Positions 1-38,719 of a DNA stretch of 38,719 bases are shown piece after piece. Where the stretch lies: NCBI GenBank assembly GCA_021775455.1, contig JAJFHU010000062.1, positions 1 to 38,719 of the forward strand. The letters are read 5' to 3'. Source of the DNA: Hyphomicrobiales bacterium. Its GTDB lineage: Bacteria; Pseudomonadota; Alphaproteobacteria; Rhizobiales; Rhizobiaceae. The stretch's first letter is position 1, and each line of letters begins with the position of its first letter. The translations under genes were made by a program, and so were the position numbers. The notes beneath the pieces were generated by a model. The model saw nothing but the letters and a program-made list of their open reading frames with translations, made no database searches and was not told the DNA's origin.

Positions 1-141
1 AACAATTCCTTTCGGTGTTTGACCTCTGCTTCAAAGGCGGCAACCAGTTCCCGTTGTTGTTCCAGAATTTTTCCGGTGCGGTTGATGCTGTCCATCAATG
101 CCATGCCGGTTCGGTCTATCAGTCGGGAATAATTGGTCATC
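1..141. repeat. Left copy of 141-bp terminal redundancy (circular closure)
   Basis: These 141 bases are identical to the last 141 of the window (38579-38719). The copy contains, on the minus strand, only the 5' part of the gene that is complete at 38311-38718, so it should not be counted as a second gene. The length equals the largest default k-mer of the MEGAHIT assembler, which fits a circular or circularly permuted genome better than a biological terminal repeat. Confidence 0.95.
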
Positions 142-218
142 CTGCCGCCTTCGAAGTTGAGCGGGCTCTTTTACTCGATACAATCTGCCACGCCGCTTGG
201 CCAAGGTTTACGGCAAAA

Positions 219-248
219 ATAAATAGGGGTAAATCCCTACTCGGTCAA
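219..248 (-). promoter_or_regulatory. Leftward early promoter PL
   Basis: Read on the minus strand there is a -35 box TTGACC (248-243), a 17-base spacer and a -10 box TATTTA (225-220). An operator palindrome lies inside the spacer. Transcription would run left across the contig junction into the gene at 38718-38311 and the long leftward block. The arrangement mirrors PR at 775-801. Confidence 0.75.
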
Positions 249-264
249 GGGAAATATCCCCTTA
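224..264. promoter_or_regulatory. Operator pair OL1/OL2
   Basis: Two palindromes of the same type occur here: TAGGGGTAAATCCCTA (224-239), within the PL spacer, and AAGGGAAATATCCCCTT (247-263), directly upstream of the -35 box. The shared core GGG(G)-(A/T)-rich-CCC(C) recurs twice at 751-795 beside PR. Binding by the repressor encoded at 394-723 and by the Cro-like protein is inferred. Confidence 0.75.
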
Positions 265-330
265 ACAGATTGTAAGGAATTTGAACATTACGATTTTAGT
301 TGCTGAGGGGCATCAAATTGGAGGCATCTT

Positions 331-528
331 ATGTCTATGCACGAAATCGCCGAAGCGCAGGCATTCGTGGGGTTGATAGTGGATCTGGAGAAATCAGGCC
401 GCGTCTGTTCTGTCGAAGGATTCAAGCAATTCGATGGCAAGTTGTTTTTTGTCATCCGGCAGGGTCGCAAACTGTTCCAGCATTCGTTCGGCTCTTTTGT
501 CCAACCTAATCCCAGTCAAAATATATGA
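331..528 (+). CDS. Possible small protein antisense to the repressor 3' end
   Basis: A 65-codon reading frame starts with ATG behind GGAGG at a 6-base spacing, a strong ribosome binding site. Its last 135 bases lie antisense to the 3' end of the repressor gene. I recognise no family, and no convincing promoter is visible. It could be a chance frame, because the strong start site is the only support. If real, its transcript would oppose repressor mRNA. Confidence 0.25.
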   Translation: MSMHEIAEAQAFVGLIVDLEKSGRVCSVEGFKQFDGKLFFVIRQGRKLFQHSFGSFVQPNPSQNI

Positions 529-723
529 CGGTGATTCGTTAATTACTTCGCAAATTTGAATAAGTTTTTCGATGCTTGGTGTAGTTCTGCGTTTGTTGAA
601 AACATCGCGTAAATAAGTTGCGTCAAGCCCTGCCTGGCTGGAAATGGCAGACTTCGATAAACCGCTGTTTATAACGGACATTTCGAGTCTCTTGCGCCAA
701 TCTTGATCCATGACCATTATCAT
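394..723 (-). CDS. CI-like repressor with XRE helix-turn-helix
   Basis: This 109-residue protein has an XRE/lambda-repressor helix-turn-helix over roughly residues 15-65, with the recognition region around SKSAISSQAGLDATYLRDVF, followed by a short helical tail. It lacks the S24 autocleavage domain of lambda CI, so RecA-driven self-cleavage is not expected. It is divergent from the Cro-like gene at 812 and sits between the two operator pairs, which supports a role as the lysogeny repressor. The start is ambiguous: ATGs lie at 723, 717 and 711. AGGAAA lies far upstream of 723, while a TATGAT box at 724-719 would give an almost leaderless message starting at ATG 711 (104 residues). Confidence 0.8.
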   Translation of the reverse strand: MIMVMDQDWRKRLEMSVINSGLSKSAISSQAGLDATYLRDVFNKRRTTPSIEKLIQICEVINESPSYILTGIRLDKRAERMLEQFATLPDDKKQLAIELLESFDRTDAA

Positions 724-724
724 A
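719..724 (-). promoter_or_regulatory. Possible -10 box of the repressor promoter (PRM-like)
   Basis: TATGAT on the minus strand, with only a weak -35 (TGTTAG) 17 bases upstream. The weak -35 would fit a promoter helped by repressor bound at the neighbouring 751-762 operator, as at lambda PRM. The predicted transcript start coincides with ATG 711. This is inference from spacing alone. Confidence 0.35.
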
Positions 725-749
725 AAATATACACAGCTTTCCTAACAGT

Positions 750-796
750 CGGGGAATATCCCTAATTCTTCAATTTGACATCGGGGAAATATCCCT
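750..796. promoter_or_regulatory. Operator pair OR2/OR1
   Basis: GGGGAATATCCC (751-762) and GGGGAAATATCCC (783-795) repeat the palindrome seen at 224-263. The second lies inside the PR spacer and the first upstream of its -35. As on the left side, occupation would block polymerase. They are separated by an AT-rich stretch holding the PR -35 box. Confidence 0.8.
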
Positions 797-801
797 ATAC
801 T
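775..801 (+). promoter_or_regulatory. Rightward early promoter PR
   Basis: A perfect -35 TTGACA (775-780) is followed by TATACT (796-801) after 15 bases; ATACTT at 797 would give 16. The operator at 783-795 fills the spacer. The expected start of transcription, about 808, is only a few bases before the Cro-like ATG at 812. This promoter would drive the rightward early block. Confidence 0.75.
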
Positions 802-811
802 TCCGAATCCC

Positions 812-1003
812 ATGACGCATTCCGAACTAGTCAAACTGATCAAGGACGGTGCTACCAAACATGGCATCAAGCCTTCGCACTTTTGTTTCAAGGCGCTTAA
901 TGACGGCAAGTCATGGGATCGGATTGAAAGTGGTGGAACTGTCACCCTGAGATCGCTGGAAAAACTGAAAGCCTTTGCTGATTCGGAGGTTGCCGGAAAA
1001 TGA
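812..1003 (+). CDS. Cro-like small DNA-binding protein
   Basis: This 63-residue protein reads like a small helix-turn-helix regulator: KPSHFCFKALNDGKSWDRIE, then TVTLRSLEKLKAF near the C-terminus. It is the first gene from PR and divergent from the repressor, the usual place for cro. No Shine-Dalgarno sequence precedes the ATG (CTTCCGAATCCC), and the promoter lies so close that the message should be nearly leaderless. It probably binds the paired operators, turning down repressor synthesis and later early transcription. Function is assigned from position, size and fold signature. Confidence 0.6.
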   Translation: MTHSELVKLIKDGATKHGIKPSHFCFKALNDGKSWDRIESGGTVTLRSLEKLKAFADSEVAGK

Positions 1004-1051
1004 CCACGGGATCGAATTGCATCAGGACTTGTTTGTATGGAGTAAAAAGTC

Positions 1052-1387
1052 ATGAACTATTTCCAGAACCATATCCACCCGGATCAAAGCACAAATGCGT
1101 CCCCCAACTCTGCGTTAAAATCCACGCAACATTGCGTATGGAGGCCGGACGTATTTCGGGAGATTACAGTACAGTTCTGGGCGGCACGACCTGCCTATTA
1201 TCTCAGCCTGAATACCGGTTTTCCCGAACGTACCATCGAGCGCCATTTGCGTTTGGAAGGCGGCAAACCAAACATCGATCACGGCTTGGGATATTTCTGC
1301 ATACCCGATTTCGGCGATGCCCTGCGCGATGCGATGTCAAACGGGGGACTGGATGACGAAGGCTCCCGGAACTTCCGCCGCCTCTGA
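1052..1387 (+). CDS. Early hypothetical protein, possible HTH
   Basis: This 111-residue protein of unknown function starts with ATG behind GGAG. The central part (FWAARPAYYLSLNTGFPER, then TIERHLRLEGGKP) has the spacing of a small helix-turn-helix in which an amphipathic helix precedes a recognition helix, so a regulatory role such as a CII- or Cox-like factor is possible but not shown. The overlapping frame at 1000-1356 is rejected because it lacks a ribosome binding site. It is second in the PR operon. Confidence 0.6.
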   Translation: MNYFQNHIHPDQSTNASPNSALKSTQHCVWRPDVFREITVQFWAARPAYYLSLNTGFPERTIERHLRLEGGKPNIDHGLGYFCIPDFGDALRDAMSNGGLDDEGSRNFRRL

Positions 1388-1544
1388 AACCACCGATGCA
1401 ATAGCCCAATCGGCCATTGAGCGGAATGGCAATCCCATGCCGAAATTCGGGTTTTCCAAACCGGACCCAATGGCGCGGCTGCGCAATGCGCTGAACGGCC
1501 AACTTCAAAAACTTGAGGGGGAAGCGCCATGTGGGAATCACTGA
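1353..1544 (+). CDS. Small early hypothetical protein
   Basis: This is a 63-residue product; ATG 1353 is chosen because GGGGG lies 7 bases upstream. It overlaps the end of the previous gene and the start of the next (1529), as expected of a tightly packed early operon. The sequence is polar and unstructured at first, then basic and helical (KPDPMARLRNALNGQLQKLE). No family is recognised. Confidence 0.5.
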   Translation: MTKAPGTSAASETTDAIAQSAIERNGNPMPKFGFSKPDPMARLRNALNGQLQKLEGEAPCGNH

Positions 1545-1750
1545 TTCCGCCTGTGGAGGTTATTCTAATTGTGCCTGCATGCGTTCTGGCATTCGCATGT
1601 TTTGGCTTGGGCTTTTTCCAGTTTTCAACCGCGCCCATCTACAAAAGAAAAGGTGATGATTTTGGATACACCCTCTGCTGGCTAGGTGGTTGTGCTTCCT
1701 GGCTATGCGCAGTGCTGGTCATGGCATACTCAGCATTGATGGTGGCGTGA
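1529..1750 (+). CDS. Small two-helix membrane protein
   Basis: This 73-residue protein has two hydrophobic segments, about residues 9-33 (VEVILIVPACVLAFACFGLG region) and 47-71 (TLCWLGGCASWLCAVLVMAY), joined by a short charged loop (YKRKGDDF). The inner membrane is the likely location. The stop overlaps the next start (TGATG), so translation is coupled. A good site, GAGGGGG, precedes the ATG. The role is unknown; small early membrane proteins are often superinfection-exclusion or host-takeover factors, but nothing here proves it. Confidence 0.65.
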   Translation: MWESLIPPVEVILIVPACVLAFACFGLGFFQFSTAPIYKRKGDDFGYTLCWLGGCASWLCAVLVMAYSALMVA

Positions 1751-2478
1751 TGGATCCTCTCGACGAATTCATTGAAACCAAACGGCAACATCTTTCCAAC
1801 CTGCGCAGCGGGGCAATGGAACTTCTGGATTCGCTCGCCCGGGTTGAAAAGCGACTTGGTCAAGCGGCAGTGATTGCAAGGGGTGACAAACCCAAAGGCG
1901 GGAAAAAGCGCATTGCAAAATCCCGCACTACTTACGATGAGCGAAAAGATGCGTTGATTGAAGTGCTAAAGGCAAAGGGCGCTGGTGACGGCTGGATCCG
2001 CTGCACCTACAGCGACTTTGAAAAAGCACTGGAATGCAGTGCTCCGGTGATTTCCCAAATCCTGACAGATCTGGATGGGGAAGGCGTTATCGAAATAGAG
2101 CGGGTCAAGTCGGGAACCCGAAAAGGAAACTGGTTCATATTTCAAACCGCCAACACACTGGAAAAAGCGGAACCGGCAGAACCGGTTTTGGATGATCGTG
2201 TTGTCACGCCACCGCCGGTCAAAAGGGTGCAACAAGCGCTTTCAGTCAGCCGCAACATCGCGATTTCGGATGAAATCCTTGAACGGCTGGTTGTTGCAGC
2301 ACAGGCCAACAAGGAAGAAACAACTACCCTCGGATTCAAGTTTCTCACCGAAAAAACCGGATGCGAGCAGCCACTGGTCCGGCAGTGCATCAAATACCTG
2401 GTTGATGATGGGGAGATTGAAATCACCTATCAGGATCAAACCCAATTCACCTTCAAGCTGATTGGGGGTGAAGAATGA
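1750..2478 (+). CDS. Tandem winged-helix DNA-binding protein
   Basis: This 242-residue protein starts at the ATG that overlaps the previous stop, not at the upstream in-frame ATG (1690), which lies inside the membrane-protein gene. A helical N-terminus leads into a lysine-rich linker (GDKPKGGKKRIAKS). Then come two regions resembling winged helices: about 70-140 (DFEKALECSAPVISQILTDL, with a wing-like GTRKGNWF) and about 170-240 (FLTEKTGCEQPLVRQCIKYL). A DNA-binding or regulatory role in early phage development is likely. No named family is recognised. Confidence 0.6.
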   Translation: MDPLDEFIETKRQHLSNLRSGAMELLDSLARVEKRLGQAAVIARGDKPKGGKKRIAKSRTTYDERKDALIEVLKAKGAGDGWIRCTYSDFEKALECSAPVISQILTDLDGEGVIEIERVKSGTRKGNWFIFQTANTLEKAEPAEPVLDDRVVTPPPVKRVQQALSVSRNIAISDEILERLVVAAQANKEETTTLGFKFLTEKTGCEQPLVRQCIKYLVDDGEIEITYQDQTQFTFKLIGGEE

Positions 2479-2924
2479 GCGCGGAACCAGTCAAATTACC
2501 ATCCGGGGATATCTGGCGTTACGCAATTTCATTGCCTGATGCGGCGCGAAGAAAACTCGAAAGTGCCGCAATGCGCCGGAAAATTTCGCCGGATGCGCTG
2601 GCCCGAAAACTGGTTTTGTCCGGGCTGGGTATTCAGGAATTCACGCCGACAACTGCCAACCTCAACAAATTTCGTGAACTCGCCGGTAGTCGGGGGTTTG
2701 ATAGATGGGATGCAGAATTTTATGCCCGGATAGCGGAACAAGTTCGTGACGAAAGCAAGGCGGTAAATTGGCTTCTAGTGTGCAATCAGCGTTATCCGGA
2801 AGGTGTTGGGTTGGCCGATTTCAAAACCCGGCTGGTGGAATCCGGATTGCTTGAATTCAGCGGTAGCCGCAGCAGACACATATGCCGCCTGCCGGACTCA
2901 ATAATTTCACAGGTGATGGCATGA
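2475..2924 (+). CDS. Early hypothetical protein
   Basis: This 149-residue protein has an ATGA overlap with the previous gene and another with the next, so it is translationally coupled on both sides. The N-terminus ([19 protein letters not shown], then [10 protein letters not shown]) resembles the helix pattern of a ribbon-helix-helix or small HTH protein. The C-terminal half is mixed alpha/beta without recognisable motifs. It sits between a winged-helix protein and a GapR-like protein, so a DNA-linked role is plausible only by context. Confidence 0.55.
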
Positions 2925-3214
2925 ACGAAAAAGGTATCGGCCACAACACTGACAGCATGGTTGCCCGCGAACAACTGAAATCCATTGTCGAGCGCATCGA
3001 GCGTCTTGAAGAGGAAAAGAAGGCAATCGGTGATGACATCAAACTTGTCTATGCGGAAGCAAAGGCAAATGGATTTGATACCAAGGTGCTGAGGCAGGTC
3101 GTACGTTTGCGCAAGCTGGATATTACCGAGCGACAGGAGCAGGAAGCTGTACGCGATCTCTACATGCAGGCGCTTGGCATGTTGCCCGAATTTTCAGGTG
3201 AGGGCACAACATGA
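2921..3214 (+). CDS. GapR/DUF2312 family nucleoid-associated protein
   Basis: This 97-residue protein matches the DUF2312 family in pattern: an N-terminal coiled coil ([20 protein letters not shown]), the conserved [20 protein letters not shown] region, then VRLRKLD and a C-terminal [10 protein letters not shown]. GapR, the alphaproteobacterial family member, binds AT-rich overtwisted DNA ahead of replication forks and transcription. A phage copy may help its own replication or displace host GapR; that is inference. The start is the ATG overlapping the upstream stop. Its presence is one of the best hints of an alphaproteobacterial host. Confidence 0.85.
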
Positions 3215-4509
3215 GCAAGACGGGTTACAAAAATTTCCGTTCAATATCCGAAGCCAAGCTGATGAAACTGGAAGCTCATCCATTGGCCAGTATCCTGCCA
3301 ATGGCATCGGATGAAGAAATACAATCCATCGGGCGTGACATCGCACAACGTGGTTACCGCCAGGACCGCCCAATCATGCTGCTCGACGGCAAAATTCTGG
3401 ATGGTCGAAACCGGCGCGTTGCCGTGATTGCGGCCAGGGATATCGAGAAGCGCTACGAAACTGCATACGTGGCGGACTATGACAACGAGGCCGGATCGCC
3501 ACTCGATTATGTGTTGTCGGAGAATGTCAATCGTCGCCACCTTTCCACCAGCCAGCGGGCACTTGTTGCCGCCAATGTAAATGCATGGGCTGTCGGTATG
3601 AACCAGCATACGGAAGGGTCGGAAAATTTGCCGACCCAAAAGGCTGTTGCAGGGCGGTTCCGAATATCCGACCGGATGATCAGGTCAGCCGATGCTATAC
3701 GGAAACGCGGGCACGATGAACTCATGTCAGCAGTCCAGGACGGCACCCTAAAGGTGCATGCGGCTGAAGGATTGATTGAACTGGGAGACAAGGAACTCTC
3801 CGATATTCTGGTGCGTGAACGCAAAGAGATTGTTCAACGCGCCAAGGAAATCCGCACCGAAAACAAACGCGCCAGTCGTGATCAAAAAGCGGAACGGATA
3901 AACTCCATTTCAGCCAAAGGCGGCAAGCAGATGGAGGCACTGCCGGTTGGCAAATTCCCGATTATCTATTGCGATTACCCTTATGAGAATGAAGCCTGGT
4001 CGGATGAGACCGGACAGGACCGGGGCAGGCCATATCCGACCATGAGCGTGGATGAAATCATGGCGCTGTGTGAGGGCGATAAGTCACCGGCCACCAAAGA
4101 CGCTGTTTTGTTTTTCTGGATATCAGCCAACCGCATGGATGACGGCATTGATATCATTCGACATTGGGGTTTTAATTTCATCAGCTTCTATGCCTGGAAC
4201 AAGCAGCTCCAAGGCACTGGCCGCTGGGTTCGTGACCAACATGAAGCATTGATCATCGCCAAGCGCGGCGATTTTCCGGCACCGGATGAAAGCCTGCTTG
4301 AGCGATCCATTCAATCAATAAAGCGCGGCAAGACCTCAGAAAAGCCGGTGAAGTTTGCGGAAATCATAGACAAACAATTCCCAACCCTGCCAAAGCTCGA
4401 AATGTTCCAGCGCAAGCAGTCGCTGGTTAAGGGCGACATCCGCCTGCATCGCCGCAAGGAAGGCCGGTGGGCATTCTGGGGCAATGAAAGCGGGGGTGAA
4501 GATGTTTGA
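3211..4509 (+). CDS. ParB-like / MT-A70 adenine methyltransferase fusion
   Basis: This 432-residue protein has two parts. Residues about 20-110 form a ParB/Srx-like domain with [10 protein letters not shown] and ENVNRRHLS, followed by a KorB-like helix-turn-helix ([18 protein letters not shown]). Residues about 235-425 resemble MT-A70 N6-adenine methyltransferases: IIYCDYPY stands where the usual DPPW lies, then [32 protein letters not shown] and LEMFQRK. DYPY deviates from the canonical motif, but similar variants occur in phage enzymes. It would bind DNA through the first half and methylate adenine with the second, perhaps to evade host restriction or mark the origin. No restriction partner is nearby. 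The stop lies 2 bases past the next gene's ribosome binding site. Confidence 0.85.
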
Positions 4510-4801
4510 TCTTACACGTCTTGCGTTTGTTGCACGGCATCGCCGGGAAGAGATGGAACTGACCATGCGCAAGTTGGAGGCAATTACAGGTGTTTCCAAA
4601 AGTCAGATTTCCAGAATGGAACATGGTCAAGCGATCAGCGCAGGCAATACGTTCATGATGATGGAAGCTTTGGATATCCGGCCAGAAGATATGCTGTCCG
4701 CAAGGGCATCGGAACGGCTTGGAAAAATACGGTCATTGAAACGTGAAATTGCTTCACATGAAACGTCTAGTGAAACAAAACAACTGGAGGTAGCGGAGTG
4801 A
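4502..4801 (+). CDS. XRE-family transcriptional regulator
   Basis: This 99-residue protein has a clear N-terminal XRE helix-turn-helix (residues about 5-60: LTMRKLEAITGVSKSQISRM, then EHGQAISAGNTFMMMEAL) and a charged helical tail. ATG 4502 is chosen because GGGGGTGAAG precedes it; an upstream ATG at 4484 has a poorer site. It is a second regulator besides the repressor and Cro. Its location downstream of the methyltransferase suggests control of middle genes, but no operator can be assigned. Confidence 0.75.
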   Translation: MFDLTRLAFVARHRREEMELTMRKLEAITGVSKSQISRMEHGQAISAGNTFMMMEALDIRPEDMLSARASERLGKIRSLKREIASHETSSETKQLEVAE

Positions 4802-5283
4802 AAATCCCTGACATTGTGCGCCGGTATCTTGACGGTAAAACTCAAAAAATCATGAGCCGGTGCAAACCCGATTTCCAGATTGGCGGCAGTGAAAATCCGT
4901 ATTTGCAGCGCTGGTGGCTGATACCGAGAAACCGGTTTTTCAATATCTACTTGCACCGGGTGTTGCGCGATGACGATGACCGCGCACTGCATGATCACCC
5001 TTGGGCTTCACTGTCAATTTGTGTGCGAGGACGCCTGCGGGAGCACCTGAAGGGCGGTGACAGTCGTTTTGTTGATGCAGGTCGTGTGGTTTACCGCTCC
5101 GCCTGCTTTGCTCACCGGCTGGAACTTTATGACAAGTTTGCAGTGACGATCTTTATTACAGGACCACGCGTACGCGAATGGGGTTTTCATTGTCCAAAAG
5201 AAAGCCCTGCAGGTGGTTGGCGTCACTGGAAGGAATTTACCAGCTCCGCTGATGTGGGCGAAGTAGGCCTAGTGTGTGAATGA
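4798..5283 (+). CDS. Cupin-like phage protein
   Basis: This 161-residue protein starts with GTG, overlapping the previous stop, behind CTGGAGG. The centre carries a cupin-like metal-binding pattern: RALHDHPWASLSICVRGRLR (His65 and His67) and then CFAHRLEL (His106), in a beta-rich context. Tryptophan-rich segments follow (REWGFHCPKES and WRHWKEF). Such single-domain cupins occur in phages of alphaproteobacteria, with unknown substrate. It converges with the TagO-like gene, with only 2 bases between the stops and no obvious terminator. Confidence 0.65.
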   Translation: MKIPDIVRRYLDGKTQKIMSRCKPDFQIGGSENPYLQRWWLIPRNRFFNIYLHRVLRDDDDRALHDHPWASLSICVRGRLREHLKGGDSRFVDAGRVVYRSACFAHRLELYDKFAVTIFITGPRVREWGFHCPKESPAGGWRHWKEFTSSADVGEVGLVCE

Positions 5284-5285
5284 TG

Positions 5286-5909
5286 TCACGGCTTCCAGTT
5301 ACATGCCTTCGCCAAGGGCTCAATAGAATTTCTCAAGCCAGTTACCGGAAAATTCACAGTCGAGGAACTCTCGTTGTATGGTGTGAACCGCAGCAAAAGG
5401 GTTCCAGCAGCAAACAGCTTCTTGATCAAAGGGATCGACGACCCGCCATTCCAAAGGCCCAAGGCTTCATTGTCTGTGGAGACGCGAAGGTTTTTGTTGA
5501 ACGCCTTTTGTTTGTCAATTCGCATGGTGACTCTTCCGTTACCTGCATGATCACTCATAAAAGAGCCGCTGAAATTGAAATATGCCACTGTCGTGTTTTC
5601 TCGACATTCTATGAGCAAAATCACTTGCTGTTTTTTGTTATATCGATCAGAAAAATAGTCGGCGGAATTAAGGCTCAAATATACGTTCTGGCTGTCATCG
5701 ATTTTGGAAATTACTTTGTGAATTCGCCAAGCGCCGGTGCCTTGTTTTACAGGTTCTATCTTGATTGTTTTCTTGAACAACAGGTCGTAGCAAAGCAGCC
5801 GGTCATCATCTTCTTTTTCCTTGGCACATTGAGCGCCATCGGGCTGATGAGCAAGGATACTTCCAGGCATCACAAAAAATGCGAACACAATTGCCAGAAT
5901 AATTCTCAT
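5286..5909 (-). CDS. TagO/VasI-like exported protein (moron)
   Basis: This 207-residue protein runs opposite to all surrounding early genes. It has a signal peptide (MRIILAIVFAFFVMPGSILA, cleavage likely after Ala20). The mature part fits the T6SS-associated TagO/VasI pattern: DRLLCYDLLF near the start, SKIDDSQNVYLSL, LIECRENTTVAYFNF, RVTMRID, STDNEALGLWNG, IPLIKKLF, LLLRFTPYNESSSTVNFPVT and a closing LAKACNW. Family members are periplasmic proteins tied to type VI secretion or of unknown role in phages. A GGAGG site and its own promoter (5964-5936) support independent expression, for example from a lysogen. The AT-richer composition suggests recent acquisition. Confidence 0.75.
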   Translation of the reverse strand: MRIILAIVFAFFVMPGSILAHQPDGAQCAKEKEDDDRLLCYDLLFKKTIKIEPVKQGTGAWRIHKVISKIDDSQNVYLSLNSADYFSDRYNKKQQVILLIECRENTTVAYFNFSGSFMSDHAGNGRVTMRIDKQKAFNKNLRVSTDNEALGLWNGGSSIPLIKKLFAAGTLLLRFTPYNESSSTVNFPVTGLRNSIEPLAKACNWKP

Positions 5910-5935
5910 TCAACCCTCCACAATTACTTGACGAT

Positions 5936-5964
5936 ACTTAAGCAAATTTTGTTGCTGAATTCAA
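5936..5964 (-). promoter_or_regulatory. Promoter of the TagO-like moron
   Basis: On the minus strand TTGAAT (5964-5959), 17 bases, then TTAAGT (5941-5936), in an AT-rich setting about 26 bases ahead of the ATG; GGAGG (5919-5915) serves as ribosome binding site. The match to sigma-70 is moderate. Together with the reversed orientation it marks the gene as an autonomous moron. Confidence 0.5.
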
Positions 5965-5994
5965 ATTTGACTTTTTCCTGCAAATCAGACAGCG

Positions 5995-6012
5995 TTGTGA
6001 TGCACGTCACAA
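5995..6012. promoter_or_regulatory. CRP/FNR-type palindrome
   Basis: TTGTGATGCACGTCACAA has arms TTGTGA and TCACAA in perfect dyad symmetry around six bases, matching the classical CRP consensus TGTGA-N6-TCACA exactly. It lies between the moron promoter and the structured RNA, so it could regulate either one. It is upstream of a TATACT at 6039-6044. Regulation by a host CRP-family factor is inference. Confidence 0.55.
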
Positions 6013-6022
6013 ATGGGCGTGT

Positions 6023-6229
6023 CAGGATTGGAACCCTGTATACTTCACGGCGCTCCAGCCGCGCCATTGATGCGCGGTTTTTGAGTTTCGGACTACTTGT
6101 CCGAACTTTATGGGGTGGGCATTCAGGCCGCATTAGCGGACCTGAACATGTTTCCGTGAGGCTTGTTTCGGGTAGTTCCAACCTGTTTGTTCACCCCGCC
6201 AATTCGGTATTGGAACACCGGCTTGGCGG
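6023..6229 (+). ncRNA. Candidate structured RNA / leader with repeated kissing loops
   Basis: About 200 bases upstream of the gene at 6249 are dense in hairpins. Hairpin A is CAGG-ATTGGAAC-CCTG (6023-6038). Hairpin B is CCGCCAA...TTGGCGG (6197-6203 with 6223-6229) with an inner CGGT-ATTGGAAC-ACCG (6205-6220). Both show the identical 8-base loop ATTGGAAC. Between them GTTCCAA (6175-6181) is the perfect complement of that loop. Other stems are CCGCG/CGCGG (6059-6077), CGGAC/GTCCG (6089-6103), CAGG-CCGC/GCGG-CCTG (6124-6144) and GGGGTG/CACCCC (6112-6117 with 6192-6197). The layout recalls antisense-type immunity RNAs such as P1/P7 c4, but I cannot assign a known family. Confidence 0.5.
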
Positions 6230-6248
6230 CCAATCACGGAGACTTGCA

Positions 6249-6503
6249 ATGACCGATTGTGAGAGTGGTGTAGCGCCACCAAAATATACCAGCCATTATG
6301 AAATCTACAGCCAGTTCGAAGATTGTTTTCTGCATGCCCAGGCGACCATGATGCTGCTTGGATGGATAATGTATGACGACCGTTACCCGGACCTCAAAGG
6401 CGTGCTGTCAGACCACCTGAACAAGCTCTTGAAGGAAGGCAATACGCTGTTAGGCGCAGGATTCGCACTCACAAAACCCGAGCGTGAAGGGGGTGCGGGA
6501 TGA
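6249..6503 (+). CDS. Small hypothetical protein behind the structured leader
   Basis: This 84-residue protein starts with ATG 6249, behind GGAGA at 6238-6242. The open frame continues far upstream (to 5280), but that part is antisense to the TagO-like gene and overlaps the structured region, so the short start is preferred. The product is mainly helical (EIYSQFEDCFLHAQATMMLL and LKGVLSDHLNKLLKEGNTLL). No family is recognised. It overlaps the replication gene by ATGA. Its ribosome binding site lies just after the hairpin at 6197-6229, so the RNA may control its translation. Confidence 0.55.
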   Translation: MTDCESGVAPPKYTSHYEIYSQFEDCFLHAQATMMLLGWIMYDDRYPDLKGVLSDHLNKLLKEGNTLLGAGFALTKPEREGGAG

Positions 6504-7240
6504 CTATCATACGCCGCCGTAGAAGCGAAAATTTCACGGTTGTTCCGAATGAAATCTATGATTCGGAGGCTATGTCGTTTGAAGCCAGTTCGCTCTTGGC
6601 ATATTTGTTGACAAGACCGCAAAACTGGAAGGTTCACACCAATCAGTTGAAAAAAGTGACCGGTTTTGGCCGCGATAAAGTGCAAAAACTGATGCAACAA
6701 ATTCGCGCTGCCGGGTATGCCAAAACGCAGCCAAAACAGGCTAAAAATGGCCGTTTTTCCGGTCAGGAAACAATCATCTTTGATGAGGTGCAATGTGCTG
6801 AACCGGGACCTGATTTTCAGGGGTACCGTGACGGAGAACCTGATTTACCGGAACCTGATTTGCCGTGTGACGGTAAATCAGGCCCTATAATAAGTACTGA
6901 CACTATAATAAGTACTGACTCTTTATTCCCCCCTATAATCCCCCCACCGGGGGATGAGCCTGTTTCATCAGAATTTGGTTTTGAAGAATTCTGGGCAACT
7001 TTCGCTGACAAGCGGGGTAGGCAGGCAGCGCTTCGTTTGTGGAAACGAAAACAGCTTTCGAAGATTGCAGCACAAGTGATCGACGGTGCCGCGCGCTATG
7101 CGATGTCTCGCACAAACGACAGGCGCTACTGGAAGCAAGCCCAAGGCTGGCTCAACGATGGCCGGTGGGAGGATGAACAACTGGTTCGCAAGAAAACAGC
7201 GATGGATGTGCTTCGGGAAAATGCGGGGTTTGACAGATGA
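6500..7240 (+). CDS. Replication initiator, lambda O / DnaD-like
   Basis: This 246-residue protein has a winged-helix start (residues about 8-80: VVPNEIYDSEAMSFEASSLL, then TRPQNWKVHTNQLKKV and RDKVQKLMQQIRAAGYAK) typical of phage replication initiators. Next comes a low-complexity linker (about 95-150, including the repeated IISTD) and a C-terminal domain (GFEEFWATFADKRGRQAALR, then YWKQAQGWLNDGRWED) common in DnaD-like phage replisome organisers. The linker is encoded by the repeats listed at 6808-6960, as lambda O encloses lambda ori. It should bind the origin and recruit a helicase with the products downstream. Confidence 0.8.
   Translation: MTIIRRRRSENFTVVPNEIYDSEAMSFEASSLLAYLLTRPQNWKVHTNQLKKVTGFGRDKVQKLMQQIRAAGYAKTQPKQAKNGRFSGQETIIFDEVQCAEPGPDFQGYRDGEPDLPEPDLPCDGKSGPIISTDTIISTDSLFPPIIPPPGDEPVSSEFGFEEFWATFADKRGRQAALRLWKRKQLSKIAAQVIDGAARYAMSRTNDRRYWKQAQGWLNDGRWEDEQLVRKKTAMDVLRENAGFDR
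6808..6960. other. Putative phage replication origin (iteron-like repeats)
   Basis: Three ACCTGATTT copies lie at 6808, 6838 and 6853, with an inverted AAATCAGG at 6875. Then the 17-bp unit CTATAATAAGTACTGAC occurs twice, at 6885-6901 and 6903-6919. A third CTATAAT lies in a C-rich run at 6933, and CCCC-ACC-GGGG forms a hairpin before 6955. All lie inside the initiator gene, in the segment for its linker, matching the lambda O/ori arrangement. AT-rich tandem units beside a GC hairpin suit an unwinding element, though no replication data exist. Confidence 0.6.
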
Positions 7241-7854
7241 AAGCAGTTGGAAAATTAAAACACGCCTTCGAAAAGGAACAGCCCGATAGGGAGATGTCGG
7301 AAAAATCCAAATCCATCTACATGTTGCTTTCCCTTGATACCAAGATGGCGGAGGCCCCACCCGAATTTGCCGGAGTGTACCTGATTGCAGTGAGAGACGA
7401 AACCGCCGAAACCGTGCGTATTGCGGTTGAACGGTTTATCCAGGGTCGGGTTGAAAATCACAACCCTTCGTTCCTGCCAAAGCCGCCAGAGCTTGCAAGG
7501 GAGTGTCGTAGGATCGCTGCACCGCAGGAAGCCTTCGACAAGGTTTGGCGAAAGCCACAAGAGAAAAACCTGTTGGAAACGCCGGAAGTTGTGCACCTTC
7601 GGGAAGTTGCCGCAGATCGCGCCAAAACCCCGGAGGAGCGGGCAGACGCGATCAACAAAATCAGGAAAAAGCATGGCCAGCCACCGCTCGATTTCACCAA
7701 AAAGGTGAAACTTGTATCGCGGAAGACTGGTCGAAAAACCGGTGAGACTATCGGCGCGGGACCCCAAAAGTTCGAACAGTTTGTGGTGGGTGACGCTGCT
7801 GCGCTGGTTGCGGCACTGGACAAGAATGGGGGCGACAATGACCGACAGGATTGA
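7237..7854 (+). CDS. Early replication-module protein, unknown function
   Basis: This 205-residue protein has an ATGA overlap with the initiator gene. The first 100 residues are helical and charged, with FAGVYLIAVRDETAETVRIA and ENHNPSFLPKPPELARECRR. The latter pattern (SFLPxPAEL) is common in phage replication-module proteins of alphaproteobacteria. The C-terminus is lysine-rich (KKVKLVSRKTGRKTG). It occupies the position of lambda P, so helicase loading is possible, but I see no motif that proves it. Confidence 0.55.
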   Translation: MKAVGKLKHAFEKEQPDREMSEKSKSIYMLLSLDTKMAEAPPEFAGVYLIAVRDETAETVRIAVERFIQGRVENHNPSFLPKPPELARECRRIAAPQEAFDKVWRKPQEKNLLETPEVVHLREVAADRAKTPEERADAINKIRKKHGQPPLDFTKKVKLVSRKTGRKTGETIGAGPQKFEQFVVGDAAALVAALDKNGGDNDRQD

Positions 7855-8536
7855 GCGGGACTTCAAGGCCTTTGCGCCAAGCTGGCCGACCTACCTTTCC
7901 GACAGCGAGGATGCCGCGCGGAAGGAATGGAAGCTCCTGGATGACACCCAGCGCGAACGGGCTGTGGTGGAAGCTGAACGCTTTTGCGAGGCAGTCAAGG
8001 CCAGCGGTAAGAACGTTTGCTCACTCGCCGTCTATCTGCGTGAATTGCGCTGGCTGAAACTGCCCCGGGCGCAAACAAAACAGGATGTGTGTTTACCGCT
8101 GGCACCTTTCGGCAAGGCGTGGATGGCGCATCGACTGCGCCTGCTCAAAGAACCGCGAATTCGATGGAAACCATCGCCGGTGATGGAAAAGCTGATTGCC
8201 GAGGGCAAGGGCCACATGTTCAAGGACAGCCGAAGGCGGGGTGAGTTTCCGCGTGTGGCAGAGATGGATGATCTGGCGGTTCAGAACAAACCCTCTCCGC
8301 CGCCGCAGAACCCGGACCTTGCAAGCGGTGGCTATGTGACCGTGCATGTAGGCTCACCCGAGTGGGAAGCATGGCAGGGCTGGTTTGAAGCCAATGACTA
8401 TCCGCCGCTGCCAACACCGCCCGGCAAGGATCGGTATGTCTGGATTCCAAAAGAGCCACCATCAGACTTCACACCAATGACTTCAAGCATGTCTGATGAG
8501 GATATCTACACGGTTGGTCAAAATGCATTCGGTTGA
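7838..8536 (+). CDS. Replication-module hypothetical protein
   Basis: This 232-residue protein starts with ATG 7838, chosen because GGGGGCG lies just upstream; the longer frame from 7712 sits inside the previous gene. The N-terminal half is helical (WPTYLSDSEDAARKEWKLLD, then AVYLRELRWLKLP). A proline-rich linker (KPSPPPQNPD) leads to a C-terminal segment with SPEWEAWQGWFEANDYP. A similar domain string appears in phage proteins next to replication initiators. The role is unknown; DNA replication or recombination is suggested by context only. Confidence 0.55.
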   Translation: MTDRIERDFKAFAPSWPTYLSDSEDAARKEWKLLDDTQRERAVVEAERFCEAVKASGKNVCSLAVYLRELRWLKLPRAQTKQDVCLPLAPFGKAWMAHRLRLLKEPRIRWKPSPVMEKLIAEGKGHMFKDSRRRGEFPRVAEMDDLAVQNKPSPPPQNPDLASGGYVTVHVGSPEWEAWQGWFEANDYPPLPTPPGKDRYVWIPKEPPSDFTPMTSSMSDEDIYTVGQNAFG

Positions 8537-8765
8537 GCAATTGGTTTGTCATTGGTTTTATTCGGCAGGGCACAAGGTTCTGGTGAGAAAGCTCAACGAG
8601 TATGAGGCGGTGAATGCCCAAATAGAAAACCGCATTGCCAACGGATATTCGCCAACCCCAGAGCAGGTGGCACATACCAACCGGCTACGCAGTCAAATCA
8701 AAACAGCAGAGGCGTTTGTTCGTGTCCCTCTGGAAATCCTCCATGAGGAAACGAGAAACGGGTGA
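8523..8765 (+). CDS. Small hypothetical protein
   Basis: This 80-residue product uses ATG 8523 and overlaps the previous gene by 14 bases. An alternative ATG at 8496 has no better ribosome binding site. It is basic and helical (AGHKVLVRKLNEYEAVNAQI, then PEQVAHTNRLRSQIKTAEAF). No family is recognised. It precedes the NusG-like gene and is likely cotranscribed with it. Confidence 0.5.
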   Translation: MHSVEQLVCHWFYSAGHKVLVRKLNEYEAVNAQIENRIANGYSPTPEQVAHTNRLRSQIKTAEAFVRVPLEILHEETRNG

Positions 8766-8821
8766 TGATGGCGGATGACAAGATCGACGAGGAATACACC
8801 CTGTGTGAGGAAGAAAATTGA
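8765..8821 (+). CDS. Tiny leader-like ORF before the NusG-like gene
   Basis: This 18-codon acidic frame starts at the TGATG overlap with the upstream gene and ends over the TTG start of the NusG-like gene. Eight of its residues are Asp or Glu. It may only serve to carry ribosomes to the weak TTG start (translational coupling). A real peptide is uncertain. Confidence 0.3.
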   Translation: MMADDKIDEEYTLCEEEN

Positions 8822-9501
8822 AAAACGTCATCAGGCCGAAATATATTCCGAGCGGTCAACGCGGAACCATCAAGCCGACGCAGCCGGATGATCCTCTGGA
8901 TGGCAGGCTTATTGATCAACAATGGTTCAATCTGAAATGGTTTGTCGCAAAGGCGAGATCACGTCCAGCAGGCTCTGTGCGGCGTTACTTCGACAGGGAT
9001 GACGAACGCCAGATTACCGAGGCAGATAGCGCCTACATAGCGCTTAATACGCTCGGAGTGCCGACATTTATTGTTGAGGAATGGGTGAAGGTCCGAGGAT
9101 CCAAGGGAAATAACGGAAACAACGGTCGGCGTCGCTACAAGCGAGTACCAGTATTTCCCGGGTTTGTGTTCATTGCCATCAAGGACGAGCCCGCGCTCGA
9201 ACACGTCCACAACTGCCGACACATTGACAAGTTGCTAGGCTATGGCATAGAGCCGCATCAAGTCCCGTTGAGCGCGATGCTGATGTTGTTCACTTACCAT
9301 AATCAGCATGTCGGCAAGCCGAAAACGAATCAGGAAAACTTCAAGCCCGGTGACATTATTGAAGTCCTGGACGGACCGTGGCAGTTTTTCGAGGCAATCG
9401 TTAACAGGCAGAAAAGCGATGAACGCATTGAAATCCTTTTAGAAATGTTTGGCACACATCGTCCTGTTGAGATTAGTCTTGACTCAATCCAGAAGATTTG
9501 A
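8818..9501 (+). CDS. Phage NusG-like transcription factor (NGN-KOW)
   Basis: This 227-residue protein starts with TTG behind GAGGAAG. Residues about 38-150 resemble the NGN domain (WFNLKWFVAKARSR, YIALNTLGVPTFIVEEWVKV, then RVPVFPGFVFIAIKDEPALE). Residues about 175-227 resemble a KOW domain (FKPGDIIEVLDGPWQFFEAI, LLEMFGTHRPVEISLDSI). An insert rich in Gly, Asn and Arg separates the NGN strands. NusG paralogues such as RfaH bind RNA polymerase at its clamp and reduce pausing and termination. As the last early gene before terminase, it is the best candidate for the late antiterminator, replacing lambda Q. That role is inference. Confidence 0.8.
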   Translation: MKNVIRPKYIPSGQRGTIKPTQPDDPLDGRLIDQQWFNLKWFVAKARSRPAGSVRRYFDRDDERQITEADSAYIALNTLGVPTFIVEEWVKVRGSKGNNGNNGRRRYKRVPVFPGFVFIAIKDEPALEHVHNCRHIDKLLGYGIEPHQVPLSAMLMLFTYHNQHVGKPKTNQENFKPGDIIEVLDGPWQFFEAIVNRQKSDERIEILLEMFGTHRPVEISLDSIQKI

Positions 9502-9671
9502 GTATAGGCGAAGACAGGACGAACCGCGATCTCATTGTTGATCGGTCGGCCAACCGGCAAGCCGGAAAGTGCCGCAGCGGAACCAGAGAACCAGACCACT
9601 AAGCGCACCGCCAACAGGCACCGCGTTGAGGTTCTCGCAATGGAGGCTTGTGCCTCAAGATCGCCAGCATC
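9502..9671 (+). promoter_or_regulatory. Non-coding early/late junction with hairpins
   Basis: This 170-base gap between the NusG-like gene and the HNH gene holds CCGGC-AA-GCCGG (9554-9565) and a longer-range perfect 7-bp pair GAGAACC/GGTTCTC (9586-9592 with 9630-9636). No clear sigma-70 promoter is seen. It is a plausible place for a terminator-and-loading site used by the NusG-like factor. Confidence 0.35.
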
Positions 9672-9974
9672 ATGGTTAAGTTGAAACAGATACCGACGAG
9701 CCTCGCCTCGCCGCCCTCGCGGTTGAACCACCCACCAAAACAAACCGATGCGTTCTATCAGTCGCCTGAGTGGCGGGCACTCATTCGCCATCTCATCAAG
9801 GAACGCGGACGAAAGTGTGTACGCTGTGGTGCCAGAAACCGCCGGATCATTGGCGATCATATCCAAGAACTGAAAGATGGCGGCGCTCGCCTGGATCCGA
9901 ACAACGTCCAGCTCCTGTGCATCAACTGCCACAACCGCAAGACTGCTGACGCCAAGCGCGCGCGCAGCACCTGA
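9672..9974 (+). CDS. HNH endonuclease of the packaging module
   Basis: This 100-residue protein uses ATG 9672; the upstream TTG at 9648 lies too close to GGAGG. The HNH/zinc fold is visible in CVRCGARNRRIIGDHIQELK, then NVQLLCINCHNRK: two CxxC pairs, the DH of the first strand, the central Asn and the final HN. HNH proteins beside terminase assist cleavage of phage DNA at packaging in cos- and some pac-type phages. Position directly upstream of the terminase genes supports that role. Confidence 0.85.
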   Translation: MVKLKQIPTSLASPPSRLNHPPKQTDAFYQSPEWRALIRHLIKERGRKCVRCGARNRRIIGDHIQELKDGGARLDPNNVQLLCINCHNRKTADAKRARST

Positions 9975-10013
9975 CACTCACCCTATAACCCTGTGCAGAG
10001 CAAAGTGTCCGTA

Positions 10014-10047
10014 CCCATGCCCGCCAATGGATCGCGGCGGGCATGGG
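10014..10047. repeat. 12-bp perfect inverted repeat upstream of terminase (cos/pac candidate)
   Basis: CCCATGCCCGCC (10014-10025) and GGCGGGCATGGG (10036-10047) pair perfectly around a 10-base loop. No T-run follows, so it is not a standard terminator. It is followed by two runs of eight T (10107-10137 region) just before the TerS gene. The place between HNH and terminase is where cos or pac sites usually lie. Confidence 0.6.
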
Positions 10048-10141
10048 GGGCGTCGATTCCTTACAGCTCTCTTGGCCTGTAACCGGCGGTGTATTCAGTC
10101 AGAGATTTTTTTTCCCGCAATAGTTTTTTTTCGGAGCGAAC

Positions 10142-10594
10142 ATGGCAGATCCGACACCTACCGATCTGTTCGGCGAGCCGATCAAACCCCGGACAGAACG
10201 ACGCGGTCGAAAGAAGTACCAAAAACTTGAATCAGATCAAGAGCTTGTATGCCTGCTTGTTGCGGCCAGCTGGTCGCAGGCGCGCATCGCCCGATATATC
10301 GGCTGTGATGAAAAGACTTTGCGCAAGTATTATTCCCGTGAGCTGAACGAGGGCGCGGACCTGATCGAGGGCAAGGCGCTCGAGGTTCTGCTTAGGAAAA
10401 TGAAGGGCGGCGAGAACCGTTCGGTTCACAAGCTGCTCGACGTCATCGACGAAAACCGCGCGACCGACAAGGCACCGGAACCGAAGCCGGAACCAAAACC
10501 TGGCAAGAAAGAGCAGGCAGAAATCGACGCTTCGGATGCCAGCCAGAATTCATCATGGGCTGATGATCTGGCAAAAGCGCAGCGACTGAACTGA
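10142..10594 (+). CDS. terS: Terminase small subunit
   Basis: This 150-residue protein has a DNA-binding helix-turn-helix in the N-terminal half (VCLLVAASWSQARIARYIGC, then DEKTLRKYYSRELNEGADLI), a helical oligomerisation region, and a Pro/Lys/Glu-rich linker (APEPKPEPKPGKKEQAE) before a C-terminal tail that may contact the large subunit. It starts behind CGGAGCG. It overlaps the large-subunit gene by one base. It should recognise the packaging site, perhaps the inverted repeat at 10014. Confidence 0.85.
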   Translation: MADPTPTDLFGEPIKPRTERRGRKKYQKLESDQELVCLLVAASWSQARIARYIGCDEKTLRKYYSRELNEGADLIEGKALEVLLRKMKGGENRSVHKLLDVIDENRATDKAPEPKPEPKPGKKEQAEIDASDASQNSSWADDLAKAQRLN

Positions 10595-12366
10595 TGCCAA
10601 AAAAAAAGCCAGCTGAACGCAAGGCGCTAGACCTTTCCTGCCTTGACTGGTTTGACCGATTGAAGGCTGGCAAGTACCCGGTCGCCGACATCAAGCTGAA
10701 TGATTCCGCAGCGAACGCTGCCGAGAACTTTTACAACCGGCTTGTGCTGCCTGACGTTCCCGGCCAGCCGACGATGCGCGAGGCAGCTGGCGCATGGGGC
10801 AGCGAAACGATCCGGCATGTGTTCGGAACATTGAAGCCGGACCGCACTCGGAACATTCGTGAATTTTTCATCCTGGTTCCAAAGAAAAACGCCAAGACCA
10901 CAAACGGCGCGGCCATCATGGTCACTGCCCTTTTGATGAACAAGCGCCCGCGCGCCAACTTCCTGCTTTTGGCACCAACTCACGACATTGCAATCGAAGC
11001 CTTTGAGCAAGCTGCAGGCATGATCGAAAACGATCCGGCTGGCTACCTGCAAAAGCGTTTCAAGATCACCGAACACACCAAGACGATTCAGGACATTGCA
11101 AAAAACGTCAACGGTGAAAACAATCCAGGCTTTCAGGCAAAGCTCAAGATCAAGACTTTTGACACAAAGGTTGTCACCGGTGCAAAGCCAGTCGGGATAC
11201 TGATCGACGAGTTGCACGTTCTCGGCAAGAGCAAGGATGCCTCGAAAGTGATGAAGCAGCTGCGCGGAGGCATCATCGCAAATCCCGAGGCTTTCATGGT
11301 GACCATCACCACTCAATCGGATGAACCACCGGTCGGCATATTCAAGACAGATCTCGAGTATGCCCGGCGGATCCGCGATGGCGAAATCACCGGCGACACA
11401 CTGCCGATCCTTTACGAATTCCCGCTCGAAATGCAGGCCGATAAAAACGGCGCGTGGAAGGATCCGGCGAACTGGCCGATCGTTCTGCCAAACCTTGGAC
11501 ACTCGATCGATGTCGAGCGCCTGATCTCCGAGTATGACAAGGCCGAAAACAAGGGCATTGAAGAATTTACAGAATGGGCATCGCAGCATCTGAACATCCA
11601 GATCGGCATCGCGATGTCAAAGGACCGCTGGCGCGGTGTCGAATTCTGGCTACCGGCTGCCGATAAATCGATCACGCTCGAAAGCCTGCTCGAACGCAGC
11701 GAGGTGGCAGTCGTCGGAATTGACGGTGGCGGACACGATGACCTGTTCGGCCTGTCGGTTATTGGCCGCGAAAAGCGAACCGATGAAGATGACGAAACAA
11801 TGCAGCGCTGGTTTTCCTGGTCGAAGGCGTGGGCCTATCCCGAGGCGCTTGAGCAGCGCAAGGAAAATGTTTCCAAAATGGAACAATTCAAGCGGCAAGG
11901 TGACCTCGTCATTTGCGAATATCCAAATCAGGATGCCATCGAGGCCGCCGAGATCTGCGCGCAAATCAACACGTCCGGACTGTTTCCTGAAAAGTATGGC
12001 ATCGGTGTCGACGCGGTCGGCGTTTCCGAGTTCATCGACGAACTCAACTATGTCAACATAGGCGATGAACTGATTGCAGCTGTTGCTCAAGGTTACCGTT
12101 TAAGCGGCACAATTCACGGCCTGGAACGCCGCCTTAAGGCTGGCACCCTCCAGCACGACGGATCCGACATGATGATCTGGTGTGTTGGTAACTGTCGCGT
12201 CGAATTGCGCGGCAATGCTGTCCTGATCACGAAACAGATTTCGGGCCGGGCAAAAATAGATCCGGTCATTGCAATACTCAATGCCTTTTTCCTGATGAGC
12301 CGCCATCCGGTCGCTGCAGCTGGTCAAGGTTCCTATCTTTCCGAAACAGAACTGGTTGTCATGTGA
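10594..12366 (+). CDS. terL: Terminase large subunit
   Basis: This 590-residue protein is of the HK97-like Terminase_1 family. The ATPase half has the Walker A variant VPKKNAKTT (about residue 95-105), Walker B GILIDELHVLG (about 205-215) and a coupling motif near VTITTQSDEPP. The C-terminal RNase H-like nuclease shows its first acidic residue in VVGIDGGGHDD, with further acids in YGIGVDAVG. It translocates DNA into the prohead and cuts the concatemer. TerL of this family is commonly found in cos-type siphoviruses. It overlaps the neighbours on both sides. Confidence 0.95.
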   Translation: MPKKKPAERKALDLSCLDWFDRLKAGKYPVADIKLNDSAANAAENFYNRLVLPDVPGQPTMREAAGAWGSETIRHVFGTLKPDRTRNIREFFILVPKKNAKTTNGAAIMVTALLMNKRPRANFLLLAPTHDIAIEAFEQAAGMIENDPAGYLQKRFKITEHTKTIQDIAKNVNGENNPGFQAKLKIKTFDTKVVTGAKPVGILIDELHVLGKSKDASKVMKQLRGGIIANPEAFMVTITTQSDEPPVGIFKTDLEYARRIRDGEITGDTLPILYEFPLEMQADKNGAWKDPANWPIVLPNLGHSIDVERLISEYDKAENKGIEEFTEWASQHLNIQIGIAMSKDRWRGVEFWLPAADKSITLESLLERSEVAVVGIDGGGHDDLFGLSVIGREKRTDEDDETMQRWFSWSKAWAYPEALEQRKENVSKMEQFKRQGDLVICEYPNQDAIEAAEICAQINTSGLFPEKYGIGVDAVGVSEFIDELNYVNIGDELIAAVAQGYRLSGTIHGLERRLKAGTLQHDGSDMMIWCVGNCRVELRGNAVLITKQISGRAKIDPVIAILNAFFLMSRHPVAAAGQGSYLSETELVVM

Positions 12367-13553
12367 TGCAATTTCGGCTGCCAAAATTTTTCCAGCGCTC
12401 CAAGACCATAGACCAGCTGACGAGTGAGTATGAGGAAAGGATCCGCAGCGCGAGCGCCGGTCAGTTCGTCAATGTCGACACGGCGCTCGGCCAAACAACA
12501 GTTTTTGCCTGCATCGATGCGATCGCCACCGGCGTCGCAGTGCCCGATGCCCATGTGATGCGCGCACTCGGTGATGGCCGCACGGAAAAAGCGGTTAATA
12601 CGAAATCATACAGGGTCATCCACCGCCGCCCGAACGAGTGGCAAACCGCGCTTGAATTCCGCGAAACGCTGACCATGCATGCAGCACTCACCGGAAACGC
12701 TTTTGCAATTCCAACCTATCGCGGGCGCGAATTGCTAGAGCTGTTGCCGTTGCTGCCGTCAATGGTCACCATCCGAACCTCCAGTCGCTACCAGATCCTT
12801 TATGACGTGCAGGATGATTTCGGTATTCTCGGAACTTTCAAACACGATGAAATTTTTCATCTGAAAAACCGGTCGTGGGACAGGATCAAGGGACTGGACA
12901 GCGTAAAGCAGGCGCGCAAGGCGATCGGCCTTTCGATGGCTACAGAAGAAAACCTGTCGAGCCTGCAGTCAAATGGCGGCAAGCCTGGCGGGATCCTTAC
13001 CACCGAACAAAAACTCGCACCGGATTCCATCGAACGGATCAAGACTGCATGGCAGGGCGCAACAACCGGACGCAATGCCTACAAAACGCCGGTTCTTGAT
13101 GCTGGCCTGTCGTACGAGCAGATGGGCATGTCGGCAATCGACCAGCAGACAAACGAAACCCGCCGGATGCAGGTTGAGGAAATCTGCCGGGCTTTCGGCG
13201 TGTTTCCGCAAATCGTCGGCCACTCCGACAAGGCAACAACATTCGGCAGCGCCGAGGCATTCTTTGCAGCTCATCACCGCCTGACGATCGCCAAGTGGCA
13301 AAAAAACTGGTGTGAAAAATTAGACGAGTTTGTCCTTGATGGCAGCGGTCCGCTGTTCATCCAGTTCGACAACCGGGCGATGAATGCGGCCAACCTCAAG
13401 GACACTGGTGATTTTTATGCAAAGGCGCTCGGATCCGGCGGATCACCGCCCTGGATGACGCAGAACGAGGTCCGCGCCGAGCAGGGCCTGCCACCAATTG
13501 AGGGCGGCGATATTCTTTTCAAACCGACAAACGCAATCATCGACGAGGACTGA
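12366..13553 (+). CDS. Portal protein, HK97 family
   Basis: This 395-residue protein starts at the ATG that overlaps the TerL stop (TGATG). Features of HK97-type portals are present: VFACIDAIATGVAVPDAHVM near the N-terminus, HRRPNEWQTALEFRETLTMH, LTGNAFAIPTYRG, DEIFHLKNRSWD and the tunnel-region VEEICRAFGVFPQIVGHSDK. Twelve copies form the DNA channel at the capsid vertex. It is adjacent to terminase and protease as expected. Confidence 0.95.
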   Translation: MQFRLPKFFQRSKTIDQLTSEYEERIRSASAGQFVNVDTALGQTTVFACIDAIATGVAVPDAHVMRALGDGRTEKAVNTKSYRVIHRRPNEWQTALEFRETLTMHAALTGNAFAIPTYRGRELLELLPLLPSMVTIRTSSRYQILYDVQDDFGILGTFKHDEIFHLKNRSWDRIKGLDSVKQARKAIGLSMATEENLSSLQSNGGKPGGILTTEQKLAPDSIERIKTAWQGATTGRNAYKTPVLDAGLSYEQMGMSAIDQQTNETRRMQVEEICRAFGVFPQIVGHSDKATTFGSAEAFFAAHHRLTIAKWQKNWCEKLDEFVLDGSGPLFIQFDNRAMNAANLKDTGDFYAKALGSGGSPPWMTQNEVRAEQGLPPIEGGDILFKPTNAIIDED

Positions 13554-13557
13554 CAAG

Positions 13558-14268
13558 ATGAAACATGAACTGGCAATCAAAAACCGTCATCAGCCAGAAA
13601 TGGAAACCCGCAGAACCAGCCTGATGATAAAAGGTATCGACGGCGACGGCGAGGGAACTTTCGAGGGTTACGGATCCGTGTTCAATGTCCTTGACAGCTA
13701 TGACGAGATCGTCGCTCCCGGCGCATTCGCAACCTCGCTCGCAGAACACAAGAAAAAAGGCACCCGGCCTGCGATGCTTTGGCAGCATGACTATGACAAA
13801 CCGATCGGCACCTACACCGAAATGTTTGAGGACAAGACCGGCCTTTACGTCAAAGGCCAGCTGGATCTCGACACGCAACAGGGCCGCGAAGCACGAAGTC
13901 ACCTGAAAAAGCGTGCTGTCAACGGCCTGTCGATCGGGTTTGTCACCAAGCAGTCGCAGATCGACCGCGAGAACGATGACAGCATCCGGACACTGCTCGA
14001 GGTGGATCTGTGGGAGGTTTCAATTGTGACATTTCCGGCCAACGGCAACGCCCGCGTTGACGACGTCAAGTCGGCCAAGAATATTTCGCTCATCAAGTCG
14101 ATGCGCGAAGCAGAGCAAACCTTGCGGGATGCGGGTTTCTCACAACGCGAGGCGGTCGCGATGATCGCCCGCATCAAGGATCTGCAGGATGACGATCGGG
14201 ATGATCGAAAAGTTCTCGCAGACATAAACCAGTCGTCAAAACTGCTGCTCGAACAACTGACCAGCTGA
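13558..14268 (+). CDS. Prohead maturation protease, HK97 family
   Basis: This 236-residue protein starts with ATG 13558; the longer frame overlaps the portal end. The serine protease fold of U35 is recognised by FEGYGSVFNVLDSYDEIVAP, the catalytic His77 in AMLWQHDYDKPIG and Ser125 in AVNGLSIGF, with an acidic partner in LLEVDLWEVSIV. It cleaves the capsid delta domain during maturation and is then lost. The C-terminal 60 residues are helical and may act as a scaffold tether. Confidence 0.95.
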   Translation: MKHELAIKNRHQPEMETRRTSLMIKGIDGDGEGTFEGYGSVFNVLDSYDEIVAPGAFATSLAEHKKKGTRPAMLWQHDYDKPIGTYTEMFEDKTGLYVKGQLDLDTQQGREARSHLKKRAVNGLSIGFVTKQSQIDRENDDSIRTLLEVDLWEVSIVTFPANGNARVDDVKSAKNISLIKSMREAEQTLRDAGFSQREAVAMIARIKDLQDDDRDDRKVLADINQSSKLLLEQLTS

Positions 14269-14319
14269 CGGCGCGCCGGTATCCCGGCTATATCAACCAA
14301 AACCATTAGGAGAATATCC

Positions 14320-15705
14320 ATGAAACGCATGGCAACTTCAATCAGTCTGGCCGCGCTCTCAATGTGTGCGCTTGCCGACTATAGTGCCTTTGCCCGCAAG
14401 GCCTTCGATGCCGGGTTCATTTACAATCAACGTGACGCGGAACCAAATCCTGCCCTGCCTTCCCTGGAAGAGATCAAGGAAAATCAGGACAAGATCCTCA
14501 ACACCTTCGAACAGTTGAAGGAAAAAAACGACGCGCGCCTTGCTGAAATTGAAAAAAAAGGCGGTGAGGATCCGGTTGCCCGCGAGCAGCTCGAAAAGAT
14601 CGTCGCGGAAATGCAGGAACTGACAAGCCTGCGCGATGACATGGACGAGATCATCAAAAAGGCAGCTCGTCGTCCGCAGCATGCGATTGATGGTGCAAAA
14701 AACTGGTCAGAAGATCAGCAGGAACACCGCAAGGCGTTCAACAGCTTTCTGCGCAAGCACAACGACACGAACCGTGAACGCGCTATGCAGGAAGCCGAGC
14801 AAAAGGCCGTCGACACGCAAACCGATGCCGCTGGTGGTCACGGTGTTCCGGAGATCATTTCCTCGACCATCGAGGACAAGCTCACCGAAAGCCGGTCGCT
14901 TCGAAACCTGGTCGATGTTCAGGTTGCCGGATCGAAAGATTTCAAGCAGCTCATCAACCTGCGCGGTGCCGCTTATGGTTGGGTAGGTGAAACCGACGCC
15001 CGCACAGAAACCGCCACATCGACACTCGGCGAAGTCGCGCCGACCTTTGGCACCTTGTACGCCTACCCAAAAGCCACCGAGGAATCCATGTTTGATATTT
15101 TCTTTGATGTCGAAAAGTGGATCATCAATGAAACGGTCGAGGGTTTCGTGGCTGGCGAGGAAAATGCGATCGTCAACGGCAACGGCACCAACAAGCCAAC
15201 CGGTTTCCTCAACGGAACTCCGGTCGTTACCGACGATGCAAGTCGTACCTTTGGTGTGTTGCAGTTTGTTGCAACCGGGATTGCAGCTGATTGGGCAGCA
15301 ACCAACAAGGCCGACGTACTTAAAACCCTTGTTTATGAAATGAAGGCCGGACACCGGTCAAATGCCAACTGGCTGATGAACAAGAACACCGCCGGTGAGA
15401 TCATGCTGTTCAAGGATGGCGACGGCAACTATCTGTGGCAGCCATCGTCCGTTCTTGGTCAACCGGATCGCCTGTTCGGTCACGGTGTTGAAGAATCCGA
15501 GGAAATGCCGGACAAGGCTGCGAATGCCTTTCCGGTTGCCTTTGGTGACTTCAAGGCCGGTTACCTGCTGGTTGAGCTGGTCGGCCTGCGCATGATCAAG
15601 GACGAGATCACGACGCCCGGCTATGTCAAATGGTATATCCGACGCCGTCTTGGTGGCAAGATCAAGAATTCCGACGCGATCAAGCTGATCAAGATTGCAG
15701 CTTAA
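14320..15705 (+). CDS. Major capsid protein with delta domain, HK97 fold
   Basis: This 461-residue protein starts behind TTAGGAG. Residues about 45-115 are a highly charged coiled coil (LEEIKENQDKILNTFEQLKE and later helices), the delta domain used as internal scaffold. The HK97 shell part begins near VDTQTDAAGGHGVPEIISST and includes GVPEIISSTIEDKLTESRSL, NLRGAAYGWVGETDAR and the N-arm/E-loop region. The maturation cut is likely between about residues 125 and 170. The first 25 residues (SISLAALSMCALADYSAFAR) are unusually hydrophobic for a capsid gene. A stem-loop follows the stop. Confidence 0.95.
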   Translation: MKRMATSISLAALSMCALADYSAFARKAFDAGFIYNQRDAEPNPALPSLEEIKENQDKILNTFEQLKEKNDARLAEIEKKGGEDPVAREQLEKIVAEMQELTSLRDDMDEIIKKAARRPQHAIDGAKNWSEDQQEHRKAFNSFLRKHNDTNRERAMQEAEQKAVDTQTDAAGGHGVPEIISSTIEDKLTESRSLRNLVDVQVAGSKDFKQLINLRGAAYGWVGETDARTETATSTLGEVAPTFGTLYAYPKATEESMFDIFFDVEKWIINETVEGFVAGEENAIVNGNGTNKPTGFLNGTPVVTDDASRTFGVLQFVATGIAADWAATNKADVLKTLVYEMKAGHRSNANWLMNKNTAGEIMLFKDGDGNYLWQPSSVLGQPDRLFGHGVEESEEMPDKAANAFPVAFGDFKAGYLLVELVGLRMIKDEITTPGYVKWYIRRRLGGKIKNSDAIKLIKIAA

Positions 15706-15728
15706 AGCGACTTGATTTGATTATGTTT

Positions 15729-15746
15729 CGGGCGATCCGTCGCCCG
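15729..15746 (+). terminator. Stem-loop after the capsid gene
   Basis: CGGGCGA-TCCG-TCGCCCG is a perfect 7-bp stem with a 4-base loop, followed by TTTC. The T-run is too short for a strong terminator, so it may be a partial terminator or an RNA-stabilising element that raises capsid yield over downstream genes. Confidence 0.6.
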
Positions 15747-15781
15747 TTTCACAATCAAACCAAGACGTGAGGACAATCATC

Positions 15782-16054
15782 ATGACACATGCAAAAATTA
15801 CCTCGAAATTCCGCATCCAGCTCGAAAACGAGCAGCGCACGTTTACGCCTGGAATGGTTGCCAAGGGTGCCGCCGCCGATTGGGCAATCGCGAATGGTTA
15901 CGGCGAAAAGATCGCCGCACCGCGCGATCCGGCAGCAGCTGCAAAGCCCGCCGCCAAAAAACGCAAGCCAGCGCCGAAAAACAAGGCCAAGACTGCGCCT
16001 CAAAACAAGTCCGGCTTTATGGCAGCTGCCAAGAAAATGGTATCCGGCAGCTAG
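15782..16054 (+). CDS. Small basic head-module protein
   Basis: This 90-residue protein uses ATG 15782 with GAGGA upstream. The first 45 residues (KITSKFRIQLENEQRTFTPG, then MVAKGAAADWAIANGYGEKI) resemble the small protein at 16712 in plan. The rest is a Lys/Ala/Pro-rich tail (PAAKKRKPAPKNKAKTAP) likely to be disordered and nucleic-acid binding. It sits between capsid and connector. No named family is recognised; a minor head or decoration-type role is possible. Confidence 0.6.
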   Translation: MTHAKITSKFRIQLENEQRTFTPGMVAKGAAADWAIANGYGEKIAAPRDPAAAAKPAAKKRKPAPKNKAKTAPQNKSGFMAAAKKMVSGS

Positions 16055-16098
16055 ACTGCCGCCTAGTCAACACCCTGCCCGATCAAAGGTGAAAATTT

Positions 16099-16683
16099 AT
16101 GTGGAACCGTTTTTCCCGGGTGAATGCACCTGCTGAACCAGCTGTCACGCTGGCCGAAGTCAAGGCGCATTGTGATGTCACTTATACTGATGATGACACC
16201 TTGATCACCGGCCTGATCAATGCCGCGATCGATGTCATTGACGGTCCGTCAGGGGTTGGCATAGCGCTGTTTGAGCAGCAGTGGAAACTGACGCTCGACA
16301 AGTTTCCAAGTGACCAGATCCTCATCCCGATGTGGCCGGTTACCTCGATTGTCTCGGTCAAGTATCTCGATGATGATGGTGTCCTGACTACGCTCGACGC
16401 TGCCGACTATCGCCTCGACACTGCCCGCGATCCGGCAGTCCTGGAACCGGCGCTTGCTGAAAGCTGGCCGTCGGTCAATGGCGATCTTTCCAGTCCGATC
16501 GCAATCGAATTTCTGGCCGGGCGCGATGACACTGCCGACATCAATTCAGATCTGAAACTGGCGATCAAGATGCTGGTTGCTCACTGGTACGAACACCGCG
16601 AGGCAACCGACACCCGCCTGCGCGAGATCCCTTATGGCGTTGAAATGATTCTGATGAAGTACCGCCGCGCATTTTTCGGCTGA
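16099..16683 (+). CDS. Head-tail connector, HK97 gp6 family
   Basis: This 194-residue protein matches the gp6/gp15-type adaptor pattern: AVTLAEVKAHCDVTYTDDDT, LITGLINAAIDVIDG, the beta segment WKLTLDKFPSDQILIPMWPV and VKYLDDDGVLTTLDAADYRL, and the closing helix LAIKMLVAHWYEHREA. It binds below the portal as a 12- or 13-fold ring. Position after the capsid and before the head closure protein is standard. Confidence 0.85.
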   Translation: MWNRFSRVNAPAEPAVTLAEVKAHCDVTYTDDDTLITGLINAAIDVIDGPSGVGIALFEQQWKLTLDKFPSDQILIPMWPVTSIVSVKYLDDDGVLTTLDAADYRLDTARDPAVLEPALAESWPSVNGDLSSPIAIEFLAGRDDTADINSDLKLAIKMLVAHWYEHREATDTRLREIPYGVEMILMKYRRAFFG

Positions 16684-16711
16684 CGACAAAAATCACAACA
16701 GGAGAAAATCC

Positions 16712-16882
16712 ATGAAAACGGCGAAAGTTACTTTTCAGCTGAACGGGAAAACCGTATCAGCTGGCGAAGAAATTCCGGCAGAAATGCTCGAGATTGCACA
16801 AAGTCACGGCTTTGTCGAGGACCGCAAGCCCGAACCGGCAAAGATTTCCAAGCGTCCTTTAAAACAGGGCGACGGTGAATGA
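16712..16882 (+). CDS. Small head-module protein, paralogue-like to 15782 gene
   Basis: This 56-residue product has a strong GGAGA ribosome binding site. Its plan follows the first half of the 15782 protein: a start with AKVTF or AKITS, a short beta pair (FQLNGKTVSAGEEIPA against RIQLENEQRTFTPGMV), then a helix ending in Gly (LEIAQSHGF against DWAIANGYG). The basic tail is short (KISKRPLKQGD). It overlaps the next gene by ATGA. The function is unknown. Confidence 0.65.
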   Translation: MKTAKVTFQLNGKTVSAGEEIPAEMLEIAQSHGFVEDRKPEPAKISKRPLKQGDGE

Positions 16883-17211
16883 AAGCCGGACGACTTCGAA
16901 CGCTTGTGGATTTTTCCGAACCGAGCGAGGCCGATGACGGCTATGGCGGCAAAACCGTCACCTGGCCGGTGACCATACTCAAGGTTCCATGTCAGTTCCG
17001 TTCTACCTCGGCGCGCGAGGAAGTTGATGCAGGCCAGCTCGCCGAACAGCTCACGGCGGTCCTGCGCCTGCGCGCCAGGGCGGTGCCCGGCATCAAGGCC
17101 AGCTGGAAGGCAACCATTGATGGCGTTGACTGGAATATTCGTCAGGTAATTCCGTTCGGCCAGCGCGGTCATGAACTCGAGGTAATAATTGAAAAAGGTG
17201 GCGCGGTTTGA
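16879..17211 (+). CDS. Head closure / stopper protein (SPP1 gp16-like)
   Basis: This 110-residue, beta-rich protein has the phage head-tail joining pattern: MKAGRLRTLVDFSEPSEADD, DGYGGKTVTWPV, CQFRSTSAREEVDAGQLAEQ, LRLRARAVPGIKASWKATID, IRQVIPFGQRGHELEVIIEK. It closes the head after packaging and joins the tail. It overlaps the genes on both sides. Confidence 0.85.
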   Translation: MKAGRLRTLVDFSEPSEADDGYGGKTVTWPVTILKVPCQFRSTSAREEVDAGQLAEQLTAVLRLRARAVPGIKASWKATIDGVDWNIRQVIPFGQRGHELEVIIEKGGAV

Positions 17212-17705
17212 GCGGCGTCACGATCAAGGTAACCAACAAAACCAAACTGTTCAACGCGTTGCGGCGTGTTGCACCGACCATGAAGTCCAACCTCAAGAAA
17301 GCGCTGGCAAAGTCCGGTGAGGAATGGGTGTCCAAGGCGCAGGCGCTGGCACCGGTCGGAGCAACTGGCAAACTGCGCGAATCTATCGGTTACACGTTCG
17401 GCAAGGCTCCGGATGGATCCCTTTCGCAAGCCTCGCAGGTGATCCGGTCAGGAACTCCGGCAATCACCATTTTTGCCGGTAACAAGGAAGCCTTTTACGT
17501 TCGTTTTGTCGAGTTTGGCACCGCTGGCGGGACGTTCGGATCCCGCAGTGATCAGCAGGGCCGAAAGGTCAAGCGGACGCACCCTGGAACGACAGCACAA
17601 CCGTTTTTCTTTCCGGCATACCGGATCCTGCGCACGCGCATCAAATCCCGGTTAAGTCGCGCAATGTCTCAATCGATCAAGCAGGCTGGATTCACGCAAA
17701 AATGA
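17208..17705 (+). CDS. Tail completion protein, HK97 gp10 family
   Basis: This 165-residue protein starts with TTG, overlapping the previous stop. It shows the HK97-gp10 pattern: LRRVAPTMKSNLKKALAKSG, WVSKAQALAPVGATGKLRES, AFYVRFVEFGTAGG and HPGTTAQPFFFPAYRILRTR. It is needed for head-tail joining or tail completion. The weak TTG start suggests coupling to the upstream gene and low copy number. Confidence 0.85.
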   Translation: MSGVTIKVTNKTKLFNALRRVAPTMKSNLKKALAKSGEEWVSKAQALAPVGATGKLRESIGYTFGKAPDGSLSQASQVIRSGTPAITIFAGNKEAFYVRFVEFGTAGGTFGSRSDQQGRKVKRTHPGTTAQPFFFPAYRILRTRIKSRLSRAMSQSIKQAGFTQK

Positions 17706-18115
17706 CAAGTTCACACGAAGTGCAAAAAGCGGTGTTTGACGCACTCACCGCTGCTGCGATCAGTGATGTCACGACAATTCGCGACACGCCGATCCTTGAG
17801 CCCTCGCCTGCTGACTATCCGTTCATCCAGATTGGATCCTCGCAGACCATTCCGCTCGACACCAATGGAAGCGATGGCACCGGCGACGATGGTGTCGAGG
17901 AATTTTTTGACATTCACAGCTGGTCGCGGACAACCGGGCAGAAACAGATCAAAGAAATCATGAGCGCGATATATGCCGCGCTTCATCACCAGAACCTGAC
18001 CGTCACCGGCAGGCCGAGCGTGCTTTGCGTTTTTGATGGCGGGCGAGTGATCGACGATCCCGACGGCCAAACAAGGCACTCAATCCAGACTTTCAAAATC
18101 ACTCACAGGAGCTAA
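17702..18115 (+). CDS. Tail terminator / completion protein, DUF3168
   Basis: This 137-residue protein is recognised from VQKAVFDALTAAAIS near the start, DYPFIQIGSSQTIP, FFDIHSWSRTTGQKQIKEIM and the closing TRHSIQTFKITHR. This family is homologous to lambda U-type tail terminators that cap the tail tube. It overlaps the previous gene and precedes the tube protein. Confidence 0.85.
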   Translation: MTSSHEVQKAVFDALTAAAISDVTTIRDTPILEPSPADYPFIQIGSSQTIPLDTNGSDGTGDDGVEEFFDIHSWSRTTGQKQIKEIMSAIYAALHHQNLTVTGRPSVLCVFDGGRVIDDPDGQTRHSIQTFKITHRS

Positions 18116-18118
18116 ACA

Positions 18119-18526
18119 ATGTCCCTAAACGGAATCAATGTCCTTTTGAAAAAAGGCACAGCAGCTGCGGGCACCGTCATCGGTGGCGCACGGTCAACAC
18201 AAGTTTCATTCAATTCGGAAATGGTCGACGTGACCAGTGCCGACAATACAAACCTTTATCGGGAACTATTGAGCGCTGCCGGTATCAAGACGGCATCGAT
18301 CACCATGTCGGGCATCGTCAAGGACAACACTGCGCATCTGGCCTTGCTGACGGATTTCAATGCTGGACTGGTCGAGGCATATGGTCTTGTCCTGGACGAT
18401 CTTGCAACGATCGATGGCAGCTGGAAAATGACCAGCCTGGAAATGAGCGCGGAATATAACGGCGAGGTGCCGTTTTCCCTGACGCTTGAATCCGGCGGCG
18501 ATCTGACGATTGCGTCTGTTGCCTGA
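18119..18526 (+). CDS. Major tail tube protein, TP901-1 family
   Basis: This 135-residue protein matches the Phage_tail_2/TP901-1 major tail protein pattern: GINVLLKKGTAAAGTVIGGA, QVSFNSEMVDVTSADN, YRELLSAAGIKTASITMSGI and a closing beta sandwich YNGEVPFSLTLESGGDLTIA. It forms stacked hexamer rings of the tail tube. At 135 residues it is at the short end. It sits before the chaperones, as usual. Confidence 0.85.
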   Translation: MSLNGINVLLKKGTAAAGTVIGGARSTQVSFNSEMVDVTSADNTNLYRELLSAAGIKTASITMSGIVKDNTAHLALLTDFNAGLVEAYGLVLDDLATIDGSWKMTSLEMSAEYNGEVPFSLTLESGGDLTIASVA

Positions 18527-18879
18527 TGAGTCTTTTGCCAAACAGTGAACGCGGCGAAATCGAACTGACGCTTGGAACTGAAACCGGCATCATCTGTGCT
18601 GAAATGGATCGCCTCGCAAAACTTTGCGGGCATCCTCAAGTCAATGTCCAGACGATGCCGGACTTGTTCAAGCGTATCACCGGCAACGAACCGAGATGCA
18701 TGCTGGCAGTCCTCGACACGCTTTTGATTAATGGCGATGCCGACCTGCTGAAAATCGAAACGGAAACCAACATCGAGTTGCAGCTGATTTCCGAGGCCGT
18801 TCTCGCCTCGATGTCAGCGATCCTCGAAAGCCGTGAAAACCGTTTAAAAAAAAAGAACCTGAAACCGACGAACCTATGA
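18526..18879 (+). CDS. Tail assembly chaperone, GTA-gp10-like (G)
   Basis: This 117-residue protein resembles the gene-transfer-agent gp10 family: RGEIELTLGTETGIICAEMD, a central helical part and LISEAVLASMSAILESREN. It ends in a lysine run encoded by nine A residues. That run is an A-AAA-AAG slippery site in frame, and the -1 frame beyond it joins the next gene without a stop. By position (between tube and tape measure) and frameshift it is the lambda G analogue. Confidence 0.8.
   Translation: MSLLPNSERGEIELTLGTETGIICAEMDRLAKLCGHPQVNVQTMPDLFKRITGNEPRCMLAVLDTLLINGDADLLKIETETNIELQLISEAVLASMSAILESRENRLKKKNLKPTNL
18846..18855 (+). other. Predicted -1 programmed ribosomal frameshift site
   Basis: A-AAA-AAG lies in the zero frame at the end of nine consecutive A residues (18846-18854) followed by G. 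A slip by -1 after codon 110 continues as EPETDEP straight into the MTGLPFLNWL frame of the next gene, giving a fusion of 194 residues. Such G/G-T frameshifts are conserved in tail chaperones of long-tailed phages. Confidence 0.85.
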
Positions 18880-19109
18880 CCGGCCTGCCGTTCTTGAACT
18901 GGCTTGAGGATGCAACCGGCATCCTTGGATGGTCTGCACCGCAATTCTGGAAATCAAGCCTTGTTGAATATTTTGCTGCCGTGCGAGGTTGGAACCGCCA
19001 TCAGCAAAACCAGTCCGGAAAGCCGCCGATTATAACCCGCGCCGAGCTTGAGGAAATGGAAAGCAAGGACAGGATTCGCATCAAACGGATGGAAATGCAT
19101 GCCAGCTGA
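18876..19109 (+). CDS. Tail assembly chaperone C-terminal part (T)
   Basis: These 77 codons, read as an independent frame, overlap the previous stop by ATGA. In the virus they are probably made mainly as the C-terminal part of the frameshift fusion. The sequence (EDATGILGWSAPQFWKSSLV, then EYFAAVRGWN) resembles the small GTA tail chaperone with its conserved FW and Glu-containing helix. It would bind the tape measure protein during assembly. Confidence 0.75.
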   Translation: MTGLPFLNWLEDATGILGWSAPQFWKSSLVEYFAAVRGWNRHQQNQSGKPPIITRAELEEMESKDRIRIKRMEMHAS

Positions 19110-21207
19110 TGACAATCAAAAATTGATGGTGTTGATTGAAGCAAACACCAAGTCGATGGAACGCCAGCTTAAAAAGCTGACGAAAACGACCGATCGCGCA
19201 ATGAAAAATGTCTCGCGGTCAGCGCGTCAGTCGAAACGCGGATTCAATGCCCTCGAGCGCTCAATGGGTGGCGTGTCACGCATTGCTGGTCGCCTCGCCG
19301 TTGTTCTTGCCGGTGCGTTTTCCGTTCGTGAACTCAAGCGGTTCATGGACGCAAACACGCGCATCGAGAACTCGCTCAAGGTCGCAGGCCTTGCAGGCGA
19401 GGATCTGAAAAAAGTATATGACGCGCTGCAGGTTTCTGCCCAAAAAAACGCGGCACCGCTTGAGGCGCTGACCGAACTTTATTCACGCGCCGCCCTTGTC
19501 CAAAACGAACTCGGGATCTCGACGCAGGAACTGCTCGGATTTACCGACAAGGTTGCCGTTGCGCTGCGGGTTTCCGGCAAGTCGGCGAGCGAATCGTCCG
19601 GCGCACTTTTGCAATTGTCGCAGGCATTGGGATCCGGTGTTGTTCGTGCCGAGGAATTCAATTCCGTTCTAGAGGGCGCGCTGCCAATTGCGCAGGCTGC
19701 TGCATTCGGCCTCGAGGAAGCGGGCGGATCTGTCGCCAAGCTGCGCACCCTGATCGTCGATGGCAAGGTTTCATCGGAGGCATTTTTCCGTGCATTCGAG
19801 GCAGGATCCTCGATCCTTGAGGACAAGGTATCAACTGCAGTCTTTACCACCGACCAGAAACTGCAAGGTATGCAGAATGCGCTCACCGTTGCAGCGGGAC
19901 AATTCGACAAGGCAACCGGTGCCTCGGATCTGTTCAAACAGGGAATTGACAATGCCACCGGTTCAATTGCCAGCATGGGCGATGCGTTTGAAAACAACGC
20001 ACCACTTATTCAAGGCTGGATGGATGCGATCGGCGAGTTTTTCGGTGGAACTTCCAAAATGGAAGAATTCTGGAAAGCCATGCTGGCCGAGGAAGCAACC
20101 GAGGAAATCGGCAAGCTCGAACGGCAGATCTTTGCCTTGTCGAACATGGAAGGCGAGGCAGCGGCTGCCATCAAGCTGCGTCTCGAGGCAAGGCTCGCGA
20201 GCCTGACAACAACTGCCAACGAGGCAGCAGACGCGATCAATCGTGTCACCTTGCTGGCGAACGGTCGCACTGTTGACGCTGATCGCCGCGCCGGTGTTGA
20301 TCCAAACCAGCAGGCAACCGTTTCACTAAAAGATTTCACCTCGCCAAGCGGCACCGGCAAAACGAAAAAGAGTGACGCTGAGCGCCAGCGCGAGCGCCAG
20401 GTCAAGACAGTCCAGCGCGAACAGCAGGCCATAGCCGAACTGATGGACGGCCTGCGTCAGGAAATCAGCCTGGTCGGTGCATCGGGGCTTGAATATGAAA
20501 AGGCAAATGCCGTTCGAAATCTCGGCATGTCTGCAACTGACGGCCAGATCGCAGCAGTTGAACAACTGATCGAAACCTTGCACGACGAGGAACAGGCCTA
20601 TGAGGCAGCAATCAATGCAAGCGAGGAATTTGCGTCTGCTGCATTTGACGGCCTGACCGGGGTCATTGACGGAACGAAATCGGCATCCGAAGCGATGCAG
20701 GACTTTGTCAAGCAAATTGCCCGCGCGGCACTGCAGGCAACCTTGCTCGGCGAGGGTCCGCTTGCCGGGCTGTTTGGCTCGACTAATTCGGGCGGCATTC
20801 TTGGTTCTCTCACGAAAACAGTATTCAACCCGCATGCTGGAACTGGCATGCCGATTCCGCTTGGTCATCTTCGGGGATTGGCAGGCGGTGGCGCAGTTGC
20901 AAAGGGTGTACCTCAAACGGTTGGTGAACGCGGGCCTGAAATGTTTATCCCGCAGTCGGCTGGCCGCATAGCGCCAGCAGGTGGCCGGGGTGGATCGTCC
21001 GGCGTCGTCCAGCTGATGATGTCTGGTGACATCGAGGCACGGATACTGAAGCAGGCGGAGGGTCAATCGATCCAGATTGTCCGGTCCAGCTCACCGGCGA
21101 TCGTTTCTGCAGCTGCGGCACAATCAAACAAGCAACTTTCCAACGGTGGCAGTGATGGCGCGATGCGTCGTTTCAATGTCAAACCCGCAACTCGGAGGGC
21201 TGGCTGA
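19099..21207 (+). CDS. Tape measure protein
   Basis: This 702-residue protein starts at ATG 19099 (MPADDNQKLMVLIEANTKSM). The N-terminus is a coiled coil and the tape-measure N domain (RRFMDANTRIENSL-like region, LYSRAALVQNELGISTQEL). A long helical middle follows. The C-terminus holds the typical GGGAVAKGVPQTVGERGPEM and FIPQSAGRI. It sets tail length; at about 0.15 nm per residue the tail would be near 100 nm. It follows the chaperones and overlaps the next gene. Confidence 0.9.
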   Translation: MPADDNQKLMVLIEANTKSMERQLKKLTKTTDRAMKNVSRSARQSKRGFNALERSMGGVSRIAGRLAVVLAGAFSVRELKRFMDANTRIENSLKVAGLAGEDLKKVYDALQVSAQKNAAPLEALTELYSRAALVQNELGISTQELLGFTDKVAVALRVSGKSASESSGALLQLSQALGSGVVRAEEFNSVLEGALPIAQAAAFGLEEAGGSVAKLRTLIVDGKVSSEAFFRAFEAGSSILEDKVSTAVFTTDQKLQGMQNALTVAAGQFDKATGASDLFKQGIDNATGSIASMGDAFENNAPLIQGWMDAIGEFFGGTSKMEEFWKAMLAEEATEEIGKLERQIFALSNMEGEAAAAIKLRLEARLASLTTTANEAADAINRVTLLANGRTVDADRRAGVDPNQQATVSLKDFTSPSGTGKTKKSDAERQRERQVKTVQREQQAIAELMDGLRQEISLVGASGLEYEKANAVRNLGMSATDGQIAAVEQLIETLHDEEQAYEAAINASEEFASAAFDGLTGVIDGTKSASEAMQDFVKQIARAALQATLLGEGPLAGLFGSTNSGGILGSLTKTVFNPHAGTGMPIPLGHLRGLAGGGAVAKGVPQTVGERGPEMFIPQSAGRIAPAGGRGGSSGVVQLMMSGDIEARILKQAEGQSIQIVRSSSPAIVSAAAAQSNKQLSNGGSDGAMRRFNVKPATRRAG

Positions 21208-21548
21208 TGCCATCATGGCCTGGAACCCTGCCAATTGCCCTTGCAAACCAGTTTGGTGAAACTGATATCGACACCAATGCAAGCGATGCGACCGACATGG
21301 GTATCGTTGACGTTCGTGCAACGACTACAAGGGTGATCCGCAAATTCACCATAGGGATCATCATCACCGAGGCGCAGCGTGTCATCTTGAACACGTTTCA
21401 CGATATAACACTGAAAAAAGTCCTGCCGTTTGACTGGACCCACCCGCAGGACGGCCAGACGTATTCGGTTCGTTTTGAAAGCCGTCCGGCTCACACGATG
21501 ATTTCGCCCGGCGTTTACCAGTCATCGTTTGCCCTGATCGAGGTTTGA
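21207..21548 (+). CDS. Minor tail protein, lambda M-like
   Basis: This 113-residue, beta-rich protein sits between the tape measure and the L-like protein, the place of lambda M. Motifs include MPSWPGTLPIALANQFGETD, FTIGIIITEAQRVILNTFHD, KVLPFDWTHPQDGQTYSVRF. It should attach to the distal end of the tail tube. The assignment leans on synteny. Confidence 0.65.
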   Translation: MPSWPGTLPIALANQFGETDIDTNASDATDMGIVDVRATTTRVIRKFTIGIIITEAQRVILNTFHDITLKKVLPFDWTHPQDGQTYSVRFESRPAHTMISPGVYQSSFALIEV

Positions 21549-21549
21549 A

Positions 21550-22020
21550 GTGCCAACAGCTCAACAAAACTATGATGCTGCAAATCAGCATATTGCGGAT
21601 CCGGAGATATGGTTGCTGGAATTTTGGCAGGAAGGCAGCTCCACGATCGAGCGGATTGCCCTCAACACCGAGGACATTGTTTCCAATGGAAACACTTATC
21701 CAAAGGGTAATTTTGTCGTCAGTTTTCCAAACTCCGGCGATCAGCCGCCGCGTGTAAACGTCACCCTGTCAAACATCAATTACACAATTGGCCGTGCGGT
21801 TCATGGAAGCAATGGGCGAATCCAGTGCAAGCTGATCATTGTTGCCGGTGATGATTACGACGACATCATCGATGAAACCGGCGATCTGTTTGTAATTGGA
21901 AATGTTGAGGTCAATTACAAAACCGCAACCGGCGAGACTTCGGCCAAGGCGGATCCTCAAATGCCGGTTCCTTTCAGGGCGGCGACCGAAAAATTTATGA
22001 CGGGCTTGAGCTTAAAATGA
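21550..22020 (+). CDS. Minor tail protein, DUF1833 / lambda L-like
   Basis: This 156-residue protein starts with GTG. The pattern DPEIWLLEFWQEGSSTIERI, NYTIGRAVHGSNGRIQCKLI and EKFMTGLSLK fits DUF1833, whose members replace lambda L at the tail tip. It overlaps the following peptidase gene by ATGA. Confidence 0.75.
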   Translation: MPTAQQNYDAANQHIADPEIWLLEFWQEGSSTIERIALNTEDIVSNGNTYPKGNFVVSFPNSGDQPPRVNVTLSNINYTIGRAVHGSNGRIQCKLIIVAGDDYDDIIDETGDLFVIGNVEVNYKTATGETSAKADPQMPVPFRAATEKFMTGLSLK

Positions 22021-22424
22021 CGCCGCAGCAACTCGCTCGGCGGCTTGCAGTTACACCCTACCAGATGAATGGCCGCAGCCTCGACGGACTTGACTGTTTT
22101 GGCCTGATCGAGGTTTGGCACTTGAAACTGTTTGACATCGAGATCCGCGATCGCGGCAACCATACATCAGATTCAGGCGGCATGTCTGACGGATTTAATT
22201 CACGCCAAGTCTGGAAACTCATTGACCAGCCGATCGATCACTGCGTGGTCGTCATGAAAGGCCTGCTTGCGGGCAAGCTCGTCAGGGCCGGTCACTGTGG
22301 AATTTATTTTAACGACAACGTGCTGCACACGGAAAGGACCGGCGGATTTCAATGTCTACCATTCACAGATACGCAAATCCGGCGCAAGGTTCACGCGCTG
22401 GCAATACATCGCGATCTGGCCTAG
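22017..22424 (+). CDS. Tail-tip NlpC/P60 peptidase, lambda K-like
   Basis: This 135-residue, single-domain C40 cysteine peptidase has catalytic Cys27 in GLDCFGLIEVW, His93 in RAGHCGIYF and a third polar residue near VLHTE (His104). It lies between the L- and J-type genes as in lambda. It probably opens peptidoglycan during DNA entry. No JAB domain (present in lambda K) is fused. Confidence 0.85.
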   Translation: MTPQQLARRLAVTPYQMNGRSLDGLDCFGLIEVWHLKLFDIEIRDRGNHTSDSGGMSDGFNSRQVWKLIDQPIDHCVVVMKGLLAGKLVRAGHCGIYFNDNVLHTERTGGFQCLPFTDTQIRRKVHALAIHRDLA

Positions 22425-22447
22425 CTCTTGTCGATCCCGGAATCGGG

Positions 22448-25400
22448 ATGAATGTCCTTGAGCGGTCAATTCCGTTCGGCCTGACCATTGCAGAAATTGC
22501 CGAGGCATGGTTCGGCGCTCATGACACGTCAGTCGGGGCCTTGATCAGGGCACCGGCTGGCGCGCCTGTCGAGTGGGAAATTGTCCCGCGCGAGCGCTGG
22601 AGGTCAGTCCGCCCGCTCGGTGACAGGTGCCTCAAGTTCGAGATTGTGCAGCATGACGGCGACAGCGGATTGCTGGCTGGTATCGGGCTGGTGGTTCTTT
22701 CAGTCGTTGCGCCCTATCTTGCACCGGCATTTGCTGCCTCGGCGTTTGGATCTGCAGTATTGTCAGCTACGCTTAGCGCTGGTCTTTCACTCACCGCGCA
22801 GGCATTGTTTGCACCATCGTCATCAGGTGCCGCCTCATCACCTGCTGACCAGCAAACCGGCCAGCTTGCCAATGTCGATTCAGACAATAATTTGCTCGCC
22901 AAGGGTGGACGCCTGCCGTGGGTTTTCGGAACCCGGCGGATCTCGCCGCCGGACGTTTGCGAATCGCACCGGTTTTTGGAAAAGGGCCGCGAGGTTATCA
23001 CAAGGGTTCTGGCCTGCGATGGAGAACACCGCCTCGAGGAATTGCAGGTCGGCAAGGTCTTGATAGGTTCGATTCCGGATGCGGAATGGCAAATCGTTGA
23101 TGGTCACGAATCGTCAGGCCAGCAGGATCTTGTCAATGTTGTCACCCGCACATTTGCCATCGGCCAGAAGCTCTCGAAGTTCAGTATAAAGTCGGATTCT
23201 GACAAGTTGTCCGATCAGTCAGATCCGTCAAATTCGGAACCGGTCCCGGTAATTATTCCGGTCACCTATCATAAATCGATGTCCGAAATTTCCATTCGCT
23301 TTGCATTGTCACCGTTTGCACAGCTATCTGATCCTGCGGCCAAAACCCGCCAGCCGGTCAGGATTTCATTCTGGAAAAAATCGGATCCGTCAACGATTTA
23401 CCGCTTGCCCGAATATCACATACAGGGGCGCAAGACTGCCGAGTCACTCAAGGAAGTGCGTTTTCGGTGGGATAAGGATTTTGGCCTTTCGTCTGCATCG
23501 CGTGATTTCAGTTATGATTTTTGGAGGCGTGTTCCGGCATCAGTCACCAGAACCCTTTCTGATGGTAGCAGCGGTTACCAGTGGACCGCTGATGACTATT
23601 TCGGAACCGGCAACAAGGATGTTGTCAACATTCATGAAACCGGCGACGGCCTGAACGTCACCCTGGACGAGTCAATCCATGCCAAGTCTGAATATGAGTT
23701 TTCGGTCATCGCTGGCCTGCCTATTGCTGATGCAGACTTTAATTCGACAAACTACCAGCTCAACGGCGTGGTTGAAAGCCTTTTCAGGGCATTTGACGAC
23801 AACGCAAACTGGAAAATTCCGACAGGTCAGGATGGCATTAGCGCAGGCGTTTCGGTGCAGTTTGCCACCCTTATCGTAAATGAGCGGCCAATTCAGGCAC
23901 CCGGTTTTGCTCACATAGCTTTGAAACTTCGCGAGGTTGATGCAAAGAATATCACGGTCAAGGCATCCGGATTTGTTGACGACTACAACGATGGTTATTT
24001 CGTCATCGACGAGGACATGCGCAGCCTGACAATCGGCGGCACCGACTTTTCAGACAACACGGTCACCGGCCTGCGAATAGATCCGTCAAGTATCCTGGCC
24101 GATGGCAATTTCGAATTCGATTTCGTTGAACTGGTCGACCGGTTTGGTCGGGTTGGATGGCGGGACGATTTCTCAAACGGTGTCGGCAACTGGACGGCAA
24201 ACAATGGAACGCTTTCGGTGTCCGGCGAAAAAATGCTGCTCACCGTGACCACCGATGATGGTGGGATCAAGAATGAAACCGACATTTCAGTTGACGGTTC
24301 CATCTACTACAGGCTCCGCATTGGTATCAAGAAAATTGACAGCGGCCAGTGCGGTGGCTGGCAGGGTCGCATATTCTTTTCAACCGCCGGTCACGGTTTT
24401 TCGGGCAGCTATTACAAGGATTTCACCGAACCAACATGGTCTGTAACCGGCTGGATTTATCACACGACGACCGCAAATCCGGCCAGCCACATGCATCAGC
24501 TTGTCAGCGACTGGCTTGCGTTTTCGAGGGTCAATGCTGACCGTCTGAACTCACAGGCATTCATTGACTGGCGCGCCGAATGCGCGGCGCAGGGCTACCG
24601 GGTATCATACCCGGCAGCTGGCCAGTCCATGATCGAGGTTATGGAACACATGACGACGGCGGGATTTGCCACGCGCCGACTTGATTCGGGTTACTCGGTG
24701 GACTGGCACCGTGATCGAACTGCCGAGCTGCCGACGATGGTATTTTCTCCGCGCGATTCACAAATCTCTTTTGAGCGTACATTCTCGGAAACACCAAAGG
24801 CCTTGAAAGCACGATTTCAAGACAGGTCAAGCGACTGGCAATCCAGGGAATTGCTGATCAATAATGCCTACGGCACTGCTGCATTTGGTGAAAGCGAGGC
24901 GCTCGATTATCCGTCGATTGATGACGAAACCCTGATTCGCCGACGCGCAACATTCGACCTGTTGCAGCTCAAGCATCGCCAGATCCGTTGGAAGGTCAAC
25001 ACCGGCCCTGCCGGTTTCAATCGCCGCAAGGGTGATCTCGTCGGCCTGGTCACCGACCTTGTTTCAGACTACGCGCACGGATTTCGTGTCGCCGAAGTCA
25101 TTTCGACTACGCAGATCCGCGTCGATCGCGAGGTGCCGGAGGGCGGCGGCGAGTTTCTCGAGGAAAGCGTCGACATTTCTGCCGAGGCAGACATTTTCGA
25201 GGTTGGTGCCTCATCCTCGGCAATGATCGTCATGCCGAGCGGTGTTGAAGAATATGTGGTCGCCAATGTGGTCGAAGATGTTTTGACGCTGGCTACTCCG
25301 TTGACCGCCACTGCCATCGAAGGAACCCGCCTGACCGTCGCACCGCGCGAGACATTGTTCCGGCGCTGCATCGTCCTGTCGGTGGAACGCCAACCCGAAC

Positions 25401-25468
25401 AACGAGCCTTGCTGACGCTGGTTGACGAGGCACCTGAAATTGAAAGCGAACTGCAAAGGTTATTTTGA
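22448..25468 (+). CDS. Tail tip attachment protein, lambda I/J-like
   Basis: This protein of about 1006 residues uses ATG 22448; the longer frame from 22352 would overlap the peptidase gene by 73 bases. The N-terminus resembles gpI, with LLAGIGLVVLSVVAPYLAPA and AVLSATLSAGLSLTAQALFA as hydrophobic segments. From about residue 135 the J-type baseplate hub begins (GRLPWVFGTRRISPPDVCES, VLACDGEHRLEELQVGKVLI). Later come beta-rich domains, including WRDDFSNGVGNWTANN, a carbohydrate-binding-like region. The fusion of I and J functions is common in smaller siphoviruses. It forms the tip and likely contacts the host. Confidence 0.85.
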   Translation: MNVLERSIPFGLTIAEIAEAWFGAHDTSVGALIRAPAGAPVEWEIVPRERWRSVRPLGDRCLKFEIVQHDGDSGLLAGIGLVVLSVVAPYLAPAFAASAFGSAVLSATLSAGLSLTAQALFAPSSSGAASSPADQQTGQLANVDSDNNLLAKGGRLPWVFGTRRISPPDVCESHRFLEKGREVITRVLACDGEHRLEELQVGKVLIGSIPDAEWQIVDGHESSGQQDLVNVVTRTFAIGQKLSKFSIKSDSDKLSDQSDPSNSEPVPVIIPVTYHKSMSEISIRFALSPFAQLSDPAAKTRQPVRISFWKKSDPSTIYRLPEYHIQGRKTAESLKEVRFRWDKDFGLSSASRDFSYDFWRRVPASVTRTLSDGSSGYQWTADDYFGTGNKDVVNIHETGDGLNVTLDESIHAKSEYEFSVIAGLPIADADFNSTNYQLNGVVESLFRAFDDNANWKIPTGQDGISAGVSVQFATLIVNERPIQAPGFAHIALKLREVDAKNITVKASGFVDDYNDGYFVIDEDMRSLTIGGTDFSDNTVTGLRIDPSSILADGNFEFDFVELVDRFGRVGWRDDFSNGVGNWTANNGTLSVSGEKMLLTVTTDDGGIKNETDISVDGSIYYRLRIGIKKIDSGQCGGWQGRIFFSTAGHGFSGSYYKDFTEPTWSVTGWIYHTTTANPASHMHQLVSDWLAFSRVNADRLNSQAFIDWRAECAAQGYRVSYPAAGQSMIEVMEHMTTAGFATRRLDSGYSVDWHRDRTAELPTMVFSPRDSQISFERTFSETPKALKARFQDRSSDWQSRELLINNAYGTAAFGESEALDYPSIDDETLIRRRATFDLLQLKHRQIRWKVNTGPAGFNRRKGDLVGLVTDLVSDYAHGFRVAEVISTTQIRVDREVPEGGGEFLEESVDISAEADIFEVGASSSAMIVMPSGVEEYVVANVVEDVLTLATPLTATAIEGTRLTVAPRETLFRRCIVLSVERQPEQRALLTLVDEAPEIESELQRLF

Positions 25469-26655
25469 TGAGCGCTAAACGACTTTTAAGCACGACGTCG
25501 ATCGCCGGAGCTGCATTTCTTGCCGAGCTTTCAGCAAGCCTGAAAAAGGTTTTTGACTATTCGGCAGGCAATGCCGTCAATCCGACCGGTGTCAACGCAT
25601 GGTCTTTTGATCTTGATGTCGAGGAAGGTTTTGCCGAGCATCCCGATGGCATGCTTGTTGGCGTTGTTGCACCGGCGACTAATACCGGTGCGATGACGTT
25701 CGAGGTCAGCGGCCCGGGCCTCGGCACAAAACCAGCGGTTTTGAATAACGGCACTGCTATGTCGGGCGGCGAGGTTGTGTCAGGAACCGCCTACCTGTTC
25801 AGGTTTTATGGCAATGAGGATGAGTGGCGATTGCAGTCGCCAGCAAGCCGCGACACCTCGAGCATTCCCTCAAAAAAAACCATTTACAACAACGTCGTGG
25901 TTTTCTCGGTTCCCGGAGCTGCCAGCTTCACGTTTCCGCATCGCGCAAATTATCGCATTTCTGCATTCGGTCCCGGCGGCGGTGGCGCTTTGCATAATGC
26001 CGGACGGGCAACCGGCGGAACCGGCGGGGGAACTTCAATCAAGGAAGGCGAGGCAGAGAGCGGCCTTGTTCTCACTCTTAACATCGGCGCACCGGGTCAG
26101 GGCGCGGCAGTCGACCAGAATGACGGCGGTGATGGCACCGACACAACAGTTACTGCAACCGGAATCAGCATGACTGCACCCGGCGGCATCGGTGGCGTCC
26201 AGCAGGCAACCGGCACGGCTGTCGGACCGACCGGGCCGATCGGAACCGGCGGTGATCTGAACTATCGCGGTGGTTCGCCCGGTGACTGCACAATCCGAAA
26301 CGGCACCGCAGGCGGTGCTGCGGGCCTGCAGCGTGACGGCCAGAGCGTCGATGTCGATGCGACCGGTGGCGCGGGCCTTACTGAAACCTATACGTCAACA
26401 CCTGCTGCAGCCTTCATCGTGACAACTCTTGGAAACATAAACGCAATTGGTTTCAAGGGCGGCATCAACAGCTCCACCGCTTCGATCTCGCAGGGCGATC
26501 CGTTCTGCGGCGGCGGTGGCGGCAGCGTGGGAGACGATGGCGGCAACGGTGGAATCGGTGCAGGCGGCGGCGGTTCATCAGACACCGGAAACACCGGCGG
26601 CGATGGCGGTCCCGGCTTGATCATCATTGAATATACGAACGACCTGGACGCCTGA
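25468..26655 (+). CDS. Glycine-rich tail adhesin
   Basis: This 395-residue protein starts at ATG 25468. An N-terminal attachment part (about 1-145) leads to VFSVPGAASFTFPHRANYRI, which introduces a glycine-rich domain with FGPGGGG, TGGTGGGTS, CGGGGGSVGDDGGNGGIG and AGGGGSSDTGNTGGDGG. Such repeats can form polyglycine type II helices, as in the S16 gp38 tip adhesin. Host-receptor contact is likely. It follows the J-type gene. Confidence 0.7.
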   Translation: MSAKRLLSTTSIAGAAFLAELSASLKKVFDYSAGNAVNPTGVNAWSFDLDVEEGFAEHPDGMLVGVVAPATNTGAMTFEVSGPGLGTKPAVLNNGTAMSGGEVVSGTAYLFRFYGNEDEWRLQSPASRDTSSIPSKKTIYNNVVVFSVPGAASFTFPHRANYRISAFGPGGGGALHNAGRATGGTGGGTSIKEGEAESGLVLTLNIGAPGQGAAVDQNDGGDGTDTTVTATGISMTAPGGIGGVQQATGTAVGPTGPIGTGGDLNYRGGSPGDCTIRNGTAGGAAGLQRDGQSVDVDATGGAGLTETYTSTPAAAFIVTTLGNINAIGFKGGINSSTASISQGDPFCGGGGGSVGDDGGNGGIGAGGGGSSDTGNTGGDGGPGLIIIEYTNDLDA

Positions 26656-26658
26656 TCC

Positions 26659-27636
26659 ATGACCGGGATCCCATTTTCCGGAAAGCTGCTGATCTATTCG
26701 GTGCCGGGCGCGCTGGTTGCCTCGGTTATGGCAACCGCGACGGCAACCGGCCAGTTGACGCAGACGCAGTTTCCTTCGGCCTCGGTTGTGGCGAGTGCAG
26801 TGACTACCGGAAACCTGACAGCGTTGCAGAAAATTTCCGCATCGGTGGCAGCTGCAGCAACGGTCAGTGGTCTGGCCGTTGAATATGAACGAATCGGAGG
26901 CACGGCAAGCGCAACCGCTGCTGCGACCGGCAGTGCGATCAACAGGCAAAGACTTTCCGGATCCATTTCGGTTTCCGCGCAGGTCACCGGCCAACTGACA
27001 AAAACGCAACATCCATCGTCGACGGTTGTGGCAAGTGCTGTGGTTACCGGTAACCTGACAGCGCTGCAGAAGATTGCCGCATCAATTGCAGCTACCGCAA
27101 CGGTCAGTGGATTGGCCGTTGAATATGAGCGCCTCGGCGGTGTGGCAAATACTGCTGCATCAGCGACCGGCACCCTGACGGTCCGCAGCCAGCTGGCGGC
27201 AGCGATCTCGGCCAGCGCAACAGCCACCGGGTCCGCCCGAGAATATGAACGCCTTGGTTTTAATGCGCTGGCAACGGCCACCGCAACGGGATCCCTGACA
27301 ACCACGCAACGCTTGTCGGCAAGTGCAACGGGAACGGCAAGCGGTCAACTGGTCATGGCAATCCGGATTGAAGGTGCGGCCACCGCAACGGCGACGGTGT
27401 CGCTGGATTTGAGGAACCGCCTGCAGATCGCTGCATCAGTTGCAGCTGCAGCAACGGTCAGTGGTCTGGCCGTTGAATATGAACGAATCGGAGGCACGGC
27501 TGCCGCAACCGGTTCTGCCGCAATGACACTTTCCAGCCGCCAGCAAATTGCAGGCAGCGGACAAGGATCTGCAACCGGTCAACTGATACCGCAAACCGGT
27601 GAGTTTTCTCTCGACTTCAACAATGATTTCGCCTGA
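26659..27636 (+). CDS. Ala/Thr/Ser-rich repeat protein of the tail
   Basis: This 325-residue protein is made largely of imperfect repeats: ATATATGQLTQTQ, VVASAVTTGNLTALQKISAS and AAAATVSGLAVEYERIGGTA recur two to three times, giving an 80-residue period. No known domain is seen. Composition and place suggest a fibrous or beta-solenoid virion part near the tip. It may be a cell-surface-binding fibre with variable length. Confidence 0.6.
   Translation: MTGIPFSGKLLIYSVPGALVASVMATATATGQLTQTQFPSASVVASAVTTGNLTALQKISASVAAAATVSGLAVEYERIGGTASATAAATGSAINRQRLSGSISVSAQVTGQLTKTQHPSSTVVASAVVTGNLTALQKIAASIAATATVSGLAVEYERLGGVANTAASATGTLTVRSQLAAAISASATATGSAREYERLGFNALATATATGSLTTTQRLSASATGTASGQLVMAIRIEGAATATATVSLDLRNRLQIAASVAAAATVSGLAVEYERIGGTAAATGSAAMTLSSRQQIAGSGQGSATGQLIPQTGEFSLDFNNDFA
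26740..27219 (+). repeat. 240-bp tandem coding repeat plus 59-bp exact repeat
   Basis: Two diverged 240-bp units run in tandem (about 26740-26979 and 26980-27219). In addition 59 bases at 26848-26906 recur without change at 27442-27500. The exact copy is younger than the diverged tandem units, so slippage or gene conversion has acted recently. Confidence 0.75.
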
Positions 27637-27669
27637 TCACCAACTTTAACCAGAAAAGGAACTAGAAAC

Positions 27670-28059
27670 ATGGCTGCATTTTCAAACTATCTCGAGGACG
27701 CTCTTATCAACCACGTCCTGCGCAATACCGCGCTCACCTCGCCGACGACTGTTTACGTCGGCCTGTTCACCACCGATCCAACGGATGCCGGTTCCGGCAC
27801 CGAGGTTTCGGGCAATGCTTATGCCCGCCTTGCCGTCGAGTTTGATGCACCGTCAAACGGCGTGACGCAAAATACCAACGTCGAAACCTTTCCAACACCA
27901 ACACCTGGAAACTGGGGAACCGTCACACATTTCGGAATTTTCGACGCCCTGACCGGCGGTAATTTGCTTTATCACGGCGCGTTGACGACTTCAAAGCTGA
28001 CGGCAGCTGGTGATCCGGTCGAGTTCGCGATCGGTGACCTAACGATCACACACGCTTAA
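27670..28059 (+). CDS. Tail-associated virion protein
   Basis: This 129-residue protein starts behind AAAAGGA. MAAFSNYLEDALINHVLRNT, VYVGLFTTDPTDAGSGTEVS and YARLAVEFDAP, then WGTVTHFGIFDA, form a pattern common in tail-tip or fibre-associated proteins of many siphoviruses. It is probably a small structural component next to the fibres. The exact role is not known. Confidence 0.7.
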   Translation: MAAFSNYLEDALINHVLRNTALTSPTTVYVGLFTTDPTDAGSGTEVSGNAYARLAVEFDAPSNGVTQNTNVETFPTPTPGNWGTVTHFGIFDALTGGNLLYHGALTTSKLTAAGDPVEFAIGDLTITHA

Positions 28060-28089
28060 CAACTAAAAACTGATCGGAGGGTTTTGCTT

Positions 28090-28545
28090 GTGACACAAAC
28101 GACAAAAACGCAACTGCAAACAGACATCACCGATGACATCACAACCAATGCCACCGGTGCAATATCGGGTTTGAAACTTCGCACGATCCTCGCCAACATC
28201 GTTGACAGTTTCATTCACAATGAGCAGCAAAGCCAGATCCTCGGCATCAATTCGCAAACCGGAACCAGCTACACCCTCGTTCTCGGTGATGCGGGCAAGC
28301 TGGTGGAAATGAGCAACGCGGCGGCAAACACCCTGACGGTGCCGCCGAATTCCTCGGTAGCCTTTCCGGTCAACACAAAAATCGACGTTTCCCAAATGGG
28401 TGCCGGTGCGACTACCATCGCGCAGGGATCGGGAGTGACGATCCGTTCAAAGGATACAAAGCTCGCCCTCAATGGCCGCTATGTTGTGACAACGCTGATC
28501 AAGCGGGCGACCGATGAATGGGTGCTTGTTGGAGACTTGGCCTGA
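28090..28545 (+). CDS. Tail fibre / tip protein
   Basis: This 151-residue protein starts at GTG 28090, 8 bases after GGAGGG; the TTG at 28084 is too close. An N-terminal helical region (ATGAISGLKLRTILANIVDS) is followed by a beta-structured tip: SYTLVLGDAGKLVEMSNAAA, VPPNSSVAFPVNTKIDVSQM, TLIKRATDEWVLVGDLA. The latter module appears at the end of many phage fibres. It overlaps the next gene by one base. Confidence 0.7.
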   Translation: MTQTTKTQLQTDITDDITTNATGAISGLKLRTILANIVDSFIHNEQQSQILGINSQTGTSYTLVLGDAGKLVEMSNAAANTLTVPPNSSVAFPVNTKIDVSQMGAGATTIAQGSGVTIRSKDTKLALNGRYVVTTLIKRATDEWVLVGDLA

Positions 28546-29210
28546 TGACTGGAATTTCTCCCGGCATACTTGCCGCAGCGGGGGTTGGTGTGGTGCAAGA
28601 CTTTGAGTCTACTGCTATAGCAGAAGGCAATACAACGTCCTCAACTACTTCGCATGTACTTACACTTCCAACTGGAATAATTTCAGGCAATATAATTTTT
28701 GGGTTTGTTTCTCTGCCTGATGACGGGATAGGATTTTCTTGGCCTGCTGGATGGACTGAACTGGCTGAAAATGGTGCCGGTGGCGGTAGCGGATCAGTTG
28801 GTTATAGAATAGCAGACGGCACAGAGGGTTCCACAATAACTGTTACTCTGGACACAGCATCTTTGGGGGTGTGGGCTACAATTCTTGTCACTGGTTCAAA
28901 GGAAACGGCACCTGAAATCAATACAGTAGAGTTGGATTCAGGAACCGGTATTGACCCTGGTTCGCTTACACCCTCTTGGGGAACAAAGGAAAATCTTTGG
29001 TTTGCAATCATGCTTTCCGATGGCAACATTGGATCTGGTCCAACATCCCCAACAAATTATACAGAGATTATGGAAAGACGAAACGCTCAAGGTTCAATTG
29101 TTGTAGCCGAACGATTGCTGTCAGCAGCATCGGAAAACCCTGGGCAATTTTCAACCTCCAATTCAAAATTCCACATCGCCTGGACACTTGCTATTGAGCC
29201 TCCTGATTAA
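28545..29210 (+). CDS. Putative receptor-binding protein, foreign composition
   Basis: This 221-residue protein starts at the TGATG overlap. The first dozen codons follow the neighbours' style (TGISPGILAAAGVGV), then the sequence becomes AT-richer with different codon choice. The rest is a beta-sandwich-like domain: HVLTLPTGIISGNIIFGFVS, WPAGWTELAENG, ATILVTGSKETAPEINTVEL. This module is often found at fibre ends. It is likely an exchangeable receptor-binding domain joined to a conserved start. Confidence 0.6.
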   Translation: MTGISPGILAAAGVGVVQDFESTAIAEGNTTSSTTSHVLTLPTGIISGNIIFGFVSLPDDGIGFSWPAGWTELAENGAGGGSGSVGYRIADGTEGSTITVTLDTASLGVWATILVTGSKETAPEINTVELDSGTGIDPGSLTPSWGTKENLWFAIMLSDGNIGSGPTSPTNYTEIMERRNAQGSIVVAERLLSAASENPGQFSTSNSKFHIAWTLAIEPPD

Positions 29211-29299
29211 AGCAGGAATTAAATGCTTATGGACCACTTCACCTGATTGGTGAGTAATACCGGTCATTTCCCCCTAAAAATTGAAAACAGGAAGATCCG

Positions 29300-29530
29300 A
29301 TGCTGATTGATGATTGGCGCGAGATCCTGCGTCACGCATGGTCTGTGCGCTTAATAGCGCTTGCAGCAATCTTGTCGGCTGTGGAAGTAGCGCTTCCATT
29401 GGTCCAGGGGATGCTTGAATTACCGACTGGCTTGTTTGCTGCCTTATCCGGACTTTCGACCGCTGGAGCATTCGTGGCCCGTTTTCTAACCCAAAAGAAA
29501 TTGAAGGAGCTTCGCGATGAGCAGGCTTAA
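29300..29530 (+). CDS. Holin-like small membrane protein
   Basis: This 76-residue protein starts behind AGGAAG. Two hydrophobic segments, about residues 14-36 (WSVRLIALAAILSAVEVALP) and 43-64 (TGLFAALSGLSTAGAFVARF), are followed by a charged tail (KKLKELRDEQA). It precedes and overlaps the endolysin gene, as holins do. It probably makes inner-membrane lesions that set lysis time. Confidence 0.75.
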   Translation: MLIDDWREILRHAWSVRLIALAAILSAVEVALPLVQGMLELPTGLFAALSGLSTAGAFVARFLTQKKLKELRDEQA

Positions 29531-29981
29531 AAAGGGTTCGGCCATTGCTGCAGTATTGATTCCACTGGTTGCCGGGTTTGAAGGGCTTCGGCAATACGCC
29601 TACTTGGATCCGGTCGGGATCCCGACCATCTGCTTTGGCGAAACTTTGGGTGTAAGGATGGGCATGTTCAAGACCTTGGAAGAGTGCCAAGGGATGCTTG
29701 TCGAAAGCCTTCAGAAGCACGAACAAGGGATGCGGAGGTGCCTTGATGACCCGGACTTGCTTCCAGATGAAATGTACGGGGCATTTGTTTCCTTTACCTA
29801 CAATGTTGGTGTTGGTGCCTTTTGTAAATCGACCTTGACCCGCAAGGCCAATGCCGGAGACCTGGTCGGTGCCTGCAACCAGCTTCCAAGATGGAACAGG
29901 GCAGGGGGTTTTGTCCTGCCCGGGTTGACCAGGCGCAGGGCTGAAGAGCGCGACTTGTGCCTTAAAGGAGCATTGCAGTGA
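29517..29981 (+). CDS. Endolysin, GH24 lysozyme
   Basis: This 154-residue protein is a T4-type/P22-type lysozyme. The catalytic set is Glu22 (AGFEGLRQYAYLD), Asp31 and Thr37 (VGIPTICFGET), with the exact E-x8-D-x5-T spacing. SFTYNVGVGAFCKSTLTRKA and LPRWNRAGGFVLPGLTRRRA are typical of the family. The first helix (AIAAVLIPLVAG) is hydrophobic; it is short for a SAR anchor, so SAR export is only possible. It cuts peptidoglycan glycan strands. Confidence 0.9.
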   Translation: MSRLKKGSAIAAVLIPLVAGFEGLRQYAYLDPVGIPTICFGETLGVRMGMFKTLEECQGMLVESLQKHEQGMRRCLDDPDLLPDEMYGAFVSFTYNVGVGAFCKSTLTRKANAGDLVGACNQLPRWNRAGGFVLPGLTRRRAEERDLCLKGALQ

Positions 29982-30373
29982 TTAGCGGGATCTTGGGCCG
30001 GTTTGCCGGTTTCCCACTTACCAAGGTATTGGTCGGGTTTTCCGCCGCGCTAATTATTGCAGTGGCTATACTCTGGTCTTATGCCCAATCTGCCAGCGAA
30101 CGGGCAAGTCGTTACAAGGTTGAGCGTGATGTTCTTAGATCCAGCCTTGATAATGAAATTATCAAGCGCAAGAGCCTTGCTGAACGCGTGTTAGATACCG
30201 GCCAACGACTGCAGGCCGAGGAGCGCACGAGCTTCATGTTGCAGCAGGAACTTCACCTAAAACTTGATGAGAATGAAGCATTGGCCGCAGCCGCCAAAGC
30301 AGCAGCAGACGCACAACGAAAACTGGAAGAGGGGGATGGTAATGCGACTTTTGATAGCCGTGGTATTTATTAG
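29978..30373 (+). CDS. Inner-membrane spanin (Rz-like)
   Basis: This 131-residue protein starts with GTG behind AAAGGAG. One N-terminal membrane segment (TKVLVGFSAALIIAVAILWS) is followed by a long charged coiled coil across the periplasm (SASERASRYKVERDVLRSSL and NEALAAAAKAAADAQRKLEE). The next gene, an outer-membrane lipoprotein, starts inside it. Together they would fuse the membranes in the last step of lysis. Confidence 0.8.
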   Translation: MISGILGRFAGFPLTKVLVGFSAALIIAVAILWSYAQSASERASRYKVERDVLRSSLDNEIIKRKSLAERVLDTGQRLQAEERTSFMLQQELHLKLDENEALAAAAKAAADAQRKLEEGDGNATFDSRGIY

Positions 30374-30689
30374 TCTGCTTTCCGGATGTGAAAGCGTTCC
30401 TCTTGGAAATGTTTCACAAGCTGAAGCCGACAAGTCCGACAACGAGGCCCGCACAACACTTGACGGCCAACATGCTCCAATCCCGTACAACTCAACCAAG
30501 ACGCCAAAGGGGCCGCTTCCTGCAATTAGCAATAAGGAGCTTCCTGAGAGTGTTGCCCGCGATCGTTGGCAGACTGACCGTAACAGACTCAGGTCGTGCG
30601 TTCAGCAAGTTGTTACGCTCGTAAAGGATTTAAAAGTCCGAAACATCATTCCAGATCATGAGGCTTCTGATGAAACGTCCGGAACATGA
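30342..30689 (+). CDS. Outer-membrane spanin lipoprotein (Rz1-like)
   Basis: This 115-residue protein starts at ATG 30342 behind GGGGG. It has a lipoprotein signal with lipobox LLSGC (Cys16) and a Pro-containing mature part (APIPYNSTKTPKGPLPAISN). It overlaps the inner spanin by 32 bases. The longer open frame upstream (30264) is inside the inner-spanin gene and is not used. It is larger than lambda Rz1. Confidence 0.8.
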   Translation: MRLLIAVVFISLLSGCESVPLGNVSQAEADKSDNEARTTLDGQHAPIPYNSTKTPKGPLPAISNKELPESVARDRWQTDRNRLRSCVQQVVTLVKDLKVRNIIPDHEASDETSGT

Positions 30690-30690
30690 G

Positions 30691-31125
30691 ATGAGCGTCA
30701 CCAATGGTGATGAATATGATGACGGTTTGACCGCAAAAACCCGATATCATATGTCTGTTTGGCGATTGCCTCTGACTTTACTGATCATTCTGGTAATGCT
30801 GGTAATATCAATTATTGTCTTCAGCCAACGCACAGAAGCAACTGAGAAACAGCTAATTGGTCCCTGTGTTTCTGCTGCCAGGTTAATGCAATCCTATGAC
30901 TTGCTGGATACTGCGCGAGACGATGTTCGATTTCTGATCACACACTTGATTGGCGATGGCGGTGAGATGGTATTGATTTACGCTGCAGGCGCTTCTTTCG
31001 GAATATTTTATGAAATCGTTGACGGCTGCTCAGAGGCAAAATTTTCAATTATCCTGGCTAGAGATATTCCAGAAATTGTGGGTCAGAAAACGTTTAATGA
31101 GTTTATGCAAATCAAGGGAATATAA
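30691..31125 (+). CDS. Hypothetical single-pass membrane protein
   Basis: This 144-residue product uses ATG 30691; ATGs at 30670 and 30658 are alternatives. One membrane segment (LPLTLLIILVMLVISIIVFS, about residues 26-45) is followed by a soluble domain. Composition is AT-richer than the structural genes. No family is recognised. It follows the spanins, so a lysis-related or lysogenic role is possible. Confidence 0.55.
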   Translation: MSVTNGDEYDDGLTAKTRYHMSVWRLPLTLLIILVMLVISIIVFSQRTEATEKQLIGPCVSAARLMQSYDLLDTARDDVRFLITHLIGDGGEMVLIYAAGASFGIFYEIVDGCSEAKFSIILARDIPEIVGQKTFNEFMQIKGI

Positions 31126-31134
31126 GGATCAGCT

Positions 31135-31431
31135 GTGCCCGAACCGAATGCAAACTCTTTTGAGGTTATTTCCTGGATTGTGGGACTACTGGTCACCTTC
31201 GCAGTGGTTCTTGTTGCAGCGTTCCGAAACATTCACAACAAAATCGAAACAAAGGTTACGGCACTCGATAACAAACGCTCGCTTGGAGACCTTGCTCTCC
31301 ACAAGCGGTTGGAGAATGTCAAAGATCAATATGTCAGGCGATCGGACCTACAGGCACTGGTTGAACCGCTGCGTGCGGATCTCAGGCACTTGGATGAAAA
31401 AATTGACCGGCTGATAAACCGCGAAAAATAG
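31135..31431 (+). CDS. Small membrane protein with coiled coil
   Basis: This 98-residue product starts with GTG behind AAGGA. A single membrane helix (ISWIVGLLVTFAVVLVAAFR) precedes a charged helix (NIHNKIETKVTALDNKRSLG, then LRADLRHLDEKIDRLI). This is the plan of class III-like or accessory holins. It is the last gene before the late terminator. Confidence 0.6.
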   Translation: MPEPNANSFEVISWIVGLLVTFAVVLVAAFRNIHNKIETKVTALDNKRSLGDLALHKRLENVKDQYVRRSDLQALVEPLRADLRHLDEKIDRLINREK

Positions 31432-31708
31432 ACTTAGTACGGAGAGGCCAATGAGTTGATTATTTCGAATTAACAAAAAACCTATCCTGTTTGCGCCAAT
31501 GGGATATTTGAAACCGGTCTTTATAAGGTACTGTTTTTATTGATTTCCGCTGTCTCCTCGATCAGCTGCCGGCAGCGCGATCGCTATCCTTGGAACGACA
31601 GGAATATTAGCCTTTTTAGATCAAGATACAGACCCGTCTTGCGCTTGCAGGGTGGGTTTTTTTGTGCCAATTCTCCATCGTTGCGGCGCTGGAACAGGAG
31701 GGCCAATT
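31432..31708. other. Non-coding stretch after the late operon
   Basis: No gene is supported here. It holds the perfect palindrome GCTGCCGGCAGC (31565-31576), joined to GCGATCGC, and the terminator listed separately. A ribosome binding site GGAGGG (31697-31702) for the next gene lies at its end. Confidence 0.6.
31632..31663 (+). terminator. Late operon terminator
   Basis: An 11-pair stem (ACCCGTCTTGC with GCAGGGTGGGT, including G-T pairs) with loop GCTT ends in seven T residues (31657-31663). It is a strong intrinsic terminator about 200 bases after the last late gene. It isolates the following gene from late transcription. Confidence 0.85.
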
Positions 31709-32143
31709 ATGATGGATGAATTTATTAGATGGACACCAATTGCGATTTCCATGTTAGCGCTCTTTATTTCTTTTTTGTCTTGGAAATCATCCACTCAGTC
31801 GACACGCGCATCGATATATGATCGTAGGTTCGAAGTATATTCAGAAGTGGAGCGGTTCATTGGAGGTTGGATGAGACACGGCACACCAGACTTGGATCAA
31901 TTGCCTGACTTGGTGGGTGCTTGGAACAGATCACATTTTTTGTTTGAACAAAAAGTTACTGATCATATCCGCAAAATTTGGCTGGATGCTGTCGATGCGG
32001 ATTACAAAGCCCAGATAGTCTCAAATAAAATCCCCGGAAATCGCAACAAAGCAATCGACAAAAAGCACAATTACATGCTGGAACATGGTGACTTTGACAA
32101 GCTTCGCGCGGTATTTGCATCGTCACTAAAAGTAAAAACGTGA
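31709..32143 (+). CDS. Membrane-anchored accessory protein next to attP
   Basis: This 144-residue product starts at ATG 31709 or 31712, both within reach of GGAGGG. An N-terminal membrane helix (WTPIAISMLALFISFLSW) is followed by a helical cytoplasmic part (ASIYDRRFEVYSEVERFIGG, then WLDAVDADYKAQIV). It lies alone between the late terminator and attP, the place of lysogenic-conversion genes. Function unknown. Local AT-richness suggests recent transfer. Confidence 0.65.
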   Translation: MMDEFIRWTPIAISMLALFISFLSWKSSTQSTRASIYDRRFEVYSEVERFIGGWMRHGTPDLDQLPDLVGAWNRSHFLFEQKVTDHIRKIWLDAVDADYKAQIVSNKIPGNRNKAIDKKHNYMLEHGDFDKLRAVFASSLKVKT

Positions 32144-32323
32144 GGAAACTCGCGTGAACAAACGACGAAACCCTGTACCGGATTTGTACGGAAACATGTC
32201 AATTGTTCTCTGCATGTTCCTGCAAGATGTTGCAGGATTGTGCAAGATGTTGAAAATTGGAACAAAACGGGTAAATCGCCGTTATTGGTTTTTTCCTTTA
32301 TTTTCAATGCGGTAAGGTGTTTC
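32144..32323. promoter_or_regulatory. attP left arm with integrase arm-site candidates
   Basis: A 12-base unit TGCAAGATGTTG occurs twice at a 20-base period (32221-32232 and 32241-32252), and CCTGCAA-GATG-TTGCAGG (32219-32236) is an inverted repeat. TTTGTACGGA (32183-32192) recurs at 32458-32467 on the other side of the core. Such spaced repeats are usual for arm-type integrase and Xis sites. Confidence 0.45.
32266..32294 (+). terminator. Possible weak terminator after the accessory gene
   Basis: AACGG (32266-32270) and CCGTT (32279-32283) form a 5-bp stem with an 8-base loop; six T residues (32289-32294) follow after ATTGG. Moderate at best, but no better signal follows the gene at 31709. 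Confidence 0.35.
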
Positions 32324-32383
32324 TGGCGGAGAGGAAGGGATTCGAACCCTCGAGACGCTTTTGACGCCTACTCCCTTAGCAGG
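32324..32383 (-). other. attP: attP core: 3' half of tRNA-Ser(GCU)
   Basis: On the minus strand this reads as the 3' part of tRNA-Ser: anticodon loop CTGCTAA (anticodon GCT), the 3' anticodon stem GGGAG, a long variable arm (GGCGTC-AAAA-GCGTC region), the T-arm GAGGG-TTCGAAT-CCCTT, the acceptor strand CCTCTCC with G, and an encoded CCA. The 5' half is missing: the expected complementary stem is absent upstream. Such a segment lets an integrating phage restore the host tRNA gene. It ends 8 bases from the integrase stop. Confidence 0.85.
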
Positions 32384-32390
32384 GTAAGCA

Positions 32391-33482
32391 TCACATTGCC
32401 TTTTTCTTTAATAATTTCAATGCGCTATCGTTATGTCTGCGCATGGCGTGTACGAGTTTTGTACGGATTGCCTGGTTGACTATCTTGCGGGAATCCTCGG
32501 CATGCGAGTAAGTATTCAACAGGATCTGCGGGTCTTTCCAACCTCCAGCATCGGCTCCCGTTGCTGGATCAATACCCAGGCGAACTACCACTTCTGTTCC
32601 AAATCCGTGCCGCCCGGCCGCATGAGGCATGATGGGTAGTATCTTCGCCCGTTCACATGCTCGTTTCCAGCTTCCGTACAAATGATGGCGCTGTTTAAAT
32701 CCGAATAACCTGCCGTGTCTGGTTTCCAGGGACATTAACTCGGCAGTCAGTTCAGGGATGAGCTCAATCCATTCATCCTCATGGCCTTTTGCACCAGGAC
32801 AATAAACAAGATTTTCATTTAGGCGGGAGAGATCACCGGAATCATTGATGCTCAGGCTCTGGCCGATCCGTCGACCTGCCGTGTACATGAACATCGCCAG
32901 TGCTCCGATCCTTGGGCTTGCTTCAGCCCTGAACTTCATGAGCCAATCCATATCCGCAGGGATCTTCGGGATCCTGCTTTTCTTGCCACGCAGGCGGTCT
33001 TGTTCCACGCGTTGCTTGTCGCTGTAGGCTTTGACGCGAATGGGTGGGCATTTCCCCAATTCGTGAGCGTGATTGATCACAGAACGTACAGGGCTTACTA
33101 CTTGCCGGTGCCACGTATCGGTCGATGCTTCAGGGTAAACGACCTTGCCCAGTTCCTTGATTTGCAGGGGAGTGATCTTTTTTAAATAGTCGTCACCGAG
33201 GTGGGGCAGGATTTTACTCAGGTAGTTGGCCTCGGCGGGCTTTGGTGTGTAAAGCAGGATAGCATCAGAGAATGTTAGTCCGATTTCCTCTCCCGTATAT
33301 TCTTCAATGAGATTACGTTTGATTGCTTTTTGTTCGAAGCGTTTTTTGATTTCTTCTGCTTTGGCTTCCGGCAACGCTGAAGGTATTTCGAGGCTTTGGC
33401 GGTAGTATCCACAGCCGGGGATTTCGTCGATCCGGCCTTTGATCCACCACCATTTACCCCGTTTGTAGACTTCGAGTGGCAT
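32391..33482 (-). CDS. int: Tyrosine integrase
   Basis: This 363-residue protein starts behind GGAGGG. The N-terminal arm-binding and core-binding regions precede the catalytic domain: the first Arg in MYTAGRRIGQSLSI, the box II HAAGRHGFGTEVV, then GGWKDPQILLNTYSHAE with the nucleophile Tyr. The HAAGRHGF variant is common among alphaproteobacterial phage integrases. It integrates at the adjacent tRNA-Ser core. The 5' part overlaps the excisionase-like gene by 208 bases. Confidence 0.95.
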   Translation of the reverse strand: MPLEVYKRGKWWWIKGRIDEIPGCGYYRQSLEIPSALPEAKAEEIKKRFEQKAIKRNLIEEYTGEEIGLTFSDAILLYTPKPAEANYLSKILPHLGDDYLKKITPLQIKELGKVVYPEASTDTWHRQVVSPVRSVINHAHELGKCPPIRVKAYSDKQRVEQDRLRGKKSRIPKIPADMDWLMKFRAEASPRIGALAMFMYTAGRRIGQSLSINDSGDLSRLNENLVYCPGAKGHEDEWIELIPELTAELMSLETRHGRLFGFKQRHHLYGSWKRACERAKILPIMPHAAGRHGFGTEVVVRLGIDPATGADAGGWKDPQILLNTYSHAEDSRKIVNQAIRTKLVHAMRRHNDSALKLLKKKAM

Positions 33483-33688
33483 TGCTCACCCTCCTGCAAG
33501 ATGCGATCCACATGCTCCGGGAGCAACAAAACCGCGTTTCCATACTCAATACAAGCCCCAAGCGACCGCGCATCACTTCGCAACCTACGCGCTGAAAGCT
33601 TTACACCAAACTTTTCCTTAAATTCCTGAACCACCATTTCAGGTGATCGCGCTGTGGACAGAATGGATTCTTGAGCTTTAGGCATCAT
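33275..33688 (-). CDS. Excisionase-like DNA-binding protein overlapping int
   Basis: This protein has 137 residues (or 136 from the second ATG). The first 65 are a small folded domain (EMVVQEFKEKFGVKLSARRL, then SDARSLGACIEYGNAVLLLP) with the look of a MerR/Xis-type HTH. The remaining 70 are Lys/Ser/Asn-rich and encoded in the same DNA as the integrase start, in another frame. Position between resolvase and int and the basic character fit a recombination directionality factor. The basic tail may be a by-product of the integrase sequence. Confidence 0.65.
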   Translation of the reverse strand: MMPKAQESILSTARSPEMVVQEFKEKFGVKLSARRLRSDARSLGACIEYGNAVLLLPEHVDRILQEGEQCHSKSTNGVNGGGSKAGSTKSPAVDTTAKASKYLQRCRKPKQKKSKNASNKKQSNVISLKNIRERKSD

Positions 33689-34449
33689 TCCAAACTCTCC
33701 GTTTCCTTAATGATTTGATTGAGTCGTCGTATCGAAACACCTTCCGCCTTCGCGCATTCTTCCAGCGCTTTCATACGCAATTTTTTGAACTCAATTTTGC
33801 CCTGCTTTCTGGCTTGTTTGACCTTCCCGCGCTCTCCCGCAAAGTGGTTGAACAATGTGGCTGTCGACTTGTACCCGGCGCGTTCTGTAATTTGTCTATT
33901 GGTGAGTATTGGGTTCCAGATATCAATCATCATGCGAATTCGCTTTTCGCCGTGAATTTCACTTGGTTGTCCAAATTTCTTACCCTGCCGCTTGGCTTCC
34001 GCCATTCCGGCAATGGTTCGTTCGCGGGTTAGGTCGCGCTCGTATTGGGCAAATGCAAACATGATGTGCAACATCAGCATTCCCGCCGCACTATCTAAAT
34101 CCAAGCGTTCTTTTAAACTGACCAGTTGAACGCCGTTTTTGCAAAAATGTTGAACGGTGGTTGCCATGTCGGCAATGTCCCTGCCCAGGCGGTCCAGCCG
34201 CCAAACAATCAGCTTCACTCCCTCCCGACAGATGTCTTTCAGGTTTTCAAATACCGGGCGAGTTTTGCGGGTAGATTGTTTTTCCAGATAAATACGATCA
34301 CAACCAGCATCCTTTAATGCGGCAATCTGCAAGTTCAATTCCTGATCGTCTGTGCTAACGCGAGCGTAGCCAATGACACGGCAATCAGCCGGAAACTTGT
34401 AGTTTCGCTGAATGTAGGTATCAAACTCTGTCCATGTCGCTGTTGTCAT
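33685..34449 (-). CDS. Serine recombinase (resolvase/invertase)
   Basis: This 254-residue protein has catalytic Ser32 in VIGYARVSTDDQELNLQIAA, then LIVWRLDRLGRDIADM and MLMLHIMFAFAQYERDLTRE, which identify the resolvase/invertase family. The C-terminal HTH (LTNRQITERAGYKSTATLFN) is followed by an extra basic helix-rich tail (KLRMKALEECAKAEGVSIRR) not seen in short invertases. It overlaps the excisionase-like gene by ATGATG. A second recombinase beside a tyrosine integrase may invert a segment or resolve dimers. Confidence 0.9.
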   Translation of the reverse strand: MTTATWTEFDTYIQRNYKFPADCRVIGYARVSTDDQELNLQIAALKDAGCDRIYLEKQSTRKTRPVFENLKDICREGVKLIVWRLDRLGRDIADMATTVQHFCKNGVQLVSLKERLDLDSAAGMLMLHIMFAFAQYERDLTRERTIAGMAEAKRQGKKFGQPSEIHGEKRIRMMIDIWNPILTNRQITERAGYKSTATLFNHFAGERGKVKQARKQGKIEFKKLRMKALEECAKAEGVSIRRLNQIIKETESLE

Positions 34450-34475
34450 GTCGATTTAACCCGGCGGTCCTTGAT

Positions 34476-34853
34476 TCAATTTTCTTTGAAGCCACCAAAC
34501 GATATTGAGACACCTTCACCTAAACTGACCGTGTTGGTATCTCTCTCTCGAATGGGGTTCAGAATGTTTTTTATAATTTTGTATTTCAGTTCGTCAGGTG
34601 CGGATTCAATTTCATCCCAATGCTTCACCAGTGATTTCCAATAGGGATTAACTGCCGCTATTTTAGGCAAGTGTTCTCGAAGTTCTGGAACGGCTTTTAA
34701 CAAGCCAACGCAACGGTTGAAATCGCCGCCATCGGACGGGTGGGAAAAGCCGCGATGCGATGGATTGAAGCCAGCCAAATATGCCGCCATGAACTCTGAT
34801 GACGAACCGGTTTCACCGGTCAACGCCCATTCTGCGATTTTTTTGTAATCCAT
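34476..34853 (-). CDS. Accessory hypothetical protein
   Basis: This 125-residue protein starts behind the leader AAAGGCCACTTATTATG, shared with the gene at 36148. SSSEFMAAYLAGFNPSHRGF and HPSDGGDFNRCVGLLKAVPE are features of a protein common in phages, without known function. It is the last accessory gene before the recombinases. Confidence 0.65.
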   Translation of the reverse strand: MDYKKIAEWALTGETGSSSEFMAAYLAGFNPSHRGFSHPSDGGDFNRCVGLLKAVPELREHLPKIAAVNPYWKSLVKHWDEIESAPDELKYKIIKNILNPIRERDTNTVSLGEGVSISFGGFKEN

Positions 34854-34866
34854 AATAAGTGGCCTT
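34851..34866 (-). repeat. Leader repeat, copy 1
   Basis: AAGGCCACTTATTATG on the minus strand: ribosome binding site, spacer and start codon of the gene ending at 34476. It is identical over 16 bases to 36146-36161; a shorter variant precedes the gene at 35685. Confidence 0.8.
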
Positions 34867-35402
34867 TAGGTAAGTGTTTCGATATGGAATGGAGCGGCCA
34901 CGCCAGCGCTGAATGTTTCAGCAGCTTTAAGAGCCTCTTTGATCCGTTTTTCAGGTGATTGATCTTTTGAAGTTACAAGGCTCCCAAGCGCCAATTCTTC
35001 ACCGCATCCGCAAGCATCAAATTTATGGGAACTTTCGCCAACCTGATAATCGCCTTGGATCTTGAACAATCGATTTTTGTAACCAACTAGAAATGTTCCA
35101 CCCGCTTCGGCTTCTTTTTCTTTCTCTGCAAAACCACCATCTTTCAGGCAAGTTCTGACAGCCTCAATAAATTCGGTGACCATGTACTTGAAAGTATCAT
35201 CATCGGGATGATGTTTGGGTGGATCGAGTTTGTATTGCAATAATTGCCCCATTCGGAATGACGATGTGAAGCCAATCAGGAATTCACCATTTCTGAAAAT
35301 CTTCTTATCGTCGCGAACGGTTAAACTTAATCCGTCAACGCCAGCGCTGTCGCAACCAATGGTTACTTTTTCGTTTTCAACTATGCCTACAATACATGTC
35401 AT
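34866..35402 (-). CDS. HslV/proteasome-like Ntn hydrolase
   Basis: This 178-residue product starts at ATG 35402 behind AGGAAC; a longer frame from 35477 lacks support. After removal of Met the chain begins with Thr1 (TCIVGIVENEKVTIGCDSAG), and counting from it gives Asp17 and Lys33 (VRDDKKIF): exactly the catalytic residues of proteasome beta subunits and HslV. LIGFTSSFRMGQLLQYKL and FLVGYKNRLFKI, plus GCGEELALGSL, complete the fold. It should form self-compartmentalised peptidase rings or act as a lone hydrolase. No HslU-like ATPase is encoded here. Confidence 0.8.
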   Translation of the reverse strand: MTCIVGIVENEKVTIGCDSAGVDGLSLTVRDDKKIFRNGEFLIGFTSSFRMGQLLQYKLDPPKHHPDDDTFKYMVTEFIEAVRTCLKDGGFAEKEKEAEAGGTFLVGYKNRLFKIQGDYQVGESSHKFDACGCGEELALGSLVTSKDQSPEKRIKEALKAAETFSAGVAAPFHIETLT

Positions 35403-35415
35403 GTTCCTGGGGTTC

Positions 35416-35685
35416 CTATTGCTTTTGAGTATGCCGTTTATTAATTTCTTCCCACTGCGGAATGTATTGATCAACAACGTCAGGGAAAGCGGAAAGCACT
35501 ATTTGCCTATCCTTGTCAGTGTGATATGCACCGGCCAAGATGGATGCCAAAACATGCGCAACCGCGTTAATGGCTTCGGCATGGTTTAATTCGCTTTCCA
35601 CCACCTTACGGGCCATAGTCTCCAGGAGTGCGTAGGCAAGATGCTGCATATCCAAGGCTTTTTCTTCTCTGGTAATTGTAGGCAT
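35416..35685 (-). CDS. Accessory hypothetical protein
   Basis: This 89-residue product is predicted helical (MQHLAYALLETMARKVVESE, then EAINAVAHVLASILAGAYH). The start has AAAGGCCACCT upstream, a variant of the leader seen at 34853 and 36148. No family is recognised. It precedes the Ntn hydrolase gene and is probably cotranscribed. Confidence 0.6.
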   Translation of the reverse strand: MPTITREEKALDMQHLAYALLETMARKVVESELNHAEAINAVAHVLASILAGAYHTDKDRQIVLSAFPDVVDQYIPQWEEINKRHTQKQ

Positions 35686-35696
35686 AGGTGGCCTTT

Positions 35697-35924
35697 CTAT
35701 CGTACTTCGATAACTGCTTTGGGTGGCTTAGTAGCAACGTAAATTTTCTTGCGATTGTCGTACTGCATCACCTTTGGGTTGGTGTCGTTGAAGGTGTTAA
35801 AATCGTTCGCTGCTTGGTTGCCGGATATTCCAAATTTCCTCATCAAGTGAGCGCGGTTAACAAACCCGTAGATATGTAATGTTTCAGCAATCCATTCTTG
35901 CCGTTTTTGCGCAAACCAATTCAT
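35697..35924 (-). CDS. Small winged-helix-like protein
   Basis: This 75-residue product starts at the ATG overlapping the previous stop. FAQKRQEWIAETLHIYGFVN, then RAHLMRKFGISGNQAANDFN and QYDNRKKIYVA, resemble a DeoR-type winged helix. A regulatory or DNA-linked role is likely. The longer frame from 36197 runs through the membrane-protein gene and is rejected. Confidence 0.6.
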   Translation of the reverse strand: MNWFAQKRQEWIAETLHIYGFVNRAHLMRKFGISGNQAANDFNTFNDTNPKVMQYDNRKKIYVATKPPKAVIEVR

Positions 35925-36148
35925 GCCTTGTTCCACTTCAAATGATTGCGGCCATAGACAATCCACAAAGCGATATTGAGCGGGATCAATCCCCAAGTGC
36001 CGGTTGCAACAATCCAAACCAACCAAAGTGCCTGATTGCCGAGACCAACAAGCCATGCCGATTTGTGAACATTGCCAGCTAACAGCGTCATCCAGATTGT
36101 GATGGCTGATAGGAGCCACGGTAAATAATCTCTGATTGCATCTGTCAT
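35921..36148 (-). CDS. Small membrane protein
   Basis: This 75-residue protein has two or three hydrophobic segments (PWLLSAITIWMTLLAGNV, QALWLVWIVATGTWGLIPLN, ALWIVYGRNHLKW), rich in Trp. The plan resembles a fragment of PnuC-type transporters seen in phages, but is too short to assign. It starts behind the leader AAGGCCACTTATTATG. Confidence 0.6.
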   Translation of the reverse strand: MTDAIRDYLPWLLSAITIWMTLLAGNVHKSAWLVGLGNQALWLVWIVATGTWGLIPLNIALWIVYGRNHLKWNKA

Positions 36149-36161
36149 AATAAGTGGCCTT
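36146..36161 (-). repeat. Leader repeat, copy 2
   Basis: The same 16 bases, AAGGCCACTTATTATG, here start the membrane-protein gene 36148-35921. The two coding regions are otherwise unrelated. Confidence 0.8.
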
Positions 36162-36465
36162 ATCCTTGATCTTTGGCTGCTCGATCCAGCCGTTCAATTT
36201 CTGCTATAATTAATGCGCCAGCGACAACCAGTGACTTACGTCGGTCAAACTTTTCCCGTTTATCAAAATTTGTCCACGGCCACGGATTAATGGCGTGCAC
36301 CATTCCCATCACGTTGACCTTGTAGAGTGGTTCCGGCGCGGCATACAAAGCGGCAGCCATTGCCAGAGATTGATCGCTGTGGCCATCGTCGTGTTTCAGT
36401 GACCAGCCTTCTTTTTCAATTTGCCGTTTTCGTTCGGCAGCCACATCGTCAATCGCTTTTGACAT
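36160..36465 (-). CDS. Accessory phage protein with ERKRQIEKEGW motif
   Basis: This 101-residue product starts at ATG 36465 behind AAGGA. AAERKRQIEKEGWSLKHDDG and HSDQSLAMAAALYAA form a motif found in accessory proteins of many phages and prophages. The C-terminus (RRKSLVVAGALIIAEIERLD) is the second conserved part. Function unknown. It overlaps the small gene at 36449. Confidence 0.7.
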   Translation of the reverse strand: MSKAIDDVAAERKRQIEKEGWSLKHDDGHSDQSLAMAAALYAAPEPLYKVNVMGMVHAINPWPWTNFDKREKFDRRKSLVVAGALIIAEIERLDRAAKDQG

Positions 36466-36592
36466 CTGCTTTCCTTTCATCCCGCCGTTTTTTGAAGTCC
36501 TTCACAACTGCCTCAACCACTCTGTCGAGCATCGGACTTGGCTTGTTGTCCGGGTGGTGGTGGACATAAATCGTGTCGTCGGTGTCTGACAT
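36449..36592 (-). CDS. Small 47-residue accessory protein
   Basis: A short frame (MSDTDDTIYVHHHPDNKPSP, then MLDRVVEAVVKDFKKRRDER) starts behind ATAGGAACCCC, the same leader block found before the Ntn hydrolase start at 35402. It fills the gap between neighbouring genes and overlaps the next start by 17 bases. The His-rich stretch is notable. Unknown function. Confidence 0.5.
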   Translation of the reverse strand: MSDTDDTIYVHHHPDNKPSPMLDRVVEAVVKDFKKRRDERKADVKSD

Positions 36593-36607
36593 ATCCGGGG
36601 GTTCCTA

Positions 36608-36955
36608 TTAGTGTTTCGGTTCGCCGGTTGTCTGCATATCCAGATCAACAGCTTCGAGTAATTGCTCGACTGCTGAACGCCGTTTTTTCTCTGCGACAAC
36701 CTTCTGGTTATGATTGCTTTTTGGATCAGCAAGCACAGACAATGCGGATAGAAATTTTGCAGTAGACCTGCCGTCCAGTTCCGCAAGTTCCTGCATCCAA
36801 ATCCCCATCGAGGAAGTGACGAATGATGCACCTGTACAGCCGATTGTTTTTGCGCCGGTCTCGGTGGCAGCAAGCAGAACTTGATGGAACAACGATCTTG
36901 CATCTTGTTGTTCTTGCCCTAATGGGCGGAATAGAGGTTTCTTCTGGTATGACAT
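36608..36955 (-). CDS. Accessory hypothetical protein
   Basis: This 115-residue product has ARSLFHQVLLAATETGAKTI and GIWMQELAELDGRSTAKFLS in the middle, then a Lys-rich helix (NHNQKVVAEKKRRSAVEQLL). No known family is recognised. It is in the middle of the leftward block. A frame on the same strand at 36502-36903 is a shadow. Confidence 0.55.
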   Translation of the reverse strand: MSYQKKPLFRPLGQEQQDARSLFHQVLLAATETGAKTIGCTGASFVTSSMGIWMQELAELDGRSTAKFLSALSVLADPKSNHNQKVVAEKKRRSAVEQLLEAVDLDMQTTGEPKH

Positions 36956-36963
36956 TGACGGGC

Positions 36964-37254
36964 CTATGGTGATTCTGTTTCAGGGAACATCGGCATTGGT
37001 GCTAGAACCAATCTGCCGGTGCGATAAGCATTTAGGATAGCGGCAATTGCTTCGGCATCCTCTTGTGCGCCGGAAGGAAACTCTAAATCTAAAAGAGCCG
37101 ACCCATGCACGTTGTCAGTAACAATGGCCCAATCTTCATGTTCTCCTGCGCCGGTTTGATATGCGATCAACCAATTATCCATCACCGTGGAAATTGGCGC
37201 GGCTTTGAGCGGTGCAATCTTTTCGGGTGGTGGTAATCTGTCTGTCAAATTCAA
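36964..37254 (-). CDS. Accessory hypothetical protein
   Basis: This 96-residue product starts with TTG at 37254, behind GGAAGG at about 8 bases. VMDNWLIAYQTGAGEHEDWA, NVHGSALLDLEFPSGAQEDA and EAIAAILNAYRTGRL form a compact alpha/beta domain. Function unknown. Confidence 0.55.
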   Translation of the reverse strand: MNLTDRLPPPEKIAPLKAAPISTVMDNWLIAYQTGAGEHEDWAIVTDNVHGSALLDLEFPSGAQEDAEAIAAILNAYRTGRLVLAPMPMFPETESP

Positions 37255-37268
37255 TTCTTTCGGCCTTC

Positions 37269-37544
37269 CTATTGAACCAGTTCGCGGATGGATTTGCTGA
37301 CAGTTCCGCCAAACCGCCTGAAGCGTGTAATCCGGCGCTTGATTTCGGCCTTGGTGATGGCAACCGGTTCGGCATTGCGAAACGATCGCGCCGGGATCTG
37401 CGCAGATTTAAAACTGGATGCCGATCGGATCTTGGCATGTTTGCGGCCAATCGAATGAAGATAGACCACGCGCATCCCGCTTCCGATCGCCGGTGCTTCA
37501 TTCTCGAAATGAATGATGTAAAACCCTTTATCGTATGCGCTCAT
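37269..37544 (-). CDS. Accessory hypothetical basic protein
   Basis: This 91-residue product is very basic in its second half (RKHAKIRSASSFKSAQIPAR, then KAEIKRRITRFRRFGG). The N-terminus (KGFYIIHFENEAPAIGSGMR) is beta-rich. It may bind nucleic acid. No family is recognised. Confidence 0.55.
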   Translation of the reverse strand: MSAYDKGFYIIHFENEAPAIGSGMRVVYLHSIGRKHAKIRSASSFKSAQIPARSFRNAEPVAITKAEIKRRITRFRRFGGTVSKSIRELVQ

Positions 37545-37547
37545 AAT

Positions 37548-37799
37548 TTACCCTTCGATGTTTTCTTGTTCCGCCTGGTCCCAAAGTTTTTCCTGCAATT
37601 TGGCGTGGTAATCCTTGATCACAAACACCAGCGTGAGCGGCCACAGGACTGCGGTAACAATCGCCAACAACAAGAAGACGAAACCGTCCGGCCAGTCTCC
37701 CCGATCGAAGTTCACGATCAGGCACCACATCAAACCCGCAAAGACAATCACCGCGATGTATGTGTGGTTTACCAAAATAATCTGAGCCCAACTCATCAT
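37548..37799 (-). CDS. Small two-helix membrane protein
   Basis: This 83-residue protein has two membrane segments (IILVNHTYIAVIVFAGLMWC and FVFLLLAIVTAVLWPLTLVF) and a charged C-terminal tail (IKDYHAKLQEKLWDQAEQEN). It overlaps the upstream gene by ATGA. Unknown role; superinfection exclusion is possible. Confidence 0.6.
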   Translation of the reverse strand: MMSWAQIILVNHTYIAVIVFAGLMWCLIVNFDRGDWPDGFVFLLLAIVTAVLWPLTLVFVIKDYHAKLQEKLWDQAEQENIEG

Positions 37800-38314
37800 C
37801 TATTTCCCCTTTCCCAACTTCGAAATTTTTTGAACAGATCCTTCCAGCGCTCTGCAGCCTGCGGATCCCGGCTGAGCTCTGAACGACTTTTCACATCACA
37901 TAGATCGCGTACTTTTTGTTGCGCCTGTTCATCACTGTGCGCATTCCCAAGCCCGTGCTGTGCTATAAGAAATTTCCGAAACTCCGGCTTGTTGGTTTGC
38001 ATAGCTGCATGGGCTGCATAATCCTTTGGCGGATTGCGCCTTAGTTCGCGGATTGCTTCGAATGATTGGGCAAGCATTGAAACCATGAATTTCTGGTTGG
38101 ACAGCGCTGCGGCAAGAAACTGGTTGTCTGCCGGATTTGTTGAACAAAGCTGCGCGATCAACTTGCGTTCACCATCGACTGGGTCAACTGCATATATTCC
38201 ATCACCTGCCGGACTAGTTTCCCAGTCCTTCGAAACGAGATCCTGAAACTGCCGGATCTGTTCAAGCTTCGACTGGTTCGGGTTTTTGTTCTGGTTTACC
38301 GGCTGAACATTCAT
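37796..38314 (-). CDS. Early leftward hypothetical protein
   Basis: This 172-residue protein has a glutamine/asparagine-rich start (NVQPVNQNKNPNQSKLEQIR), a beta part (DGIYAVDPVDGERKLIAQLC) and a helical part (LSNQKFMVSMLAQSFEAIRE), ending in LCDVKSRSELSRDPQAAERW and KDLFKKFRSWERGN. The last segment is common in phage accessory proteins. Second gene from PL. Confidence 0.6.
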   Translation of the reverse strand: MNVQPVNQNKNPNQSKLEQIRQFQDLVSKDWETSPAGDGIYAVDPVDGERKLIAQLCSTNPADNQFLAAALSNQKFMVSMLAQSFEAIRELRRNPPKDYAAHAAMQTNKPEFRKFLIAQHGLGNAHSDEQAQQKVRDLCDVKSRSELSRDPQAAERWKDLFKKFRSWERGNR

Positions 38315-38718
38315 CGGGATGCCCCTGCCTTTTCAGTTGGAAAAAACATGGCAGGAGCATCCTTGTCTGGGAGGGAGGCGGACAATTGTTGTTTGGAATT
38401 CCGGATTGGTGGTTTGGTGCGTCTTGCCCGCTTGATAGCGGTAAAGGGGAAGATGTGACCTTCAGTTGTTTGCGCATGTGTTTCATCGTAATTGACCATT
38501 GAAACCTGATGCCAACCGGACTTTACGCGTATCCAAGATCCATCAGCAATTTCGTAAAGGCCATCCTTGATCCAGCGAAACAATTCCTTTCGGTGTTTGA
38601 CCTCTGCTTCAAAGGCGGCAACCAGTTCCCGTTGTTGTTCCAGAATTTTTCCGGTGCGGTTGATGCTGTCCATCAATGCCATGCCGGTTCGGTCTATCAG
38701 TCGGGAATAATTGGTCAT
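38311..38718 (-). CDS. First leftward early protein
   Basis: This 135-residue product starts at ATG 38718, whose upstream region and PL lie at the beginning of the window across the circular junction. A helical start (RLIDRTGMALMDSINRTGKI, then EQQRELVAAFEAEVKHRKEL) is followed by a small beta part (YEIADGSWIRVKSGWHQVSM). No family is recognised. As the first PL gene it may control early steps. Confidence 0.65.
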   Translation of the reverse strand: MTNYSRLIDRTGMALMDSINRTGKILEQQRELVAAFEAEVKHRKELFRWIKDGLYEIADGSWIRVKSGWHQVSMVNYDETHAQTTEGHIFPFTAIKRARRTKPPIRNSKQQLSASLPDKDAPAMFFPTEKAGASR

Positions 38719-38719
38719 C
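38579..38719. repeat. Right copy of 141-bp terminal redundancy
   Basis: Identical to bases 1-141. Joining the copies restores one circle of 38,578 bp and puts PL (219-248) directly upstream of the gene at 38718. Confidence 0.95.

What the first reader, a model, noticed from the sequence alone, without database searches (positions are those of the whole stretch)
6023..6229. Structured RNA with two identical ATTGGAAC loops and an anti-loop: possible new c4-like regulator
Two separate hairpins with different stems display the same 8-base loop ATTGGAAC, and GTTCCAA between them is its complement, so either loop can pair with it, but not both. Four further stems lie in between. The second hairpin ends 8 bases before the ribosome binding site of the 6249 gene. 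This looks like a switch in which loop choice controls translation or RNA processing, similar in logic to the P1/P7 c4 antisense RNA but with different length and sequence. Compensated stems around a constant loop argue for RNA, not protein, selection.
Basis: partly seen in the sequence, partly recalled or inferred. Interest (0 to 1): 0.8.

Follow-up and report, generated by a model that had tools for sequence, protein, structure and literature searches.

The report
Divergent C4-type antisense RNA switch
A phage-like contig carries a divergent copy of a known RNA switch (as in phages P1, P4 and Gifsy-1), in which a small antisense RNA can hide the start site of an operon and an upstream RNA copies both of its targets; here the operon appears to include a replication-starter gene.

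Summary
ATTGGAAC sits in hairpin loops at 6027-6034 and 6209-6216, and GTTCCAA at 6175-6181 is complementary to both. Sub-threshold Rfam matches cover the stretch: isrK at 6002-6082 (E 2.8e-7) and C4 antisense RNA at 6106-6203 (E 2.3e-5). The order is that of the a1-b1 / c4 / a2-b2 leader annotated in phage P1; P4 and Gifsy-1 share it. The sites change together among relatives: 47 of 81 parsed C4 loci keep all four complementarities of 6 nt or more, against at most 3 of 81 in any of 200 flank swaps. So this is a divergent member of a known module, not a new class. Best reading: C4 hides the start of an 84-residue ORF overlapping a replication-initiator-like gene by 4 bases; the IsrK-like leader is a C4 decoy (as Gifsy-1 suggests) or a cis termination target (as P4 seqA). 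Unusual: a replication gene is controlled, as in P4, but on a contig with its own head and tail genes. No RNA was measured.

The parts
6002..6082 (+). IsrK / a1b1-like leader RNA with two hairpins and an intrinsic-terminator-like hairpin (6057-6079)
   Evidence: Rfam RF01394 40.5 bits, E 2.8e-7, below gathering 50; terminator-like site
6027..6034 (+). a1: loop ATTGGAAC, upstream copy of the first C4 target
   Evidence: direct reading; complementary to 6175-6181; corresponding site in other C4 loci
6044..6050 (+). b1: TTCACGG, upstream copy of the second (Shine-Dalgarno) target; followed by CGC instead of AG and a start codon
6106..6203 (+). C4 antisense RNA (divergent)
   Evidence: Rfam RF01695 37.0 bits, E 2.3e-5, below gathering 45; consensus structure of 28 C4s that include this one
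6154..6159 (+). C4 antisense site to b (CCGTGA)
   Evidence: complementary to TCACGG at 6045-6050 and 6234-6239
6175..6181 (+). C4 antisense site to a (GTTCCAA)
   Evidence: complementary to TTGGAAC at 6028-6034 and 6210-6216
6209..6216 (+). a2: loop ATTGGAAC of the target hairpin
6234..6240 (+). b2: TCACGGA, overlaps the Shine-Dalgarno GGAG (6238-6241)
6249..6503 (+). 84-aa leader ORF, in the position of icd of P1; no family match
6500..7240 (+). replication-initiator-like gene, 4-base overlap with the 84-aa ORF
   Evidence: phrog_270 E 2.8e-20; no Pfam or NCBIfam match; C-terminal part 49% identical to the second gene behind C4 in L004

Best explanation
The stretch is a C4-type leader: a1-b1 copy of the targets (IsrK-like), terminator, C4 antisense RNA, a2-b2 target, small ORF, then a replication-initiator-like gene. 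Shown: anatomy, complementarities, and co-variation of the corresponding sites among related loci. Inferred: a promoter upstream of 6002 makes mostly a short IsrK-like RNA; read-through makes C4 plus mRNA. C4 pairs through GTTCCAA with loop a2 and through TTTCCGTGA with the Shine-Dalgarno b2, so the 84-aa ORF is not translated and the overlapping replication gene stays silent by lost coupling and perhaps Rho-dependent polarity (P1 precedent, recalled). The IsrK-like RNA carries both target sites and competes for C4; when transcription rises, decoy exceeds C4 and the operon is translated. The stated confidence is for C4 repressing this operon; I give the free-decoy step alone about 0.5.
For: Two Rfam families match in the right order. 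The P1 record annotates a1 and b1 (putative), c4, a2, b2 and icd overlapping ant1 by 4 bases in the same layout. P4 and Gifsy-1 regions match C4 and isrK over the cut-offs; P1 matches C4 and c4-a1b1 over them. I took 96 C4 loci from 55 genomes and one viral contig; 81 (49 genomes and the contig) could be parsed. Exact complements of 6 nt or more among the 81: a upstream 75, a downstream 67, b upstream 66, b downstream 61, all four 47; the largest values in 200 flank swaps were 17, 14, 37, 24 and 3. The window's own sites are specific: their complements occur in the flanks of 1, 1, 7 and 0 of the 80 other parsed loci (a up, a down, b up, b down). C4 stem: 22 of 28 predicted pairs have a compensated change in at least one of 28 sequences, the window included. 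L004 has isrK and C4 over the cut-offs, then a 75-aa ORF overlapping a replication initiator by 4 bases. In Gifsy-1, short IsrK in trans raised anrP translation 139-fold, and IsrK with G28A or G31A did not (PMC4825925, section 6); by my count on the Rfam alignment these bases lie in the a1 loop.
Against: Both Rfam scores are below the curated cut-offs, and whole-genome searches with RF01695 did not list the window's own C4 at all. No transcript, processing or regulation was measured. The scan found no sigma-70-like promoter ahead of 6002. A strict terminator test found one in 39 of 81 loci, so a separate short decoy RNA may not be general. Two-strand folding gives C4 with the decoy -76.5 kcal/mol against -71.0 apart, but C4 with the target -59.1 against -59.1 apart, that is no predicted gain; the method cannot model loop-loop contacts. 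In Gifsy-1 constitutive STnc1160 (the C4 position) did not prevent IsrK growth arrest but made it more pronounced (PMC4825925, section 21), and double mutants did not restore full repression. Six replication-gene relatives other than L004 (L005-L007, L370-L372) were searched in the stretches held and none has a C4 above 12 bits.
Confidence: 0.72

Rival explanations
1. P4-type termination control: C4 pairs with a1 and a2 on the nascent transcript and causes early transcription termination, and the upstream site is a cis target (seqA) rather than a free decoy. (Partly compatible with the best explanation; it differs in the step that is blocked and in the role of a1-b1.)
For: P4 has the same four sites and, as described in PMC4825925 section 21, its CI RNA terminates transcription through seqA and seqC and so prevents expression of replication genes; here too a replication gene follows. 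In the Gifsy-1 reporter, a1-loop mutations in cis (G28A, G31A) raised translation.
Against: b2 overlaps a good Shine-Dalgarno, and the complement of the C4 b site is found downstream in 61 of 81 loci, which points to a translational step as well.
Confidence: 0.4
2. Cis switch within one mRNA, with no free C4: a1 or a2 pairs with GTTCCAA in the same molecule.
For: The minimum-energy fold of 6010-6260 pairs a1 with GTTCCAA (6023-6038 with 6169-6185); the structure A/B model of Gifsy-1 (PMC4825925, section 21).
Against: The middle segment has the conserved C4 shape with compensated stems, and C4 of P1 and CI of P4 are described as separate antisense RNAs (passages of PMC12197685, and PMC8198154; PMC4825925 section 21).
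Confidence: 0.2
3. Coding: the open frame 5280-6503 is a real 407-aa protein and the repeats are incidental.
For: The frame is open through the whole stretch; 27 of 79 C4 loci are also open there.
Against: 52 of 79 loci, L004 among them, have in-frame stops; the frame runs antisense over a VasI-like gene; the 407-aa frame has no Pfam or PHROG match.
Confidence: 0.02

Closest known systems
Phage P1 immI (c4, icd, ant1)
   Same: a1 and b1 upstream, c4, a2 and b2 ahead of the first gene, small ORF overlapping the next gene by 4 bases
   Different: Downstream gene is an antirepressor in P1, a replication-initiator-like gene here; the sequence of the sites differs
Satellite P4 immunity (seqA, CI RNA with seqB, seqC)
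   Same: Same four-site layout and C4 and isrK matches over the cut-offs; controls replication genes (PMC4825925 section 21)
   Different: P4 is a satellite (recalled); this contig has its own terminase, portal, major head and tail genes
Gifsy-1 isrK-orf45-anrP
   Same: isrK, then C4, then target sites and ribosome binding site
   Different: Antirepressor-like cargo and Salmonella host in Gifsy-1 (PMC4825925)
Rfam RF03163 c4-a1b1 (motif named in Weinberg 2010, PMC2864571; only the table row seen, in passages)
   Same: Match at the upstream a1 hairpin, over the cut-off in P1 and Gifsy-1 and below it in P4 and L004
   Different: No RF03163 match was listed for the window

Membership tests
C4-type module (a1b1 - c4 - a2b2) | Antisense RNA with basal stem and two hairpins, one carrying the anti-b site, and the anti-a site single stranded | tested here: met
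   Aligned with 27 other C4s and consensus fold; its own fold shows the same parts, though the anti-b loop is partly closed
C4-type module (a1b1 - c4 - a2b2) | Two complementary targets around the ribosome binding site downstream | tested here: met
   a2 6209-6216 and b2 6234-6240
C4-type module (a1b1 - c4 - a2b2) | Both targets repeated upstream of the antisense RNA | tested here: met
   a1 6027-6034 and b1 6044-6050
C4-type module (a1b1 - c4 - a2b2) | Processed stable RNA that represses in trans | not testable with these tools
   no RNA data
Rfam RF01695 C4 as a formal entry | Score at or above the gathering cut-off of 45 bits | tested here: not met
   37.0 bits, E 2.3e-5; nothing over any cut-off in the whole-window scan. 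It is therefore not claimed as a formal RF01695 hit, only as a divergent relative
Rfam RF01394 isrK as a formal entry | Score at or above the gathering cut-off of 50 bits | tested here: not met
   40.5 bits, E 2.8e-7
P1 immI operon | Antirepressor gene downstream | tested here: not met
   First gene has no family; second gene matches replication initiation families
P4 immunity | Replication gene in the controlled operon | tested here: met
   By sequence only: phrog_270 E 2.8e-20 for 6500-7240; function and control not tested

The most novel reading that the evidence does not exclude
In this phage the C4 module is a direct replication switch, and possibly an antisense copy-number control for an extrachromosomal (plasmid-like) phage: C4 holds down the replication initiator, and the IsrK-like decoy, which copies both target sites, sets the threshold. 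The same decoy principle would then hold for C4 modules in general, where both sites co-vary upstream and downstream.
Probability: 0.2. Interest if true: 0.6.

Novelty: new member of a known kind. Interest (0 to 1): 0.35.

Why it matters
It extends a studied RNA switch to a divergent phage where the Rfam cut-offs miss it, and places it ahead of a replication gene on a contig that is not a P4-like satellite. The survey gives comparative support that the upstream leader (IsrK of Salmonella, seqA of P4, a1b1 of P1) is one element that copies both C4 targets, each co-varying with C4. That makes the role of the upstream copy, marked only 'putative' in the P1 record, testable by matched mutations.

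Tried and rejected
Rejected: a brand-new class (Rfam matches); a coding explanation; a cis-only switch as first choice. That the host is an alphaproteobacterium, perhaps Rhizobiaceae, is my guess from the kin list's genome sizes and is not shown; the report does not rest on it.

Limits of the survey: the 96 C4 loci are the window, 6 loci, and 89 of the places listed (a list that is itself cut). 15 of 96 were dropped because the pattern that picks the antisense site failed, and some of the 81 kept were mis-parsed (for example L018, L298, L302), which lowers the real counts. The loci are related to each other; the 81 hold 80 distinct antisense pairs, and the 47 with all four sites come from 34 genomes or contigs. 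34 of 81 lack at least one of the four sites at the 6-nt bar. isrK alone is a weak marker: it matched 9 of 385 class genomes, and of the 10 isrK loci other than the window's, 5 had a C4 beside it and 5 did not. A second set of 20 loci (13, P1, P4, Gifsy-1, and 4 of the 19, whose pattern fixes part of the loop) gave 17 parsed, 15 of 17 with all four runs of 5 or more, a weaker bar. My C4 model R1 was built with the window in it, so its window score is no independent evidence. Recalled, from no call: Rho-dependent polarity in P1, RNase P processing, P4 being a satellite.

Full report
What is there. The stretch 6010-6260 folds better than all 200 shuffles. Related loci pointed to a second set of three: TTCACGG at 6044-6050, CCGTGA at 6154-6159 and TCACGGA at 6234-6240; the last overlaps the Shine-Dalgarno GGAG of the ATG at 6249. 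In 5000 shuffles of the flanks none reached all four complementary runs.

Identity. A permissive Rfam scan of 5880-6560 gives isrK at 6002-6082 (40.5 bits, E 2.8e-7) and C4 antisense RNA at 6106-6203 (37.0 bits, E 2.3e-5), both below the curated cut-offs; the default scan of the window gives nothing, and whole-genome searches with the C4 family did not list this place. The P1 record annotates this order: a1 and b1 target sites (called putative), c4, a2 and b2 sites, then icd, which overlaps ant1 by 4 bases. P4 and Gifsy-1 regions match C4 and isrK over the cut-offs; the c4-a1b1 family lies on the same leader as isrK in P1, P4 and Gifsy-1, below its cut-off in P4, and isrK is below its cut-off in P1. 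All three carry the same two sets of sites.

Co-variation. C4 was found in 61 of 398 genomes of the phylum sample, in 59 over the cut-off. I took 96 C4 loci (55 genomes and one viral contig); 81 could be parsed (49 genomes and the contig). Exact complements of at least 6 nt to the C4 antisense sites were found upstream for a in 75 and b in 66, downstream for a in 67 and b in 61, all four in 47 of 81. With flanks swapped between loci the highest values in 200 trials were 17, 37, 14, 24 and 3 in that order, and the means 7.6, 24.9, 7.7, 15.8 and 0.3. Examples differ from the window by compensated changes in all three places: TTAGAAG in L004, TTGGCGA in L008, TTAGCAG in L012. The C4 body itself has 22 of 28 predicted pairs with a compensated change in at least one of 28 sequences, the window among them. 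This argues for selection on RNA pairing. The open frame is not kept: 52 of 79 loci have stops in it.

What it controls. The 84-aa ORF found no relative in viral contigs and no family. It overlaps a 246-aa gene by 4 bases, and that gene matches replication initiation families (phrog_270, E 2.8e-20) though no Pfam or NCBIfam model. L004, a viral contig, has isrK and C4 over the cut-offs, a 75-aa ORF and a replication initiator with the same 4-base overlap; the two initiators are 49% identical over 125 aligned positions, the small ORFs are not clearly related. Six other relatives of the initiator have no C4 in the stretches held. Behind other C4s the genes differ: of 48 proteins scanned (46 behind other C4s and the window's two), 7 match Bro-N, 3 AntA, 3 Rha, 2 DUF3077, 2 HTH_35, and one each P22_AR_N, KilA-N, KilAC (ANT), SymE and HTH_36.

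Mechanism. From the precedents, C4 made by read-through pairs with a2 and b2 and blocks translation; the next gene falls silent by coupling. The upstream leader repeats both targets but b1 is followed by CGC instead of AG and a start codon, so it looks like a target copy that is not a start site. In Gifsy-1 short IsrK in trans raises translation of the read-through mRNA 139-fold, and IsrK with G28A or G31A does not (PMC4825925, section 6); counting on the Rfam alignment both bases lie in the a1 loop. The same paper describes P4 seqA and seqC as targets of CI RNA for transcription termination, and reports a result against simple titration (section 21). Two-strand folding here predicts pairing of C4 with the decoy (5.5 kcal/mol gain) but none with the target, by a method that cannot model loop-loop contacts. 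I therefore keep decoy and cis-termination as close rivals.

Surroundings. The contig has terminase, portal, major head, head-tail adaptor, tape measure and tail genes, an integrase match, a DNA invertase match and a weak repressor-like match. Its first and last 141 bases are identical, which fits a circular molecule or a terminal repeat.

Novelty. Paper searches for C4 antisense RNA, IsrK, C4 with sponge, seqA/seqB/seqC, C4 with alphaproteobacterial replication genes, STnc1160, P4 CI RNA and c4-a1b1 showed the 2010 motif listing (PMC2864571) and the 2016 IsrK paper (PMC4825925) as the closest; only open-licence papers are held. I file this as a new, divergent member of a known kind.

Noticed in passing
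window 1-141 and 38579-38719: The first and last 141 bases are identical, so the contig is a circular molecule or has a direct terminal repeat.
   Followed up: partly
window 5286-5909 (-): A VasI-like gene (type VI secretion-associated family PF11319; phrog_1848; below the NCBIfam cut-off) lies just upstream of the module on the other strand.
   Followed up: no
window 8818-9501 (+): A gene matching phrog_6386 (transcription antiterminator) and, below cut-off, NusG/RfaH models, downstream of the replication region.
   Followed up: no
genomes G523, G554, G568, G655, G701, G715, G723: Ten C4 matches each, which is all of the ten candidates scored per genome, so C4 modules look strikingly multi-copy in some genomes.
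   Followed up: no
L365, L368, L274: Rfam isrK (RF01394) and c4-a1b1 (RF03163) overlap on the same leader in P4, P1 and Gifsy-1, so the two families look like one element.
   Followed up: partly
27 of 79 C4 loci: The frame of the first gene stays open through isrK-C4-target in 27 of 79 loci, the window included; no chance expectation was computed.
   Followed up: no
window 33685-34449 (-) and 32391-33482 (-): A DNA invertase-like gene beside an integrase match.
   Followed up: no
window 6082-6104: An extra hairpin (TTCGGAC...GTCCGAA) between the terminator and C4; by eye similar hairpins are in L004, L017 and L018.
   Followed up: no
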